64,000 nucleotides of DNA, from NCBI GenBank assembly GCA_003551665.1, contig PUNE01000100.1:1-64000 (forward strand). The letters run 5' to 3'. Made by a program: the position numbers and the translations under genes. The DNA is from Halobacteroidaceae bacterium. GTDB taxonomy: Bacteria > Bacillota > Halanaerobiia > B1SED10-174. How positions within the stretch are numbered: the stretch's first letter is position 1; each line of letters opens with the position of its first letter. Positions 1 through 64,000 of the stretch are shown here, piece by piece. Under the pieces are notes generated by a model, which was not told the origin of the DNA, did no database searches, and saw only the letters and a list, made by a program, of their open reading frames with translations.

Positions 1-344
1 GCAATAAGTTTCGTTGCCCTCATGTTTTGGGGAAAGTTGATTGTCCTTTTGGGAGTAAATGGTGTTCCAGCTCTAATTATGGACATGTTGTAAAAACAAG
101 GGTATCAAAGGATCCGCGCTACATATCATTACCACACCGTGGTTCTGAAAACTGGCAAAAACTCTACAATGAGAGGACCAGTGTGGAAAGATGCTTTTCT
201 CGATTAAAAGAAAACCTTAACCTTGATAGGATAATGGTTGCGGGAAGAAAGAAGGTAACAACACACGTTTTATTATGCCTCATTGCATTGGTAGGGGCAA
301 AGTTTGCTGTAGAAGCCTTGAATAGGCAGAAAATAGCTGCATAA
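1..344 (+). CDS. Transposase, C-terminal part (cut by window edge)
   Basis: The reading frame is open from the left edge (codons from base 3) to a TAA ending at 344, so the 5' part of the gene lies outside the window. The visible residues look like the end of a DDE transposase of the IS4/IS5/IS1182 type. An acidic residue sits in the segment NERTSVERCFSRLKE, the usual context of the third catalytic acid, and a hydrophobic helix (LLCLIALVG) follows. It would cut and join DNA ends of its own insertion sequence. The element's right terminal repeat should lie shortly after 344, but without the left end it cannot be recognised. Whether the full element is active cannot be judged here. The family name is uncertain; the transposase call is fairly safe. 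Confidence 0.75.
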   Translation, partial: NKFRCPHVLGKVDCPFGSKWCSSSNYGHVVKTRVSKDPRYISLPHRGSENWQKLYNERTSVERCFSRLKENLNLDRIMVAGRKKVTTHVLLCLIALVGAKFAVEALNRQKIAA

Positions 345-584
345 TAAAAGGGAAAAAATAGGAGAAGGGAGATCGGTTAAGCCCAAAATTCAAATAGCAA
401 CTAACTCTAAAGGACCTAAAAATCTTGGTTTAGGTGCTGATTATATACTGATCTCTTTTTTCTTGCTTAAGAAAGTTGAATTATGAAATTTCCTTAAATG
501 GAAAAAATTTGCTCCAAAGGATTTACCTGCCCCGGGGTTTTGTATTGAAGTGAAAAGGGGAATAAGACCCGGGGAGCGGCTAAA
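345..584. other. Intergenic stretch, no gene seen
   Basis: This stretch lies between the transposase stop codon and the promoter of the DUF1385 gene. It should contain the right end of the insertion sequence. I found no convincing coding frame, RNA gene or terminator in it. A minus-strand frame across 441-629 has no homology I recognise and overlaps the promoter. Confidence 0.5.
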
Positions 585-613
585 TTTACAACCTTGCTCC
601 GGTGTGCTATAAT
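585..613 (+). promoter_or_regulatory. Extended -10 promoter for DUF1385-prfA-prmC
   Basis: TTTACA at 585-590 and TATAAT at 608-613 are separated by 17 bases, and TGC directly before the -10 box makes it an extended -10 site. The DUF1385 start codon lies about 75 bases downstream. This fits a housekeeping sigma-70/SigA promoter. Confidence 0.75.
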
Positions 614-689
614 ACCATAATAAGGGCACGGGTCTCGGCAGAGCGGAACTGCTCTGCTTAAATTATTTTATCTGGAGAGGAGTTCGGCG

Positions 690-1556
690 ATGTCGGAAAA
701 AATCATTCCCTACGGGGGGCAGGCAGTTTTAGAAGGCGTAATGATGAGGGGACCCGACCGGATGGCTATGGCTGTACGGGGTCCAGACGGTGACATTTTA
801 CTTGAAAAATTCCCGCTGCGGTCAATTCGCAACAGGTACCCCTTCCTGAATTTGCCCCTGGTGCGGGGAGTGGTTACCCTGTTTGAGGCGCTTTTTTTTG
901 GAGTCAAGGTCCTCTCCCGTTCGGCCAACCTGGCCCTGGGCGAGGAGGAAGAAATAAAACCCTGGGAAATGGTTCTGACCGTCCTGGCTGGAGTGGGTCT
1001 GGCCCTATTGCTGTTCGTGGTTATGCCGGCTGCATTAATCCGCTGGATGGATCCGCTTTTTGTTTCAGACTTCTGGTTAAATCTTACCGAGGGTCTGATC
1101 AAGGTAGCGGCTCTATTGGCCTACATTTCTGCCTTGAATTTATTCCCCGACACTCGCCGTTTTTTTGCCAATCACGGTGCTGAACACAAGACTTTGCACA
1201 CCTATGAAGCGGGGAAGGAACTCACAGTAGAAAATGTCCGTGCTTTTTCACCCCGGCATCCCCGCTGTGGAACTTCATTTATCTTCCTGGTTATTTTGCT
1301 CAGCGTAATTTTCTTCACGGTCATTGCCGGGAGGCCCGGTTTCTTCATGCGGGTGGGAATTCACCTTTCCCTGCTACCCCTGGTTGCAGGATGTGCTTAC
1401 GAGCTCCTGCGGCTTGCAGGAAAACCAAGGCCCAATATTATAATCAGGATTTTAAGCCTGCCGGGGGTTTTCCTCCAGTTCCTGACCACCCGGGAGCCGG
1501 ATGATAACCAGATTGAAGTTGCTATTGCTGCCCTGCAGGGCGTTTTAAAGGATTAA
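690..1556 (+). CDS. DUF1385 family membrane protein (YqhQ-like)
   Basis: A 288-residue integral membrane protein of the DUF1385 family (B. subtilis YqhQ). The N-terminus has the family hallmark [14 protein letters not shown] (about residues 9-22). Several hydrophobic segments follow, and a conserved central motif [13 protein letters not shown] near residue 160 is rich in His and Glu and could bind a metal. Biochemical function is not established. The ATG at 690 is preceded by GGAGAGGAG at good distance. In Clostridia this gene commonly sits beside prfA and prmC, as it does here, with only 20 bases to prfA, so the three are likely co-transcribed from the promoter at 585-613. Confidence 0.85.
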
Positions 1557-1576
1557 ATAAAAGGAGGTCCATATAC

Positions 1577-2656
1577 ATGGGCTGGAAAGAAAAAGCGGAG
1601 GAAATGGAAAAAAGGTACGAGGAATTAACCAGACTCCTCAGCGGCACGGAAATCTACGGAGATAAAAACAGGCTCCGGGAAATTACCAGGGAACATGCCG
1701 AACTGAAGGAACTGGTAACCCTTTTCCGCCGCTATACCGAAAAGAAAATGAGCCTGGAGGAAGCAAAGGAACTATTGTCCTCAGGGGATAAAGAGTTAAA
1801 AGAACTTGCCCAACTGGAAATAGAAGAACTTGAGCCGGAAGTGAATAAACTGGAAGAAAAGATTCCTCGCCTGCTTCTTCCCCGGGATCCCAACGATGAG
1901 AAAAATGTTATCATTGAAATCCGGGCTGGAACCGGTGGTGACGAAGCAGGTCTTTTTGCAGGGGATCTGCTGCGCATGTACACCCGTTATGCCGAAAAGA
2001 AGGGATGGCAGGTAGAGATATTGAGTGCCAACGAATCCGAGGTAGGCGGCTTTAAAGAGGTAGTTATGGCAGTAGATGGAAAAGGTGCCTACAGCCGCTT
2101 AAAATTTGAAAGTGGCGTTCACCGCGTGCAGCGGGTGCCTGAAACCGAATCCGGAGGCAGGATCCACACTTCTGCAGCTACTGTTGCCGTTCTTCCCGAG
2201 GTTGAGGAAGTTGAGATCGAGATTGATCCCAACGAGTTGAAGATTGATACTTTTCGTTCCAGCGGTCCCGGGGGCCAGAGTGTAAATACGACCGATTCTG
2301 CAGTCCGTGTTACCCACGAACCAACGGGGATTACTGTTTCCTGCCAGGACGAAAAATCCCAGCATAAAAACCGGGCCAAGGCATTGAAAATCCTGCGGGC
2401 CCGAATACAGGATAAAATGAAAGCAGAACAGCAGGCGGAACTGGATGAAGCAAGAAAGGTCCAGGTGGGGACGGGTGACAGGAGTGAAAGAATCCGCACC
2501 TACAACTTCCCGCAGGGGCGGGTTACCGATCACCGCATCGGACTTACCCTCCACCAGCTGGAAGAAATCCTGGCGGGGAACCTGGATCATGTGATCGAAG
2601 AATTAATGCTTGCCGACGAGAAAAAGCGGATGGAGAAGGTGGGAAGTGTTGGCTGA
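1577..2656 (+). CDS. prfA: Peptide chain release factor 1
   Basis: Release factor 1 recognises UAA and UAG in the ribosomal A site and triggers peptidyl-tRNA hydrolysis. The 359-residue length is typical. The GGQ motif is at residues 232-234 inside [15 protein letters not shown]; its Gln is the residue methylated by PrmC, which is encoded next. The codon-reading tripeptide at 188-190 is Pro-Glu-Thr, a variant of the Pro-Ala-Thr of E. coli at the same numbering. The N-terminal part is helical, as in the family. The ATG follows AAGGAGGT by 8 bases. The 3' end overlaps prmC by about 11 bases, so the two are translationally coupled. Confidence 0.97.
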
Positions 2657-3512
2657 GCCTCACACTCTCAAAGAAATCCTCGAGCTTTCCGCAAACCACT
2701 TTGCCAAACACGGTCTTATCAGTCCCCGCCTGGAAGCAGAACTGTTAATGGGCCATATCCTGGGCCTGGAGAGGATCCACCTTTACGTCCAGTTTGACCG
2801 TCCTTTAGAAGAAAAGGAACTCGAGGAAATGCGACAGTTAATCAGGCGGCGTCTCCAGGGAGAGCCGCTTGCTTATATCCTGGGAGAAAAAGAGTTCATG
2901 TCGCTGCCCTTCTATGTTGATTCCCGGGTTCTGATTCCGCGGCCCGAAACCGAACACCTGGTTGAAAAAGCCCTGGATCTGTTTTCAGGGGATGGTGAGG
3001 TTACCCTTGTAGACCTGGGAGCGGGAAGTGGTGCCATAGCCGTTAGTCTGGCCTATTACCTTCCCCGGAGCAGTGTACTGGCCCTTGATATTAACCCCGA
3101 AATCCTGGAAATTGCCCGCAAAAATGCTCTGCGGAACGGGGTTGAAGGGCGGATAAGGTTTATTCTAGGCGACCTCCTGGAACCGATCAGGGAAGAAGGT
3201 CCGGTGGACGGAATTCTTTCCAATCCCCCCTATATTCCTACGGCCCAGCTGGAAGAAGTTTCTCCAGAAGTTAAAGCACAGCCCAGGGGAGCCCTTGATG
3301 GAGGTTCAGATGGGCTCCGTTATTACCACCGCATTGCCCGGGAAGCATATCCCCTTCTCCGGCAGGGAGGATACCTGGGGTTGGAAGTGGGGGCAGGGCA
3401 GGATGAAGCGGTAGGCAGTATTCTGCAAGACCAGGGGTTTATTGATGTTAATGTTGAAAAAGATTACAGCGGCCACAAGCGGTGCGTATGGGGGAAAAAG
3501 AAAAAAGCCTGA
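2646..3512 (+). CDS. prmC: Release factor glutamine methyltransferase
   Basis: PrmC methylates the Gln of the GGQ motif of release factors using S-adenosylmethionine. The protein has an N-terminal helical domain, then a Rossmann methyltransferase fold with the SAM loop [15 protein letters not shown] and the substrate-binding NPPY at about residues 193-196. The start is GTG at 2646 or TTG at 2649; both lie inside the end of prfA and both have GGAGAAGGTGG just upstream. A longer in-frame extension from 2610 would be non-homologous. About 288 residues is normal for the family. Confidence 0.93.
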
Positions 3513-3655
3513 TTACATCGCAGAGGGAAATATTTCAGGACCCTTTTATGGACCTGGATGACGGGTGCCCCCACCGGGAAAACGACAGGTTTTTTCCCCG
3601 CCAGGATCTTAATATGACAGTCCCGGTCCTTCCCGTTTTTAGAGTTGAGGATTAA
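3488..3655 (+). CDS. Possible small protein (55 aa) overlapping prmC end
   Basis: An ATG inside the last codons of prmC opens a 55-codon frame ending in TAA at 3655. The peptide begins [15 protein letters not shown], ends VLPVFRVED and has no membrane segment or motif that I recognise. There is only weak GGTGCG-type sequence before the ATG. The terminator for this transcript lies further down at 3829-3853, so the region is transcribed with prmC. It could be a real small gene, the start of a decayed gene (see 3682-3804), or chance. I do not assign a function. Confidence 0.3.
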   Translation: MGEKEKSLITSQREIFQDPFMDLDDGCPHRENDRFFPRQDLNMTVPVLPVFRVED

Positions 3656-3681
3656 GCGGGATAGCTTCGCAGCGGGATTGA

Positions 3682-3804
3682 AAAAAAGAGGAAGCCCTGA
3701 AGAGGGTAAACAGGGACCTGGTTTGGGATAATGAACTGAAGATTAAACTGGAAGCCGGATTATTGGGTCCGGAGGAAGCAGAAAAGGCTCTGCCGAACCG
3801 CTGA
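3682..3804 (+). pseudogene. Possible coding remnant after prmC
   Basis: A stretch of about 40 codons in another frame reads like an amphipathic protein tail (EEALKRVNRDLVWDNELK, then LEAGLLGPEEAEKALPNR) and ends in TGA just before the prmC terminator. It follows a TGA stop and has no ATG/GTG/TTG start in frame. With the 55-codon frame upstream it may be the debris of one frameshifted gene. The coding look is my judgement from residue pattern only. Confidence 0.25.
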
Positions 3805-3828
3805 TGACAATTACAGACATTGGAAATT

Positions 3829-3853
3829 AAAGGGAGGGTTTTCCTCTCTTTTT
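3829..3853 (+). terminator. Rho-independent terminator after prmC region
   Basis: Nine-pair stem AAAGGGAGG (3829-3837) with CCTCTCTTT (3843-3851), one G-U pair, a five-base loop, and T residues running on from the 3' arm. It closes the DUF1385-prfA-prmC transcript. About 140 bases then remain before the next gene, in which I see no clear promoter. Confidence 0.65.
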
Positions 3854-3995
3854 GATTGCAGGTTCAAAAAATATAGATCAGTTGTCAGGCCGGGGGAGGC
3901 AATTCGGTTAATGCGGCGAAATTGTATGGTAAAAGTAATTGTTTTTAAGAAGAAAGGAATTGGGAGCCTGTAGATAGAAAAGAGGGGATATTGCA

Positions 3996-4979
3996 ATGGG
4001 GAGAAAAATTCCGGAGGTTTGGTCGGCACCGGGAGGTGTCCTGGGTAAAGAAGAACTGGAAAAAGCAGTTCAGCTGCTTCTCGAGGGGGAGCTGATTGCC
4101 TTTCCCACAGAAACGGTTTACGGGGTAGGCTGTGACGCCTATTCCCTGCGGGCAGTAGAAAGGCTGTCCCGGGCAAAAAACAGACCTTCTGGTATGCCGT
4201 TTTCCCTGCAGATTTCTCGCCCCGAGGATTTCGAGGATCTTTCAGTCAACGCTCCTCCTGCTGCGAGAGAACTTGTTGAGACTTTCTGGCCCGGCCCACT
4301 TACACTGGTCCTGCCTGCTTCGGAAAGGGTGCCTTCCTGGATGAGGGGACCCGCCGGGACTGTTGGACTGAGGCTTCCTGATGTTGAGGTTGCCCGGGAT
4401 TTACCCCGGTTACTGGGGCGCCCCCTGGCTTCAACAAGTGCCAACCTTTCCGGCAGGCCTTCCCCGACCACGATCGATCACGTCCTTGCGGACCTGGGAG
4501 AAAAAGTAGCAGGGGTAATCGATAGCGGCGAGTCGGGCTGGGGTCTGGAATCAACTGTCCTGGATCTAACCAGGCCCCAGCAGCCAAGGATTTTACGCCA
4601 GGGAACACTCGAAGTTGAAGCCCTGGAAAAGATCCTCGGGCAGGATATTATTGTTCTTTCGTCCAGTCAGCGTCCCCATTATCGGCCCCGGGTACCCCTA
4701 TATACCTGCGAGGATGAAGGGAAAGCCCTGGAGACACTGCTCCGGCGTGGTTTCAAGAAAGTTGGCCTGCTTTCACCCGGTGACCCCCCCGAAGGGGTGG
4801 GGGATTTCAGGAAAATAAGGGGGGACAGGCAGGGCATTAAAGAATTCTACAGGTTGCTCAGGGAGATTGAACTGCAGGCGGATGCCATCCTTGCTCGTCC
4901 TCCTACCGGGGGCCCCTATGCGGGGTTAATAGCCCAGCGCCTGGAAAAGGCAGCCATAGAACACATTTCAGGGAGTTGA
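3996..4979 (+). CDS. tsaC: Threonylcarbamoyl-AMP synthase (Sua5 type)
   Basis: Makes threonylcarbamoyl-AMP from threonine, bicarbonate and ATP for the t6A37 modification of ANN-decoding tRNAs. The 327-residue length is that of the long Sua5 form: an N-terminal YrdC domain with AFPTETVYGVGCDA near residue 35 and the STSANLSGRPSP segment, then a C-terminal Sua5 domain of about 110 residues. The second half lacks some conservation but keeps the Rossmann-like pattern (VGLLSPGDPPEGV). Neighbour order (Sua5, MntP, arginine phosphatase, RpiB, Upp) is the same as ywlC-ywlD-ywlE-ywlF-upp in Bacillus subtilis, which supports the identity. Confidence 0.93.
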   Translation: MGRKIPEVWSAPGGVLGKEELEKAVQLLLEGELIAFPTETVYGVGCDAYSLRAVERLSRAKNRPSGMPFSLQISRPEDFEDLSVNAPPAARELVETFWPGPLTLVLPASERVPSWMRGPAGTVGLRLPDVEVARDLPRLLGRPLASTSANLSGRPSPTTIDHVLADLGEKVAGVIDSGESGWGLESTVLDLTRPQQPRILRQGTLEVEALEKILGQDIIVLSSSQRPHYRPRVPLYTCEDEGKALETLLRRGFKKVGLLSPGDPPEGVGDFRKIRGDRQGIKEFYRLLREIELQADAILARPPTGGPYAGLIAQRLEKAAIEHISGS

Positions 4980-4983
4980 GTAA

Positions 4984-5511
4984 ATGGGCCTGGAAATTAT
5001 GCTGGTAGCCGTTGCCCTGGGGATGGATTCCTTTTCCCTTTCCCTGGGCCTTGGTTGTCAGAAGGTGGAAAGGAAAACTATATGGGGGTTTACCTTCCTT
5101 GTGGGTTTATTCCACGTGCTTATGCCTCTTTTAGGTTTTTTCCTGGGGAGGGCAGCAGGTTTGTTTCTGGGAGAAATAGCAGCCTATATAGGAGCCGCAG
5201 TGCTATTTTTCCTGGGAGTGAAGATGCTCCGGGAAGCAATTAAAGGAAATAAAAAGGATGATTGTATCCTGGAGGGGTGGGTTCTCCTGGTGCTTCCCCT
5301 TAGTGTGAGCATTGATGCTCTTTCAGTGGGTTTTGGTATTGGGACCTTTGGGATCAACTCTTTTGCTGCAGCAGTTCTATTTGGCCTTACCGCTGCTCTG
5401 TTGACTCGGTTGGGATTTATGTTGGGGGATCGGGCAGGTCATTTAATAAAAAACTCTGAATACCTGGCTGGTTTTATTTTTATAGGTCTTGCCATAACAG
5501 CCTTTCTGTAG
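4984..5511 (+). CDS. mntP: Manganese efflux pump MntP
   Basis: A 175-residue protein with six membrane segments. MntP exports Mn2+ and protects against manganese excess. Two pseudo-symmetric halves each carry the family Asp motif in a membrane helix: MDSFSLSLGLG near residue 18 and IDALSVGFGIG near residue 110. The ATG is four bases after the sua5 stop codon, so translation is probably coupled. I saw no yybP-ykoY manganese riboswitch upstream; the gene appears to be run-through from sua5. Confidence 0.9.
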   Translation: MGLEIMLVAVALGMDSFSLSLGLGCQKVERKTIWGFTFLVGLFHVLMPLLGFFLGRAAGLFLGEIAAYIGAAVLFFLGVKMLREAIKGNKKDDCILEGWVLLVLPLSVSIDALSVGFGIGTFGINSFAAAVLFGLTAALLTRLGFMLGDRAGHLIKNSEYLAGFIFIGLAITAFL

Positions 5512-5524
5512 GGAGGAGGATAAA

Positions 5525-6223
5525 ATGAAAAAAACCATTCTCTTTGTCTGCACGGGAAACACCTGTCGGAGTCCAATGGCGGAGGCCATTTTAAAAGAAA
5601 TGGTTCGGGAAAAGGGAGAAGGATACGAGGTGATCTCGGCAGGAACTTCTGCTGGGGAAGGAGAACCAGCGGCAGGGGAAGCTGTCCGGGCTCTGGAAGA
5701 AGAAGGGATTGTCCTTTCAGGCCACCGGTCCCGACCTGTTACCGGTGAACTACTTGACAGGGCAGACCTGGTAATAACCATGACCCGGGGGCACAAGGAA
5801 AGGGTCCTGGAGATGAGACCCCAGGCAGGAGCAAAAACCTTTACGCTGAAGGAATTTTCTGCAAAAATGAAAGGCGATGAAAAGGTGGAGAGGATTCTTG
5901 AACTGGATCGGGAGGAAGCCCAACGAAGAAGGGATTTTCAGGCCCAAAAAGGCCAGGAAGAGCAAAGGCTCTTAGCCCGCCGGGAACAGCTCAAACGGGA
6001 TCTTCGAGAAGTAGAGAGACATCTTTTTGAACTGCACGAGGAAAAAAATGCCCTGCTGGAAGATATCAGGACAGAACGGGATTTACTTGTGGAAGAGAGG
6101 GGAAGAAAACTTGATGTTTCAGATCCCTTCGGAGGTTCGCTCAAGACATATCAGGCAACAAGAGATGAAATCAGGAGTGAACTGGAAAACCTCTTACAGG
6201 GATTAAAGGAAGAGGAGGAATAA
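5525..6223 (+). CDS. Low-molecular-weight protein (arginine) phosphatase with coiled-coil insert
   Basis: Residues 1-112 match low-molecular-weight phosphatases. The P-loop CTGNTCRSP has nucleophile Cys9, Arg15 and Ser16. Thr13 corresponds to the Thr that favours phosphoarginine in B. subtilis YwlE, and the gene stands in the ywlE position of the operon. The general-acid motif DPFGG is at residues 200-204, but in YwlE (150 residues) it follows the LKEY segment almost at once. Here about 80 residues of charged heptad-like sequence (roughly 115-195) are inserted between them. So the catalytic residues are intact and the enzyme has gained a predicted long coiled coil. It likely removes phosphate from protein arginine; the partner bound by the insert is unknown. 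Confidence 0.85.
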   Translation: MKKTILFVCTGNTCRSPMAEAILKEMVREKGEGYEVISAGTSAGEGEPAAGEAVRALEEEGIVLSGHRSRPVTGELLDRADLVITMTRGHKERVLEMRPQAGAKTFTLKEFSAKMKGDEKVERILELDREEAQRRRDFQAQKGQEEQRLLARREQLKRDLREVERHLFELHEEKNALLEDIRTERDLLVEERGRKLDVSDPFGGSLKTYQATRDEIRSELENLLQGLKEEEE

Positions 6224-6243
6224 AAATCAGGGGGATGGTTGTT

Positions 6244-6684
6244 ATGATAGCACTGGCTTCTGACCACGGGGGCTTCAGGTTAAAGGAAGAAATCAAGGAA
6301 TATCTTCGGGAAAAGGGTTTCCAGGTGAAGGATTTCGGTACAGATGGGGAAGGATCAGTTGATTACCCGGATTTTGCCTGGAGGGCTACAAAGGCTGTTG
6401 CCGGGGGAGAGTGCCAGAAAGGAATTTTAATCTGTGGAACTGGAATTGGAATGTCAATTACTGCCAACAAGGTTAGGGGAATTCGGGCTGCCCTATGCCA
6501 CGATTCGTTTTCGGCCAGGATGGCCCGGGAACATAACGATGCTCAGGTATTATGCCTGGGGCAGAGGGTAGTGGGAACTGGCCTTGCCCTGGATCTTGTA
6601 AGAATCTGGCTGGAAAGTAATTTTACAGGCGGTCGGCACTGCTCCAGGGTGGAAAAGATAGAACAGTATGAAAAAGAAAAATAA
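6244..6684 (+). CDS. rpiB: Ribose-5-phosphate isomerase B
   Basis: Interconverts ribose 5-phosphate and ribulose 5-phosphate in the pentose phosphate pathway. The N-terminal MIALASDHGGFRLKE and the anion-hole motif ICGTGIGMSITANK with the active-site Cys are present; 146 residues is the normal size. I choose ATG 6244 over ATG 6235 because AGGGGG (6229-6234) abuts the first ATG and lies nine bases before the second. The order rpiB then upp matches other Bacillota. Confidence 0.95.
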   Translation: MIALASDHGGFRLKEEIKEYLREKGFQVKDFGTDGEGSVDYPDFAWRATKAVAGGECQKGILICGTGIGMSITANKVRGIRAALCHDSFSARMAREHNDAQVLCLGQRVVGTGLALDLVRIWLESNFTGGRHCSRVEKIEQYEKEK

Positions 6685-6816
6685 GGATGAAAATAAAAAC
6701 AAAAGCACCCGGGGGAAGGAGAACTTGGGAAATCGACGAATAACAATAAAAAGTAGTGGAAAATCTGCTTATTAAACTCCCAACCCCGGAAAGATAGTAG
6801 CAAGGAGGCCTTAACC

Positions 6817-7446
6817 TTGGACAATACGGTTGTTATCGATCATCCACTTATCCAGCACAAACTTACTTATATCCGGGATAAAAAAACGGGAACCAAAGAA
6901 TTTCGTGAACTGGTCAGAGAAGTTGGAACCCTGATGGCTTTTGAAGCAACCCGGAGTCTTCCTCTTCGGGAAAAGGAAATTGAAACGCCTCTCGGACCTA
7001 CAAGGGGCCAGGTTGTAAGCGGAAAAAAGCTGGGAGTTGTCCCCATACTGCGGGCCGGCCTGGGCATGGTGGAAGGAATTGTAAGCCTGATTCCTGGAGC
7101 CAGGGTGGGCCATATCGGCCTGTACCGGGACCCGGAAACCCTACAGCCTGTTGAATATTACTGCAAGCTTCCTGCTGATTTGAATCAGCGGGATATTATC
7201 GTAATCGATCCCATGCTGGCTACCGGTGGTTCTGCTGCTGCCGCCATTGAAATAATTAAAAAGAAGGGCGGGAAAAGGGTTAGCCTCCTGGTTCTGCTCG
7301 CAGCCCCTGAAGGCATTGAGAGGGTTCACCGGGATTTTCCCGAAGTAACCATTTTTACAGCGGCCATAGATGAGAAATTAAATGACAAGGGCTACATAAT
7401 TCCAGGCCTTGGCGATGCGGGGGACAGGCTATATGGGACTCGATAG
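6817..7446 (+). CDS. upp: Uracil phosphoribosyltransferase
   Basis: Salvages uracil to UMP with PRPP. The 209-residue protein has the PRPP-binding loop [13 protein letters not shown] (about residues 129-141), the uracil-site ending [12 protein letters not shown], and the N-terminal [14 protein letters not shown] typical of Upp. The start is TTG at 6817 with AAGGAGG about nine bases upstream. A 132-base gap separates it from rpiB, without an obvious promoter. The last codons overlap the start of the dCMP deaminase gene. Confidence 0.96.
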
Positions 7447-7900
7447 ACCTTCCTGGGACGAATATTTCATGGCCCTGGCCGAGGTTGTTTCCCGGCGGGC
7501 AACCTGCGTTCGCAGAGGAGTTGGAGCCCTCCTTGTTCGAGACAGGAGGATTCTTGCCACGGGATACAACGGAGCGCCAACGGGACTTCAGCACTGCGGG
7601 CAGGCTGGATGTATGCGGGAGCAAATGAACGTTCCCTCGGGACAGAGGCACGAGCTCTGCCGGGGATTGCATGCAGAGCAAAACGCAATTATCCAGGCAG
7701 CCCTCCACGGAACATCGGTGCGGGACTCTGTGCTTTATGTAACCCATCAGCCCTGTGTGGTCTGTGCAAAAATGCTGGTTAATGCTCAGATCAAGGAAAT
7801 CGTATTCGCCGGGGATTACCCCGACGAATTATCCCGCTATATTCTTGAAGAAGCAGGTATAAACCTGCGGCGGGTACCAAACGAGGGAGGAAGGGAATAA
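7433..7900 (+). CDS. dCMP deaminase (ComEB type)
   Basis: Zinc-dependent deaminase converting dCMP to dUMP for thymidylate synthesis. The catalytic motif HAE is at residues 80-82 and PCVVC supplies Cys108 and Cys111. The Cys/His-rich stretch between residues 54 and 76 ([12 protein letters not shown]...HELC) is the extra zinc site seen in ComEB-like dCMP deaminases. ATG 7433 is preferred over the upstream in-frame start at 7409 because GGGGGACAGG precedes it and because family members begin a few residues before the PSWDEYFM segment. It overlaps upp by 14 bases. Confidence 0.9.
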
Positions 7901-8943
7901 TGTCGGTATTGCTTATGGCGCTGGGCGTATCTTTCATAGTAACCTTCCTGGCTACGCCAGTTCTGCGTCGCGTTGCATTATCCTTTGGGGCCTGTGACCT
8001 TCCCTCTCCCCGGAGGATAAACAAAAAACCGGTACCCAATCTGGGCGGTGTTGCAATATATCTGGGTATTCTGGCGGGGATCCTGCTAAACCTCAACCAG
8101 GGCTACATGGTCCTGGGAATTCTTGTTGGAAGTACAATAATAATGCTGGTGGGTCTTCTGGATGACCTGGTCGGTCTTTCCCCTCCTGTTAAAATGGCCG
8201 GGCAGATCATGGCAGCTCTTTCTCTATTACCCTTCGGGGTGGAAATCCAGTTTATCACCAATCCCTTCGGGGGAATGTTTTTCCTGGGAGGCTGGAGTAT
8301 TCCTCTAACAATCCTGTGGGTTGTGGGTATTACCAATACAGTCAACTTTATTGATGGGCTTGATGGGCTGGCTGCGGGTGTTGCAGCCATTGCTTCCGGG
8401 ACACTGGCAATTGTCGCTCTGCAGGAAGGACAGCTGGGGGCGGCGATAATGGCCCTGATAATTGCGGGAAGCGCCCTGGCCTTTTTATTTTTTAATTTTC
8501 ATCCCGCCAAGATTTTCATGGGAGATACCGGGGCGATGCTCCTGGGCTTTATTCTGGCCTCAACTTCAATAATAGGTGCTCTCAAGAGCGCCACTGCAAT
8601 GACGATTCTGGTTCCGGTGCTGGCCCTGGGTGTTCCCATTGCAGACACCCTGCTGGCCATTGTCAGACGGAGCACTAACGGCCATTCTATTGCCCTGGCT
8701 GACAAGGACCATATCCACCACCGGCTTCTTCGGCTGGGCTTAAGCCACAGGGGAGCGGTGCTGGTAGTCTATGGAACAACCCTGTTTCTGGGATTGATGG
8801 CTGTTTTAATTAATTCCATGCGGGGGATGGAAGGATTTCTCCTGCTGGGCCTGGGCGCAGTTATTTTGGGCCTGGGTGGCTGGCGCCTGGGTCTTTTCCG
8901 GGTGAAAAATCGCCCTGGAGAAAACATTTACCCCCCCTTGTGA
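7900..8943 (+). CDS. Undecaprenyl-phosphate N-acetylglucosaminyl-1-phosphate transferase (WecA/TagO family)
   Basis: A 347-residue membrane enzyme with about ten helices that loads a HexNAc-1-phosphate from a UDP sugar onto undecaprenyl phosphate. This is the first step of a lipid-linked cell-surface glycan. Motifs: DDLVGLSPPVK near residue 88, NFIDGLDGLAAG near 148, FFNFHPAKIFMGDTG near 200 and the HIHHRL loop near 270, all in family order. The ATG overlaps the previous stop codon by one base. With the 2-epimerase next door it may feed O-antigen, secondary wall polymer or teichoic-type glycan; which of these cannot be told from the window. Confidence 0.92.
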   Translation: MSVLLMALGVSFIVTFLATPVLRRVALSFGACDLPSPRRINKKPVPNLGGVAIYLGILAGILLNLNQGYMVLGILVGSTIIMLVGLLDDLVGLSPPVKMAGQIMAALSLLPFGVEIQFITNPFGGMFFLGGWSIPLTILWVVGITNTVNFIDGLDGLAAGVAAIASGTLAIVALQEGQLGAAIMALIIAGSALAFLFFNFHPAKIFMGDTGAMLLGFILASTSIIGALKSATAMTILVPVLALGVPIADTLLAIVRRSTNGHSIALADKDHIHHRLLRLGLSHRGAVLVVYGTTLFLGLMAVLINSMRGMEGFLLLGLGAVILGLGGWRLGLFRVKNRPGENIYPPL

Positions 8944-9001
8944 TGGTTATTCCGGGGATCTGCCTTGCAGGTTGATCCCTTTTTTGTGTGGAGGTTGATT
9001 T

Positions 9002-10126
9002 ATGGACCCAATCAGAGTGCTGACGGTTTTTGGAACCAGGCCCGAAGCAATAAAGATGGCACCGGTGCTTCGGGCCCTTGCAGATTCCGGAGCCTTCGAT
9101 CCCCGCCTTGCTGTTACTGCCCAGCACCGGGAAATGATGGACCAGGTGCTGGATATTTTCCGCCTGAAGGCTGACTACGACCTGGACATAATGCGCCGGG
9201 GACAGAGCCTTTCCCAGATTATGGTTCGGGCCCTTTCCGGGCTGGAGGAGGTTATCAAGGACTTTCAGCCCCGGTTGCTGCTGGTCCATGGTGATACCGC
9301 CACAACTTTTGCCGGGGCCCTTGCAGCCTATTATCACCAGATAGATATAGGCCATGTTGAAGCGGGTCTGAGGACTTATGATAAATACCAACCCTTTCCC
9401 GAGGAAATGAACCGCCACCTGACAGGTGTTCTGGCAGACCACCACTTTGCTCCCACTGAAATGGCGGCGGAAAACCTCCGACAGGAAAAGATCCCAGCGG
9501 GAAGAATCCAGGTTACGGGTAATACGGTAATTGATGCCCTGCTGGAAGTGGTGGAAAGGCCTCATGCTTTTAACTCCCCTGAAATGCGGGAAATAGATTA
9601 CGAAAAAGGCCCGGTTATCCTGATGACAGCTCACCGGCGGGAAAACTGGGGGACTCCCCTGGAGCAGATCTGCAGTGGGGTTCTCAGGCTGGTTGAGGAG
9701 ATTCCTTTACTCCAGGTGGTTTATCCCCTCCATGCCAATCCCATGCTCCAGGAAATTGTTAGACCCCGTCTGGGCGGGCACCCCCGGGTTCACCTGGTCG
9801 ATCCTTTGGATTACCTTGATTTTTGCCACCTGATGGCCAGATCTACCCTTGTTTTGACGGATTCGGGAGGTCTGCAGGAGGAAGCTCCTGCCCTGAATAT
9901 TCCGGTCCTTGTAATGCGGGAAAAAACTGAAAGGCCCGAAGGCCTGGAAGCCGGAACTGTAAGGCTGGTGGGAACAGAGCACGACAGGATTTATTCAGAG
10001 GTCAAACACCTCCTGGAAAATGAAAAAGCCTACAGGGCGATGGCAACTGCCCCCAATCCCTTCGGGGACGGAAAAGCCGCCCGAAGAATCTGCAGGTATC
10101 TGGAAAGTTTTTACCTTTGCACTTGA
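9002..10126 (+). CDS. wecB: UDP-N-acetylglucosamine 2-epimerase (non-hydrolysing)
   Basis: Interconverts UDP-GlcNAc and UDP-ManNAc. The 374-residue protein shows GTRPEAIKMAPV at the N-terminus, HGDTATTFAGALA, VEAGLRTYD, PFPEEMNRHL, the AHRRENW motif and the C-terminal TDSGGLQEEAP and RPEG segments, all typical of WecB/MnaA. ATG 9002 follows TGGAGGTTG. It is likely transcribed with the transferase upstream, 58 bases away. The promoter of the atp operon overlaps its last codons. Confidence 0.95.
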   Translation: MDPIRVLTVFGTRPEAIKMAPVLRALADSGAFDPRLAVTAQHREMMDQVLDIFRLKADYDLDIMRRGQSLSQIMVRALSGLEEVIKDFQPRLLLVHGDTATTFAGALAAYYHQIDIGHVEAGLRTYDKYQPFPEEMNRHLTGVLADHHFAPTEMAAENLRQEKIPAGRIQVTGNTVIDALLEVVERPHAFNSPEMREIDYEKGPVILMTAHRRENWGTPLEQICSGVLRLVEEIPLLQVVYPLHANPMLQEIVRPRLGGHPRVHLVDPLDYLDFCHLMARSTLVLTDSGGLQEEAPALNIPVLVMREKTERPEGLEAGTVRLVGTEHDRIYSEVKHLLENEKAYRAMATAPNPFGDGKAARRICRYLESFYLCT

Positions 10127-10145
10127 GGCCTGCAGAGGTTATAAT
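10117..10145 (+). promoter_or_regulatory. Promoter of the atp operon
   Basis: TTGCAC at 10117-10122 and TATAAT at 10140-10145 with a 17-base spacer, about 75 bases before the first atp gene and overlapping the end of the epimerase gene. Strong match to the SigA consensus. Confidence 0.75.
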
Positions 10146-10219
10146 AGTTTAGGAGAAAAAGAAGGGAAACCCTCTAACAATGACGAATAGGTAAAATCGG
10201 CTTGATAGGAGGCATGGGT

Positions 10220-10450
10220 GTGGACCCTCAGTGGAGGAGTATTTTAAGGGGAATGTCCCTGATTACCCAGGTGGGCCTAACTGTTGTGGTCAGTGTTGGG
10301 TTAGGTCTTTTTCTGGGACGATGGATTGACGGACTCCTGGGGACCCGCCTGTTAATGACCATGATTGGGACAGTTCTTGGCCTGGCTGCAGGAGCAATAA
10401 CCGCCTTCAGGATGATCCAGGTCATAACTAAGGATGATGAAGATGAATGA
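10220..10450 (+). CDS. AtpZ/AtpI-type small membrane protein of the ATP synthase operon
   Basis: A 76-residue protein with two membrane helices and the glycine-rich pattern VSVGLGLFLGRWIDG, which recognises the AtpZ/AtpI (AtpR-like) family found at the head of atp operons. In other bacteria it forms a complex with AtpI and has been linked to Mg2+ or Ca2+ handling and c-ring assembly. Start choice: AGGAGG (10207-10212) is one base from ATG 10214 but seven bases from GTG 10220, so GTG is preferred. It overlaps the next gene by a few codons. Confidence 0.8.
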   Translation: MDPQWRSILRGMSLITQVGLTVVVSVGLGLFLGRWIDGLLGTRLLMTMIGTVLGLAAGAITAFRMIQVITKDDEDE

Positions 10451-10844
10451 AGTCCAAAAAGAAACCCGTCGGATAATAACTCTGGTAATGGTTATTGCCA
10501 TTATTCCTGTTTGCGGGCTTATCTGGTCGGGAAATTGGAGCGGCCTGCGCGGCTTTATTTTGGGCTTTGCAGTTAACATAGTTACTTTCTTGATGCTTGC
10601 CCGCAGTGCCTGGCAGATAACCGGAGCCGAAACACCTACCCAGGGCCAGGTTATGGCTGTGCTCAATTACCTGGTTCGACTTGTGTTTTATGGATTGACC
10701 CTGCTGGTGGCTTTTACCCGTCCGGATATCAATGAAATAGCAGTAGTTATCGGGATGGTCATGATTAAATATACCCTTATCGGAGAGGGGCTGGTAAAAC
10801 ACCTATCCAGAGTAGTTGGAAAAATCGGATCAGTTGAGGAGTGA
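10443..10844 (+). CDS. atpI: ATP synthase protein I
   Basis: A membrane protein of about 133 residues with four predicted helices, typical of AtpI (ATP synthase I family). AtpI assists assembly of the c-ring. Three in-frame ATG codons lie close together (10434, 10437, 10443); AAGG at 10430-10433 fits the third best. The second gene of the operon, it overlaps both neighbours by a few bases. Sequence is poorly conserved in this family, so the call rests on length, helix pattern and position. Confidence 0.8.
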   Translation: MNEVQKETRRIITLVMVIAIIPVCGLIWSGNWSGLRGFILGFAVNIVTFLMLARSAWQITGAETPTQGQVMAVLNYLVRLVFYGLTLLVAFTRPDINEIAVVIGMVMIKYTLIGEGLVKHLSRVVGKIGSVEE

Positions 10845-10849
10845 GAATC

Positions 10850-11536
10850 TTGCATTATTTCTATCTGGCCCAGTTTGATATTGAAGCCCAGGCCGGGCCA
10901 AAGGCCTTATTTGAAATCTTCGGGATCCCAGTAAATGACACCACGGTAATAGGTTATGCCATTACAATAGGGTTGATAATTTTTGCTCGTATCGTGACCA
11001 GCAACCTGCAGGTTATACCCGGAAGGCTACAGAGCGCAGTGGAAATCCTGCTTGAAGCCATTGTTAATACCACAGAGGGCATGATGTCCGGTGGAGGGCG
11101 AAAATTACTTCCGTTTATCGGAACCATTGCCCTTTTTATCGGGATTTCCAATATTATCGGGATCCTTCCCCTGGTGAAAAATCCTACTGCCGACCTGAAT
11201 ATGACTCTGGCCTTTGGGCTTTCAGTTTTTGTTTTTAGCAATGCCTATGCGATAAAGGTTAAGGGATTCTGGCCTTACCTCAAGGGTTTTGCGGAACCCA
11301 TGATTTTTATTTTGCCCATTAATATCCTGGGCGAGCTGGCGAAACCAATATCACATTCCTTCCGTTTATTCGGAAATGTTTTCGGAGGAAGCGTTTTAAT
11401 CGCCCTGGCCGCTTATTTTGTACCGGGAATACTGCCGGTACCGCTTATGGCCTGGTTTGACATTTTTATTGGTTTGGTCCAGGCACTAATATTTACTATG
11501 CTGGCTATTGCCTATATTTCCATTGCCAGCGAATAA
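10850..11536 (+). CDS. atpB: ATP synthase subunit a (F0)
   Basis: Membrane stator subunit of F0 that carries ions to and from the c-ring. About 228 residues with five to six helices. The essential arginine lies in HSFRLFGNVFGG, preceded by the NILGELAKP segment, the most conserved helix of subunit a. The start is TTG at 10850, eight bases after AGGAG; the in-frame GTG at 10841 is inside that ribosome-binding site. It works with subunit c, which shows a Na+-type site (see atpE). Confidence 0.95.
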   Translation: MHYFYLAQFDIEAQAGPKALFEIFGIPVNDTTVIGYAITIGLIIFARIVTSNLQVIPGRLQSAVEILLEAIVNTTEGMMSGGGRKLLPFIGTIALFIGISNIIGILPLVKNPTADLNMTLAFGLSVFVFSNAYAIKVKGFWPYLKGFAEPMIFILPINILGELAKPISHSFRLFGNVFGGSVLIALAAYFVPGILPVPLMAWFDIFIGLVQALIFTMLAIAYISIASE

Positions 11537-11818
<282 letters not shown>

Positions 11819-11863
11819 GCCAGATGGTTGAAATATTGTTAAGGAGAAGGGAGGTACCTGCCG

Positions 11864-12364
11864 TTGAGCCTTTTGGATTATAATATAATTTTTGATTTTA
11901 TCAACTTCATGATCCTGATGTACCTCCTGCATCGTTTCCTGTATAAACCCGTACTGGGAATAATCGATGAACGCAGGGAGAAAATTCAGGATGACCTGGA
12001 AAGAGCTCGCAACGAGCGAAAACAGGCTGAAGAGTACCGCAGTGAGTATGAGAATAAACTTGCCGGAGCTGAAGAAGAAGCCCGGGGGATTATCGACCGG
12101 GCTACAAAGAAGGCCCGGGAACAGGCCGATGAAATAGTTAACCAGGCCCGGGAAGAAGGGCGCAGGGAGAAGCAAAGAGTTCAGGAAGAAATCAGGCGGG
12201 CCCAGAACGAGGCGCGGGCCCAGCTGCGAGATGAAGTGGCTGAACTTTCCCTGATGGCTGCCGGGCGCTTCCTGGAAGAAAAACTGAGCGAAGAAGACCA
12301 CAAGGAACTGATGGAGCGGGTGGTTGCCGAACTCCCAGGCGAGGGGATGGGTGATCGCTCATGA
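11864..12364 (+). CDS. atpF: ATP synthase subunit b (F0)
   Basis: Peripheral stalk subunit of 166 residues: one N-terminal membrane helix (about residues 5-25), then a long charged coiled coil that dimerises and links F0 to subunit delta. The start is TTG 11864 with GGGAGGT upstream. The stop codon overlaps the atpH start (ATGA). One b gene is present, so the stalk is likely a homodimer. Confidence 0.93.
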   Translation: MSLLDYNIIFDFINFMILMYLLHRFLYKPVLGIIDERREKIQDDLERARNERKQAEEYRSEYENKLAGAEEEARGIIDRATKKAREQADEIVNQAREEGRREKQRVQEEIRRAQNEARAQLRDEVAELSLMAAGRFLEEKLSEEDHKELMERVVAELPGEGMGDRS

Positions 12365-12930
12365 TAACTGTTTCTGCTGCAGGAAAAAGATACGGCCAGG
12401 CCTTTTTTTCTCTGGCTCTGGAGCAGGATGTAGTTGAAACCCTGCAGGCCGACCTGGAACGTTTGATTTCCCTCTGGGAAAATGACGAGGAACTACAGGC
12501 ACTGCTTTTCCACCCCCGGATTGCCCGGGAGGCCAAGAAAAAGGTCCTGGGCCGCCTTGGAGAAGACAGCCATCCTCTAACGGCCAATTTACTTTTTCTT
12601 CTGGCAGACAAGGGAAGACTCCCGCTACTGCCGGAGATTGGCAATGTTTTTGCGGAATTGAAAGATGCTCACTACAATATTTTGCCGGTAGAGGTCCGGA
12701 CTGCCCGACCCCTGCCGGAAGACCTGGAACGGAAACTCCTGGAAAAACTGCAAAAGACCACCGGGAAGGATATCCAGCTGGAGGTCCAGGTGGACCGCTC
12801 CATAATCGGAGGCCTGGTACTCAAGGTCGGAGATATCCTTATCGATGGAAGTTTGCAGCGGGGGCTGGAAAAGCTGCAGGAGAAATTAAGCCGAATCCAA
12901 GTCAGCCAGATTGGGGTGAATAACGGATGA
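12361..12930 (+). CDS. atpH: ATP synthase subunit delta (F1)
   Basis: Connects the peripheral stalk to the alpha3beta3 head. The 189-residue protein has the N-terminal six-helix domain starting with [12 protein letters not shown] and the C-terminal segment [15 protein letters not shown], both family hallmarks. It starts within the atpF stop and ends within the atpA start (four-base overlaps), so translation is coupled. Confidence 0.95.
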
Positions 12931-14462
12931 AGTTGCGACCTGAAGAAATCAGTGCTGTTATCAAGGAACAGATTGAGCGATATGAACAGGAACTGGAGAC
13001 CGTTGGTGTTGGGACTGTCCTGAATGTTGGGGACGGTATTGCCCGCCTTTACGGTCTTGAAGATTGTGTGGCCGGAGAGCTCCTTGAATTTCCTCACGGA
13101 GTCTATGGGATGGTTTTTAACCTGGAAGAGGAAAGTGTTGGAGCCATCCTCCTCGGTGAGGAAAAACTGATCAAGGAAGGGGACCGGGTCCGCAGGACTG
13201 GACGGGTAGTTGAAGTTCCCGTCGGAGAGGTTATGCTGGGCAGGACAGTCAACAGCCTTGGCCAGCCCATAGATGGAGGAGGGCCAATTGAAACAGAAAA
13301 TTTCCGGCCAGTAGAACACAAGGCCCCGGGAGTTGTCAAGAGGAAAAAGGTTGAGGTTCCGCTTCAGACGGGTCTCAAGGCCATTGACTCCCTGGTACCA
13401 ATAGGACGGGGGCAGCGGGAGCTGATAATTGGTGACCGGCAGACGGGGAAAACTGCGATTGCAATAGATACAATTATCAATCAACGGAATTTTAATGTAA
13501 TTTGCGTTTACGTAGCAATCGGGCAGAAGAGATCCACTGTAGCCCAGCTGACGGAGCGGCTGCGCCAGGAAGGTGCCATGGATTATACCGTTGTTGTGTC
13601 GGCTACTGCTTCGGATTCTTCCCCCCTGCAGTTTCTGGCTCCCTATGCGGGGTGTGCCATAGCAGAAGAATTCATGCACCAGGGTAAAGATGTCCTGGTA
13701 GTTTACGATGACCTATCCAAGCATGCTGTTGCCTACCGGACAATGTCTTTGCTAATGCGGAGGCCTCCCGGCCGTGAAGCCTTCCCGGGAGATGTCTTTT
13801 ACCTGCATTCCCGGCTGCTGGAAAGGGCCGCCAAACTTAATGACCAGGAAGGTGGAGGTTCGCTTACCGCCCTGCCAATAATTGAGACCAAGGCCGGGGA
13901 TGTTTCCGCCTATATACCCACTAACGTTATTTCCATAACTGATGGCCAGATTTTTCTGGAGAGCGAACTTTTCTACAGTGGTGTCCGTCCAGCGATTAAC
14001 GTGGGTATCTCCGTATCCCGTGTAGGAGGGGATGCCCAGATAAAGGCAATGAAAAAAGTAGCAGGAACACTTAAACTGGACCTATCCCAGTTCAGGGAGC
14101 TGGAAGCCTTTGCCCAGTTTGGTTCTGACCTGGATAAAGCCACCCAGCGCCGCCTGGCAAGGGGTTACCGCATCGTAGAAGTCTTAAAGCAGGACCAGTA
14201 CGAACCCATGGCAGTAACTGACCAGGTTTTTGCCATCTATGCGGTTACCAAGGGCTACCTGGACGAGATCGAAGTAGAAGAAATCACCGAATTTGAAAAG
14301 GGAATGCTGGAGTTTATTAACAGCGAGTACCCGGAGCTGAAAGAAAAAATTCTCGAAAAGGGAGAGCTGGTTTCAGATATTGAAGAAAAGCTGAAAGAAG
14401 CAATCAATAGGTACCTCAAGATGAATAAAAAGAAGGCGTCCGCCGAGGAAGCTGCAGGGTAG
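12927..14462 (+). CDS. atpA: ATP synthase subunit alpha (F1)
   Basis: Non-catalytic nucleotide-binding subunit of the F1 head, 511 residues. The P-loop [14 protein letters not shown] lies near residue 170, and the arginine-finger region [14 protein letters not shown] near 360. N-terminal barrel, nucleotide domain and C-terminal helices are all of normal length. It shares a four-base overlap with atpH and is followed after 11 bases by atpG. Confidence 0.97.
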
Positions 14463-14473
14463 GGTGATATAGC

Positions 14474-16763
<2,290 letters not shown>

Positions 16764-16766
16764 GCC

Positions 16767-17174
16767 ATGGCCTCCAAGGTTGAACTGGAAATAATAACCC
16801 CTGAAAGGACGCTGCTCCGGGAAGATGTTGAAATGGTTATTGCCCCGGCTGTTGACGGGGAAATCGGGATCCTACCCGAGCACTTTCCTCTGGTTACCAG
16901 CCTGAAAATTGGGGTTTTGAGAATCAAACGCTCTGAGGAAGAGGGATTTCTGCCCCTGGCCATAAGCCAGGGGGTTATGGAGGTCCTTCCCCAAAGAATT
17001 ACAATCCTGGTTGCAACAGCCGAACTTCCCCAGGAAATTGACCTGGAGAGGGCCATGGAAGCCAAGAAACGCGCCGAGGAACGGCTGAAAAAAGAGGAAT
17101 TTGATAAAACCAGGGCAGAGGCAGCGTTTCAGCGGGCCATGGCCCGCATCAAGGCTGCCAGGTTCAAGGAATAA
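16767..17174 (+). CDS. atpC: ATP synthase subunit epsilon (F1)
   Basis: Subunit of 135 residues with the N-terminal beta sandwich (ITPERTLLREDVEMV, DGEIGILPEHFPLVT) and a C-terminal helical hairpin rich in Arg, Lys and Glu, which can brake ATP hydrolysis. It is last in the atp operon, three bases after atpD. No terminator separates it from murA, so some read-through into murA is likely. Confidence 0.94.
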   Translation: MASKVELEIITPERTLLREDVEMVIAPAVDGEIGILPEHFPLVTSLKIGVLRIKRSEEEGFLPLAISQGVMEVLPQRITILVATAELPQEIDLERAMEAKKRAEERLKKEEFDKTRAEAAFQRAMARIKAARFKE

Positions 17175-17231
17175 AGAAGAGGCCACGGCTAACACTGATT
17201 TTAATTGCAGATAAACGAAGGAGGCTCGGGA

Positions 17232-18485
17232 GTGGGAGACAAGTTATTTATTACAGGGGGAAAACGATTACAGGGAGAAGTCAGGGCCAGCGGAGCAAAA
17301 AATGCTGCCCTACCAATAATAAATGCTTCCCTGCTGGCAGGAGGGGAAACCCAGCTGGACGATATTCCAGAACTCCGGGATGTTATCCACCTGCAGCAGA
17401 TACTGGAGGCAATGGGTGTCGGGGTAACCTATGACCGGGGAACTATGACCATTAACCCCCAACAGGCGCACTTTAATGAACCCCCTTATGAACTGGTCCG
17501 CAAGCTCAGGGCTTCCTATTATCTCCTGGGAGTGCTCCTGGCCCGCAACGGGGAAGCCCGAATTGCACTGCCGGGGGGTTGTGCAATTGGGAACCGCCCA
17601 ATTGACCTCCACCTGAAGGGCTTCAAGGCCCTGGGGGCCGAGGTAAAACTGGACCACGGAGTTGTTGAAGTAAAATCTCCCCGAAAATTAAAAGGAGCAA
17701 AAATCTACCTGGATTACCCCAGCGTTGGGGCAACTGTGAATATTATGCTGGCGGCAACCCGGGCCGAAGGGCAGACAGTAATTGAAAATGCTGCCCGGGA
17801 ACCCGAGATAATTGACCTGGCCAACATGCTTACAGTAATGGGGGCCCGCATTAAGGGTGTTGGAACTGATATAGTTAAAATTGAGGGTGTTGACCGGCTG
17901 GGAGCCACCCAGCACCGGATTATCCCCGACCGGATTGAAAGTGGAAGTTACATGATTGCAGCTGCGGCGACAAGGGGAGACATTTACGTGCGTAATTCTC
18001 TTTGTGAACACCTCAAATCCTTACTGGCCAAGTTAAAAGAAATGGGAGTCCAGATTGAAGAGGATATTGAAGGAGTCCGGGTAACGGCCCCCAATTCTCT
18101 GAAGGGGGTTGACGTGAAAACCCTGCCCCATCCAGGCTTTCCCACTGACCTGCAGCCCCAGATGATGGCCCTTTTAACCCAGGCGGAGGAAGGAACCAGC
18201 CTGGTAATCGAAACGGTTTTTGAAAACCGCTTTATGCATGTGGATGAACTGAAAAGAATGGGGGCAGATATCAAACTGGACGGTCGGGGTGCCATAGTAA
18301 AACCATCCCAGCTTTCGGGAGCAAAGGTCTGGGCAACTGACCTGCGGGCGGGGGTTGCCCTGATTATTGCCGGGCTTGCAGCAGAAGGGGAAACCCAGAT
18401 CAATGATTTCTTCCACGTAGAACGCGGGTATGAAAAGATTGAAGAAAAATTCAAGGGCCTGGGAGCTCAGCTCCACCTGAATTAA
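17232..18485 (+). CDS. murA: UDP-N-acetylglucosamine 1-carboxyvinyltransferase
   Basis: First committed step of peptidoglycan synthesis: transfers enolpyruvate from PEP to UDP-GlcNAc. The 417-residue protein has SGAKNAALPI (catalytic Lys-Asn) near the start. The loop GGCAIGNRPIDLH contains Cys117, the residue attacked by fosfomycin, so the enzyme should be sensitive. The start is GTG 17232 with AAGGAGG seven bases upstream; the longer in-frame TTG start at 17205 lies before the ribosome-binding site. Bacillus has murAA at the same place after the atp operon. Confidence 0.96.
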   Translation: MGDKLFITGGKRLQGEVRASGAKNAALPIINASLLAGGETQLDDIPELRDVIHLQQILEAMGVGVTYDRGTMTINPQQAHFNEPPYELVRKLRASYYLLGVLLARNGEARIALPGGCAIGNRPIDLHLKGFKALGAEVKLDHGVVEVKSPRKLKGAKIYLDYPSVGATVNIMLAATRAEGQTVIENAAREPEIIDLANMLTVMGARIKGVGTDIVKIEGVDRLGATQHRIIPDRIESGSYMIAAAATRGDIYVRNSLCEHLKSLLAKLKEMGVQIEEDIEGVRVTAPNSLKGVDVKTLPHPGFPTDLQPQMMALLTQAEEGTSLVIETVFENRFMHVDELKRMGADIKLDGRGAIVKPSQLSGAKVWATDLRAGVALIIAGLAAEGETQINDFFHVERGYEKIEEKFKGLGAQLHLN

Positions 18486-18487
18486 AG

Positions 18488-18512
18488 AGCGCCAGATTAA
18501 GGCGCTTTTTTA
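18488..18512 (+). terminator. Terminator after murA
   Basis: Six-pair stem AGCGCC (18488-18493) and GGCGCT (18501-18506) with a seven-base loop, then a run of T. It closes the atp-murA transcript. Confidence 0.85.
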
Positions 18513-18520
18513 TTGGCCAT

Positions 18521-18544
18521 AAAAAAAACCCGGCAAAAGCCGGG
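18521..18544 (-). terminator. Terminator of the minus-strand lipoprotein gene
   Basis: Stem CCCGGC/GCCGGG (18529-18534 and 18539-18544) with an AAAA loop, preceded on the plus strand by eight A, which is a T run when read on the minus strand. It faces the murA terminator, so the two genes converge. Confidence 0.85.
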
Positions 18545-18564
18545 CCAGGGGAAACCTTTGCTTT

Positions 18565-19290
18565 TTACTCTCCATATGGAAAGAGCTCAAAGTCTACATT
18601 GGAATAGGTATCTCCGTCCTCCAGGGTGATTCTTTTCGCTGATTCCCAATCCCCGGGGCTATTTACACCGTACATTCCCCGGTAATAGCTTTCTCCAAAT
18701 AAGTCTCCTACTTCCGCAATAACATAAACAGTGTTGTTTTTTTCCCCGGTTTCATGGTCCTCCCTGATTTTTACCTCAATCGTAAATTCTTCTCCCGGGG
18801 CATTATCAAAAGCTCCATCATCTCTGCCAAGAGATTCAATCGTGTCCGGGTCATCATTTTCCGGGTGCCCATCAAGGGCTCGGACAGAGTATTCCAGTAA
18901 TAAACCTTCGGGTTCAGAGATGGTTATTTCCCCCTCAATTTTTCCCCAGTGAAGGTGGTACTGGGCTTGGATGGTTATGGTTTGTCCCTCGTCATCAGGG
19001 GTTATGGTTTGGGCAGGAAAACCTGTTTCCCTTTCAGGATCGATTACCCTTACCTCCTGAGTGCCCCGCAGATCACTTAAAGAAACCCTGCCATCTTCAT
19101 CGGTATTTCCGGATTCAGCTCCCCTTGAGGAAGTAACCTGCATTCCCTCCAGGGGGTCTCCCTCAAAATCCAGGACCTTGACCGTAAGGTGATAGGGGTC
19201 TTGGTTTAACCAGTCACAACCGCTAATTGAAAAGCCCAGCAGTAATGCGAGCAAAGCGAGAAGAGCTTTTTTAGTAAATGCTTTTTTCAT
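18565..19290 (-). CDS. Lipoprotein with a carboxypeptidase-regulatory-like domain
   Basis: A 241-residue acidic exported protein. The signal peptide ends in the lipobox SISGC with Cys25 as the lipidation site. Residues about 34-95 look like a small carboxypeptidase regulatory-like (transthyretin-type) beta sandwich: VKVLDFEGDPLEGMQV, then the NTDEDGRVSLSDL turn. The rest is predicted beta-rich, without a motif I recognise. The N-terminal domain is of the same general type as in the lipoproteins at 50-58 kb. Transcribed alone, with a -10 box at 19317-19322 and its own terminator. Confidence 0.75.
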   Translation of the reverse strand: MKKAFTKKALLALLALLLGFSISGCDWLNQDPYHLTVKVLDFEGDPLEGMQVTSSRGAESGNTDEDGRVSLSDLRGTQEVRVIDPERETGFPAQTITPDDEGQTITIQAQYHLHWGKIEGEITISEPEGLLLEYSVRALDGHPENDDPDTIESLGRDDGAFDNAPGEEFTIEVKIREDHETGEKNNTVYVIAEVGDLFGESYYRGMYGVNSPGDWESAKRITLEDGDTYSNVDFELFPYGE

Positions 19291-19316
19291 TATTCTGCAG
19301 ATCCTCCTTGAGAAAT

Positions 19317-19345
19317 TATAGTGTAATGCCTTCTATACAAATAAA
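19317..19345 (-). promoter_or_regulatory. Probable promoter of the minus-strand lipoprotein
   Basis: Read on the minus strand, TATAAT lies at 19322-19317, about 27 bases before the ATG, which is preceded by AAGGAGG. The -35 region is a poor match (TATTTG at 17 bases), so only the -10 part is convincing. Confidence 0.4.
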
Positions 19346-19404
19346 AAGAATTCCTCCCGGAAAGAGAAATTGAATTTTCTGGAGAACATAAAAGCGGGGG
19401 AAAA

Positions 19405-20022
19405 CTAAAAAATCAGAGTTCCCAAAACGCTAAAAATTGTCCCCATTAACCAGAAGAAACCAAGAAGAAAAATAGTCTTTGTTCTGGAAATTCCTGCAAT
19501 AATTATAAAACCCAGGCCCAGGAGAAAGAGGGAATAAAGGTTGAGCAGGTCAAAGCGCTCCAGAAATGCCCCGAGGGGTGTGAAAAGACGCTGCTGATAA
19601 TCCATGAAAATGGCTGGACTGAAGGTAATCAGGTTTCCCGTGAAGGCCAGGACGGGAGTTATTATCAGGGTCCCCAGGAGGGGGATGAACTGCAAATAGC
19701 CGGCCAGGGATAGCATCTGGCGGTACCCTGCTGTTCCCCCCAGGATGCGGGAAAAAAGCAGATAAATTGCCCCAATAATAAGCCAGCCCAGGTAAGCCGA
19801 GGAAATCTGGACAAAAAAGAGAAAGGTTCTGGATGCGGGAATCTGGAACATTCTAGAAAAATCCTGAGTGGTTTCCTGGATGGGAAGGGCAAAGAGATTT
19901 ACAAGGAAAATAATGATTACCGGCATCAGCAGATCCGGGTTTTTCCGGATATAAGTAAGGGTTTTCCGGGGCTCAAGGAGCAGCCCGATTACTCTCTCCA
20001 GAGGATTTAAGGGTTCTTGCAT
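19405..20022 (-). CDS. Yip1-family membrane protein
   Basis: A 205-residue polytopic protein with about five hydrophobic segments and a short cytoplasmic N-terminus containing the pattern LLEPRKTLTYIRKNPDLLMPV, which is typical of bacterial Yip1-domain proteins. The family has no settled function in bacteria; many members lie beside exported proteins or ABC transporters. The ATG has AAAGGAGGA upstream. Separated by 114 bases from the lipoprotein gene downstream on the same strand. Confidence 0.7.
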   Translation of the reverse strand: MQEPLNPLERVIGLLLEPRKTLTYIRKNPDLLMPVIIIFLVNLFALPIQETTQDFSRMFQIPASRTFLFFVQISSAYLGWLIIGAIYLLFSRILGGTAGYRQMLSLAGYLQFIPLLGTLIITPVLAFTGNLITFSPAIFMDYQQRLFTPLGAFLERFDLLNLYSLFLLGLGFIIIAGISRTKTIFLLGFFWLMGTIFSVLGTLIF

Positions 20023-20188
20023 AGAAAGTCCTCCTTTCTCAGGAAGATTTCTCCCTCTGGTGAATTGGTTCCTTCTTTTCTTTGGCAGGAATGCAAACCC
20101 TTTTTATAGAAAAACCTATTCTGCATAGGAGTCAAGCCTAAATCGGCCCCCTTTTTTTAGAAACCACGTTCTTTGTTCCAAGAATCAT

Positions 20189-20217
20189 TTGATAAATCCC
20201 GGGTCCAATGTTATTCT
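20189..20217 (+). promoter_or_regulatory. Possible promoter of the PsbP-like gene
   Basis: TTGATA (20189-20194), 17-base spacer, TATTCT (20212-20217), about 80 bases before the gene. The -10 box is a weak match. It lies in the divergent region between the Yip1-family gene and this gene. Confidence 0.3.
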
Positions 20218-20296
20218 AATAACATCAAATAGATTAAGAATTCCTTTGACCTTGAATTTTTGCTGGCTGGAAAAAAATGTTTTTTAAAGGAGCGAG

Positions 20297-20812
20297 GTGC
20301 ACAATTATATGAAGAAAATAGCCCTGGTTTTAATGCTGACACTTTTTTTGGGATTTAATGTTGCTGCAGAAGAAGAACTTCAAACTATTGAACTTCCTTC
20401 AGAAGTAAGCATTTCTTACCCCGAGAACTGGGATGTAATAGAAGAACCTGAAACCCAGGAGATTTTGCGCCTGGGGGATGAAAGAAACAACGCCATTTTT
20501 TCCATTTTCCTGTACGAGATTGAAGGAACCAGCCTGGAGGCCTTTGCTGAATATATGGTAGATTACTTCACCGAGGGAACCTGGGAAAAGACAGGAGAAC
20601 TGGAGGAGCAATCCTGGGAGGGAATCGAAGAAGGCCTGGCCATTACCATGGAAACCGGCCTGGGAGAGGATGACGTCCTCAAAGGCCACTACATCTTTTT
20701 CCGGGTTGAAGACAGGTATTTCCTGGGCAGGATGGCTGTTGCGGGCCAGGTCTGGGAAGAATATGAAGATGACTGGGAATTAATCCGCAACAGTATTGCC
20801 AGAGCACAATAA
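20297..20812 (+). CDS. Exported PsbP/DUF1795-like protein
   Basis: A protein of 171 residues (or 167 from ATG 20309) with a signal peptide cut near AAEEE. The mature part starts with a pattern seen in PsbP/Mog1-like domains (VSISYPENWDVIEEPE), with alternating strands and a helix around LEAFAEYMVDYF. It is strongly acidic. No enzymatic residues can be named. GTG 20297 lies four bases after AAAGGAG, while ATG 20309 is better placed for GAGG at 20294, so the start is uncertain. Function unknown; it is exported to the periplasm or outside. Confidence 0.65.
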   Translation: MHNYMKKIALVLMLTLFLGFNVAAEEELQTIELPSEVSISYPENWDVIEEPETQEILRLGDERNNAIFSIFLYEIEGTSLEAFAEYMVDYFTEGTWEKTGELEEQSWEGIEEGLAITMETGLGEDDVLKGHYIFFRVEDRYFLGRMAVAGQVWEEYEDDWELIRNSIARAQ

Positions 20813-20942
20813 TTGTTTGCCGGCTGAGGAGTCCTTTTTCCAGATATTGTCCCGGAATGGTTGGGTTGAAAGGGAAGGAAAAAAGGAGCCATAAGCGAAG
20901 TATATACTAGTTAATCTAAATCGGGATATAGGAGGCCGCAGC

Positions 20943-21965
20943 ATGTGGAATTTTTCAAGAAAAATTGGTATTGATTTAGGAACCGCCACGGTATTGGTAT
21001 ATGAAAAAGGAAAGGGAATTGTACTGCAGGAACCTTCGGTTGTTGCCCTCGATAAAAACACCAACAGGGTCCTTGCAGTGGGGAAAGAAGCCCAACGCAT
21101 GCTGGGTCGAACTCCTGCCAATATTGTGGCAACTCGCCCCATGCGTGAAGGGGTGATTGCAGATTTTGATGTTACCGAAACCATGCTCAAGATGTTTCTA
21201 AATAAGATTCTGGGCAAGCATCGGGTTGTTAAGCCCATGGTTATGGTTTGTGTGCCTGCAGGTGTTACCGGGGTTGAAAAACGGGCGGTAATTGAAGCAG
21301 CAATGCAGGTGGGGGCCAGAAAGACCTTCCTTATTGAGGAGCCTCTCGCTGCAGCTCTGGGGGCAGGGCTTTCCATTGAAGAGCCTTCAGGAAACATGGT
21401 TGTTGATGTTGGCGGAGGAACCACCGATATAGCAGTATTATCCCTGGGGGGGATTGTGGTTCCCGAATCCCTGCGGATAGGGGGAGATAATTTTGACCAG
21501 TCCCTTATTCGTTATGTAAAGGAAGTTTATAACCTAAAAATTGGGGAAGGAACCGCGGAGAAAATTAAGACCGAGATAGGGACTGCTTTCCCGCAGGAGG
21601 ATGAAGACCTTTCAATTGAAGTTCGTGGGCAGGATATTATGACCGGGCTCCCGGGGAGTATAAGTATTTCATCACATGAGGTTTTTGAAGCTCTCCAGGA
21701 CCCTCTCCAGACCATACTTGCCGGGATCAGGCGAGTTCTGGAAAAAACTCCTCCCGAACTTTCTTCCGATATTAGCGAAAAGGGCCTGGTCATGACAGGA
21801 GGCGGATCTCTACTCCGCGGCCTGGATAAACTTATCAGTCAGGAAACAGGAGTTCCTGCAATCAGGGCCGAGAATACAATGTCTTGTGTTGCAATCGGGA
21901 CAGGTCTTGCCCTGGAAAATATTGATAAACTGGGAAAAACCCTTAAAGCAAGCGGACGCAGTTAA
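20943..21965 (+). CDS. mreB: Rod shape-determining protein MreB/Mbl
   Basis: Bacterial actin of 340 residues that guides lateral cell-wall synthesis. Actin-fold signatures are present: IGIDLGTATVLVYEKG at the start (phosphate 1), VVDVGGGTTDIAVLSLGG near residue 155 (phosphate 2), and the adenosine loop LVMTGGGSLLRGLD near 285. The ATG follows GGAGGCCGC. mreC and mreD are not adjacent, which is more like the stand-alone mbl/mreBH genes of Bacillota than the mreBCD operon. It probably forms one transcript with the S55-like gene 36 bases downstream. Confidence 0.94.
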   Translation: MWNFSRKIGIDLGTATVLVYEKGKGIVLQEPSVVALDKNTNRVLAVGKEAQRMLGRTPANIVATRPMREGVIADFDVTETMLKMFLNKILGKHRVVKPMVMVCVPAGVTGVEKRAVIEAAMQVGARKTFLIEEPLAAALGAGLSIEEPSGNMVVDVGGGTTDIAVLSLGGIVVPESLRIGGDNFDQSLIRYVKEVYNLKIGEGTAEKIKTEIGTAFPQEDEDLSIEVRGQDIMTGLPGSISISSHEVFEALQDPLQTILAGIRRVLEKTPPELSSDISEKGLVMTGGGSLLRGLDKLISQETGVPAIRAENTMSCVAIGTGLALENIDKLGKTLKASGRS

Positions 21966-22001
21966 GGGCAAAAAGTAAGCAAGAGTGGGGAAGGGGATTT
22001 C

Positions 22002-23753
22002 ATGAAAAATAAAACGATTCCTATAACGTTTGTTCTGCTGGTTATGGCCCTGCTTTTTTCTCCCGGAGCGCAGGGCTGGTATATGCCCCTTGATGATGTC
22101 CAGGAGGGAATGACGGGTTATGGGAAAACGGTTTTTAAAGGAACTGAAGTTGAGTCTTTTCCCGTTGAAATTAAGGGCATCATCCAGGAAGGGTATAATC
22201 GACAGCTGATTTTAATCAAAGCTGGTGGAGATAAAATTGAGGAAATTGGGGGAGTTGCCTCAGGAATGAGCGGAAGCCCTGTCTATCTGGAAGACAGGAT
22301 TATCGGGGCCATTGCCTACGGGTGGACTCTGAGTGACCATCGTCTGGCCCTGGTTACCCCCATTGAAGCAATGCAGAAAATCTGGTCTGAAAAAGAATAC
22401 TGGGTCCAGGGGGAACCTGACTTATCTGATTACCCCGGTCTTGAGGCCACTCCTGTTCGAACTCCTCTTCTTGCTTCTGGGTTAAGCGGAAGAGCGGCTG
22501 AGCACCTCCAGGAGGCAATGGATGATTATGGGATAAAGGTCATGAGCGGCCCCGCTGCCCGAACGGACGGGGAAGCACCTCCACTTAAACCGGGTAGTGC
22601 AGTGGCAGTTGATCTCATGCGTGGAGACATGGGAGCGGCCTTTGTAGGCACTGTGACTTACCGCAATGAAAATAAGATTCTGGCGTTTGGGCATCCCATA
22701 TTCCACCAGGGAGCAGTTGACTTTTTTCTAAGTGATGCCTATGTCCACGAAATCATTCCCTCCCTGAATTTTCCCTTCAAGCTGGCCTCATCCCAGCAAT
22801 TAAAGGGAAGAATTGGTCAGGATCGGGATGCAGGAATTTCGGGGCAGGTAGGGGAATATCCCCGTTTGATACCGATTAATGTTTCCGTTAAAGATTCAGA
22901 CCGGGAAGTTCACAACAGGGCATCTTTTCAGGTTGTTCAACATGAAGGTCTTTTAAACAACCTGGTTGGAAGTGCTGCCCTGCAGATTCTTGATGAGACC
23001 CTTGACAGGATAGGGATGGGCACTGCCCGGGCAACAATTGAAATAACGGGAAGGCCCCTTCCCGACAACAAACTGGTTCGGGAAAACCTGTACTTCAGCA
23101 GAAACGATATTGCCATTTTCGCCCTGCAGGAACTCCAGCAGTTGCTTTTTCTGCTGATTGGTAACCCTTACCAGGAAATCAGCCTTTACAACATCCGCCT
23201 GAATGTGGAAATTGAACAAACCAATAGTCTGGCCTATGTTCAGAGGGTTGAGCTTGATGACAACCCCATTTATCCCGGTGACGAGGTTACAGCAAGGGTT
23301 ATCCTGCGGCCTTATCGGGATGAATTTGTGGAAAAAGAAATTACTTTTCAAATTCCCGAGGACATGCCTCCGGGAAGAGCCTCAATTGTAATTTCTGGTG
23401 GCCCGCCGTGGCAGCCACCTGTACCCGAAGAAGGAGAGGAAATGGACTATCCCTACGAAGATTTCCAGAATCTCCTGCAGAGCTTCATAGACAGGCCGCG
23501 CAATAATCAACTGGTGCTGGAGATCTACCCTGCTTACCGCTTTCCCAGGCATTATATGGAGCCCGAGGAGCAGGAAGAAGAAGCAGAAGCAGAAATGGAA
23601 GGAGAAGAGCCCGAGGAACCTCAAGTACCAGTCCCTCCCGAACCGGAAGAAGTCGAGATGCGGGAGGTAATTGATACAGAATATTACCTGGAAGGGATCT
23701 GGAGTGGAGACCTGGAAATCCAGGATCCTGCGGATACCCCAGACGGGGAATAG
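22002..23753 (+). CDS. SpoIVB-type S55 peptidase domain protein
   Basis: A 583-residue exported protein with a signal peptide ending near AQGWY. Residues about 30-120 contain PLDDVQEGMTGYGKTVF and the serine motif GMSGSP (88-93), as in the S55 peptidase domain of SpoIVB. A second motif, ILAFGHPIFHQGAVDFF, places a Gly-His at residue 231. In SpoIVB the catalytic His precedes the Ser; here the order is reversed, as in a group of S55-annotated proteins from non-sporulating bacteria. The C-terminal third is beta-rich and ends in a Glu/Pro-rich tail. A terminator follows at 23789-23815. Peptidase activity is inferred, not certain. No sporulation gene stands nearby, so a role in envelope quality control beside tamB/bamA is more likely. 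Confidence 0.75.
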   Translation: MKNKTIPITFVLLVMALLFSPGAQGWYMPLDDVQEGMTGYGKTVFKGTEVESFPVEIKGIIQEGYNRQLILIKAGGDKIEEIGGVASGMSGSPVYLEDRIIGAIAYGWTLSDHRLALVTPIEAMQKIWSEKEYWVQGEPDLSDYPGLEATPVRTPLLASGLSGRAAEHLQEAMDDYGIKVMSGPAARTDGEAPPLKPGSAVAVDLMRGDMGAAFVGTVTYRNENKILAFGHPIFHQGAVDFFLSDAYVHEIIPSLNFPFKLASSQQLKGRIGQDRDAGISGQVGEYPRLIPINVSVKDSDREVHNRASFQVVQHEGLLNNLVGSAALQILDETLDRIGMGTARATIEITGRPLPDNKLVRENLYFSRNDIAIFALQELQQLLFLLIGNPYQEISLYNIRLNVEIEQTNSLAYVQRVELDDNPIYPGDEVTARVILRPYRDEFVEKEITFQIPEDMPPGRASIVISGGPPWQPPVPEEGEEMDYPYEDFQNLLQSFIDRPRNNQLVLEIYPAYRFPRHYMEPEEQEEEAEAEMEGEEPEEPQVPVPPEPEEVEMREVIDTEYYLEGIWSGDLEIQDPADTPDGE

Positions 23754-23788
23754 TATGAACCCCATCACCTTAATAGGATAAATTTCCG

Positions 23789-23815
23789 GGACCCGGCAGG
23801 CACTGGGTCCTTTTT
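23789..23815 (+). terminator. Terminator between the S55-like gene and tamB
   Basis: Stem GGACCC (23789-23794) and GGGTCC (23805-23810) with a ten-base loop, then TTTTT. It is only 38 bases before the tamB start, so tamB needs read-through or a promoter I cannot see. Confidence 0.6.
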
Positions 23816-23852
23816 GTCGAATTTTAGGAAAAAGGAGCAGGAGGGTTTACCC

Positions 23853-26800
23853 TTGTCCCGAGTTGTTTTAAAATCGATTAAAAACACAATAATTACCCTT
23901 TTGATTTTTGGGGTGCTGGGCCTTGGATTTTTCCTGGTTCTTTTTGGTGATTCAGTTTTAGAACAGGTACGGGAGACCATTATTGACCGGATTGAACAGG
24001 AAATTCCTTTCAGGTTTGGCTGGGAGCGCATGGCTATTTTTCCTATTAATAACCTTGTGTTAGAAGGGGTGGAGGTTTTTACCCTTGAGGATGAGGAGCC
24101 CTTTTTTACTGCGGAAAAAGTTGTCGTGGCCTACAGTTTTTGGGAATTAGTCCTGGGTGGGCCGGACCCCGTAGGAAGTATAAAAAGGATAAATATTGAA
24201 AAGTTTGCTATTTGGGCTGAGGACCCCCTGGCCCTGATCCCCGAGATTGAAGAAGAGGATTTCCGTGCCCATATAAATATCACCGGAGGGCATGGCCTTG
24301 TGGGCTGGGAAGGGGAAAGTGAAGAGGTTGAAAATATTTCCGGTCAGTTCTGGCCTGAAGGAGAAAGGGGTTGGAGAGGCAACCTCCGGTTTTCCCTGGG
24401 TCGCTTCCCGGAAAGCCCAATAGATGTTTCGGGTTACTGGGAACCGGGCGAGTGGGGCGGAAACCTGGAAGTTTCTGATTTTCCCGTCAACCTGGTCAGC
24501 GATTACCTGCCTCAGGACCAGTTAGAAATCAGGGAAGGCCGTGTTTCGGGGAAATTTCACCTGGAGTATGGCCAGGAACTTGATTACAGGGGCAACTTTA
24601 ATATTGCAGGCGGCCAGGTCTGGGTTGCTTCCCTGGAGCAGAACTTCAGGGAAATTTATGGTGAGATTGAATTTTCTCCGTCAAGGCTGGAAATAAAAGA
24701 CGGCCGGGCTTTTATGGAGGAAACGCAAATTGATCTTGCGGGTTATTTCCTTCCAGCTCAGGAAGAATTTGACCTTGGACTGGGCCTGCATAACCTGGAT
24801 CTGTCAATGGTCCAGAGCCTTATGGAAAAAACCGGCAACTGGAATTCTGAATATCCTGACCTTTCAGGCCGGGGAGACTTTTCGGTCGAAGCAAGGGGGA
24901 CTACTGATGATCCCTCTGCCAGGGGGAATTTTTCTCTTGGCAATCTTCAACTGGGGGACCTTGTGTTCAGGGATCTCGAAGGTTTTCTTTCTTACGAGGG
25001 AGAAACTCTCTGGAAGCAACCCAATATTGAACTGGAATTTACTGCAGCGGGGGGACAGGCTGATGGGCTTGTTTTTTCCAACCTGCAGGGTTTGCTGTCT
25101 TTTGAGGGGGAAACATTCGAGGAAAAACCATTTGTTGAGCTGGATTTTTCCCTGGAAGAAGGCCGGTATGATCAAATTGAAATATCTGGCTTCAAGGGGC
25201 ATGTTTTATACAGTGGAGAAACACTGGTGAAAAAACCCTATGCCGAGATGGAATTTTCTCTGGCCGGAGGGCGTTATGATCAACTGGAGTTTTCTGACCT
25301 GGAGGGTTGGTTATCCTACCAGGATGACCTCCTCGGGGAGGACCCCTTTTTGGAGATGGAATTTGCCCTATCTAGAGGCTTATTTGATCACCTGGAACTT
25401 TCCAGCCTGGAAGGATTTCTGTCCTTCCAGGATGGGATTCTCAGCCTCCACCACTTAGAAGGTGACCTTGCCGGAGGGAGGTTTTCCCTGTTCGGTCAGG
25501 CAGCCCCTGAGGTCTTAATGACCCTTAATTTTTCCAGCCTGGATCCTTCATACTGGCCGGAACAGTACCCCTGGGCAGAGCAGCTGGGAAAACGGGGAAA
25601 AATTGATGGAACTATTATGCTGTCCGGTTATTTTGAGGACTGGCAGAATATAAGCCTGGCAGGAGATATCAGCTGGACTGATCCTGTTATTATGGATATG
25701 GAAATGCAGGATCTGGAAGGGATTTTCTGGGCGAGCGGCGAAGAAATCCTCTTCAGTCCACTCCTTATAAGGGATAAATTTGGAGGCATGGTGGAAATTC
25801 AGGGAACCACTGATATGGACCTGCAGGAATTAAATTTACAGGTTCTGGCTTCAGGGATTAAGCCAGAACATTACCCCCTCGATGAAAATATTTACGGGGA
25901 AATTGATGTTGATGGCAGGATTGTAGGCTCCCTGGAGTATCCGGATTTTCAGGGTTCTTTTTCCGCCCGGGGTCTTTCCTGGGAGGAGGAAAAACTGGGA
26001 GATGTTGAAGGAAAAATACGGGCTACCCAAAACCTTATTGAATTCTCCCAGGTTTCCCTTGTTCACCAGTGGGGTGGGGCTCAAGCCCGGGGTAGTATTG
26101 ACCTGAGTGGAGAACGACCCCATACTGATCTGTATGTTGAGGCAACCGGCCCCTGTATTTCTCCGATTATTGATAGGTTTGATTTTCCCCTGGAGCTTTG
26201 CGGCGAAGTCCGCCTGAGCATGGCAGTAGAAGGGTGTTTTTCCGAGCCTGCTGTAACGGGAAACATTGAGCTGGCCGAGGGAGTTTTTAACGACCAGGTT
26301 TTTGACTTCCTCAGAACTGGCTTCGGGTGGAAGGAAGAAAGCTTAACCTTTTCTGATCTTAAAATCAATGCTGCAGGAGGAATGCTGACAGGAAAAGGTA
26401 GCTGGCAACCCCCTGGAGAAATGGAGATTGTCATTGAGGGTAGAGAGATTGCCCTGGGAGAAGTTAAAGAGTGGGAAAAACAATTTCCCTTTGCCCGGGG
26501 AGATGTCTCCTTTACCATTTCAGCCGGGGGTACCTGGCCTGAACTCCACGGAGAAGGATTTCTGCAGATTCAAAATATCTTCTTTGAAGATGAATATATA
26601 GGTGAAATTGAGGGGGATTTTGCTTATGAAGAAGGGGTGCTGGATTTAAAGAATATAGTCCTTTCGGGGCAGGAAGGAGTTTACTCAATTGATGGGCGAG
26701 CACAGGTTGTTCCTCTTGGAGACCTGGACCTTCGCCTTACCACCGAGGAAGCTCCCCTGGATCGCCTTCTGTCTCTTGCCGGGTGGGAAGATTTCTGGAT

Positions 26801-28499
26801 TCCCCTGGTTCCTGTTATCCTGTCCGGAGAACTCAAGCTGGGAGGGGATTTTGACCGACCCCACCTGGAAATTGGGGGAAGTGCTATTTATCCTGCCGGA
26901 GAGCTAAAGGTTACGGGAGGAGGTTATCTTGAGGGCCCCTACGAAGCCCGAATTCAGGGTCCAGTTGACCTGGATCTGGTCGCCGAATTCCTGCCTGAAG
27001 AGTTTGAGATTCAGGGCAGGGGAACAGTCGAGGTTTTTGTTCATTATGATGACTCCTGGAAGGTTTCGGGGACAAATATGCTGGAAGAACTGGCCTTTAA
27101 TGGGGTTCACTTCAGCCAGGTAGGGGGGGTTTTTTCCTGGGAAGGAGATCAACCGGTATTCCTGGAGCAAAGACTTCAACGAGAGAACGGTGAAGTTCTG
27201 GAAATAAAAGGGGATGTCCCTCTTGAACCTGATCGCCCGGACCTGAACCTTCATGTTTATACCGATGGATTTGATCTGGGGTTCCTGGCAGCCTTTAATC
27301 CTTTCCTCCTTTCCCTGGGAGGTAGGGGGCAGGTTGATGCAACCATGAGAGGCTCAATGGAAGAGCCGTTTATTGAAGGCAATGCCCGGGTTGAAGGCGG
27401 CTATTTCACCTATTTCAATTTACCCGGATGGGTGGAAGAAATAGAGGGTGGTATCGAGTTTAAAGAAAGTGAGATGGTAATGCAGGATGTGAGCGGCAGG
27501 TACAGTGAAGGGGGGAAGCTTGACCTGAAGGGCAGGATTGTTTTCAGGGGATGGGAACCCGATTATTACGATTTGCTCCTTTCTGCAGAAGAACTGCATA
27601 TCAATCATGGAACAATTGATGGCTATGGCAATGGGGAAATGGCAATCACAGGCTCCTATTTTGAGCCCCAGATGGTGGGATACCTTGATGTTTATGATAC
27701 AGTTATCGGGATTCCTTTTGATTGGCCCTTTGAAGAAGTTGAGGAGGAAACTCCTGTTGATCCCCACTTTGAGTTAACCTTCCGTCCGGCAGGAAATATT
27801 CGGGTCCAGGACGGTAACTTTGATGTTCAGGTTCAGAGCGGGGAACTGGTTCTCGACAACAGAACGGATGATATGGAACTGGTTGGAGAGGTTTTTTCCA
27901 GACAGGGGAACATGAATTTCTATAACACCAGCTTCCGCCTTGTAGAAGGAAGGGCACGTTTTCTCCGCTTCGGGGAATCAATTCCCAATATTTCCGCTAC
28001 CGCCCAGACCACTGTTCGGGATACACAGGTGTTTGTGCACCTTGACGGACCTGCCCTGGATATGGATATGCGCCTGGTTTCCCAGCCCCCCCTGGAAGAA
28101 CAGGAAATAATTGATCTCCTGGTTTACCGGGGAGGACTTGGCGATTTACTCAGGGGAGACCTGCCCGGAGCTTTCAGACAGGAATTATGGCGGATTATCG
28201 GTGAAACTTTCCGAACCAGCTTTCTGGTTGAACTGCAGACAACAATTGGTGATTTCCTTGAACTGGACGAGTTTTTAATAACCCCAATCTTTCTTGGAGC
28301 AGAAGAACGAATTGAGTTCTATGTTGGAAAAGCCATCACAGATCGGATATATATAACCTATACCCAGGATTTCAGGACTGACGGGAGCAGCAGGGAGTTT
28401 GCAATTGAATATCGTTTGAGGGATAATCTTTTCCTCAGTGGTAGCCTCCAGGATGAGGGGCATTTCCAGCTTGGAATTGAATACAACTATCCCTTTTAG
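23853..28499 (+). CDS. tamB: TamB-like outer-membrane biogenesis protein
   Basis: A very large (1548-residue) AsmA/TamB-type protein. An N-terminal membrane anchor (about residues 10-35) is followed by a long beta-strand-rich bridge and the conserved C-terminal DUF490/TamB domain, containing RVQDGNFDVQ, QEIIDLLVYRGG and an ending in alternating aromatic strands (FQLGIEYNYPF). TamB-like proteins bridge inner and outer membrane, carrying phospholipid or helping BamA-family proteins insert. It precedes bamA, the usual partner. TTG 23853 is chosen because GCAGGAGGG lies eight bases upstream. An unusual tandem 36-residue repeat lies at 24960-25391. Confidence 0.88.
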   Translation: MSRVVLKSIKNTIITLLIFGVLGLGFFLVLFGDSVLEQVRETIIDRIEQEIPFRFGWERMAIFPINNLVLEGVEVFTLEDEEPFFTAEKVVVAYSFWELVLGGPDPVGSIKRINIEKFAIWAEDPLALIPEIEEEDFRAHINITGGHGLVGWEGESEEVENISGQFWPEGERGWRGNLRFSLGRFPESPIDVSGYWEPGEWGGNLEVSDFPVNLVSDYLPQDQLEIREGRVSGKFHLEYGQELDYRGNFNIAGGQVWVASLEQNFREIYGEIEFSPSRLEIKDGRAFMEETQIDLAGYFLPAQEEFDLGLGLHNLDLSMVQSLMEKTGNWNSEYPDLSGRGDFSVEARGTTDDPSARGNFSLGNLQLGDLVFRDLEGFLSYEGETLWKQPNIELEFTAAGGQADGLVFSNLQGLLSFEGETFEEKPFVELDFSLEEGRYDQIEISGFKGHVLYSGETLVKKPYAEMEFSLAGGRYDQLEFSDLEGWLSYQDDLLGEDPFLEMEFALSRGLFDHLELSSLEGFLSFQDGILSLHHLEGDLAGGRFSLFGQAAPEVLMTLNFSSLDPSYWPEQYPWAEQLGKRGKIDGTIMLSGYFEDWQNISLAGDISWTDPVIMDMEMQDLEGIFWASGEEILFSPLLIRDKFGGMVEIQGTTDMDLQELNLQVLASGIKPEHYPLDENIYGEIDVDGRIVGSLEYPDFQGSFSARGLSWEEEKLGDVEGKIRATQNLIEFSQVSLVHQWGGAQARGSIDLSGERPHTDLYVEATGPCISPIIDRFDFPLELCGEVRLSMAVEGCFSEPAVTGNIELAEGVFNDQVFDFLRTGFGWKEESLTFSDLKINAAGGMLTGKGSWQPPGEMEIVIEGREIALGEVKEWEKQFPFARGDVSFTISAGGTWPELHGEGFLQIQNIFFEDEYIGEIEGDFAYEEGVLDLKNIVLSGQEGVYSIDGRAQVVPLGDLDLRLTTEEAPLDRLLSLAGWEDFWIPLVPVILSGELKLGGDFDRPHLEIGGSAIYPAGELKVTGGGYLEGPYEARIQGPVDLDLVAEFLPEEFEIQGRGTVEVFVHYDDSWKVSGTNMLEELAFNGVHFSQVGGVFSWEGDQPVFLEQRLQRENGEVLEIKGDVPLEPDRPDLNLHVYTDGFDLGFLAAFNPFLLSLGGRGQVDATMRGSMEEPFIEGNARVEGGYFTYFNLPGWVEEIEGGIEFKESEMVMQDVSGRYSEGGKLDLKGRIVFRGWEPDYYDLLLSAEELHINHGTIDGYGNGEMAITGSYFEPQMVGYLDVYDTVIGIPFDWPFEEVEEETPVDPHFELTFRPAGNIRVQDGNFDVQVQSGELVLDNRTDDMELVGEVFSRQGNMNFYNTSFRLVEGRARFLRFGESIPNISATAQTTVRDTQVFVHLDGPALDMDMRLVSQPPLEEQEIIDLLVYRGGLGDLLRGDLPGAFRQELWRIIGETFRTSFLVELQTTIGDFLELDEFLITPIFLGAEERIEFYVGKAITDRIYITYTQDFRTDGSSREFAIEYRLRDNLFLSGSLQDEGHFQLGIEYNYPF
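24960..25450 (+). repeat. Tandem 108-base (36-residue) repeats inside tamB
   Basis: Four in-frame units start at 24960, 25068, 25176 and 25284, each exactly 108 bases, with a partial fifth from 25392. Each unit follows the pattern [LI]xFSxLEGxLSYxGETLxxxP, then xxELEFSLxxGRYDQ. The units have diverged in bases but keep reading frame and length, so they look like old duplications under protein-level selection. Each should add the same few strands to the TamB bridge. Confidence 0.85.
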
Positions 28500-28510
28500 G
28501 GGGAATTGTT

Positions 28511-29098
28511 TTGACCCTGGAACCAGCGAAAAACGGGACAAAAGAAAATGAAGAAAAGCTGTGGTCCGCCTACAAAAAAATGGGTTGTGAGGAGAGCCGC
28601 AACGCGCTAATAATTAAGTACCAGCCCCTTGTTTACAGAGAACTGGGGCGACTTTCCTTCCACTCCGAGCAGCGCCTGGACCTGATCCAGGAAGGCACCG
28701 TGGGTTTAATCGAGGCTGTTGATAGTTTTTGCCCCGAAAAAAGAGTTCTTTTTTCTACCTTTGCCCCTTACCGAATAAGGGGGCGGATGTTGAATTACCT
28801 GGAACGGAAAATGGAAAATCATCCCCTCGAGGAAAACTGGGAAGGGGGGGTGGCAGGTGATTCTGATCCCCAGGGAGAAGTAGAAGTAATGTTCCTGAAA
28901 GAACAACTGGCCCTGGGAATGGCCAGGCTTTCCTGCAGGGAAAGAGAGGTCCTGGAAGAAACCATGTTAAAAAACCTGCCTGCCGAAGTTGTGGCCTCGC
29001 GCCTTTCCATCACCACATCTTATTTATACAGACTGCGAAAAAAGGCCCTGCGCAGGCTCAGGGGGTTTTTGAGTCAGTTGATGCGTGAAATGAAGTAA
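28511..29098 (+). CDS. Sigma-70 family factor, regions 2 and 4 only
   Basis: A 195-residue sigma factor. Region 2 spans about residues 30-100: IIKYQPLVYRELGRLS, DLIQEGTVGLIEAVDSF and FSTFAPYRIRGRMLNYL, as in SigF/FliA-type factors, with the RIRG motif. Region 4 (about 138-190) has LSCREREVLEE and a helix-turn-helix. The linker between is too short for a normal region 3. No anti-sigma gene is adjacent. It lies between tamB and bamA, so it may control envelope genes. TTG 28511 follows AGGGGGAA. The class of target promoter cannot be read from the sequence. Confidence 0.85.
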   Translation: MTLEPAKNGTKENEEKLWSAYKKMGCEESRNALIIKYQPLVYRELGRLSFHSEQRLDLIQEGTVGLIEAVDSFCPEKRVLFSTFAPYRIRGRMLNYLERKMENHPLEENWEGGVAGDSDPQGEVEVMFLKEQLALGMARLSCREREVLEETMLKNLPAEVVASRLSITTSYLYRLRKKALRRLRGFLSQLMREMK

Positions 29099-29129
29099 TT
29101 TGGTGATTTAAGGGTTTTATTTCCCCTCC

Positions 29130-29146
29130 AGGCATAATTAATGCCT
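29130..29146. other. Small palindrome between the sigma-factor gene and the next gene
   Basis: AGGCAT and ATGCCT form a six-pair inverted repeat around AATTA. No T run follows, so it is not a standard terminator. It could be an operator or attenuator in the 127-base gap. Confidence 0.3.
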
Positions 29147-29225
29147 TAAATGGAAAAAGATGAAGGGTTTTGACTTTCCGTTTTTTTTCTTTTAGCCGGA
29201 TAATTTCGGCAGGAGGTGAAACAGG

Positions 29226-29675
29226 GTGAAGTCACTTCAAAGGCGGATTTTGGTCCGGATCCAGAGGGGACAAAACTGGCTGGACCAGGCAAAAACTGAG
29301 TTTGAACACAATAGACCCCGGGCCGGGGAAAGAAAACTGGAGCTTGCGCTGGCTGAACTCCGCCTTGCCCGTGAAAAAAGTGAATTCTGGGGCTGGCAGG
29401 AGCCCAGGCAAAAGAAAAGAATATTACCCCTGGTGGCCGGGCTTTGCTGTGCCTTTCTGCTGGTGGGGGGGTTGTTTGTTTTTTACACCGGCAATGGGGA
29501 TTACCCACAGCAGGTAACAGGAGAAATTGCGGTGGAAAGAAAGCTTTCCCTGCCACGGGATTATGCCCTGCAGAGGAGAGAGCCGCGGATCCTGGAAGAA
29601 AGCCAGCTAAATTCCTTTGCATCCTACGGTTTGGAAAGAGAACTGGAAAACTTGATTATCCCCACTGATCTTTGA
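29226..29675 (+). CDS. Unknown single-pass membrane protein
   Basis: A 149-residue protein that I do not recognise. Residues 1-60 are basic and helical (RRILVRIQRGQNWLDQAKTE, then a Leu/Ala/Glu-rich segment that could form a coiled coil). A KKR stretch precedes one membrane helix at about 67-87, and the remaining 60 residues should be periplasmic. The GTG start has AGGAGGTG upstream. The next gene, bamA, begins 18 bases after its stop. An inner-membrane protein sandwiched between a sigma factor and bamA might be a sensor or regulator of that sigma factor, but nothing in its sequence proves it. Confidence 0.7.
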   Translation: MKSLQRRILVRIQRGQNWLDQAKTEFEHNRPRAGERKLELALAELRLAREKSEFWGWQEPRQKKRILPLVAGLCCAFLLVGGLFVFYTGNGDYPQQVTGEIAVERKLSLPRDYALQRREPRILEESQLNSFASYGLERELENLIIPTDL

Positions 29676-29692
29676 ACAAAGGAGGAATTAGG

Positions 29693-31405
29693 TTGATAAA
29701 GAAAAGCGCACTGCTGGTGATTTTAATTTTACTCCTGGGGGGGATTTCCCAGGCGGAGGTTGGTCCAAATACTGTAACCGATATCCAGATTGAGGGAAAT
29801 GAAAACATTCCAACTGAAGAAATAATGGAAGCTATTGAGATTGATATTGGAGACGAAGTTGACGGGAGAATACTCCGCGACAACATGGAAAAAATCTACG
29901 AAATGGGCTGGTTTTACGACATATACGTAGACTACGAACCCTATGAGGGTGGACTTCGCCTGGTTTTCCAGGTCATGGAAAATTTCGAGGTAAAGGGAAT
30001 TGAATTTGAAGGAATAAGTGTTTACTCTGAGGAAGAAATAAAGGATAATTTACAGGTTGAAATCAGTAAAGTACTCAATACCCGGCATCTGAATAACGAC
30101 CTGCGGGGCCTTGAGGAGAAGTACCAGGATGATGGGTATATTCTGGCAAGAATTACTGACGTGCAGTTAAGCGAGGAAGAGCAGGTTCTTTATGTGACCA
30201 TAAACGAAGGATATTTAAATGAAATCCGGGTAACAGGAAATGAAAAAACCCGGGACTACGTAATTGAAAGGGAATTTGCTCTGAAAGAGGGAGAAGTTTT
30301 TAATGCCCGCAAGGCTCAGCAGACCCTTCATAACATTTATAACCTGGGTTTTTTCTCGGAAAATATCGGTTCCAGCCTGGATCCCGTTGACCCGGATAAG
30401 AATATTTTCGACCTGGTTATAGAACTAGAGGAAGTTGATACCGGAAATATTGGAGCGGGAGGAGGCTACAACACCAGGGACGGTTTTTACGGCTTTCTGG
30501 ATATCCAGGAAAGAAACCTCTTTGGAAGGGGCCAGGAAATTGGAATCAGGACAGAAATAGGGCGAAACAGGACCTATGAACTATACTTTACCGAGCCCAG
30601 CCTAATGGGAACACCCTATTCAATCAGCATGAACCTGAGGCGGAGAGTTGAACACGATACCGTGGAGAGAACTATTGACGACGAACTGGTAAAGGTCGAC
30701 TCCCGGGAAATCAGGCAGGGGGGTTCAATCACTTTGGGCCACCAGTATACTGATAATATTCGGCTTTCCACCAGGGGCAGGATTGATCACTCCAGGACAA
30801 CGTATGAGGACGATATTCTGGATCCAAGGACAACCCAGTTAAGGGCCCTGAGCTTTACCGTCCGACATGATAACACTGATGCACCTTTTTCAGCCAGAAT
30901 CAGCCCTTCCACTGGTGGAGTTGACATTGTGACCATGGAAAAGGCCGGTTATCTTTTTGGGGGAGATTTTGACTTTACCAAGCTCACCCTTGAATTCCGC
31001 CGTTATTACCCCGGCTTTCAGGATGACCACACCTGGGCCCTGAGGTACAAGGGAAGCATCATGGGAGGTCCCAACCTGGAAGACTTGCCAAGCAATGAAA
31101 AGCTCCTGGTTGGCGGACCTGATACCGTCCGGGGTTATCCCTTTGGAACTTTTCAGGGTAGCCGCATGCTGTTGTTCAATGCAGAGTACCGGTTTCCGAT
31201 TTATGAGATTCTCCAGGGCGCTGCCTTTATTGACCTGGGTAAATCCTGGGAAAAAGGTGTAGCTCCAAGGCCAACTGATTTTGGTCTGGGTATCGGGGCT
31301 GGGGTTCGTCTTGATACCCCGCTGGGGAAACTCCGCCTGGACCTTGGATATCGACCTGATGCTGGACAGTTCAGGCCTCATTTCAGTATTGGTCAAACAT
31401 TTTAA
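29693..31405 (+). CDS. bamA: BamA/Omp85 outer-membrane assembly factor
   Basis: A 570-residue Omp85 protein that inserts beta-barrel proteins into the outer membrane. The signal peptide ends near SQAEV. Three POTRA domains follow: VTDIQIEGNENI (about 28-100), FEVKGIEFEGISV (about 100-170) and LNEIRVTGNEKT (about 172-250). Then comes a C-terminal barrel with the Omp85 motif VRGYPFGTFQGS (about 482-493) and a terminal strand ending in Phe (FSIGQTF). E. coli BamA has five POTRA domains; three is common in diderm Bacillota. TTG 29693 follows AAAGGAGG by seven bases. Skp-like chaperones follow directly. Confidence 0.93.
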   Translation: MIKKSALLVILILLLGGISQAEVGPNTVTDIQIEGNENIPTEEIMEAIEIDIGDEVDGRILRDNMEKIYEMGWFYDIYVDYEPYEGGLRLVFQVMENFEVKGIEFEGISVYSEEEIKDNLQVEISKVLNTRHLNNDLRGLEEKYQDDGYILARITDVQLSEEEQVLYVTINEGYLNEIRVTGNEKTRDYVIEREFALKEGEVFNARKAQQTLHNIYNLGFFSENIGSSLDPVDPDKNIFDLVIELEEVDTGNIGAGGGYNTRDGFYGFLDIQERNLFGRGQEIGIRTEIGRNRTYELYFTEPSLMGTPYSISMNLRRRVEHDTVERTIDDELVKVDSREIRQGGSITLGHQYTDNIRLSTRGRIDHSRTTYEDDILDPRTTQLRALSFTVRHDNTDAPFSARISPSTGGVDIVTMEKAGYLFGGDFDFTKLTLEFRRYYPGFQDDHTWALRYKGSIMGGPNLEDLPSNEKLLVGGPDTVRGYPFGTFQGSRMLLFNAEYRFPIYEILQGAAFIDLGKSWEKGVAPRPTDFGLGIGAGVRLDTPLGKLRLDLGYRPDAGQFRPHFSIGQTF

Positions 31406-31420
31406 TTAAGGAGTGAGGTT

Positions 31421-31897
31421 ATGGCCTTGCGAAGGGTTTTACAGGGCTTTTTACTGATAGCCCTGGTCCTCGTTGTGGTGGGGGGATACACGCTTGTTAC
31501 CCAGACGCCTTTCCTCCAGGCAGAAGGATCAGCCAACCGGGTTGCGATTGGTTATGTTGACATCCTGCTTTTATTTGAACAGCACCCTCAAAAGTTTAAA
31601 GCCGAGCAGCTTTTAAGTGAAGAGGCCCGGCGACTCCAGGCTTTGCTGGAAGAAGAAGCAGAAGACCTCGAACCCCAAAAACAACAGGAATTGCTGGAAA
31701 AATACCAGATGGAGCTAATGTTAAAGGAGCGAGAACTGGTCAGAGCGGTAGTAGAGGAAATTGAAAAAATTGTAGGAGAGGTTGCCGTTGAGGCGGGCAT
31801 CGAAGTTGTTCTGGAAAGGCAGAACGTAATTTATGGAGGCCATGACCTTACCCAGGATGTACTGGAAAAGATCAGGGAGGCCGATAACCTTGATTAA
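31421..31897 (+). CDS. OmpH/Skp-like periplasmic chaperone, copy 1
   Basis: A 158-residue protein with an N-terminal signal or anchor helix (about 8-30), then the OmpH/Skp pattern. A beta strand VAIGYVDILLLFEQHP opens the mature part, a charged coiled-coil hairpin spans about 60-125, and a closing strand pattern IEVVLERQNVIYGGHDLT follows. Skp holds unfolded outer-membrane proteins on their way to BamA. First of four consecutive OmpH-like genes. The ATG follows AAGGAGTGAGG. Confidence 0.85.
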   Translation: MALRRVLQGFLLIALVLVVVGGYTLVTQTPFLQAEGSANRVAIGYVDILLLFEQHPQKFKAEQLLSEEARRLQALLEEEAEDLEPQKQQELLEKYQMELMLKERELVRAVVEEIEKIVGEVAVEAGIEVVLERQNVIYGGHDLTQDVLEKIREADNLD

Positions 31898-32990
31898 AAA
31901 GGTTTTTGGGATTGGACTGCTGTCGTTTTTCATCCTGGGTTTTTCACTTTTCCCAGGCTTATCTGTGGGGGCAGAAGCAGAAAGTGCTTTTGTGGACCTG
32001 GGGCGTGCCCGCCCCTACCATCCCCTGGGTGGAGAACTCGAATTTCTGGAGAGGAAGAAGGCTGATTACCAGAAAACCCTGGATAACCTGTACCAGCAGC
32101 AGTCCTTTTTTGCTGAATTGATGGGAAAATACGAGCAACAGGTAGAAAAGAATATTCTGGAAGCAGAGCGAAAAATTGAAAGGGAATTCCAGGAAGAACT
32201 GGACCGGATTGAGCAAAAACTCCAGGAGAAATTCGGAGAAAAGGAAAAGGAGGTAAAGGAAAAAACCCGGGAGGAGATAGATGATTTTTACCAGGAATTA
32301 CAGAGCAAGTACCAGCAGGATATAGCAGAGCACATCAGCCACTTAAACCGGGAATACCGGCAGTTTCGGGAGGAAATCAGGTCTGATTATTCCTTTGAAA
32401 TTTTCAATCTGAAGCTCCAGCTGCAGATGGCTCAACTTTCTGATGAAGAGAGGGAGAAAAAGGAAGAAGAACTGGAAAAGCTGGAAGGAAAAAAAGAGGA
32501 GGCTCTTCGCCAGAGGGAACTGGAAATATCCTGGAGAATGAGGACAATTACTATTAACTTAAGGATAGAGCTGGAAAGGGAACTCGAGGAGTTTTCCAAC
32601 CGGCAGGAGGAGCTTGCCCAGGAGAAAATTGAAGAAATTCAGGCCGAAAGGGACCAGGAGAGAGATTTGGTGGTCGGAGAATTAGAGGAAAAAAAACAAA
32701 AAGAATTTGAGGAAAAAAAGGCCGAAATCCGGGAGAAATCCCGTGACGAAATTGCCCGGACAAGTGGCAGATTAAATGAAGATTTAGCCGGGCAGGTGGA
32801 GGAGATCCAGGAGCGGATTGAAACCCTGCAACAGGAAATCGAACTTTTAAAATCCAAAATTGATCCTGACCTGGTTGAGCTTGCCCGCCAGCTGGAGAGA
32901 GAAGAGGGTATCCAGGTTGAGATGATTGAACCTGGTGAATTTGCCCCGGGAGTTGATTTGACCAGGAAGTTGATTGAGTTGATGGAGTAA
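31890..32990 (+). CDS. Long coiled-coil OmpH-like periplasmic protein, copy 2
   Basis: A 366-residue exported protein. After a signal peptide (cut near VGAEAE) the segment ESAFVDLGRARPYHP matches the first OmpH strand. About 250 residues of very charged heptad sequence follow, and the end (VDLTRKLIELME) resembles the OmpH C-terminus. It is over twice the length of Skp, so the tentacles would be much longer. TTG 31890 is chosen because GGGAGG lies nine bases upstream; it overlaps copy 1 by eight bases. It could hold large substrates or span the periplasm. Confidence 0.75.
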   Translation: MIKKVFGIGLLSFFILGFSLFPGLSVGAEAESAFVDLGRARPYHPLGGELEFLERKKADYQKTLDNLYQQQSFFAELMGKYEQQVEKNILEAERKIEREFQEELDRIEQKLQEKFGEKEKEVKEKTREEIDDFYQELQSKYQQDIAEHISHLNREYRQFREEIRSDYSFEIFNLKLQLQMAQLSDEEREKKEEELEKLEGKKEEALRQRELEISWRMRTITINLRIELERELEEFSNRQEELAQEKIEEIQAERDQERDLVVGELEEKKQKEFEEKKAEIREKSRDEIARTSGRLNEDLAGQVEEIQERIETLQQEIELLKSKIDPDLVELARQLEREEGIQVEMIEPGEFAPGVDLTRKLIELME

Positions 32991-33008
32991 TTGAAGGAGG
33001 TTGGCCCA

Positions 33009-33419
33009 TTGTTCCCCAGATTTTTCACCATTTTTTTATTTTGTACAATGGTTTTTTTCCTGGCCGGCTGTGAACGGGAGGTTGGCCTGGGTGTTGTTGA
33101 CCTTGACCGGGTGCTGGAAGAATCACCACGGGCATTATACTACCAGGAACAACTGGATGAGGCCGGCAGGGAAATCGAGGAGCGATATGCCATTGATTCC
33201 GGTGATGTTAGCCAGGAAGAGCGACTTTCTTTGCAGGAGCAGGCCTACGAGGAGTACCAATCGGTTAAAGAAGAACTGGAAGACCGGCTAAACGAGGAAA
33301 TAGAACAGGCAGTAGCAGAGGTAGCAGAAGAAGAGAATCTGGATATAATTTTTTACAGGAAGGCAGTCAGCTTTGGTGGACAGGATATTACAGAACAGGT
33401 GGTTGAAAAATTACAATGA
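33009..33419 (+). CDS. OmpH/Skp-like lipoprotein, copy 3
   Basis: A 136-residue OmpH-like protein with a lipobox (FLAGC, Cys about residue 20), so it is lipid-anchored rather than soluble. The mature part starts LGVVDLDRVLEESPRA, has a coiled-coil hairpin, and ends DIIFYRKAVSFGGQDITEQVV, the same closing pattern as copies 1 and 4. TTG 33009 is eight bases after AAGGAG. The last codons overlap copy 4. Close sequence similarity to copy 4 (VLEESPRA / ILEESPRA) points to recent duplication. Confidence 0.8.
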   Translation: MFPRFFTIFLFCTMVFFLAGCEREVGLGVVDLDRVLEESPRALYYQEQLDEAGREIEERYAIDSGDVSQEERLSLQEQAYEEYQSVKEELEDRLNEEIEQAVAEVAEEENLDIIFYRKAVSFGGQDITEQVVEKLQ

Positions 33420-33925
33420 TGTTTAGAGAAATGAGTCTTATCAGACGAGAACGGAGCAAATGGCATCGCCCCATAATTCTGGGGTTAATCGTCCTGATTT
33501 TTGTTTTTGCAGGAACGGCAATATATTATCATAGCAGGATTGCAGCCCTGGAACAGGAAATAGAGCAGATGTCCGGGGGGGGAATACAAGTGGGGGCAGT
33601 TGATATGCAGAGGATACTGGAAGAAAGCCCCCGGGCTCGCTATTTCCAGGATAGACTGGATGAAAAAGGGCTGGAGATTGAAGAAGAATTTGAAACCCGG
33701 GCTAAGGAACTGGAAGACGAAGATAAGCTGCACGAATTCCAGCAGGAAGCCTACGACCAGTATCTGGAGGCCAGGGAAGAACTGGAAGGACAGTTAAACG
33801 AAGAAATTAACCAGGCCCTGCTTGAAGTCGCAGAGGAAATGGGCCTTAACCTGGTCATAGCCCGCCAGGGAATTCACCTGGGAGGAACGGACATTACCGA
33901 CGAGGTGATGAAGAAACTGGAATGA
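33416..33925 (+). CDS. OmpH/Skp-like protein with membrane anchor, copy 4
   Basis: A 169-residue OmpH-like protein. A basic N-terminus and one helix (about 19-38) without a cleavage site or lipobox suggest an inner-membrane anchor. The chaperone part begins VGAVDMQRILEESPRARYF and ends LVIARQGIHLGGTDITDEV. It overlaps copy 3 by four bases and is followed ten bases later by lpxD. Four Skp-like genes with different anchors (signal or anchor helix, signal peptide, lipid, uncut helix) may work in different places. Confidence 0.8.
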   Translation: MMFREMSLIRRERSKWHRPIILGLIVLIFVFAGTAIYYHSRIAALEQEIEQMSGGGIQVGAVDMQRILEESPRARYFQDRLDEKGLEIEEEFETRAKELEDEDKLHEFQQEAYDQYLEAREELEGQLNEEINQALLEVAEEMGLNLVIARQGIHLGGTDITDEVMKKLE

Positions 33926-33935
33926 GGTGGTAGCC

Positions 33936-34970
33936 ATGACCCGTACTTTGGCCGAGCTGGCTGAATTTCTAAATGCCCGCCTGGAGGGAGATGGAAAACT
34001 GGAAATAAACGGTGTTGCCTCTGTTGACGGGGGTGGGCCCGGACATCTGGTTTTTGCGGAAAATGAAAAAGCCTGCCTTCTGGCAGAAGGATCCGGTGCT
34101 ACTGCAGTTATCCTTCCCCAGGAGGGACCGGAAACCAAAAAACCAGCCCTCCGGGTAGAAAATCCCAGGCTGGCTTTTGCCAGGGTTGCGGGGCTTTTTG
34201 CTCCTGACCGGCTTTCCGGTGAAGGGATCCACCCTTCGGCTGTTCTCTCAGAGGATGTTCAGGTCGGTCCGGGGATCGTTATCCATCCCGGTGTCGTTAT
34301 AGAGGAAGGTGTAACCCTGGGTAAAAACGTAAAAATTGGAGCCCAGGTTTTTATCGGGAAAAACTGTTCGGTGGGAGATGACACCCGGATTTATCCCGGT
34401 GCCAGGATTCTTGCAGATACAGTAATTGGCCGGGACTGTTTTATCCAGAGTGGAGCAGTCCTCGGGAGCGAAGGTTTTGGTTTTGTTGAAGCCGAAGGGG
34501 GGTACCTGCGGATGCCCCAGCTGGGAAGGGTTGTTATTGAGGATAACGTGGAGATTGGAGCCAACAGTGTTATTGACCGGGGAGCCCTGGGACCAACGGT
34601 GATTGGAGAAGGAAGCAAAATTGACAGCCAGGTTATTATCAGCCACAATGTCCGCCTGGGCAAAGACTGTCTAGTGGTCAGCCAGTCGGGCATTGCGGGG
34701 AGTTCAACCCTCGGGGACCGGGTCCGCCTGGGGGGGCAGGTAGGAATAACCGACCATGTTAACCTGGGAGATGACATAACTGTTGGGGCCAAAAGCGGGG
34801 TGAGCAAGGATCTTTCCGAGCCAGGCACCTACTTTGGTGCTCCGGCAATACCTGCCCGCAGGGCTTTCGAGAAAGAGGCGGGGATCCGGAATATAAATAA
34901 GATGCGGGAACAGTTGAAAATCCTGAAGGAACGGGTGGAGTTCCTGGAAAAAAAGAAAGAAGATAATTAA
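33936..34970 (+). CDS. lpxD: UDP-3-O-acylglucosamine N-acyltransferase
   Basis: Third step of lipid A synthesis: adds the N-linked hydroxyacyl chain. The 344-residue protein has the N-terminal uridine-binding domain (VFAENEKACLLAE) and a left-handed beta helix of hexapeptide repeats (GVTLGKNVKIGAQVFIGKN and following). The catalytic His region is QVIISHNVRLG, and a C-terminal helix is present. ATG 33936 follows GAGGTGG; the in-frame GTG at 33927 lies inside that site. Its partners lpxC, lpxA, lpxI and lpxB are in the cluster at 60-64 kb. Confidence 0.94.
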   Translation: MTRTLAELAEFLNARLEGDGKLEINGVASVDGGGPGHLVFAENEKACLLAEGSGATAVILPQEGPETKKPALRVENPRLAFARVAGLFAPDRLSGEGIHPSAVLSEDVQVGPGIVIHPGVVIEEGVTLGKNVKIGAQVFIGKNCSVGDDTRIYPGARILADTVIGRDCFIQSGAVLGSEGFGFVEAEGGYLRMPQLGRVVIEDNVEIGANSVIDRGALGPTVIGEGSKIDSQVIISHNVRLGKDCLVVSQSGIAGSSTLGDRVRLGGQVGITDHVNLGDDITVGAKSGVSKDLSEPGTYFGAPAIPARRAFEKEAGIRNINKMREQLKILKERVEFLEKKKEDN

Positions 34971-35009
34971 AGTTCCACCGGGAAAATTTCCGAAAAAAAT
35001 ATTTTCTTT

Positions 35010-35044
35010 CCTGCACAAAAGTTTGGTGCAGGGGTTTTTTATTT
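35010..35044 (+). terminator. Terminator after lpxD
   Basis: Seven-pair stem CCTGCAC (35010-35016) and GTGCAGG (35026-35032), with further A-T pairs possible in the loop, followed by GGTTTTTTATTTT. It ends the tamB-to-lpxD cluster. Confidence 0.8.
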
Positions 35045-35048
35045 TATC

Positions 35049-35077
35049 TTGAAAGTTTTTTCACAAAGGGGTATAAT
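35049..35077 (+). promoter_or_regulatory. Promoter of the Mrp antiporter operon
   Basis: TTGAAA (35049-35054), 17-base spacer, TATAAT (35072-35077), about 30 bases before the first gene. Strong SigA-type promoter directly after the lpxD terminator. Confidence 0.8.
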
Positions 35078-35105
35078 GGATAGGGATTGAGGGGAGTTGA
35101 AAAGC

Positions 35106-35483
35106 ATGGATGATTTTATAATCCGCAAAACCTTTCGCCTGGTTATAATTTTCCTGCTTCTATATGGGATTTATATAATCTTCCATGGCCATCTGTCGCC
35201 CGGAGGAGGTTTTTCAGGGGGAATGATTCTGGGCCTTGGTTTTATTATGTACTTACTTGTTTACGGAGGCAACCTGGGCAGAATTCCCATTAACATTGCA
35301 ATCCTTCTGGTTTCTATCGGGGGGATTACCGAGGCCAGCAAGTTTCTGATAGGTAAAAACTTCCCGGCCACACAGACCCCGGGAAGCCTTTTCAGTATTG
35401 GCATAGGAAGCCTGGTCAACCTGGGGATAGGCCTCCTGGTTGCGGCGACTATTATTGGAATCTTCTATCTGGAGGAGAAGTGA
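35106..35483 (+). CDS. mrpB: Mrp Na+/H+ antiporter subunit B
   Basis: A 125-residue membrane protein with four helices and the MnhB/MrpB signature GHLSPGGGFSGGMILGLGF near residue 30. MrpB is a small structural subunit of the multi-subunit cation/proton antiporter. ATG 35106 is preferred over TTG 35097, which lies at the ribosome-binding site GAGGGGAG. First gene of the operon; its end lies a few bases before mrpC. Confidence 0.9.
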   Translation: MDDFIIRKTFRLVIIFLLLYGIYIIFHGHLSPGGGFSGGMILGLGFIMYLLVYGGNLGRIPINIAILLVSIGGITEASKFLIGKNFPATQTPGSLFSIGIGSLVNLGIGLLVAATIIGIFYLEEK

Positions 35484-35487
35484 TGGT

Positions 35488-35847
35488 ATGGAGTTTAATT
35501 TCCTATTAGCGAATTATCCCTATATTTTTTCCATACTGCTTTTTTCCCTGGGCTGGCTGATAATTTTTACCCAGGCCAATCTGATTAAAAAGGTTATTGG
35601 GATTAATATTATGGAGAGTGGGATCTTCCTCTTTTTCCTGGCAGTTGGAGATATTACCGGTGGAAAGCCTCCCATTTATGTAGAGGGTGTTGAACAGATT
35701 TATGTAAATCCCCTGCCCTCGGCCCTGATTTTAACTGGTATTGTTGTTTCTTTCAGCATTACAGCCCTGGCTTTAAGTATTATCATAAAGATTTACCAGA
35801 GTTACAGGACAATCTACATGCCAGAGCTCCTCAAAATAATGGAGTGA
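35488..35847 (+). CDS. mrpC: Mrp Na+/H+ antiporter subunit C
   Basis: A 119-residue protein with three helices, related to NuoK of complex I. Helix 2 has the conserved IGINIMESGIFLFFLAVG with a membrane Glu, and the loop GKPPIYVEGVEQIYVNPLPSAL is typical of MrpC. ATG 35488 is ten bases after GGAGGAG. The stop overlaps the GTG before mrpD. Confidence 0.92.
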   Translation: MEFNFLLANYPYIFSILLFSLGWLIIFTQANLIKKVIGINIMESGIFLFFLAVGDITGGKPPIYVEGVEQIYVNPLPSALILTGIVVSFSITALALSIIIKIYQSYRTIYMPELLKIME

Positions 35848-35852
35848 ACAAA

Positions 35853-37331
35853 ATGGTTATTGAATTTTTACCCTTTGCTCTTGTATTATTCACCCTTGTG
35901 GGTGCTTTTATAATGCCTTTTTTTGCCCGCTGGTTTCCCCGGGGTTGTATTCCCCTGACCCTGGGAGTTCTGGGGATGGATATTTTTATGGCCGTTACTC
36001 TCCTGACTTCAGTTATGACCCATGGACCCACTGCCTATTATATTGGCGGCTGGGCTGCACCCTGGGGTATTGAAGTCAGGGGGGACGGTATTGCAGCAAT
36101 TATGGTGCTCTTGATTGCTTTCATCATGTTCTGGACCGTAGTTTACGGTGCCAGCTCCATAGGAAAAGAGCTTCCCCAGGGCCGAGGGGGATGGTATTGT
36201 GCCCTGCTGTTATTGATTTCAGCCGGGATGATGGGGCTCGTTGTCAGCGGGGATCTTTTTAATATGTACGTGATGATTGAGGTGGTTTCTCTGAGTTCCG
36301 TTGCCCTTGTGCTTGCCAAGGGGGGGCGAGAGGTGCTGCCCGCTGCCCTGAAGTACCTCCTTCTGGCAACTATTGGCTCGGGTTTTATCCTGTTCGGCAT
36401 TGGTTTTACCTATATCCTGACGGGGCACCTCAATATTGGTTTTGCAGCTGCAGAACTGATGACAGCTGGGGGAGAATACCCCTACCTGAACTGGGTGGCC
36501 CTGACCTTCCTGGTTATCGGGCTGGGGGTTAAAGCAGGGCTCTTTCCCCTCCATGTCTGGCTGCCAGATGCTCACTCTACCGCTGCTTCGACTTCCAGCG
36601 CGATCCTTTCGGGCCTGGTAGTCAAGGTTTATGCTGTTGTTGTGATGAGGCTTTTTTTCCAGCTATACACCAGTGAAATGCTGCTGGCAACAGACATTGA
36701 CAGGATCCTCCTTGTAATGAGCATAGCCGCTATTCTTGCAGGATCACTTTTTGCCCTGGTCCAGAAGGATTTAAAAAGGCTCCTGGCCTATTCCACTGTG
36801 GCCCAGATAGGATATATTTTTTTGGGGATCAGTGTTTTTTCCATAATGGGCCTGGAAGGAGCCATTTTTCATATCATTGCCCATGCTCTGATGAAAAGCA
36901 TGTTATTTCTGGCCGCGGGAAGCCTGATTTTCCGCGCAGGAAGCCGCCAGATAGAAGACCTGCGGGGAATGGGGAAGGCAATGCCTTTTACAGCGGGAAT
37001 GTTTACCCTGGGAGCATTTTCCATGATCGGGTTTCCCCTTTTAGCGGGTTTTATCAGTAAATACCTCCTTGCTATTGCGGGGTGGGATAGTGGTAACCTG
37101 CTCATACTTCCGCTGATGGTTTTGAGTGGGCTTTTAAATGCCGCCTATTATCTCCCTGTTATCAGGGTATTATTCTGGAGCAGTGGGGAGGAAACGCCCA
37201 GTAAGGTTGAAGGAGAACTGGGCCGTTCCCTGGCCCTTGGAGCTCTGGCAGCCGGCCTTTTAATTATGGGTGTAATTCCGGAAGCGGGGCGGGAATTTAT
37301 CCAGCTTGCTGCTTCCTGGTTATGGGGTTAG
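35853..37331 (+). CDS. mrpD: Mrp antiporter subunit D
   Basis: A 492-residue antiporter-type membrane protein with about 14 helices, homologous to NuoM/NuoN. Ion-path residues are conserved: Glu in helix 5 (NMYVMIEVVSLSS), Lys in helix 7 (GVKAGLFPLHVWLPDAH), Lys after helix 8 (VQKDLKRLLAYSTV) and Lys in helix 12 (AGFISKYLLAI). ATG 35853 is eight bases after GGAG. It is the first of three large antiporter subunits in the operon. Confidence 0.92.
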   Translation: MVIEFLPFALVLFTLVGAFIMPFFARWFPRGCIPLTLGVLGMDIFMAVTLLTSVMTHGPTAYYIGGWAAPWGIEVRGDGIAAIMVLLIAFIMFWTVVYGASSIGKELPQGRGGWYCALLLLISAGMMGLVVSGDLFNMYVMIEVVSLSSVALVLAKGGREVLPAALKYLLLATIGSGFILFGIGFTYILTGHLNIGFAAAELMTAGGEYPYLNWVALTFLVIGLGVKAGLFPLHVWLPDAHSTAASTSSAILSGLVVKVYAVVVMRLFFQLYTSEMLLATDIDRILLVMSIAAILAGSLFALVQKDLKRLLAYSTVAQIGYIFLGISVFSIMGLEGAIFHIIAHALMKSMLFLAAGSLIFRAGSRQIEDLRGMGKAMPFTAGMFTLGAFSMIGFPLLAGFISKYLLAIAGWDSGNLLILPLMVLSGLLNAAYYLPVIRVLFWSSGEETPSKVEGELGRSLALGALAAGLLIMGVIPEAGREFIQLAASWLWG

Positions 37332-37341
37332 GAGGAAGGAT

Positions 37342-37836
37342 ATGCTTATCTTTTTGCTCCTTTTATTATTCTGGTTTTTATTAAGTGGAATTGTTAATCT
37401 GGAGTATTTCCTGGTAGGTTTAATTATTGCCGGGATTTTAACCCTTTTGTACTATAGGATGGCTCCTGGGAAAAGGGAAATGGGTATTAATATTAACCTC
37501 CGCCGTGTCTGGCTGGGGGTAAAGATCATCGGGGTACTTTTTCTGGCAATTATCAGGGCGAATTTAACCCTCGCGGTCCGTTTATGGGGTAAGAAACCAG
37601 ACCTGCAATCAGTGCTGTTCAGCCTTGATCTGCCCCTTCATACGCCCGGGGCCATAAATTTTGCTGCCAATGCCATAACCCTGACTCCGGGAACTATCTC
37701 TGCCAGCCTGCGTGAAAGAAGGTTGATTATCCACACTCTTTATCCGGAACAGGAACAGGAGCTGGGGGAGTGGAAACTTATAAAACTCCTCAAAGAGTGG
37801 GAAGGAGAGGCGTCCAATGTTTACAGCGACAGTTAA
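37342..37836 (+). CDS. mrpE: Mrp antiporter subunit E
   Basis: A 164-residue protein with two or three N-terminal helices and a soluble C-terminal domain. Conserved features are LRRVWLGVKIIGVLFLAIIRAN and the NAITLTPGTISASL motif of MnhE/MrpE. ATG 37342 follows GGAGGAAGGA. It overlaps mrpF by 20 bases. Confidence 0.92.
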   Translation: MLIFLLLLLFWFLLSGIVNLEYFLVGLIIAGILTLLYYRMAPGKREMGININLRRVWLGVKIIGVLFLAIIRANLTLAVRLWGKKPDLQSVLFSLDLPLHTPGAINFAANAITLTPGTISASLRERRLIIHTLYPEQEQELGEWKLIKLLKEWEGEASNVYSDS

Positions 37837-38083
37837 CCTGGGAATCTGGCTTTTAATCGGTCTTACCGGCATAGTTCTGGCCAGGGCCTTTAAGGGGCCT
37901 GCCATGACCGACAGGCTGCTGGCCGTTAATATGATTACTACCAAACTCGTGGCGCTTTTTCTTCTCCTGGCACTACAGGAGGGCAACTGGGTTTATCTTG
38001 ACGTTGCACTGGTTTTTGTTATGGCAGCAAGTGTTGCTACCGTTGCTATTGTGAAGTTCTTCCAGGAGGGAAGTCTGCTTTAG
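37817..38083 (+). CDS. mrpF: Mrp antiporter subunit F
   Basis: An 88-residue protein with three helices. The conserved MrpF motif ARAFKGPAMTDRLLAVNMI contains the Asp needed for function in studied systems, and DVALVFVMAASVATVAIVKF forms the third helix. Twelve bases from mrpG. Confidence 0.92.
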   Translation: MFTATVNLGIWLLIGLTGIVLARAFKGPAMTDRLLAVNMITTKLVALFLLLALQEGNWVYLDVALVFVMAASVATVAIVKFFQEGSLL

Positions 38084-38094
38084 GGGGTTTAATC

Positions 38095-38385
38095 ATGCTA
38101 GGCACAATATTCCTTGTATTAGGGCTGTTTTTCTTTATAAGTGGGACCCTGGGAATCTGGAGATTACCCGACCCCCTTTCCAGGCTTCATGCCGGGGGTA
38201 TGGGTGATACCCTTGGGCTGGGTTTTCTTTTGCTGGCGTTGATTATTGACCAGCAGGATCTCGGGCTTACCGTCAAGTTTTTGTTTCTGGGGCTCATGGT
38301 TATAATAATAAACCCGGTTATAACTCACCTTGTTGCCAGCCTGGAATATAAAAATATCAGGGATGGAAAGGGGGAGACCTCCTGA
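38095..38385 (+). CDS. mrpG: Mrp antiporter subunit G
   Basis: A 96-residue protein with three helices. The MrpG/MnhG signature GIWRLPDPLSRLHAGGMGDTLG is near residue 20. The stop overlaps the next ATG by one base. MrpE, F and G complete the small-subunit set. Confidence 0.92.
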   Translation: MLGTIFLVLGLFFFISGTLGIWRLPDPLSRLHAGGMGDTLGLGFLLLALIIDQQDLGLTVKFLFLGLMVIIINPVITHLVASLEYKNIRDGKGETS

Positions 38386-38621
38386 TGGATTTTATCTCTT
38401 TTGCCTTTTTCGGTTTGCTTTTACTTTCTGCCCTGGCAGTTTTCATTTTCGAGGATCTCCTCTACATTATCCTGATTTTTGGGGTCTACAGCATGGTTAT
38501 GTCCCTGCTCTGGCAGCGCCTGAACAGTCCTGACCTGGCTATAACCGAAGCCGCAGTAGGCCTGGGGACAACCATACTTTTAATTGTGGTAATGGCAAAA
38601 ATGGGGAGGGACCCCGGATGA
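38385..38621 (+). CDS. MbhD-like subunit (split MrpA C-terminal part 1)
   Basis: A 78-residue protein with three helices, matching the hydrogenase MBH-subunit-D/DUF4040 type. In Bacillus this sequence is fused in the C-terminal half of MrpA. The conserved segment LNSPDLAITEAAVGLGTTILL carries a membrane Glu. It overlaps the next gene by four bases. That the part is a separate gene shows MrpA is split here. Confidence 0.85.
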   Translation: MDFISFAFFGLLLLSALAVFIFEDLLYIILIFGVYSMVMSLLWQRLNSPDLAITEAAVGLGTTILLIVVMAKMGRDPG

Positions 38622-38914
38622 GAAAGATATTTTACCTGGCCATGGTTGTTGTTTTTGTAGGGCTGGTAGGAGTTGCTCTCCTGGGGGCTGTCGCGGAAAT
38701 GCCCCGGTATGGTTCTCCTGATAACCCTCCTCACAACGAGGTATACCAGCGTTACGTTGAAGATGGGCTTGCAGACTGTGGGGGATATAACCTGGTTGCC
38801 AATATAATTCTTGATTACCGGGCTTACGATACCCTGATGGAAACAACGGTACTTTTTACCGTCGTGGTAATAATAATTATGATGTGGGGCGTTGAGGGGA
38901 GAGAAAAAAAATGA
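38618..38914 (+). CDS. MbhE-like subunit (split MrpA C-terminal part 2)
   Basis: A 98-residue protein with two helices. NLVANIILDYRAYDTLMETTVLF is the hallmark of the MBH-subunit-E region, normally found near the end of MrpA. It lies between the MbhD-like gene and a large antiporter gene with four-base overlaps on both sides. No [NiFe]-hydrogenase subunits follow, so it belongs to an antiporter rather than a hydrogenase. Confidence 0.85.
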   Translation: MRKIFYLAMVVVFVGLVGVALLGAVAEMPRYGSPDNPPHNEVYQRYVEDGLADCGGYNLVANIILDYRAYDTLMETTVLFTVVVIIIMMWGVEGREKK

Positions 38915-40323
38915 TCCTTGCTTTATGTTTTCTTCCCCTTCTGGGAGGGGCTGCCATATTAGGAGCCCCGGCAGAAAGGGCAGGCAGAGTTTCAGTTATT
39001 GCAACGGGTCTGTTGACCGCGATTATCGGTTTTTTCCTTTTTTTTGCCCGGGAAGGCATGGAAATATTGCTGTGGCCAGGGCTGGAGCTGTCCTGGCAGA
39101 TTGACGATCTGGGCAGGGGTTTTTCCTTTCTGGTCCTTCCTCTCTGGTTTCTGGCCACCCTTTATGCCCGGGGGTACATGGAAAAAACCCCGGACAGGAG
39201 CTTTTTTTTCTTTTACCTGATAACCCTGGGAACGGTTTTGGGTCTTGCTCTGGCAGGGAACCTGCTTACCTATTATCTTTTCTACGAGTTATTGACCCTG
39301 ACCACCTATCCCCTGGTTATCCAGACCGGAACTGCTGAAGCCCGCCAGGCGGGCAGGACCTACCTGTTATTCAGTTTCGCGGGCGCTGGGCTCGTCCTTT
39401 CGGGGTTGTTTTTACTGTACGGGCTGACAGGATCTGTTGATTTTGTTCCGGGTGGTTTTATCCGGCCCCATTTGATTGTTGAGAATCCTGTCGGGATTCG
39501 GACAGCCCTGTTTTTACTTGTTGCAGGTTTTGGAGTCAAGGGTGCCCTTATTCCTCTCCATTTCTGGCTCCCGGGAGCCATGGTAGCACCAACTCCTGTC
39601 AGTGCACTCCTGCATGCAGTGGCTGTGGTCAAGGCGGGGATTTTTGGATTGATCCGGGTCAGCTTATATATTTTTGGGCCGGAGACCCTTGAAGTTATGG
39701 GCATTGGGGGAATAAAGGTCTGGGCTGCGCTGACGATTTTACTGGGATCCTTGATTGCCCTGCAGCAGGATAAATTGAAAAAACGACTGGCCTACTCTAC
39801 AATCGGCCAGCTGAGCTATATTTTTCTGGGGGTTTTGATTCTTAACCCCGCCGGGCTGCAGGCAGGGTTGTTCCATTTCCTGGCCCACGCTCTCCTTAAG
39901 ATTACCCTGTTTTTCTGTGCGGGGATAATTACCCATGAAACAGGATGTACCCGGGTGAGTGAACTCGATGGAATTGGCCTCCGCCTGCCCAGGACCATGG
40001 CAGCCTTTGCCCTTGCTTCCATCGGGCTGGTAGGAATACCCTTTACCCTGGGCTTTATTTCCAAGTGGTATTTTTTGACTGCTGATCCTGCCCTGAGCTG
40101 GGTTTTCATTTTAAGCGCTCTTTTGAATGCAGTCTACCTGTTCCCTGTTGTTACAAGAGCTTTTTTCCGGGATGGGAACTTTGCTCCTCCCCTCGTGCGG
40201 GAAGCAAGTCCTTTCATGCTTTTACCAACAATGGTTCTGGCGGGAGGGGCCCTGCTTTTAGGTATTTTTTTCCGCTGGCCCCTTGAATTTATCAAAGCAA
40301 TCCAGGTGACAATAACAGGCTGA
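38911..40323 (+). CDS. Second Mrp-type antiporter subunit (NuoM/MrpD-like)
   Basis: A 470-residue membrane protein of the complex I antiporter family. Key residues: Glu in FYELLTLTTYPLV (helix 5), Lys in GFGVKGALIPLHFWLPGA (helix 7), Lys in QQDKLKKRLAYSTIGQ, and Lys in TLGFISKWYFL (helix 12). All the residues needed for ion translocation are kept. Canonical Mrp has two such subunits (A and D); this operon has three, as in the Mrp parts of archaeal Mbh-like systems. Confidence 0.88.
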   Translation: MILALCFLPLLGGAAILGAPAERAGRVSVIATGLLTAIIGFFLFFAREGMEILLWPGLELSWQIDDLGRGFSFLVLPLWFLATLYARGYMEKTPDRSFFFFYLITLGTVLGLALAGNLLTYYLFYELLTLTTYPLVIQTGTAEARQAGRTYLLFSFAGAGLVLSGLFLLYGLTGSVDFVPGGFIRPHLIVENPVGIRTALFLLVAGFGVKGALIPLHFWLPGAMVAPTPVSALLHAVAVVKAGIFGLIRVSLYIFGPETLEVMGIGGIKVWAALTILLGSLIALQQDKLKKRLAYSTIGQLSYIFLGVLILNPAGLQAGLFHFLAHALLKITLFFCAGIITHETGCTRVSELDGIGLRLPRTMAAFALASIGLVGIPFTLGFISKWYFLTADPALSWVFILSALLNAVYLFPVVTRAFFRDGNFAPPLVREASPFMLLPTMVLAGGALLLGIFFRWPLEFIKAIQVTITG

Positions 40324-40338
40324 GGAAGGTGGAACCAA

Positions 40339-42243
40339 ATGGCAACTGTTTTCTTACTTTCCTGCGTCCTGCTCCCTGTTGCGGGGGCAATAGGGATGTA
40401 CTGGGTGCCGGAGAGAATCCACAAGTTATATATGTCTGCCGTTGCAGGGTTTACTTTTTTTACAACCCTGGGACTATACCGCCTGGTAGAAGGAGGGGCA
40501 GAAATTGCCTACCGGGGTTTCTGGGGGAGCCCCCTGGGTCTGCACCTGGAAGCCGAAAGTTTCGGTCTTCTTTTTGCTGCCCTGTCTTCTTTCGTCTGGT
40601 TTGCAGTAACCATTTTCAGTACCTCCTATATGGATATGGAAACAGGAAAGCAGCGTTTTTATTTCTTTTTCCTCCTGACCCTTGCCGGAACCCTTGGTGT
40701 AACCCTCTCTGCTGATTTGCTGACACTGCTGTTGTTTTTTGAACTGGTTTCCCTGGCGGCCTATCCCCTCGTGGTTCACAAAAAAACCGGACCGGCCTAT
40801 GAGGCGGGTAACCTGTACCTGTACATGGCTGTTGCAGGGGGAATGGCCCTGATTCTTGGGATGGCGCTTGTCTATACTGACATGGGAACTCTGAGTCTCT
40901 GGAGCGAAGGCCCGGGAGCGGGGGAAACCGGATTTCTAACCTATCTGGGCGTTGGTTTCATGGTAATTGGATTTGGAGTCAAGGCAGGGATGGTTCCTCT
41001 CCACATCTGGCTTCCCAAGGCTCACCCTGTGGCTCCCACTCCTGCTTCCGCCCTGCTCTCGGGAATTATGATCAAAACAGGGGTATTTGGGATCATCCGG
41101 GTTATTAACATGGTTTTTGCTCCGGACATGGAAGCCCTTTACTGGGGAGAACTGGAGGCTGTGGGTTTAATTATTACCTTCCTGGGAGTTGCCACCATGC
41201 TCCTGGGAGTTTTTATGGCCCTGCTCCAGGAAAACATGAAAAAAATGCTGGCCTGCCACAGCGTCAGCCAGATTGGCTATATCCTGATGGGAATCGGTGC
41301 TGCTGCATACCTGGGCCCCCTGGGGGCAGTTGGCCTGAGCGGTGCCATCTACCATACCATTAACCACGCCCTGTTTAAAGCTGCCCTTTTCCTGGTGGCC
41401 GGAGCTATTTATTTTCAGACCCGGGAGCTGAATCTCTACCGCCTGGGCGGGCTGTGGAAGGTAATGCCCTTTACGGCTGTAATTGGTCTGCTGGCTTCTT
41501 TCGGGATTGCAGGGGTGCCTTTATTTAACGGTTACATCAGCAAAACAATTCTGCACCACGCCATTGTTGAGGCGGCTGAATACGAAAACGTCCGGCTTCT
41601 TTTTACCGCTGAAAGAATTTTTATGCTCACCGGTGCAGGAACTGCGTGCTCTTTTATCAAATTCTATTATTTATTATTCCTGCGAAAGCCCCAGCGCTCG
41701 TACCAGAAAATCAGGGAAACCAGGCCCATGCAGCTGGGGATGGTGGTTCTCGCTGGGGCAATTTTGCTCTTTGGTCTGGGGCCGAATCTGGTCCTGGAAA
41801 GGTTTATTGAACCGGCACTGGATATTTTTGTGCTGGAGCGACACCATGTGGAAACCCATCTACTGGCCTTAAACTTTTTCAACCTGAAAGACCTGGGGCT
41901 GGTTTCTCTTTCTCTGGCAGGAGGCTTCATAATTTTTTTCCTGGGAATGCGCACCGGTGCCTTTCACCTGCACCTTCCTTCCTGGATGGGGGGAGAATAC
42001 ATTGGGCGCCGGTTTGGTGATATTTACCGGGCGGGATGGAACTTTGCCTCTAAAGGTTATTATGAGGGTCGGGAAGAACTTACAGAAATGAGGGAAAGAA
42101 TCGGCAGCCGGGGAGGGGTTGTTCTCCAGAGCCTCGACAGAAAAGGCGGAGGCTGGGCCAATTTTGCCAACCTTGATTTCGACCTTTTACTATTGATATT
42201 TTTGCTTCTTTTCTTCCTGGTGGAGTACCTGGTTGCAGGTTAG
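40339..42243 (+). CDS. Third Mrp-type antiporter subunit (MrpA N-terminal/NuoL-like)
   Basis: A 634-residue membrane protein, the longest antiporter subunit. Glu in LFFELVSLAAYPLVVHKK, Lys in GFGVKAGMVPLHIWLPKAHP, ENMKKMLACHSVSQIGY and Lys in NGYISKTILHHA are conserved. The C-terminal 130 residues add further helices and a charged loop, somewhat like the NuoL/MrpA extension. The ATG follows GGAAGGTGG. It is the last gene of the operon; the lipoprotein subtilase starts 17 bases after its stop and may be co-transcribed. Confidence 0.88.
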   Translation: MATVFLLSCVLLPVAGAIGMYWVPERIHKLYMSAVAGFTFFTTLGLYRLVEGGAEIAYRGFWGSPLGLHLEAESFGLLFAALSSFVWFAVTIFSTSYMDMETGKQRFYFFFLLTLAGTLGVTLSADLLTLLLFFELVSLAAYPLVVHKKTGPAYEAGNLYLYMAVAGGMALILGMALVYTDMGTLSLWSEGPGAGETGFLTYLGVGFMVIGFGVKAGMVPLHIWLPKAHPVAPTPASALLSGIMIKTGVFGIIRVINMVFAPDMEALYWGELEAVGLIITFLGVATMLLGVFMALLQENMKKMLACHSVSQIGYILMGIGAAAYLGPLGAVGLSGAIYHTINHALFKAALFLVAGAIYFQTRELNLYRLGGLWKVMPFTAVIGLLASFGIAGVPLFNGYISKTILHHAIVEAAEYENVRLLFTAERIFMLTGAGTACSFIKFYYLLFLRKPQRSYQKIRETRPMQLGMVVLAGAILLFGLGPNLVLERFIEPALDIFVLERHHVETHLLALNFFNLKDLGLVSLSLAGGFIIFFLGMRTGAFHLHLPSWMGGEYIGRRFGDIYRAGWNFASKGYYEGREELTEMRERIGSRGGVVLQSLDRKGGGWANFANLDFDLLLLIFLLLFFLVEYLVAG

Positions 42244-42260
42244 AAAGGGGAGGCCAGAAT

Positions 42261-44120
42261 ATGAAAAAAACTATAATTTTCCTGCTGGGGCTTTTTTTGC
42301 TGCTTGCTGGCTGCGAACCATTTTTTGAGTTTGATGATTATGTAACAATAGAAGGCTGGGTTGTAACCTATCGGGAGGAAAACGAAGCCCCGGTAGAGGG
42401 AGCCTTTGCCAGGGCTATGGGTCGGGAGATAAGGACCGACAGCAAGGGCTACTTTGAACTGAGAAATGTTCCCGTTCCCCAGGACGGTTACCGGATTGAA
42501 GTTGAAATAAGGGCCAGGGGTTATGCTACAAAGAAATTTTCTGTTTCGGCTTTCCAGAGGGGAATAATCAACCTGGACCGGATTTACATTGAACTGATAT
42601 ACGAAGATATGGCTCGGGCCAGTGGAGAGGTCCGGGTTGGAGCAGTAGAAGGAACTTCTACCACCTCTGCTCTTAAAACCCAGGCAGTGGAAGAAGAATA
42701 CGTTCCCGGTCAGGTCCTGATTTCCCGGAGAGAAAAAACAACGGAATTAAATGTCCTGAGGGAAGTGCAGGGAAAAAATATTGAAGTTGTTGAGGTTCCG
42801 GAGGGCATGACTGTAGAAGAAGCAATCGTTTATTTCCAGGACCAGCCGGATATTATTGCGGTTGAACCCAACCATTACGTCTATGCCCAGTCTCTACCCA
42901 ATGATCCGGAGTTTAAAAACCAGTGGAATTTAAAAACCATCAATTATCCCGGGGCCTGGTTCGAGGTCTGGGAAAATGACTGGAATAAAATCAGGATTGC
43001 CGCCCAGGACGTCTGGATTGGAGTACTGGATACGGGGATTACTGAACACGAGGACCTGGATTTTCAGGGCAATATCCTCTTTCACCGGGGCGAAAACCTG
43101 CTTGATCCTGGAAAAGGGATTGAGCCCTATGATTATACGAGTGAGAATGAGAGAAGTCACGGCACCCACGTGACAGGGATAATGGCGGCTATGACCAATA
43201 ATAGGCTGGGGATTGCGGCCGCAGCCCCCGGAGTGAGAATCGTCCCCTGGCGGGTCCTGGATCGCAGCAGTGGGCCCATTGACGTCTTGGTTGAGGGGAT
43301 TTATGCGGCTGTGGATGAAGGTGTTGACATAATAAACATGAGCCTTGGAACTTCCAGGTATAATGAGTTTCTCCATGAAGCCATCCAGGATGCTTATGAT
43401 GCAGGAATCCTGCTGGTGGCTGCTGCAGGAAACACTGGGACGGATAGGATCCTTTACCCTGCTGCATTTGAAGAGGTGATTGCAGTTGGAGCAATGGACC
43501 CCGACCGCAGGCGGGCAGAATATTCAAATTACGGACCTGAACTGGAACTGATGGCTCCTGGAACCGATGTAATCAGTCTTTTTGGTTATCATGAAGGCTC
43601 AAGGAAAGATTCTTACGGTGCCATGAGCGGAACCTCCATGGCTGCCCCCCATGTCAGCGCCCTTGCTGCGCTGATTATGGCAGAGGAGCCTGCCCTGGAC
43701 CTGGAACAGGTTCGCTTCCGCATGCGAGAAACCGCGGGGAACTTTTATTTTCCCAACGAATACGTTGGGTACGGGGCAATAGATGTTTTCCGGGCCCTGG
43801 CCCCTGACCTGCCTCCCATCAGGGTTTTCGCTGGGGTGGAGTCAGATGGGAAGATCATCCTCAAGAGCGAGATTACCGAGGTTACCGGAGGAACCTATAC
43901 CCTGTACAGGGTTGAACCGGGAAACCGCCGTATTTACGCCTGGATAGATGCAAAGGGGACTGGCAAGATTGATGAAGGAGACTATTTTGCCCGCAGCTCC
44001 ACTTATTCATTTTCCGAGGGCAGGGAAACAAGTATTGAAACTCTAAACCTCCTCCACAGATGGGAAGATTACTTCTCAACCCTTGGAGTTAAAAGCCTGG
44101 AAATTGTGGAGGAAGAATAG
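42261..44120 (+). CDS. Lipoprotein subtilase with N-terminal regulatory-like domain
   Basis: A 619-residue S8 serine protease. The lipobox LLAGC puts Cys18 at the mature N-terminus. Residues about 30-115 form a carboxypeptidase-regulatory-like domain (EGWVVTYREENEAPVEGAF, TDSKGYFELRNV). A propeptide-like inhibitor/I9-type segment follows (about 148-210, VPGQVLISRREKTTEL to IIAVEPN). The catalytic domain has Asp257 (VLDTGI), His300 (SHGTHVTG), Asn in VAAAGNTG and Ser459 (GTSMAAPHV), so it should be active. The C-terminal 100 residues are a beta domain. It follows the Mrp operon by 17 bases and ends in a shared bidirectional terminator. As a lipoprotein it acts in the periplasm or on the surface. 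Confidence 0.88.
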   Translation: MKKTIIFLLGLFLLLAGCEPFFEFDDYVTIEGWVVTYREENEAPVEGAFARAMGREIRTDSKGYFELRNVPVPQDGYRIEVEIRARGYATKKFSVSAFQRGIINLDRIYIELIYEDMARASGEVRVGAVEGTSTTSALKTQAVEEEYVPGQVLISRREKTTELNVLREVQGKNIEVVEVPEGMTVEEAIVYFQDQPDIIAVEPNHYVYAQSLPNDPEFKNQWNLKTINYPGAWFEVWENDWNKIRIAAQDVWIGVLDTGITEHEDLDFQGNILFHRGENLLDPGKGIEPYDYTSENERSHGTHVTGIMAAMTNNRLGIAAAAPGVRIVPWRVLDRSSGPIDVLVEGIYAAVDEGVDIINMSLGTSRYNEFLHEAIQDAYDAGILLVAAAGNTGTDRILYPAAFEEVIAVGAMDPDRRRAEYSNYGPELELMAPGTDVISLFGYHEGSRKDSYGAMSGTSMAAPHVSALAALIMAEEPALDLEQVRFRMRETAGNFYFPNEYVGYGAIDVFRALAPDLPPIRVFAGVESDGKIILKSEITEVTGGTYTLYRVEPGNRRIYAWIDAKGTGKIDEGDYFARSSTYSFSEGRETSIETLNLLHRWEDYFSTLGVKSLEIVEEE

Positions 44121-44175
44121 GGGCTGGTTGTTTTAGAGATATGAACCTGTCCCTGAAAGCATCCGGTTGGGGCCA

Positions 44176-44219
44176 AAAAAGAAAAACCCTGTTTCCCGTT
44201 TGGGAGAACAGGGTTTTTT
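44176..44219. terminator. Bidirectional terminator
   Basis: Stem AACCCTGTT...CCC (44184-44197) with GGG...AACAGGGTT (44202-44215) and one bulge. T run on the right for the plus strand; A run on the left (AAAAAAGAAAAA) serves the minus-strand AEC gene. Confidence 0.8.
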
Positions 44220-44247
44220 GCCAGAAATCCTGGAAAGGGAAGAGCAG

Positions 44248-45186
44248 TCAGGAAATCAGGAGGTGCAGGATCAAAGGAAGGGTAAATAAGCTTAAAGCCG
44301 TTGTGGAAAGGTTTAAAGAAGAGACCAGAGCGGGCTGGCTGTCGAATTCAGTGGCAATAATAACGATGGTAATTGAAGAGGGAGTGGCTGCCTGGAGGAC
44401 CAGGGCGTTGCTGCTGAGGGGATCGAGAGGCAACAGCCCTACCAGTAGGAAAGCCATTAATGGTCCAACCAGAAGGCGGAGGATGGCATTAACTCCAATC
44501 TGCGGCCACTGCCTTATCAACCGGGTTTTGCTGAGCTGTATTCCCAGGATGAGGGCTCCGAGGGCAACAGCGCTTTCTCCGATGAAATTGGTGCCTTCCC
44601 AGATGAATGCCGGCAGGGGCAGGGAGGTTGCTTTTATAATTATTGCTGCCAGAGCGGCGTAAGGCATGGGGAGGCGAAATATGGACTGGAGAGCTCCCCG
44701 GTGGGCATTGTTGCGGGCGCAGAGGAAAATACCCAGTGAATAGTGGAGCAGAGAGTGGATTAACAGAAAGACCGCTCCAATATGGACTCCTTCGGGTCCC
44801 AAGGCGAAATATAGCAGGGGGAGACCGATGTTCCCGGCATTAATAAAGGTTGTTCCCAGCTGGACTGAGAGGATGTCGGAACTCTTCCAGCCCAGGGACC
44901 TGCCTACTAACCAGGAAATGGCCAGGAGTCCTGCTGCCATGGCCAGGGCAAATAGAACAATGAAGATATAATCCCGGCCGCCAATATCGGCCTGTAGAAG
45001 AGAGGTAAATATCAGGGCCGGTGAAAGAAGATACAAAAAAAGGCGGGTCAGGCTGCGAACATCAATGGGAGATAAACGGTTAAATAAATACCCCAGTGCA
45101 ATAATTAAAAAAACCGGCCCGACAACTTCATTGGCTATATACATCAGATAAGTATCCTTTCTCGGGGTTTTGGTTATTTTTCGCAT
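44248..45186 (-). CDS. AEC-family transporter
   Basis: A 312-residue membrane protein with about ten helices of the auxin efflux carrier family. It has the two-fold repeated pattern (VVGPVFLIIALGYLFNRL at the start, LRLLVGPLMAFLLVGLL in the second half) and NAGNIGLPLLYFALG near residue 120, the conserved family crossover region. Bacterial members move malate, other organic acids or unknown solutes. The ATG at 45186 has GAGGGT upstream; ATG 45144 is an alternative. It is the only minus-strand gene in this half and is unlinked to its neighbours by function. Confidence 0.88.
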   Translation of the reverse strand: MRKITKTPRKDTYLMYIANEVVGPVFLIIALGYLFNRLSPIDVRSLTRLFLYLLSPALIFTSLLQADIGGRDYIFIVLFALAMAAGLLAISWLVGRSLGWKSSDILSVQLGTTFINAGNIGLPLLYFALGPEGVHIGAVFLLIHSLLHYSLGIFLCARNNAHRGALQSIFRLPMPYAALAAIIIKATSLPLPAFIWEGTNFIGESAVALGALILGIQLSKTRLIRQWPQIGVNAILRLLVGPLMAFLLVGLLPLDPLSSNALVLQAATPSSITIVIIATEFDSQPALVSSLNLSTTALSLFTLPLILHLLIS

Positions 45187-45334
45187 TTTTTACCCTCTTT
45201 TCCTGCCGCTAGGAAAAGAAAATAAAAAAAGAAGTTCGAAAGGCACCGGGTAGAAAGAAAAGGGGATGGATTTAAACGGCAGGAACCTTGCTTTATAGGG
45301 CGAATAGGTACAGAGGAAAGGTTGGGTGGAAACC

Positions 45335-46429
45335 ATGGCATTTCATAAGCCGATTAGCGACTCTTATTTAGTTAAAGAAATGGCAAAACCCCTTGTTATA
45401 GGATGCCTAGGGATTTCGGTGATGATGGTCAGCGGGTTCCTTTTTGAGCTTGCAGACCTGATTATCATCAAACAGGTAGAAGTCTGGGCTGTAATTAAAT
45501 TGCTGGTATATCGTCTTCCTTCTCTAATGGTGCAGACCTTTCCCCTGGCGGTTCTTTTTGCCACCCTATATTCTCTGGGCCGGCTGGTTAAAGATAACGA
45601 GTATACTGCTTTTCGGCTTGGGGGAATGAGTTTCCAGAGAATTATGGTTCCCTTCCTTTTTGTTGCTCTAATCATGGCCGGGGCAACCTATTTTATAAAC
45701 GAATACGTTTCACCCTGGGCTACCCACCGTTCCCAGAATATTATCCGGGAGGTTGTCCTGCAGGAAACGCCCCCGGGGGTGGAGGAAAACGTGTTTTTTA
45801 GAGGTCCGGGGGACCGCTTTTTCTACGTGGGACAGGTGAACCCCCAGGCGGGAACCCTTGAAGATATCATGGTCTACGAACTGGAAGGTCAGAATAATCT
45901 TCCCCGCCTGATTACTGCTTCAGCGGGTAGATTTTACGATGACATCTGGTACCTCCACCAGGGCCTGGCGATTGATTTTGATGAGGAAGGCTATCCAACT
46001 TTCCAGGTCCGTTTTGACCGCTACGAGATAAATGTGGGACAGCAGATCGAGCGCTTTTTCGGCCGGCAGAGGACCCCCCAGGAAATGAGCAGGGCTGAAT
46101 TGAGAGAGGAAATTCAATTGTTTTCCCGCAGTGGTCTTAATGTTAATTCTCTACTGGTTGATTACCATATCAAACTGGCCATCCCAATCTCGGCAATAAT
46201 ATTTGTCCTGGTTGGAGTCCCCCTGAGCATTAATTTTGGTAAGGGGAAGGGCCTGCCGGTAGTTCTGAGTATAGTTTTAATTTTCGGGTATTATGTTCTG
46301 CTTTCTCTGGCCCGGTCCCTGGGTCGAAACGACATCCTGGCCCCATTTCTGGCAGCATGGCTGCCCAATGGTCTTTTCCTATTCGTGGGGCTTTTGTTGA
46401 TCCTTAGAGGCGAAGGGCGCCGGTTATAG
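45335..46429 (+). CDS. LptF/LptG family LPS-export permease
   Basis: A permease of about 364 residues of the YjgP/YjgQ family, with three N-terminal helices, a periplasmic jellyroll domain (about 120-270) and three C-terminal helices. Conserved start LVKEMAKPLVIGCLG and segment NEYTAFRLGGMSFQRIM are seen. LptF and LptG form the membrane part of the LPS extractor with ATPase LptB. Only one such gene and no lptB occur in the window, so the complex may be a homodimer or its partner is elsewhere. ATG 45335 follows GGGTGG; GTG 45326 is possible. LptD starts 12 bases after its stop. Confidence 0.88.
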   Translation: MAFHKPISDSYLVKEMAKPLVIGCLGISVMMVSGFLFELADLIIIKQVEVWAVIKLLVYRLPSLMVQTFPLAVLFATLYSLGRLVKDNEYTAFRLGGMSFQRIMVPFLFVALIMAGATYFINEYVSPWATHRSQNIIREVVLQETPPGVEENVFFRGPGDRFFYVGQVNPQAGTLEDIMVYELEGQNNLPRLITASAGRFYDDIWYLHQGLAIDFDEEGYPTFQVRFDRYEINVGQQIERFFGRQRTPQEMSRAELREEIQLFSRSGLNVNSLLVDYHIKLAIPISAIIFVLVGVPLSINFGKGKGLPVVLSIVLIFGYYVLLSLARSLGRNDILAPFLAAWLPNGLFLFVGLLLILRGEGRRL

Positions 46430-46441
46430 GAGGAATAGATT

Positions 46442-48589
46442 GTGCCACGCATTTTATGGGCTGTTGGAATTATTATTTTGATATTCAGCTTTTCTGCCCA
46501 GGCAGCGACACGGGTCAATATTTCCGCGGAGCGCCTTGATTATTATATTGAAGATGAACAGGCCGAAGCCCGCAGTAATGTTGTGGTCTCCTGGGAAGAC
46601 AACCGGCTGACCTGTGATGAACTTTTCATTGATTTTGGGGCAGGTTATCTGACTGCCCGGGGAAATGTCTACTTTGCCCAGGGGGATTCGGGCTTCAGCA
46701 GTGAGGAAATAACCTATTATTTTGAAGACGAAAAAGCGATAATCCTCACGGCCAGGGGAGAATTTGTAACCGAGGAAGTCGAGGGTTATGTTTACCTCCA
46801 CAGCAAGAGGATAGAAGGTGAAAGAGAACAGATTTTTTTTGACGATGCCCTGGTTTCAACCTGTGAATTTGATGAACCCCACTATTTTTTGCGGTCTTCA
46901 GAGGTTGAAGTCTTTCCGGGGGATAAACTTATTGCCAGGCACGTTTCTTTCTGGGAACTATCGGGGAGACTCCCGCTTTTTTACTGGCCTTACCTTTACA
47001 TTTCCCTCAAGGATAGGGAACAGCAGATAACTCCTGAGGTGGGATATTCAGCCAGGCGGGGCTTCTTTGTAAAATTTGGCTACAACTACTTCCTTGAAAA
47101 TTCTTATGGTCAGATCCTGACAGATGTTTTTTCCCGGACCGGTCTGGCCTTCGGGATCAGGCACACCTATCTTGACAGGGGGGATGACCTGGGCCGGGTT
47201 TATTTTTATATCCAGCAGGACAGGGCTGAATTAGGGCTGCCTCTCTGGGAAGGGGAGTGGGAGCACCGCCAGGAAACACCTTTTGATGGCGACTGGTCCA
47301 GCAGACTGGCTCTTACCAATTACCAGGGGGAGCGAATTGACCTGAGAAGCAGGTTGAGCTGGCAGGGAGGAGAAAATCCCTGGGGCCTTCGCCTGCAGTC
47401 CGACATTGACGGCACCTATTTTTACGGGGGAGAAGATGAGGTCTGGACTGCACTGGAGGCTTCTCTGGACGGACGGCTTGACTACCAGTTTGCACCAAGG
47501 CACAGGTTGCGCCTCGACGGTGAATATGACAGTGAGATTGTGGACGAGGAATTTGAAGACCGCTGGGCGGGCTCCCTCCATTACCGGGGAGGCGACCCGG
47601 GACTGGCATATGAAGTCCTATTTGAACGCAAGGTGCCAACCCTGGGAGGAAGTGGAGACCATTTCTATACCATTCCCGAGGTCAAGGTATCAACAAGGCC
47701 TGTTTACTGGGACGAATCCCCGCCTTCCTACCTGCGGCCTTTTACCTTTGAAGTAATGGGTGGATATTACGATGACCGTGAGGTTGACCTGCAGGCAGGC
47801 CGGGTGGGAGCAAGTATTGATTTCAACAGGTTTTACCGGCCTTTTACATGGGCCAACCTGCAGCTGACCCAGCGGGGGAGGCTATTCGGCTATACAACCC
47901 GGGACCTTTATGCAGAACTTTACAGCCGCAACCGCCTGACCCTTCGGCCACTAAACTGGTTGAGTTCCACCTGGACCTATACCTACCGCCAGCCTTTCGG
48001 GGAAAGCCCCTTTGGATTTGACTACAGGGGGTTGCAGGACAACCTGAGGGCAGACCTGAGATTAAGTCACGGTTCTTGGTCGGCAACTGTTAGTTCCGGG
48101 CGGGATTTTGTTGATGAAAGGTTCTACGATGTTACGGGGCAGATCCGCTACAGGACACCCAGCACCAATCTCCGGCTGGCAACTGGATACAGTATTGAAA
48201 ACCAGCGCTGGCGTGACGTTGTGGTCAGCGCAGGACTCGATTATGAACAGATAGAACTGGGCCTGGGTTACCGCTTTAATCCCAGTCCTTTTGAACACAA
48301 AAAGGTGGAGGGTCAAATAGCCTGGCAGGCCACTGATGATATAAAACTGGAAGGGATCATTTCCTTTGACATAGCCAAGAGTGAACTGGACAGGGGAGCT
48401 CTTCGGGTGGCCTGGGATTTTCACTGCCGGCAGCTGGTCTTTTCCTACGACCATGTGCGGACAGAATTCCTGGTTCAGTACCAGATCCTGGCCTTCCCGG
48501 GGCAGAGGGTTCAGGTCATAAGCACCCCGGAAGAACCCATGTTATTTGATCTGGATTTGGGGGACCTTTTTGATGACTTTATGGAATAA
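46442..48589 (+). CDS. lptD: LPS-assembly protein LptD
   Basis: A 715-residue outer-membrane protein. A signal peptide (cut near AQAA) is followed by an OstA/LptA-like jellyroll (VNISAERLDYYIEDEQAEARSN...) and a C-terminal barrel of LptD type with many alternating strands and aromatic girdles. LptD forms the outer-membrane pore that places LPS on the surface. It is shorter than E. coli LptD (784). A CxxxxC pair for disulfides as in E. coli is not obvious, and lptE is not seen. GTG 46442 follows AGGAGGAAT. It overlaps lptC by 17 bases. Confidence 0.88.
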   Translation: MPRILWAVGIIILIFSFSAQAATRVNISAERLDYYIEDEQAEARSNVVVSWEDNRLTCDELFIDFGAGYLTARGNVYFAQGDSGFSSEEITYYFEDEKAIILTARGEFVTEEVEGYVYLHSKRIEGEREQIFFDDALVSTCEFDEPHYFLRSSEVEVFPGDKLIARHVSFWELSGRLPLFYWPYLYISLKDREQQITPEVGYSARRGFFVKFGYNYFLENSYGQILTDVFSRTGLAFGIRHTYLDRGDDLGRVYFYIQQDRAELGLPLWEGEWEHRQETPFDGDWSSRLALTNYQGERIDLRSRLSWQGGENPWGLRLQSDIDGTYFYGGEDEVWTALEASLDGRLDYQFAPRHRLRLDGEYDSEIVDEEFEDRWAGSLHYRGGDPGLAYEVLFERKVPTLGGSGDHFYTIPEVKVSTRPVYWDESPPSYLRPFTFEVMGGYYDDREVDLQAGRVGASIDFNRFYRPFTWANLQLTQRGRLFGYTTRDLYAELYSRNRLTLRPLNWLSSTWTYTYRQPFGESPFGFDYRGLQDNLRADLRLSHGSWSATVSSGRDFVDERFYDVTGQIRYRTPSTNLRLATGYSIENQRWRDVVVSAGLDYEQIELGLGYRFNPSPFEHKKVEGQIAWQATDDIKLEGIISFDIAKSELDRGALRVAWDFHCRQLVFSYDHVRTEFLVQYQILAFPGQRVQVISTPEEPMLFDLDLGDLFDDFME

Positions 48590-49154
48590 GAAGTGGATAA
48601 TTATTCTGGTAGCCGTGGTTATAATTGCGGCGGGAGCGGGGATTGTCTGGTACTTTCAATCCCGCGATTTTATCCTGCCCATAGGCGAGGAAGAAGAAAT
48701 CAGCTTTCACTTTCGCCTGGCAGGCAACGAGGTGGTGGGCTGGAGTCGGGGGGAGATGGTCTGGAGGATTAAGGTGGATACCATCCTCGACCCTGAAAGG
48801 GAAAGAAGCGGGGAAATGGGGGAAAAGTTGATTCTGAAGGATATTGAGGAAGGATATTTTTACCGGGAAGGGGAGGTTTTTTTCACCTTTACTGTTGATG
48901 AAGCCCATTACCATACCCGCAGCGAAGACCTGAACCTTTTCGGTTTCCGCATGGAAACCCCCGAGGGGGACTGGATGGAAACCGGGGAGATGATCTATAC
49001 CAAGGCTGAAGAAATTCTTCGGTCTCCGGGGAAGGTAATTGGGAAGATGGGCAAAACAGATATTGAAGCGCAGAGGATGACGGTTCTCCTGGAACAAGAG
49101 GAAATAATTTTTGAAGGTGGAGTCGAGATGATCCATCGACTGGAGGGGGAATAA
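48573..49154 (+). CDS. lptC: LPS export protein LptC
   Basis: A bitopic protein of about 193 residues: one N-terminal membrane helix (about 8-25), then a beta-jellyroll domain (LILKDIEEGYFYREGEVFFTF, then EAEEI...AQRMTVLLEQEEIIFEGGVEMI), matching YrbK/LptC. LptC links the LptBFG complex to the LptA bridge. ATG 48573 has GGGGGA eight bases upstream. Position between lptD and lptA supports the call; sequence conservation in this family is low. Confidence 0.8.
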   Translation: MTLWNKKWIIILVAVVIIAAGAGIVWYFQSRDFILPIGEEEEISFHFRLAGNEVVGWSRGEMVWRIKVDTILDPERERSGEMGEKLILKDIEEGYFYREGEVFFTFTVDEAHYHTRSEDLNLFGFRMETPEGDWMETGEMIYTKAEEILRSPGKVIGKMGKTDIEAQRMTVLLEQEEIIFEGGVEMIHRLEGE

Positions 49155-49155
49155 A

Positions 49156-49806
49156 ATGCAGAGGAAAGCTATTTGTTTTTTTCTATTACTATTACTCCTT
49201 TTGGGGAGCAGCACCGGGGCGGAACGCCGGGTTTTCATTTCAGCTGAAACAACCCGTTACCTCAAAGACAATATAATCAGGTTTGAGAATGGAGTAGAAA
49301 TCCGTTACGAAGATATGGTAGTAACGGCTATCACCGGGGAGTATTACGAGGACGAAGAAGAGCTCCTGTTAAAAGAGGACGTGGAAGCCACCCAGGAAAA
49401 AAATCGCATCAGGAGTCCCGAGATGTGGATGGACCTGGAAGAGGAACATATCATCTTCCGGGGGGGCAGAGTTGAATCCCTTTTCTATTTCCAGCAGGAG
49501 GAGGAAGGGGAGGAAGAGATGCCAGTAGAAATGTGGTCTGACACTCTGGAAATCTGGCAGCAACGGCGAGAAATGCTGGCCAAGGGAGAAGTTAAAGCCT
49601 ATTACGATGATATGGACATGGAGGCAGATGAAGTTTTAATTGAAGAAGAAAAAGACCTCCTAACTGCAACGGGAAATGTTTATGTTTTGCGGGATGATGG
49701 TTCCTGGTTCCGGGCGGAAAAAGTTGAATATAACCTGGAGGACGGTACTTTTGTTGCCTACAAGATGGAAAGTGAATTTGAATTACAGGAAAGAGAGAGC
49801 CCTTAG
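49156..49806 (+). CDS. lptA: LPS transport periplasmic protein LptA (OstA-like)
   Basis: A 216-residue exported protein. After a signal peptide (cut near STGAE) comes an OstA-like jellyroll made of repeated short strands. Features are VFISAETTRYLKDNIIRFENG, then DEEELLLKEDVEATQEKNRI and ADEVLIEEEKDLLTATGNVYV. LptA oligomers form the bridge that carries LPS across the periplasm. It starts two bases after lptC. The terminator stem overlaps its last codons. Confidence 0.85.
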   Translation: MQRKAICFFLLLLLLLGSSTGAERRVFISAETTRYLKDNIIRFENGVEIRYEDMVVTAITGEYYEDEEELLLKEDVEATQEKNRIRSPEMWMDLEEEHIIFRGGRVESLFYFQQEEEGEEEMPVEMWSDTLEIWQQRREMLAKGEVKAYYDDMDMEADEVLIEEEKDLLTATGNVYVLRDDGSWFRAEKVEYNLEDGTFVAYKMESEFELQERESP

Positions 49807-49824
49807 AGCGGGGCTCTTTTTTTT
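49796..49824 (+). terminator. Terminator after lptA
   Basis: Seven-pair stem AGAGCCC (49796-49802) and GGGCTCT (49811-49817), then TTTTTTT. The lptA stop codon (49804-49806) lies in the loop. Confidence 0.85.
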
Positions 49825-50065
49825 AATAATAACAGGAGGAAGCTTTACTGGAATAAATAAGTTAATTGTTAAACAAAAAAATGGTGAAAAAACTTTTGCA
49901 AAGCAATTCCTGGAAACACCCCCCCGGAAAGAAAACTCAGGAAAAACAGCATAAAAAGGATAGATTTAAGGGCCATAGAATAACATATTAGCCCTGAAAA
50001 AGGAAAAGGAGGTGGCTCTGTCCAGATTTTAGGGCTTATATATTTCTTAGAGGAGGAGGTTGAAA

Positions 50066-51532
50066 ATGAGGAAACTTTTAGCACTGGCCTTAGTTTTACT
50101 TATTGTATTTGCCCTAACCGGATGTGATATCTTTTTTGATACCCGGCCCAAGGGAACTATTGCTGGTTATGTGACTGACGGAAGAGGAGGCCCTGGTATA
50201 GAAGGGGCAACAGTCAAGGGCCTGGGTTTTGATACCACAACTGATGAAGAAGGTTATTTTGAAATGGAAGTGTGGGCAAATTATACTTTTGACCTGGTAA
50301 TTGAAAAAGAAGATAGAGGCCAAACACGTGTTCAGGATGTTATTGTAGAAAAAGGGGAGTTTTTGGAATATGAGCTTCCCAACCGGAAAAACTTTAATCC
50401 GGAATGGCCTGATGCTGCCCCAAAGATTGAAGTGGAAGGAGTTTCCCGGGGAGAAGAAGTATCCGGGGATCTGGAAATTGAATTTGAGGTTGAGGGGGAC
50501 AGGCCAACCTATGTTTATTATTTAAATTTTGGTGGCCTGCAAAGAGGTCCAAGGGAAGCCTTTGATATTGATGTTGATGAAGGGTCTGCAGTGATTGATA
50601 CTACCAAGCATCCCAATGGAGATAGTTATATCAGGATTTTGGCTTATGACGACAACGAAAATGCAGTAATGAAGTTTATACCTGTTGTTGTAGATAATGA
50701 GGTCGGAGATGGAGATCCTCCAGGAGACCTTGCCTGGCTTGACCTATATTCAATGACAATGGGCAGAAACGTAGGATATTTTTCCGACCAGCTTGAGATC
50801 CTTGTTGAAGAATATGGAAAGGACCTGGATCCAGACTATTACGAAACTCCCGAGGGACATATGATAGACCTTACCCAAATTCCCGATGACAGCACCCTTT
50901 TTATTGAAGTAATGTGGTCCCGGATTCCTGAAGCTGATGGATATTCTGTATACAGGAGCTTTGACGGAGAAACCTTTGAACATATTGGAAATATTACCCA
51001 GTACACTGATGTGAGTGAAGAAGACCAAGATCCCATTATTGTTGGGTTGTATAATGATTTCAGCCCTCAGCTGGGAATTAAAGAAACTTACTACAAAGTT
51101 GTTCCTTACAATGCCTTTGGAGAAGGCGAACCTCTTGTAAGGGCCATTACTCCTCTTGCGCCCTACAATGTTGTTCTGGAAACGCCTGAACATGAAGCGA
51201 CAGACGTTGAGTTAATGCCAACCTTTACCTGGGACCTGGATATAAAAGGAGAATTTGAAGAAGACCGGGATATTATTGAGTTACATCTGATTAGGCTTTT
51301 TGATGCAACGGATTGGATCGTTGTTGAGGATGTGGTTCAAGATGAAAGGGAATATTCACTGCCCTTTGAACTCGATCCCAACACCGTGTATAGCTGGGAT
51401 ATTGCTATAAGTCAAGCCTACCACACAGAGGGTGATGCAGAAGGGTATTCACAGGCCTTAAGCATTTCGGGCCATATAGGTCAACCAGGTTCGATTATTG
51501 GCGAATTTATGTTTACAACGGTAACAGAATAA
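50066..51532 (+). CDS. Lipoprotein with one regulatory-like domain and FN3-like C-terminal module
   Basis: A 488-residue lipoprotein with the lipobox ALTGC near residue 20. One carboxypeptidase-regulatory-like domain (about 29-110; TIAGYVTDGRGGPGIEGATV, TTTDEEGYFEM) is followed by a module of about 370 residues. That module starts FNPEWPDAAPKIEVEGVS and includes fibronectin-III-like parts (VMWSRIPEADGYSVYRSFDG, ETYYKVVPYNAFGEGEP, PTFTWDLD). The whole C-terminal module is shared with the lipoprotein at 55152. Predicted to bind rather than cleave. It is followed by a subtilase after 21 bases, forming a two-gene unit. ATG 50066 has AGGAGGAGGT upstream. Confidence 0.8.
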   Translation: MRKLLALALVLLIVFALTGCDIFFDTRPKGTIAGYVTDGRGGPGIEGATVKGLGFDTTTDEEGYFEMEVWANYTFDLVIEKEDRGQTRVQDVIVEKGEFLEYELPNRKNFNPEWPDAAPKIEVEGVSRGEEVSGDLEIEFEVEGDRPTYVYYLNFGGLQRGPREAFDIDVDEGSAVIDTTKHPNGDSYIRILAYDDNENAVMKFIPVVVDNEVGDGDPPGDLAWLDLYSMTMGRNVGYFSDQLEILVEEYGKDLDPDYYETPEGHMIDLTQIPDDSTLFIEVMWSRIPEADGYSVYRSFDGETFEHIGNITQYTDVSEEDQDPIIVGLYNDFSPQLGIKETYYKVVPYNAFGEGEPLVRAITPLAPYNVVLETPEHEATDVELMPTFTWDLDIKGEFEEDRDIIELHLIRLFDATDWIVVEDVVQDEREYSLPFELDPNTVYSWDIAISQAYHTEGDAEGYSQALSISGHIGQPGSIIGEFMFTTVTE

Positions 51533-51553
51533 AAAAGAAAGGAGTGAACTTAA

Positions 51554-53113
51554 TTGGCAAAATATATAAAATTGGTCTTTGTTTTAACAGTTGTGCTTGC
51601 TCTCGCAGGCTGTAATACCCTGTTTTCAGAGCACGAGGTTCCTGCTGGAGAAAAAGAAACTCCGGAGTTTACCGAGTTCAAGGAAATATTTGCTTACGAC
51701 GAACTTTTAAACGATGCTGACCAGAATAGTATCCTTGTGAAGACCAAGGACATGGGTAATCTGGAAACGGTTCTTGCTGACCTGGGAAGCACCCTGATTA
51801 ACAGGTGGGATGCCATTGACTGGGCCAAGGTAAGTGTGCCTCCCGGAAAGGATCTTCCCCAGTTCCTGGAAATAATTCAGAAGGAAGAAGAAATAATATT
51901 GGCTCAGCCCAACCTCCAGTATGAGCTGCCTTTCTATGAAAAGATGTCAGAAAGAGATGTTCTGGATTTTGAAGAACGGATTCTTGAAGCTCCGGACATC
52001 GGTGCAGATGATTTTGAAGATGAACTCTGGGGAATGAAGAATATAAATGCTGAAGAAGCCTGGGAAATTACAACAGGAAATGACCATGTAGTAGTTGCCA
52101 TTGTCGATACCGGGGTTAATATGGATCATCCAGAATTTGAAAACAACGAGTTTGTTGCACCCTTTAATGCGACAGGGGATGCTTACCCCTCGGCTCTGGA
52201 TATTCAGGGGCATGGAACCCATGTAGCAGGAACAGCAGTTGCAGATGGAAGGACTGGAAAAATTGCCGGGGTCTCATGGGACAACCCCATAATGCCCATA
52301 AGGGTTATGGATATTGAGGGTTTGATTTATTCAGCCTACACAATTGAAGGTATTTTCCATATTATCGATTACATGCAGGAAAACGATGTAAGGGTCGTAG
52401 CTAACTATAGTATTGGCGGCCGGGGTTATGATGCTGCGATGAAGGATGCCCTTGATTATGGTATGGAAGAGGGAATGATCTGGGTAACCTCAGCTGGCAA
52501 TGACGGGAAAAGAGTTCCCAACCTTCCCGCTACCTATAACGGCCTGATCAGTGTCGCTGCCTCAACGCCCTGGGATGAAAAGGCGGAATTTTCCACCACT
52601 GGCTTCTGGAATTCTGTTGCTGCCCCAGGAGTCCACATCTGGTCAACGCATCTGGGAGAAGACTATGTTCATATGCAGGGGACCTCGATGGCCTCACCCC
52701 ACGTCACGGGAGCAGTTGCCCTTCTCCTTTCCGAAAACCCCGATCTAACAGCTGTTGAAGTTTTAAACCAGGTTGAACAAACCGCTCGGGGTGATGGTTT
52801 TACTGAAGAACTTGGTTATGGAATTCTTGATGTTCCTGCTCTACTTGGGGAACTGGCACCAGTAAATTATGGTTCTCTTGAAGTAACAACCAATGCTCCT
52901 GGTGCAAGGATGACCATTTTTGATGCAGATGGAAATATGGCTGGCTTTGCTGCAATTGGCCTTGAATTGGTTAGGACAATTCATGCCCTTGATCAGGGTG
53001 ATTATACAGTAAGCCTCACCAATTGGGATCCTGATACTGAAGAATGGGAAACCATCCAGGAAGAAGTAACCATAGCTGCTGAAGATGTCGTTGAAGTGGA
53101 AATGGAATTCTAA
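51554..53113 (+). CDS. Lipoprotein subtilase (unit 1)
   Basis: A 519-residue S8 serine protease with the lipobox ALAGC near residue 20. Residues about 55-130 form a propeptide/inhibitor-like domain. The catalytic domain has Asp185 (IVDTGV), His220 (GHGTHVAG), Asn in TSAGNDG and Ser378 (GTSMASPHV), so the triad is complete. The last 75 residues form a small beta domain like PEGA (GSLEVTTNAPGARMTIFDADG). It resembles the subtilase at 57813 along its whole length, suggesting duplication. TTG 51554 follows AAAGGAGTG. It is transcribed with the preceding lipoprotein and closed by a 12-pair terminator. Confidence 0.9.
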   Translation: MAKYIKLVFVLTVVLALAGCNTLFSEHEVPAGEKETPEFTEFKEIFAYDELLNDADQNSILVKTKDMGNLETVLADLGSTLINRWDAIDWAKVSVPPGKDLPQFLEIIQKEEEIILAQPNLQYELPFYEKMSERDVLDFEERILEAPDIGADDFEDELWGMKNINAEEAWEITTGNDHVVVAIVDTGVNMDHPEFENNEFVAPFNATGDAYPSALDIQGHGTHVAGTAVADGRTGKIAGVSWDNPIMPIRVMDIEGLIYSAYTIEGIFHIIDYMQENDVRVVANYSIGGRGYDAAMKDALDYGMEEGMIWVTSAGNDGKRVPNLPATYNGLISVAASTPWDEKAEFSTTGFWNSVAAPGVHIWSTHLGEDYVHMQGTSMASPHVTGAVALLLSENPDLTAVEVLNQVEQTARGDGFTEELGYGILDVPALLGELAPVNYGSLEVTTNAPGARMTIFDADGNMAGFAAIGLELVRTIHALDQGDYTVSLTNWDPDTEEWETIQEEVTIAAEDVVEVEMEF

Positions 53114-53146
53114 TTGGAGAAGCAAAATAAACGGGCAAAAAACCCT

Positions 53147-53180
53147 GAGGCTGCCGGGAGAACCCGGCAGCCTCTTTTTC
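53147..53180 (+). terminator. Strong terminator after subtilase unit 1
   Basis: Perfect 12-pair stem GAGGCTGCCGGG (53147-53158) and CCCGGCAGCCTC (53163-53174), AGAA loop, then TTTTTCC. Confidence 0.92.
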
Positions 53181-53368
53181 CTTTTCGTTTTACTAAAGAA
53201 AATGATTTTGGTTAATAAGTAATTAGAGAACCTGGTTTTTTGTTCTGAGGAAAGCAGGGTAAGGTTGTACCCATTCTTATTTTGTTGAATTCTTTCTGAA
53301 GGTTTTTCCAAACCCATAAAGAATATTAGTATATTATCCAGTAATTTAGCCCGGGAGGAGTGATTTCC

Positions 53369-54604
53369 ATGGAACGCCCATTCAAGCAGTCCAAGTTTGT
53401 AACCTTTGACCTCTTACTGGTGTTAGTTTTACTCATTGTAGGAGGGGCGGTTCTCATTCCATGGGGTTTTGCCGACCGGGACGATCCTGAAGATAAAATT
53501 GAAATTTATCACCCCAAAAGGATCCTGGTTGAATTTCAAACCGAAAGAAAGCCAGAGGATATTATTAAAGCCTGGGGAGGAAGTATCGAAACTGCCTGGC
53601 CCGATATTGACCTTTACCTGGTCCGGATGCCAGTTGGAATAGCCACCTCCCAGGCCCTGGAATCACTTCTGGCTATGGGAGGTATCCGGGAGGTTGAACC
53701 TGATTTTCTGGGAGCCTCTGCTCCTACACCTTCCCCTGCCCGTACCGGGGGACGGTGGGGGCTGGAAAAAATCAGGGCAGCTGAGGCCTGGGAAGTTACC
53801 CGGGGTACTTCTGATGTGGTCATAGCTGTCATGGATACCGGCCTTGATACCCAGCATCCCAAAATTATTAACAGGGTTCTCGAGGGGTTTTCTCCATTGG
53901 TTGACGAGGAAGAGGTTCCCATTCCCTATCATGATGATCACGGCCGGGGAACACATATCGCTGCCATTTCGGCAGCCGGAGACATTGAGAGAATGAGAGG
54001 AGTTGCGCCTGAAGCCAGTTTGGTGGGAATAAAAACCCACGATGGTGAAGCCCGCCACTACAGGGCAGATTTAATTGGGGGTCTGGTCTGGCTGGGCAAG
54101 TGGGCCAAGGCAAACCCTGATAAAAGAGTAATCGCCCTCATGGATGGAGGCTGGCGCTTCCAGAGCCCGTTTTTAGAGAGGGCAGTCAAATTTGCCCAGG
54201 ATGCGGGGATCCTCTTAATTGCCGGTAGTGGAGATATGGGTTCGGAAGAAAAGTTTTTCCCCGCTGCCTATCCAGGGGTCCTGACCGTTGCTGCTATTAA
54301 CCCCCAGGATCGGCTAACCGACTTTAGTAATTTTGGCCAGTGGGTTGACATTGCTGCCCCCGGCGAGGATATTTTTTCTGCAGTTACCGGGGGGGGTTAC
54401 GGGTACTGGGATGGAACCGCTGTTGCTGCAGCCTATGCTGCTGGGGTGGCGGCCCTCCTCTGGTCGGAAAAACCGGATCTATCCCCCCAGGAAATAAGTG
54501 ATATTATTAAGACAACCTCAAGAAGCGCAGCAGGATTGGAAGATAAAATAAGTGCGGGTATTCTCGATGCCCAGAGGGCAATGGAAAAGCTGAAGGAAAA
54601 TTAA
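53369..54604 (+). CDS. Membrane-anchored pseudo-subtilase
   Basis: A 411-residue protein with the fold of an S8 protease but without its catalytic residues. One N-terminal helix (about 12-33) has no lipobox. A propeptide-like region (about 48-115; RILVEFQTERKPEDI, IREVEPDFLG) is followed by the subtilase domain. Asp156 is kept (VMDTGL), but the catalytic His is Arg193 (GRGTHIAA instead of GHGTHVAG), the oxyanion Asn is Asp289 (AGSGDMG), and the catalytic Ser is Ala351 (DGTAVAAAYAAG). The frame is intact with no stops, so it is a maintained protein and not debris. It may bind substrates or regulate the active subtilases on either side. ATG 53369 has GGGAGGAG upstream. Confidence 0.85.
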   Translation: MERPFKQSKFVTFDLLLVLVLLIVGGAVLIPWGFADRDDPEDKIEIYHPKRILVEFQTERKPEDIIKAWGGSIETAWPDIDLYLVRMPVGIATSQALESLLAMGGIREVEPDFLGASAPTPSPARTGGRWGLEKIRAAEAWEVTRGTSDVVIAVMDTGLDTQHPKIINRVLEGFSPLVDEEEVPIPYHDDHGRGTHIAAISAAGDIERMRGVAPEASLVGIKTHDGEARHYRADLIGGLVWLGKWAKANPDKRVIALMDGGWRFQSPFLERAVKFAQDAGILLIAGSGDMGSEEKFFPAAYPGVLTVAAINPQDRLTDFSNFGQWVDIAAPGEDIFSAVTGGGYGYWDGTAVAAAYAAGVAALLWSEKPDLSPQEISDIIKTTSRSAAGLEDKISAGILDAQRAMEKLKEN

Positions 54605-54617
54605 AGCACTGAATTAC

Positions 54618-54646
54618 ACCGGAACCCTATGGGGTCCGGTTTTTTT
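54618..54646 (+). terminator. Terminator after the pseudo-subtilase
   Basis: Stem ACCGGAACCC (54618-54627) with GGGTCCGGT (54632-54640), one bulged A, then TTTTTT. Confidence 0.82.
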
Positions 54647-54648
54647 GA

Positions 54649-54685
54649 CCCAGATGTGTATTTTTATACATTTCTGGGTTTTTTT
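54649..54685 (+). terminator. Second, tandem terminator-like hairpin
   Basis: CCCAGA (54649-54654) pairs with TCTGGG (54673-54678), and inner TGTAT with ATACA, across a small internal loop. TTTTTTT follows. Two terminators in a row isolate the next unit. Confidence 0.65.
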
Positions 54686-55007
54686 GGAGGCGGATTTTTT
54701 TGAAAGCAGGGAACTTTTTGTTAATAGCCCGAGAAAATAAAACAAGAAGTAAATTAAGGACTTGAAGGGAATTAATTTTAGAAAAAAACTTATATTTTGC
54801 TTTTGATGCTTATTAGACTTTTTGAAGTCAGATCAATAGAACTTAAATACCTCATACTTAAAATAATTCTGACAATATGAGAATAGTTTTGTTTTTAAAT
54901 ATATTGACAAATTGACGAACCTAAAAATCTTTTTTTGCAAATAGGAAGTTTAGAGCGAACAAATACCCCTATCAGAAAGAAAATTGCCATTTTTGTTAAC
55001 TTAATGA
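54686..55007. other. AT-rich noncoding region upstream of the 55-kb unit
   Basis: An AT-rich spacer of about 320 bases, unlike the rest of the window. I see no coding frame or RNA gene. TTGACA occurs at 54904-54909, but no -10 box stands at 16-18 bases, so no promoter is called here. The composition could hint at a regulatory region or acquired DNA. Confidence 0.4.
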
Positions 55008-55066
55008 AAATAACCTTCCCCTGTAAAGGGGAAAATTTTTATTTATGTAGAAGAATAAAAATAAAT
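55008..55066. promoter_or_regulatory. Shared upstream element, copy A
   Basis: Contains the inverted repeat TTCCCCT (55016-55022), GTAA, AGGGGAA (55027-55033), then an A/T-rich stretch and the tract AGAAGAATAAAAATAAAT. The same arrangement lies at 59501-59552 upstream of the BsuPI-domain gene. It precedes the lipoprotein-subtilase unit 2. TATACT at 55065-55070 could be a -10 box at its end. It may be an operator or a 5' leader. Confidence 0.5.
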
Positions 55067-55151
55067 ATACTTGCTGCGAGGGGGTGAGGGGAGAAGGGCA
55101 ATTTTTTTTGGCTGCGGATGGAAAAATATTACAAAAAAAGGAGGGCGAGTT

Positions 55152-57788
55152 ATGAGCAAGTGGCTTGGAATTGGGAGTCTTGTTCTGTTGCTTTTACTAA
55201 CAACTGGATGCGGCCTGTTGCAGGTAGAGCGTTCGCTTACCGGTGTGATTACAGATCAGGACATAGGGGTCCCTCTGGAAGGGGTTTCGGTTAATCTTGA
55301 TAATTATTCCACAACAACAGATGCCTCGGGAGCTTATTATTTCAAAAATCTTTCCAGAGGAGATTTTGTCGTCAGAGCAGTAAAATCCGGTTATGAAAAC
55401 AAAGAAAAAGAAATTGCGGTAACCGGGGAAGAGCTTTTAAACTTAACTATGGAAGCAACAAAAAAAGGCAGTGTTGCTGGAGTAGTAGTAGATGAGCATG
55501 ACGGAGAGTTTATTGAGAACGCAGTTGCATCTATTGGAACCAAGGAGACTTCAAGCGATGATCAGGGGGCATTCCTTTTAGAAGGGATACCCGTTGGTGA
55601 GAGAAGCTTGAAAATTCATGTTAATGGTTTTGCTTCTCAAACCAAAACCGTACTGGTTAAAGAAGATGAGGAAGCCCAGGTTGAAGTTAAAATGGTTCCA
55701 ACTGAAGCAGGGGGAGTTCAGGGAATTATTACAGATCAAATAACAGGTGATCCTGTTGGGGGAGCAGAGATTACTATTGGAGAAGACAGTGCTTTAACTG
55801 CTGAAGATGGGAGTTACAAATTAACCGGAATTTTAAGCGGAGACTGGGATATTACCATTGAAAAGGTAGGTTATGGCGAAAAAGAAGAAGCAATTGTTCT
55901 TGAACCCGGAATAATTATTACCAAAGACCTTGCCATTTCTCCCAACATTGTTAGCGGGAAGGTCATCGACAGTTTCGGGCAGTATGCCCTGGAAGGTGTT
56001 ACGGTAAAAATTGAGGGAATAGCCACTGCAACAACTACAGCGGCAGGATACTTCCAGTTGCATCCCGTCCCACTCGGGGAACATATTATTGAAATTTCCA
56101 AAGAAAATTATTCTTCATTAATGGGAGCGTTTGAACTTCAGGAGCATACAATGAACCTGGGGGATATTCCGCTAACCTCTTCCAAAATGGGCGCAATAAC
56201 CGGGGAAATCCATGAGGGAGGCGAAGGGATTCCCAGTGTAAGGGTATACGTCTTTAATGATGGACAACTTAAGGGATTGGGGCAAAGCAACCAGGAAGGG
56301 GTTTACACAATTTATGACCTGTCCAAGGGTCCTTATGAAATAGTTATCAGCAAAAATGGTTATAAAGCTGCTGAAGGTTTTGAAAGTGTCCTGGTCATGG
56401 TGTCACCTGGTGAAATGAGGACTTACGACATTGAACTGGAGGAAATTGTTATTGAACATCCTCTTTCAGGTTATGTAACCGATACCAGAGGTGGGCCGCC
56501 GGTAGCTGAGGCCGATGTAAGTATTGTTGATGGAGAAACTGTTACCACCGATATTGCTGGATATTTTGAGTTTGGTTGGGAAGATATTCCCCTGGAACCT
56601 TTCGATTTAATCGTGGTTAAAGAAGGCCTGAGCGCAATAAAAGTGCAGGATATCCAGTTTGAAAATTCCCTTCACCTTGAAATACCCACTCGGAAGGTTT
56701 TCAATCCTGATTGGCCAATGGTAGCTCCTACAATAAATGTTGAGGGTGTTTCTGCTTTTGATGATGTATCAGGGGAGCTGGAAATTGATATTGCGATTAC
56801 GGGAGAAGAGTACCTGGCGCCTTTTGTTTTCTATGTTTATTTTGGCGGAATGCAGCGGATGCCAGTTGAAGGAGAAATTTTTATCGGGACTGACGAGGCC
56901 CAGGTTACGATAAATACGGAGAAACATCCTGATGGGCCAAGTTTTATCCGAATTCTGGCCTACGATGATAATCAGAACAGCACCCAGAAAATTATCCCGG
57001 TAAATGTAATTAATGACCAGATTGCAGATGCTCTTCCTGGAAATATCCCTGTTATGAATGCCTTCAGTGTTACAATGGGACAAACCTTCGGATGGTACTC
57101 TGACCAACGGGAAAAACTTTTTGCAGAAAGAAACCTAACTGGAGACCCCGGTGTTATCGAACTCCGCAATGGTGACATAATAGTCCTGAATGAGCTAGAT
57201 CCGGGAGCGACCCTCTATGCCCGGGTTGAATGGGCTCCTGCTCCAGGGGCAGATGGGTATGCGGTTTACAGGGGTGATAAACACCTGGGGAATATAGTCG
57301 GGAACAGGTATGACGATTTCAGCCTGAGCCATGATAATTTTGATAGTGAAGTTACTTACAGCGTTATTCCCTACAATGATTACGGTTATGGCAAAGCAAA
57401 ATCGAGGGTTGTTCCTGTTCTCAATCCCTTTAATGTGAACCTTTTAAGCCCTGCAAACGAGGCAACCGAAGTGGGGTTAAGTCCAACCTTTGAATGGGAT
57501 ATTACCGGGACCTTTCCCGAGGATACCGAACTCCTCTATAGTATCCACCTATTCGAGGCAACCTGGTGGAAAATCTGGGAAGTGGATGTAATTGATTTTA
57601 AATATATTGATTTTCCCGATGTTCTCGAACCCGGTCTTGTTTACAGCTGGGACATATTCTACGCAGATGCTTTTCTCATTGGAGAGTTGGAAAATACCGG
57701 TTTCTCATACGGACTTAGTATTGCCAGTGATGGGCTGGGTTCTTTAAATGGAGAATTCATTTTTACAACAACCACCGAGGTTCAATAA
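55152..57788 (+). CDS. Lipoprotein with six regulatory-like repeats and the shared C-terminal module
   Basis: An 878-residue lipoprotein with the lipobox LTTGC near residue 20. Six carboxypeptidase-regulatory-like domains of 75-85 residues run in tandem to about residue 510. Each has a G-x-V/I-x-D start (LTGVITDQDIGVPLEGVSV; VAGVVVDEHDG; VQGIITDQITGDPV; VSGKVIDSFGQ; ITGEIHEGGEG; LSGYVTDTRGG) and a turn like TTDASGAYYF. The last repeat and the rest of the chain (FNPDWPMVAPTINVEGVS, FIRILAYDDNQNS, ADGYAVYRGD) match the lipoprotein at 50066, which has only one repeat. ATG 55152 follows AAGGAGGGCG. It is followed by a subtilase after 24 bases. It probably forms a long surface or periplasmic stalk. 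Confidence 0.82.
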   Translation: MSKWLGIGSLVLLLLLTTGCGLLQVERSLTGVITDQDIGVPLEGVSVNLDNYSTTTDASGAYYFKNLSRGDFVVRAVKSGYENKEKEIAVTGEELLNLTMEATKKGSVAGVVVDEHDGEFIENAVASIGTKETSSDDQGAFLLEGIPVGERSLKIHVNGFASQTKTVLVKEDEEAQVEVKMVPTEAGGVQGIITDQITGDPVGGAEITIGEDSALTAEDGSYKLTGILSGDWDITIEKVGYGEKEEAIVLEPGIIITKDLAISPNIVSGKVIDSFGQYALEGVTVKIEGIATATTTAAGYFQLHPVPLGEHIIEISKENYSSLMGAFELQEHTMNLGDIPLTSSKMGAITGEIHEGGEGIPSVRVYVFNDGQLKGLGQSNQEGVYTIYDLSKGPYEIVISKNGYKAAEGFESVLVMVSPGEMRTYDIELEEIVIEHPLSGYVTDTRGGPPVAEADVSIVDGETVTTDIAGYFEFGWEDIPLEPFDLIVVKEGLSAIKVQDIQFENSLHLEIPTRKVFNPDWPMVAPTINVEGVSAFDDVSGELEIDIAITGEEYLAPFVFYVYFGGMQRMPVEGEIFIGTDEAQVTINTEKHPDGPSFIRILAYDDNQNSTQKIIPVNVINDQIADALPGNIPVMNAFSVTMGQTFGWYSDQREKLFAERNLTGDPGVIELRNGDIIVLNELDPGATLYARVEWAPAPGADGYAVYRGDKHLGNIVGNRYDDFSLSHDNFDSEVTYSVIPYNDYGYGKAKSRVVPVLNPFNVNLLSPANEATEVGLSPTFEWDITGTFPEDTELLYSIHLFEATWWKIWEVDVIDFKYIDFPDVLEPGLVYSWDIFYADAFLIGELENTGFSYGLSIASDGLGSLNGEFIFTTTTEVQ

Positions 57789-57812
57789 AACCTGAAGGAA
57801 GGAGTGAGATTA

Positions 57813-59357
57813 ATGAAAAGGGTTGTCCTTTTTTCAATACTGCTGGTTATTACCCTGTTACTTGCGGGTTGTTCGACACTGATGCCTTTTGATATTATTG
57901 AAAATGAACCGCCGGGAGTTCCTGCCCCGAAGCTTGGCGAGACATATTACCAGGATTTAACCTACCAGGAAGAATATCTTATGGTAAGACCTGAATCCCT
58001 GGATAAACTGGGTTCAATTCTGGCCGATATGGGGAGCGCTGAAGTGTATTCCTGGGAACAAATAGGCTGGGCAAAAATAACTGTGCCCGAGGATGAAACT
58101 GTCCTTTCATTTCTGGAAAAAATGATCGAGCGGGAAGATATTCTATTTTCTGAACCCGTCCTGGAATATGAACTGCCAGAATTTTCGGTGGAAGAGGATC
58201 CCAGGATTGGAGACCCTCCCCCTCCCCGAATACTGGAAGAAAATGACCAAATTGGAGCTGAATACTATCCATTGCTGTGGGGAATGCAGCAAATCAATGT
58301 GGAAGAAGCCTGGGATTTGACCACTGGACATGAGGATGTAATTGTTGCAATTGTTGATACAGGAGTGGAAACAGACCATCCGGAATTTGAAGGGATAAAC
58401 TTTGTGGGCCACTTTGATGCTACAACAGGTGGGACGGATGTTACTGATGAGCATGGGCACGGGACGCATGTTGCTGGCACAGCGGTTGCAAATGGAAGGG
58501 AAGGAAAAATAGCGGGAGTTGCCTGGGATACATCTGTAATGCCCATCAAGGTAATGGACGTTGAGGGTCTGATCTGGACAGACTACCTTATTTATGCCAT
58601 GCTGCACATGGGTGATTATGCAAAGGAACACGACAAATCAATAGTAGCAAATATGAGTATCGGTGGTCGAGGTTATAGTATTGCATTTAAAGATGCTATT
58701 GATTATGCTGCAGAAGAGGGAGTCCTCCTGGTTACCTCCGCTGGAAATGCCTACAAGCGAGTTTTAAGCTATCCCAGTGCATATAATGGGGTGCTTTCAG
58801 TTGCTGCGACAAATGCACGGGGAGAGAAAGCTGAGTTTTCCACCGAGGGCTGGTGGAATTCTGTCGCTGCTCCTGGAGAAAAAATTCTCTCCACCTATCC
58901 TGGTGGTGAATACGTCTTTATGCAGGGGACGTCAATGGCTTCGCCGCATGTTGCCGGAGCTGTTGGTCTGCTTCTAACCCATTTAGGCCCCATGGATACT
59001 GTGGAAATCATCAATCGAGTGCAGCAAACCGCTTATGGAGAAGAGTTTACCGAGGAATTCGGCTACGGGATTCTGGATGTTCATGCCCTGCTTACCGGCG
59101 AGGTTGAGCCGCGCTATGGCAAAATCTTGGTTGAGAGCGATGTTCAATACGGCCTGGTAACAGTGTTTGACGATGAGGAATATATGGTGCATTTTGGGGC
59201 AACTGGAATTGGAAAAACCCACATTTTCCATACCGTTGACCCGGGAGAATACGAAGTTACCCTTTCTTATAACTACCAGATCCGGGACAGGAAGATCGTT
59301 ACGGTAGCTGTGGGTGAAATCACTGAGGTAGAACTATTAGTCTATCCAGAGAATTAA
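57813..59357 (+). CDS. Lipoprotein subtilase (unit 2)
   Basis: A 514-residue S8 protease with the lipobox LLAGC near residue 20. A propeptide-like domain (about 50-125, with WAKITVPEDETVLSF) is followed by the catalytic domain: Asp182 (IVDTGV), His216 (HGHGTHVAG), Asn in TSAGNAY and Ser374 (GTSMASPHV). The triad is complete. A C-terminal beta domain (GKILVESDVQYGLVTVFDDEE) parallels the end of the unit 1 protease. It matches the protease at 51554 throughout, which together with the upstream lipoprotein marks a duplicated two-gene unit. ATG 57813 follows AAGGAGTGAG. Confidence 0.9.
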   Translation: MKRVVLFSILLVITLLLAGCSTLMPFDIIENEPPGVPAPKLGETYYQDLTYQEEYLMVRPESLDKLGSILADMGSAEVYSWEQIGWAKITVPEDETVLSFLEKMIEREDILFSEPVLEYELPEFSVEEDPRIGDPPPPRILEENDQIGAEYYPLLWGMQQINVEEAWDLTTGHEDVIVAIVDTGVETDHPEFEGINFVGHFDATTGGTDVTDEHGHGTHVAGTAVANGREGKIAGVAWDTSVMPIKVMDVEGLIWTDYLIYAMLHMGDYAKEHDKSIVANMSIGGRGYSIAFKDAIDYAAEEGVLLVTSAGNAYKRVLSYPSAYNGVLSVAATNARGEKAEFSTEGWWNSVAAPGEKILSTYPGGEYVFMQGTSMASPHVAGAVGLLLTHLGPMDTVEIINRVQQTAYGEEFTEEFGYGILDVHALLTGEVEPRYGKILVESDVQYGLVTVFDDEEYMVHFGATGIGKTHIFHTVDPGEYEVTLSYNYQIRDRKIVTVAVGEITEVELLVYPEN

Positions 59358-59363
59358 GGAATT

Positions 59364-59386
59364 GGCCTGCGCAAGCAGGCCTTTTT
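59364..59386 (+). terminator. Terminator after subtilase unit 2
   Basis: Perfect seven-pair stem GGCCTGC (59364-59370), GCAA loop, GCAGGCC (59375-59381), TTTTT. Confidence 0.92.
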
Positions 59387-59500
59387 CTTTTCCTTTGTTT
59401 AGCAGCTGCCGGGAAACAGGAAAAAACTTCGGGACAAGGAGAAAGCAGAAACCATAAAAAGCAGGAAAAATAAAAAGAGAGAATCTGGATAAGCTTTATA

Positions 59501-59552
59501 AATTAATCTTCCCTGCAGGGGAAACCCCGATTATCGAGAAATAAAAATAAAT
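59501..59552. promoter_or_regulatory. Shared upstream element, copy B
   Basis: TTCCC, TGCA, GGGGAA forms the inverted repeat near 59509-59523, followed by a spacer and AGAAATAAAAATAAAT. It resembles the copy at 55008-55066 over its whole length. Here it lies directly upstream of the -35 box of the BsuPI-domain gene, the position of an activator site or UP element. Confidence 0.5.
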
Positions 59553-59555
59553 CAA

Positions 59556-59584
59556 TTGTTCTCAACATTAAAAAGGGTTATAAT
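59556..59584 (+). promoter_or_regulatory. Promoter of the BsuPI-domain gene
   Basis: TTGTTC (59556-59561), 17-base spacer, TATAAT (59579-59584), 23 bases before the ATG at 59608. Confidence 0.75.
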
Positions 59585-59607
59585 ATCCTTACTGGGAGGT
59601 GTTGCAA

Positions 59608-60366
59608 ATGGGCAAAAAGGTTTTAATGGGCCTGATTGTTATTGCCCTGGTAGTCGGATTATCCTCAAGTCTTCTGGCTGCTGATCTTTATCTAGATGGA
59701 AGAAGGATATCTCCTGAGGTTAAACCCCTGGAGATTGATGGCCGGATGTTCGTTCCACTGGAGGAAGTAACGGACTATTTTGATATTGACCTTAGGTGGA
59801 ATATTACGGGAAAACAGGTTCGCGGCCAGGTTGCAGGCAATAACTTTGTTATTGATAGACCAATAATTATCCACGGTTACCTGATGGTTTCCCTGGCTTT
59901 CCTAGAAGATTACGTTGACCTTTACACCAACTGGGATCAGAGGAGGGATATTATCGACATCGAAAGAAAAGAGATAACTCCCCCATCCAGAGAACCAGGG
60001 GGAGTTCGAGTTACCATTGATACCGACCGTTCCAGCTACAAATACGGAGATGCCATCGCAGTTTCCCTGGTAATATTCAATAAGTCTGACCGTTCGGTTG
60101 AACTGGAGTTCAGCACCGGGCAGACTCATGATCTGGTTATGAGGAGGGGAGGCCGGGTTGTATGGCAGTGGTCGCAGGATAAGGCTTTTACCCAGGCTTT
60201 CCAGACCAAGCGGATGGAGCCATATGAAATCTGGCAAAAAACTTTCCTGATTCCCACCAACCAGATCCGGACCTTTGTTACCGGCAACTATACCCTCGAA
60301 GGCAGGCTAACCACCCATAGAGAAGAGGTTAAAAGCGAGGAGTTAACCATCAGTATCAGTCGGTAA
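59608..60366 (+). CDS. Exported protein with copper-amine-oxidase-N-like and BsuPI-like domains
   Basis: A 252-residue exported protein; the signal peptide ends near LLAAD. Residues about 24-120 resemble the copper amine oxidase N-terminal domain (LYLDGRRISPEVKPLEIDGRMFVPLEEV), a common surface or wall module of Bacillota that does not itself bind copper. Residues about 130-250 match the BsuPI fold: YKYGDAIAVSLVIFNKS, STGQTHDLVMRRGGRVVW, WSQDKAFTQAF. BsuPI inhibits the Bacillus intracellular subtilisin, so a role as inhibitor of the neighbouring subtilases is plausible but unproven. Many BsuPI-domain proteins are annotated without tested activity. It has its own promoter and terminator. Confidence 0.8.
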   Translation: MGKKVLMGLIVIALVVGLSSSLLAADLYLDGRRISPEVKPLEIDGRMFVPLEEVTDYFDIDLRWNITGKQVRGQVAGNNFVIDRPIIIHGYLMVSLAFLEDYVDLYTNWDQRRDIIDIERKEITPPSREPGGVRVTIDTDRSSYKYGDAIAVSLVIFNKSDRSVELEFSTGQTHDLVMRRGGRVVWQWSQDKAFTQAFQTKRMEPYEIWQKTFLIPTNQIRTFVTGNYTLEGRLTTHREEVKSEELTISISR

Positions 60367-60385
60367 ACCAGTATCTTTATCTGGA

Positions 60386-60425
60386 AAGCCTCCCTGCCCC
60401 GGGATGGGGATGGGAGGCTTTTTCT
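60386..60425 (+). terminator. Terminator after the BsuPI-domain gene
   Basis: Nine-pair stem AAGCCTCCC (60386-60394) with GGGAGGCTT (60412-60420), further CCCC/GGGG pairing inside, then TTTTTC. Confidence 0.85.
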
Positions 60426-60556
60426 TTAATGAACCGGTTAAAGGGGGAATAGGGGGACAAATGTAAGGGAAGCAGGGGGTTCTTTTCCCCTTATGCAGGA
60501 AATATAAAGGTTCTTCTTGAAATATAACATAGTTTGACAAGGACTGGGGTGAGGGA

Positions 60557-61411
60557 ATGCTTGTTAGCCGGGGTCAGCAGTCTACCCTGTTGAACAGGGT
60601 GAAAATAGAGGGCCGGGGGCTCCATACCGGGGCCCCGGTTGCAGTTACCGTAAACCCTGCCCCTCCTGATAGCGGTTTTGTTTTTTCCAGAACCGATCTT
60701 CCGGGAAAACCTTCCCTGAAAGCATGCCCGGAGCGAGTTTCAGAAACAAGCCGCTCCACGACGCTGGAAGATGCAAACTGCAGGATTGGGACAGTAGAAC
60801 ATTTTCTGGCAGCAGCAGCTGTGGCCGAACTGGACAACCTGTATATTGAAGTCCAGGGGCCCGAAATGCCCATCATGGACGGAAGTTCCCAGCCCATTTT
60901 CAGTGAACTGGAAAAAGGGGGAAGAAAAAAGCAGGAAGCACCCCGCCTCTGGCGCAAGATCGAGGAACCTGTATTTGTCCGGGAGGGCTTTGCTTCTCTC
61001 GTTGTCCTGCCTGAGGAAAGATTTCGGGTTACCTTTGTTTTCATAGGCCCTCCACCCATTGGGCACCAGGTTGTTGACAGGGAAAGGGACTGGGAAGAGC
61101 TTCTCCCTGCGCGGACCTTTGGCTGGCTGGAAGAAGCCCGGGAATTGAGAGAAAAGGGCCTGGCCAGGGGAGGTGGGGAGGATTGTGCCCTCATCTTCAG
61201 CAGCGGCGAGGCCGCTCCACCCTACAGGCTGCCAGACGAACCAGTTAGCCACAAGGTCCTCGACCTCCTGGGTGACCTGGCCCTGTACAGGCCCATCCTC
61301 GGGCATTTTATAGCAGTTCGCTCCGGGCACAGCCTGAACAATAAAATGGCAAGGAAATTGAAGGAAGGGGAGGCCGGGAGCAATGCAAGAAAAATGTTTG
61401 CGGATAATTAA
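60557..61411 (+). CDS. lpxC: UDP-3-O-acyl-N-acetylglucosamine deacetylase
   Basis: Zinc enzyme of lipid A synthesis, the committed step. The 284-residue protein has zinc ligands His82 (TVEHFLAA), His232 and Asp236 (SHKVLDLLGDL), and catalytic His258 (SGHSLNN). The N-terminal start TLLNRVKIEGRGLHTG is typical. First gene of the lpx operon; it overlaps the fabZ-like gene by 29 bases. A promoter is not clear: TTGACA at 60534 has no -10 box at proper distance. Confidence 0.95.
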   Translation: MLVSRGQQSTLLNRVKIEGRGLHTGAPVAVTVNPAPPDSGFVFSRTDLPGKPSLKACPERVSETSRSTTLEDANCRIGTVEHFLAAAAVAELDNLYIEVQGPEMPIMDGSSQPIFSELEKGGRKKQEAPRLWRKIEEPVFVREGFASLVVLPEERFRVTFVFIGPPPIGHQVVDRERDWEELLPARTFGWLEEARELREKGLARGGGEDCALIFSSGEAAPPYRLPDEPVSHKVLDLLGDLALYRPILGHFIAVRSGHSLNNKMARKLKEGEAGSNARKMFADN

Positions 61412-61763
61412 AGGAAAAGAAGGTTGCTGTCAGGTCCATTTTTCCAAGAATGAACCGGTTTTTTCCGGCCACTTTCCCCGGCTGCCTGTTGTCCCGGGTG
61501 TTTTGCTTTTGCAGCTACTGATTGAGCTGGGCTCCAGGGCCTGGGGAGTGGAAAGAGAAACCATGGTTTTAAAAGAATTAAATAATGTCCGTTTCCGCCA
61601 GCAGGTCCAACCGGGAGATGTTATAGAACTGGAAGTAAGGGTTTTTGAATCCTCCCTGATAAAAGGATGGGGAATTAAAGAAGGCCGGGTAGTGCTGGAA
61701 GCGGAATTTTACTTACAGGAGGGGGAAAATGAGCCAGAAAATTCATCCTACCTCGATAATTGA
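61383..61763 (+). CDS. FabZ-like hotdog protein without the catalytic Glu
   Basis: A 126-residue hotdog-fold protein in the position where fabZ usually stands between lpxC and lpxA. The catalytic His is present in FSGHFPRLPVVPGV (His30). FabZ next has a Glu in the helix PGVLxxEAMAQ; here this position is Gln44 (PGVLLLQLLIE), so the dehydratase pair His/Glu is incomplete. It may still bind acyl-ACP, act as another thioester enzyme, or be a weak dehydratase. FabZ makes or consumes hydroxyacyl-ACP, the donor for LpxA and LpxD. It overlaps lpxC by 29 and lpxA by 35 bases. Confidence 0.78.
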   Translation: MQEKCLRIIKGKEGCCQVHFSKNEPVFSGHFPRLPVVPGVLLLQLLIELGSRAWGVERETMVLKELNNVRFRQQVQPGDVIELEVRVFESSLIKGWGIKEGRVVLEAEFYLQEGENEPENSSYLDN

Positions 61764-62532
61764 AGAAGGAGCGGTTCTGGGAAAAGGGGTTGAAATAGGT
61801 CCCTTTTCGGTTATTGGTTCCGAGGTGGAAATTGGAGAAAATTGTCTGATCGGGAACAATGTTACCATTACCGGGAAGGTGAAAATGGGCCCGGAAAACC
61901 GGGTTTTTTGCGGGGGTGTAATCGGAACCCCTCCCCAGGACCAGGGAGTGAACCTGGACATTCCAACTTCGGTAGAAATTGGCCGGGGAAATATTATCCG
62001 GGAATATGTTACCATTCACAGGGCTTCAGAAGAGGGTGGGACAACCAGGATTGGTGACTTTAATATGCTCATGGCATTTGTTCACGTGGCTCACGATTGT
62101 GTCCTGGGAGATGAAATCAATATTGCCAATATGACTGCCCTGGGGGGTTATGTCCAGGTTGAAGATAAAGTATTTCTCTCGGGTTACTGCACCTTCCACC
62201 AGTTTGTCCGGGTGGGGGAAATGGCCATGGTTGGCCTGCAGAGCTCGATAACCCAGGATGTACCGCCCTTTCTGCTGGTAGCGGGGCAGCCGGCAACGGT
62301 TCATAACGTTAATGCAGTAGGCCTCAAGCGTAACAGGGTGTCTCCAGAGGGGAGAAAAGCCCTCCGCAGGGCCTATAAATACCTTTACAGGTCTGGTTTT
62401 AACACCGCCCAGGCCCTGGAGAGGATAAATGCAGAACTGGATTATAGCCCGGAGTGCATGAAACTGGTATCCTTTATCCAGAATTCCAGGAGGGGGATAA
62501 TAAAAAAGGAAGCGGGAGAGCAGAACCGATGA
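61729..62532 (+). CDS. lpxA: UDP-N-acetylglucosamine O-acyltransferase
   Basis: First step of lipid A synthesis: moves a hydroxyacyl chain from ACP to UDP-GlcNAc. The 267-residue protein has a left-handed beta helix (SQKIHPTSIIEEGAVLGKGV at the start) with the catalytic His in MAFVHVAHDCVLGD and a C-terminal helical domain (YKYLYRSGFNTAQALERI). The ATG has AGGAGGGGG upstream. Four-base overlap with lpxI. Confidence 0.95.
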   Translation: MSQKIHPTSIIEEGAVLGKGVEIGPFSVIGSEVEIGENCLIGNNVTITGKVKMGPENRVFCGGVIGTPPQDQGVNLDIPTSVEIGRGNIIREYVTIHRASEEGGTTRIGDFNMLMAFVHVAHDCVLGDEINIANMTALGGYVQVEDKVFLSGYCTFHQFVRVGEMAMVGLQSSITQDVPPFLLVAGQPATVHNVNAVGLKRNRVSPEGRKALRRAYKYLYRSGFNTAQALERINAELDYSPECMKLVSFIQNSRRGIIKKEAGEQNR

Positions 62533-63347
62533 AAAAAATTGGCCTTCTTGCCGGCAGAGGGGAAATGCCCCGGCTCTTGCTGAATTCCGCCCGATCCAGG
62601 GGTTATCATGTTGTGGCCATTGCCCTGCCCGGGGCAGAGGACCTGCACGAAGAAGCAGATGTTTTTTACCGCCTGGAGAGAATTGACTGGCAGTATTTCC
62701 TGGAACTACTGGCAAAGGAAAAACTCGAGGAAATAACTGCAGCAGGGCGTTTTGATAAAAAACTTTTGTTTAAAGTTCTGGGAGAGGGGAGGAGTATGAT
62801 CAGGCTTTTGGGGGCTGTCCGCAACCGCAGCGAAGAAGAAATCATAAACATTCTGGTTGGTGACCTGGAGAAAAAGGGAATCAGGGTTGTGCCCCAGAAG
62901 GAATTCCTCCGGGAGTTAATACCCTCCCCGGGGCTTCTCACCGGGACTCCCCCAGAAGGAGAGCTAAAGGCAGATCTGGCCCTGGCATTCGAGAGGGCTT
63001 TGCAGGTCAGCCGACTGGGAATCGGCCAGACTGTAGTCGTGAAAAAAGGAGTGGTAGTTGCTGTTGAAGCCCTGGAAGGAACCGACGAGGCCCTGAAGAG
63101 GGGTCGGGATGTGGCTGGTGAAGGCCTGGTTGTAGCCAAGGTTGGCTGGCGGGATGATTTCCGACGGATAGAACAACCCGTAATTGGTTCGGACACCCTG
63201 GATTTACTGATAGATATTGGTGCCCGGGCCCTGATTCTGGAAGCAGGGCGGGTGATGCTCCTTGATGGGCCGGAATTAATCCAGAGGGCCCGGGAAAACG
63301 GACTGTTGATTATGGCTGAGGAGGTAGGGGAGTGTCGGGATACCTGA
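62529..63347 (+). CDS. lpxI: UDP-2,3-diacylglucosamine pyrophosphatase LpxI
   Basis: Makes 2,3-diacyl-glucosamine 1-phosphate (lipid X), replacing LpxH. The 272-residue protein starts KKIGLLAGRGEMPRLL and has the DUF1009/LpxI signature VEALEGTDEALKRG near residue 190 and the ending VIGSDTLDLLIDIGA. ATG 62529 overlaps the lpxA stop codon; the in-frame upstream extension from 62454 lies within lpxA. LpxI occurs in alpha-proteobacteria and diderm Bacillota. It overlaps lpxB by 16 bases. Confidence 0.93.
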   Translation: MKKIGLLAGRGEMPRLLLNSARSRGYHVVAIALPGAEDLHEEADVFYRLERIDWQYFLELLAKEKLEEITAAGRFDKKLLFKVLGEGRSMIRLLGAVRNRSEEEIINILVGDLEKKGIRVVPQKEFLRELIPSPGLLTGTPPEGELKADLALAFERALQVSRLGIGQTVVVKKGVVVAVEALEGTDEALKRGRDVAGEGLVVAKVGWRDDFRRIEQPVIGSDTLDLLIDIGARALILEAGRVMLLDGPELIQRARENGLLIMAEEVGECRDT

Positions 63348-64000
63348 TTGTTGCAGGTGAGGCTTCCGGGGATTATTACGCTGCCCGGGTTGCAGAAAGA
63401 TTGCAGGATTTCAACCCGGAATTTCTCTGCGGTCTGGGGGGAGAGGCCCTTGCTGCAGCAGGGGTTTCCATCTGGGAAAACCCACTGGACCGGAGCACCT
63501 TTGGTGTGCAGGGGGCCCTTACCAATATGTTCTCCCTCATTTCCCTGGCCCGGCGGACAGCCAGGCGGGCAGGGGAAGAAGGAATAAAAAAAGCACTCCT
63601 TGTTGATACAAGTGGTTTTAATATGTACCTGGGTTCTCTTCTGCGGCGGCGGGGAATAGATGTGCTGCACTATATTCCTCCAGGGGTCTGGTTTTGGGGC
63701 CGCTGGCGGGCCCGGTTTCTGGCCCGCAGGGGAATAAGGGTTGCCACAATTTTCCCCCGGGAAGCGGATATTTACCGGGATTACGGGGTAGAAACCCATT
63801 ACGTTGGTCACCCCCTGGCCGGGGAACTTTCTCCCCCGGAAAATAAGGAAGAAAACCTGGTTGCTGTCCTTCCGGGAAGCAGAAAGCAGGAGTTAAAGGA
63901 CATTTTGCCGATAATGGCCGCAGCTGTGAAGATTCTCAGGAAGAAAAGGCCGGAATTGCGCTTTGTCCTGGCCCGGGCTCCAGGGCTTGATGATGCTTTA
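63332..64000 (+). CDS. lpxB: Lipid-A-disaccharide synthase (3' end outside window)
   Basis: An open frame from GTG 63332 to the window end, 223 codons, no stop. The N-terminus reads SGYLIVAGEASGDYYAARVAE, the LpxB start, followed by LVDTSGFNMYLG, PPGVWFWGRWRA (family P-x-VWAW) and VGHPLAGEL with LPGSRKQELKDILP. LpxB joins lipid X to UDP-diacylglucosamine to give the lipid A disaccharide. GTG follows GAGGTAGGGG. About 150 more residues should lie to the right. Later lipid A genes (lpxK, waaA) probably follow. Confidence 0.92.
   Translation, partial: MSGYLIVAGEASGDYYAARVAERLQDFNPEFLCGLGGEALAAAGVSIWENPLDRSTFGVQGALTNMFSLISLARRTARRAGEEGIKKALLVDTSGFNMYLGSLLRRRGIDVLHYIPPGVWFWGRWRARFLARRGIRVATIFPREADIYRDYGVETHYVGHPLAGELSPPENKEENLVAVLPGSRKQELKDILPIMAAAVKILRKKRPELRFVLARAPGLDDAL

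Follow-up and report, generated by a model that had tools for sequence, protein, structure and literature searches.

We find that the lpt/lpx locus of a diderm, salt-lake member of the Halanaerobiia encodes a genuine pseudo-subtilase, and that selection maintains this protein in one genus. The gene lies in a 64,000-nucleotide stretch of a Halobacteroidaceae genome (assembly GCA_003551665.1, contig PUNE01000100.1; hereafter the window), where its frame (53369-54604, forward strand) runs uninterrupted through 411 codons and gives an intact protein of 411 residues. As judged from sequence, its most likely activity is binding to other proteins, not proteolysis: the catalytic machinery has been dismantled, yet the protein is kept under strong selection, and its gene sits among those that build and export LPS. 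Our best reading, which we regard as an even call, is that it is a non-catalytic, CspC-like periplasmic binding protein anchored in the inner membrane, with an envelope role and a BsuPI-domain protein as candidate partner. The gene and its parts are as follows.

53369-54604, + strand: pseudo-subtilase gene (411 aa), with an ATG start at 53369 and the RBS GGAGGAG immediately 5'; start and RBS are kept in five sequences
53369-53479, + strand: N-terminal tail and hydrophobic anchor, residues 1-37, with 2 of 37 positions variable in four orthologues and a predicted helix at 9-28
53507-53710, + strand: retained Fervidolysin-type prodomain, residues 47-114 (Pfam, 5.9e-06), modelled like unprocessed pro-subtilisins
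53750-54583, + strand: S8 catalytic-fold domain without catalytic residues, residues 128-405 (Pfam, AlphaFold2 model, structure matches)
53834-53836, + strand: Asp156, the sole catalytic residue kept (alignments)
53945-53947, + strand: Arg193, replacing the catalytic His (alignments)
54233-54235, + strand: Asp289, replacing the oxyanion Asn (alignments)
54419-54421, + strand: Ala351, replacing the catalytic Ser (alignments)

The initial annotation had described a complete S8 fold over 411 open codons, and both the uninterrupted frame and Pfam bear this out. Peptidase_S8 (PF00082) spans residues 148-387 (1.8e-35; 123.1 bits versus a cut-off of 21.8), and a Fervidolysin-type prodomain is matched at residues 47-112 (5.9e-06). 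Alignments place Asp156, Arg193, Asp289 and Ala351 exactly on the D/H/N/S positions of S8 peptidases, and not elsewhere in the fold. The Asp-His-Ser triad and oxyanion Asn of an active peptidase are thus missing from all four orthologues (D156 R193 D289 A351 in each), whereas D/H/N/S is present in 80/80 aligned S8 relatives. That only Asp156 survives had been noticed before; the changes extend further. Among 41 alignment columns shared by ≥85% of 80 other S8s, 28, which are structural, are kept in all four pseudo-subtilases, and 13 are changed, most of them catalytic or belonging to the substrate site. At position 258 the substrate-strand Ser is replaced by Met (Leu in genome G002), the S4-side glycines 228 and 230 have become Ala and His, Pro355 has become Ala, and the Gly199 position is lost too.

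Orthologues are found in three more MAGs of the genus, named Halobacteroidaceae or Bacillota, which brings the full-length copies to four (81-84% identical). D/R/D/A is common to all four, so no orthologue retains an intact His or Ser, and selection is not relaxed: pairwise dN/dS is about 0.05-0.075 among these four sequences of one genus. The least saturated pair (G004 and G002) gives 0.075 at a dS of 0.60; dS is near saturation in most other pairs, so their values are rough, but neutrality is still remote. LptD, LpxA and LptA, compared across these genomes, give a range that includes such values. The proposal of a maintained dead protease is therefore strongly supported, and a sequencing error or a decaying gene is ruled out by the identical D/R/D/A in orthologues, the dN/dS and the open frame. 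The gene was not found in a further genome, G001, but lpxC is missing there too and the contigs stop inside the locus.

Between the window and G003, 5% of positions differ in the boxes around the former active site and 28% elsewhere (p = 7e-7); no significant difference between groove and remainder was found in the active paralogues. The first 37 residues are nearly invariant in the pseudo-subtilase, but they are the most variable stretch of LptA, LptC and the BsuPI protein. Because they vary so little, both the dead groove and the N-terminal anchor look like working parts of the protein; folding constraint may account for part of the groove's conservation. Note that the pseudo-subtilase has no lipobox: residues 1-46 contain no Cys, whereas its neighbours carry ALAGC and LLAGC. 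The earlier contrast between a membrane anchor and lipoprotein neighbours holds to the extent that the lipobox is absent and residues 9-28 are a predicted helix. The anchor itself is a prediction, and the helix could instead be a cleavable signal peptide, cut after Ala35 (IPWGFA before Asp36).

An AlphaFold2 model built on an alignment of 84 sequences has a pLDDT of 91.3 and a pTM of 0.87; a model from 7 sequences (pLDDT 57.6) was not used, and the alignment was deepened to 84. Subtilisin structures match the model with a TM (target) of about 0.9. The best PDB matches, over prodomain and S8 domain together, are unautoprocessed pro-subtilisin E and pro-Tk-subtilisin forms including S324A (3whi, 2z2z, 3wiu). 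These structures show precursors of active enzymes that had been engineered or trapped, whereas the predicted locked form of the pseudo-subtilase would be natural and permanent. Self-cleavage requires residues that are lost here, so the prodomain is predicted to stay uncut, unless it is cut in trans, and to lie against the dead groove as in an unprocessed pro-subtilisin. Given that its best matches are unprocessed precursors, we read the pseudo-subtilase as a putative permanently locked zymogen. AlphaFold2 may, however, dock the prodomain by habit of the family.

To our knowledge, few bacterial pseudo-subtilases have a known role, and the Csp spore proteins are the best studied. Clostridioides difficile CspC keeps its Asp, has lost His and Ser, and retains an uncleaved prodomain (PMC6636752); for the pseudo-subtilase, an uncleaved prodomain packed on the S8 domain is a prediction of the model. 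CspC and CspA share the subtilisin fold and a degenerate triad, and act by binding and signalling (PMC6636752), which makes CspC the probable closest functional analogue. Csp proteins are soluble spore proteins with a jelly-roll insertion of ~130 aa (PMC6636752), whereas the pseudo-subtilase has a hydrophobic N-terminal anchor, an S8 domain of normal length without that insertion, and a place in an LPS locus. It does not belong to the CspC family (18 bits versus the 675-bit cut-off of NF040808), nor is it a type VII secretion mycosin (161 bits versus the TIGR03921 equivalog cut-off of 278.75).

On our reading, the pseudo-subtilase would be exported, its N-terminal helix would anchor it, probably to the inner membrane, and its S8 domain would lie in the periplasm. 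It would act by binding, with the remodelled, conserved groove and prodomain face and the conserved anchor contacting partners, as CspC does in germination. Given that the gene is surrounded by lpt/lpx genes and has a BsuPI-domain gene next to it, the protein most likely serves the envelope, be it in LPS export or in control of envelope proteolysis. A bolder version, which we consider unlikely, is that a naturally locked pro-subtilisin serves diderm Firmicutes as a non-catalytic inner-membrane subunit, acting as a sensor or scaffold in LPS export or envelope proteolysis by CspC-like logic and with a BsuPI-domain ligand; if true, a pseudoprotease would add a layer of control over the outer membrane. 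In any case, this is a clean example of a protease without catalytic and substrate-site residues whose scaffold, prodomain and groove are nonetheless under strong selection, in the LPS locus of a diderm Firmicute. If the protein binds Lpt or BsuPI proteins, it would offer a route to envelope control in these bacteria and to what subtilase prodomains and grooves may do without cutting.

The surroundings of the gene were compared across the genus. The relevant features of the window are these.

49156-49806, + strand: LptA-like gene, immediately 5' of the pseudo-subtilase in G004, G002 and contig G000:C47
51554-53113, + strand: active-type lipoprotein subtilase (DHNS), an inconstant neighbour
53147-53174, + strand: strong terminator-like hairpin (12-bp stem, T tract) after the 51554 gene, 5' of the pseudo-subtilase
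53290-53368, + strand: conserved upstream block, promoter-like with RBS, kept in five sequences despite a differing upstream neighbour
55016-55033, + strand: terminator-like hairpin 3' of the pseudo-subtilase (sequence)
57804-59357, + strand: active-type lipoprotein subtilase (DHNS), an inconstant neighbour
59599-60366, + strand: secreted protein with Cu_amine_oxidN1 and BsuPI (subtilisin-inhibitor-like) domains; in G004 its gene directly follows the pseudo-subtilase
60557-61411, + strand: lpxC, first of the lipid A synthesis genes

The window and G003 (the latter joined from several contigs with the window as template) share the order lptF/G, lptD, lptC, lptA, CarbReg lipoprotein, active subtilase, pseudo-subtilase, CarbReg, active subtilase, BsuPI, lpxC, fabZ and lpxA. 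In G004 the order is lptA, pseudo-subtilase, BsuPI and lpxC, with no active subtilase alongside. G002 has lptA, pseudo-subtilase, CarbReg, an assembly gap, BsuPI and lpxC, and contig G000:C47, from another strain or species in its bin, passes from lptA directly into the start of the pseudo-subtilase; both lack the 51554 gene at the locus. Active subtilase neighbours are therefore not constant. What is constant, where both sides are seen, is that the pseudo-subtilase follows lptA, with or without an inserted module between them, and precedes the BsuPI gene and lpxC. Two distant contigs (G001:C246 and G000:C69) have lptA followed by CarbReg, C69 continuing into an active-type subtilase, and then end. 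Contigs with lptD or lptA in bin G000 (C47, C69, C85, C92 and C115) come from other species of the genus, at about 80% and 60% identity, so that assembly is a mixture.

Of 55 BsuPI-domain genes in the class, 19 have an S8 gene no more than 3 kb away; independent placement is roughly estimated at about 0.5% per gene. The only S8 gene that adjoins the BsuPI gene in G004 is the pseudo-subtilase, and the locus there keeps just these two. Such recurrent linkage, with a dead S8 as the only G004 neighbour, hints that the BsuPI-domain protein is the first candidate ligand. Bacillus subtilis IPI (BsuPI) was reported to inhibit the subtilisin Isp1, with its status as a true inhibitor debated (PMC3901451). 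That pair likewise joins a subtilisin-type protein to a BsuPI-domain protein; Isp1 is active and cytosolic, whereas the BsuPI protein here has a signal peptide and in G004 adjoins only a dead S8. Terminator- and promoter-like sites lie between the two genes in G004, so they need not form one unit.

The constant slot between lptA and lpxC also suits a subunit that assists LPS export or the control of lipid A, and whose anchor and N-terminal tail would contact LptF, LptC, LptA or an LpxC regulator. The unusually invariant anchor and a dN/dS like that of LptD and LpxA fit such a subunit. The pseudo-subtilase is, however, confined to one genus, whereas lpt/lpx genes are class-wide; it has separate terminators; and subtilase genes are common around the locus across the class. 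We rate this role as possible but improbable.

The initial annotation had tentatively suggested a different role, as a substrate receptor, inhibitor or folding partner for the neighbouring lipoprotein subtilases; on that view the protein would be a dedicated decoy, folding partner or inhibitor of the enzymes at 51554 and 57804. The flanking by active subtilases on which it drew is real in the window and in G003, and these enzymes belong to the same broad S8 clade. Contig C71 of G004 carries other CarbReg-subtilase genes, so a potential trans partner exists there. Against this, G004 has no active subtilase alongside, and the 51554 gene is absent from the locus in G002 and G000:C47. The hairpins and upstream block indicate that the pseudo-subtilase has its own transcription unit, set off from the neighbouring active subtilases. 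It is also an old, separate lineage: an S8 tree of 73 rows places the four pseudo-subtilases together on a single long branch (1.53 changes per site), to which a wider clade of active subtilases including 51554 and 57804 is sister (support 98/90). A topology that unites the pseudo-subtilases in a single clade with active members of their own family was rejected (AU p = 0.008), and with it a recent duplication of a neighbouring subtilase; long-branch effects are possible. The 51554/57804-type enzymes of Halanaerobiia, which are paired with CarboxypepD_reg lipoproteins, resemble the pseudo-subtilase as its sister clade, but have DHNS, a lipobox and a longer linker. A dedicated partnership is thus weakened, and we now think it a poor prospect, although the protein may yet pair in trans with other subtilases.

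It is very improbable that a different catalytic activity was kept or gained through Asp156, Arg193 and Asp289 or neighbouring residues. The residues at the old active site do not vary and their pocket is strongly conserved, but position 351 offers no nucleophile. The D156-R193-D289 set is more simply taken as a putative salt-bridge network, which would account for a joint change of His to Arg and of Asn to Asp, and we know of no S8 enzyme with a set of this type. Least credible of all is a neutral relic that lost catalysis and is retained as nothing more than a harmless, folded protein. By itself, losing catalytic residues is frequent among protease families, as the non-peptidase homologues in MEROPS illustrate, but the dN/dS of 0.05-0.075, the frame open in four genomes, the conserved upstream block and a groove conserved beyond the rest of the protein all speak against it.

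The lpt/lpx cluster was described by Antunes et al. 2016, in whose text we found no occurrence of 'subtilisin' (PMC5007114), and our paper searches found no literature on pseudo-subtilases in LPS loci. The same study reported no clear LptD homologue in Halanaerobiales (PMC5007114); the window encodes a 715-aa LptD-like (OstA) protein (46442-48586) with a weak match to the NCBI model (1.8e-6). A lipoprotein subtilase of another S8 clade (window 42261-44120; also L047-L053, L059 and L075) lies beside or near lptF/G in many Halanaerobiia families, sometimes divergently. CarboxypepD_reg lipoproteins (window 50060-51532 and 55149-57788) are recurrently paired with a lipoprotein subtilase just 3', likewise in G005, G018 and G041. 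Other genera have an ABC ATPase and a membrane protein of ~775-830 aa adjoining lpxC (L046:7786-10858; also L047-L055, L059 and L061), and none of the five genomes of the pseudo-subtilase genus matched the 775-aa protein of G005. Among the S8 loci fetched and aligned from the class and from a 399-genome sample of the phylum, only one other deviant was found (L104; G153:C3:38182-39006), with DHDT, that is, an oxyanion Asp and Thr for Ser. L104, an independent candidate pseudo-subtilase, belongs to the same clade and lies in one long open frame whose upstream part resembles CarbReg lipoproteins.
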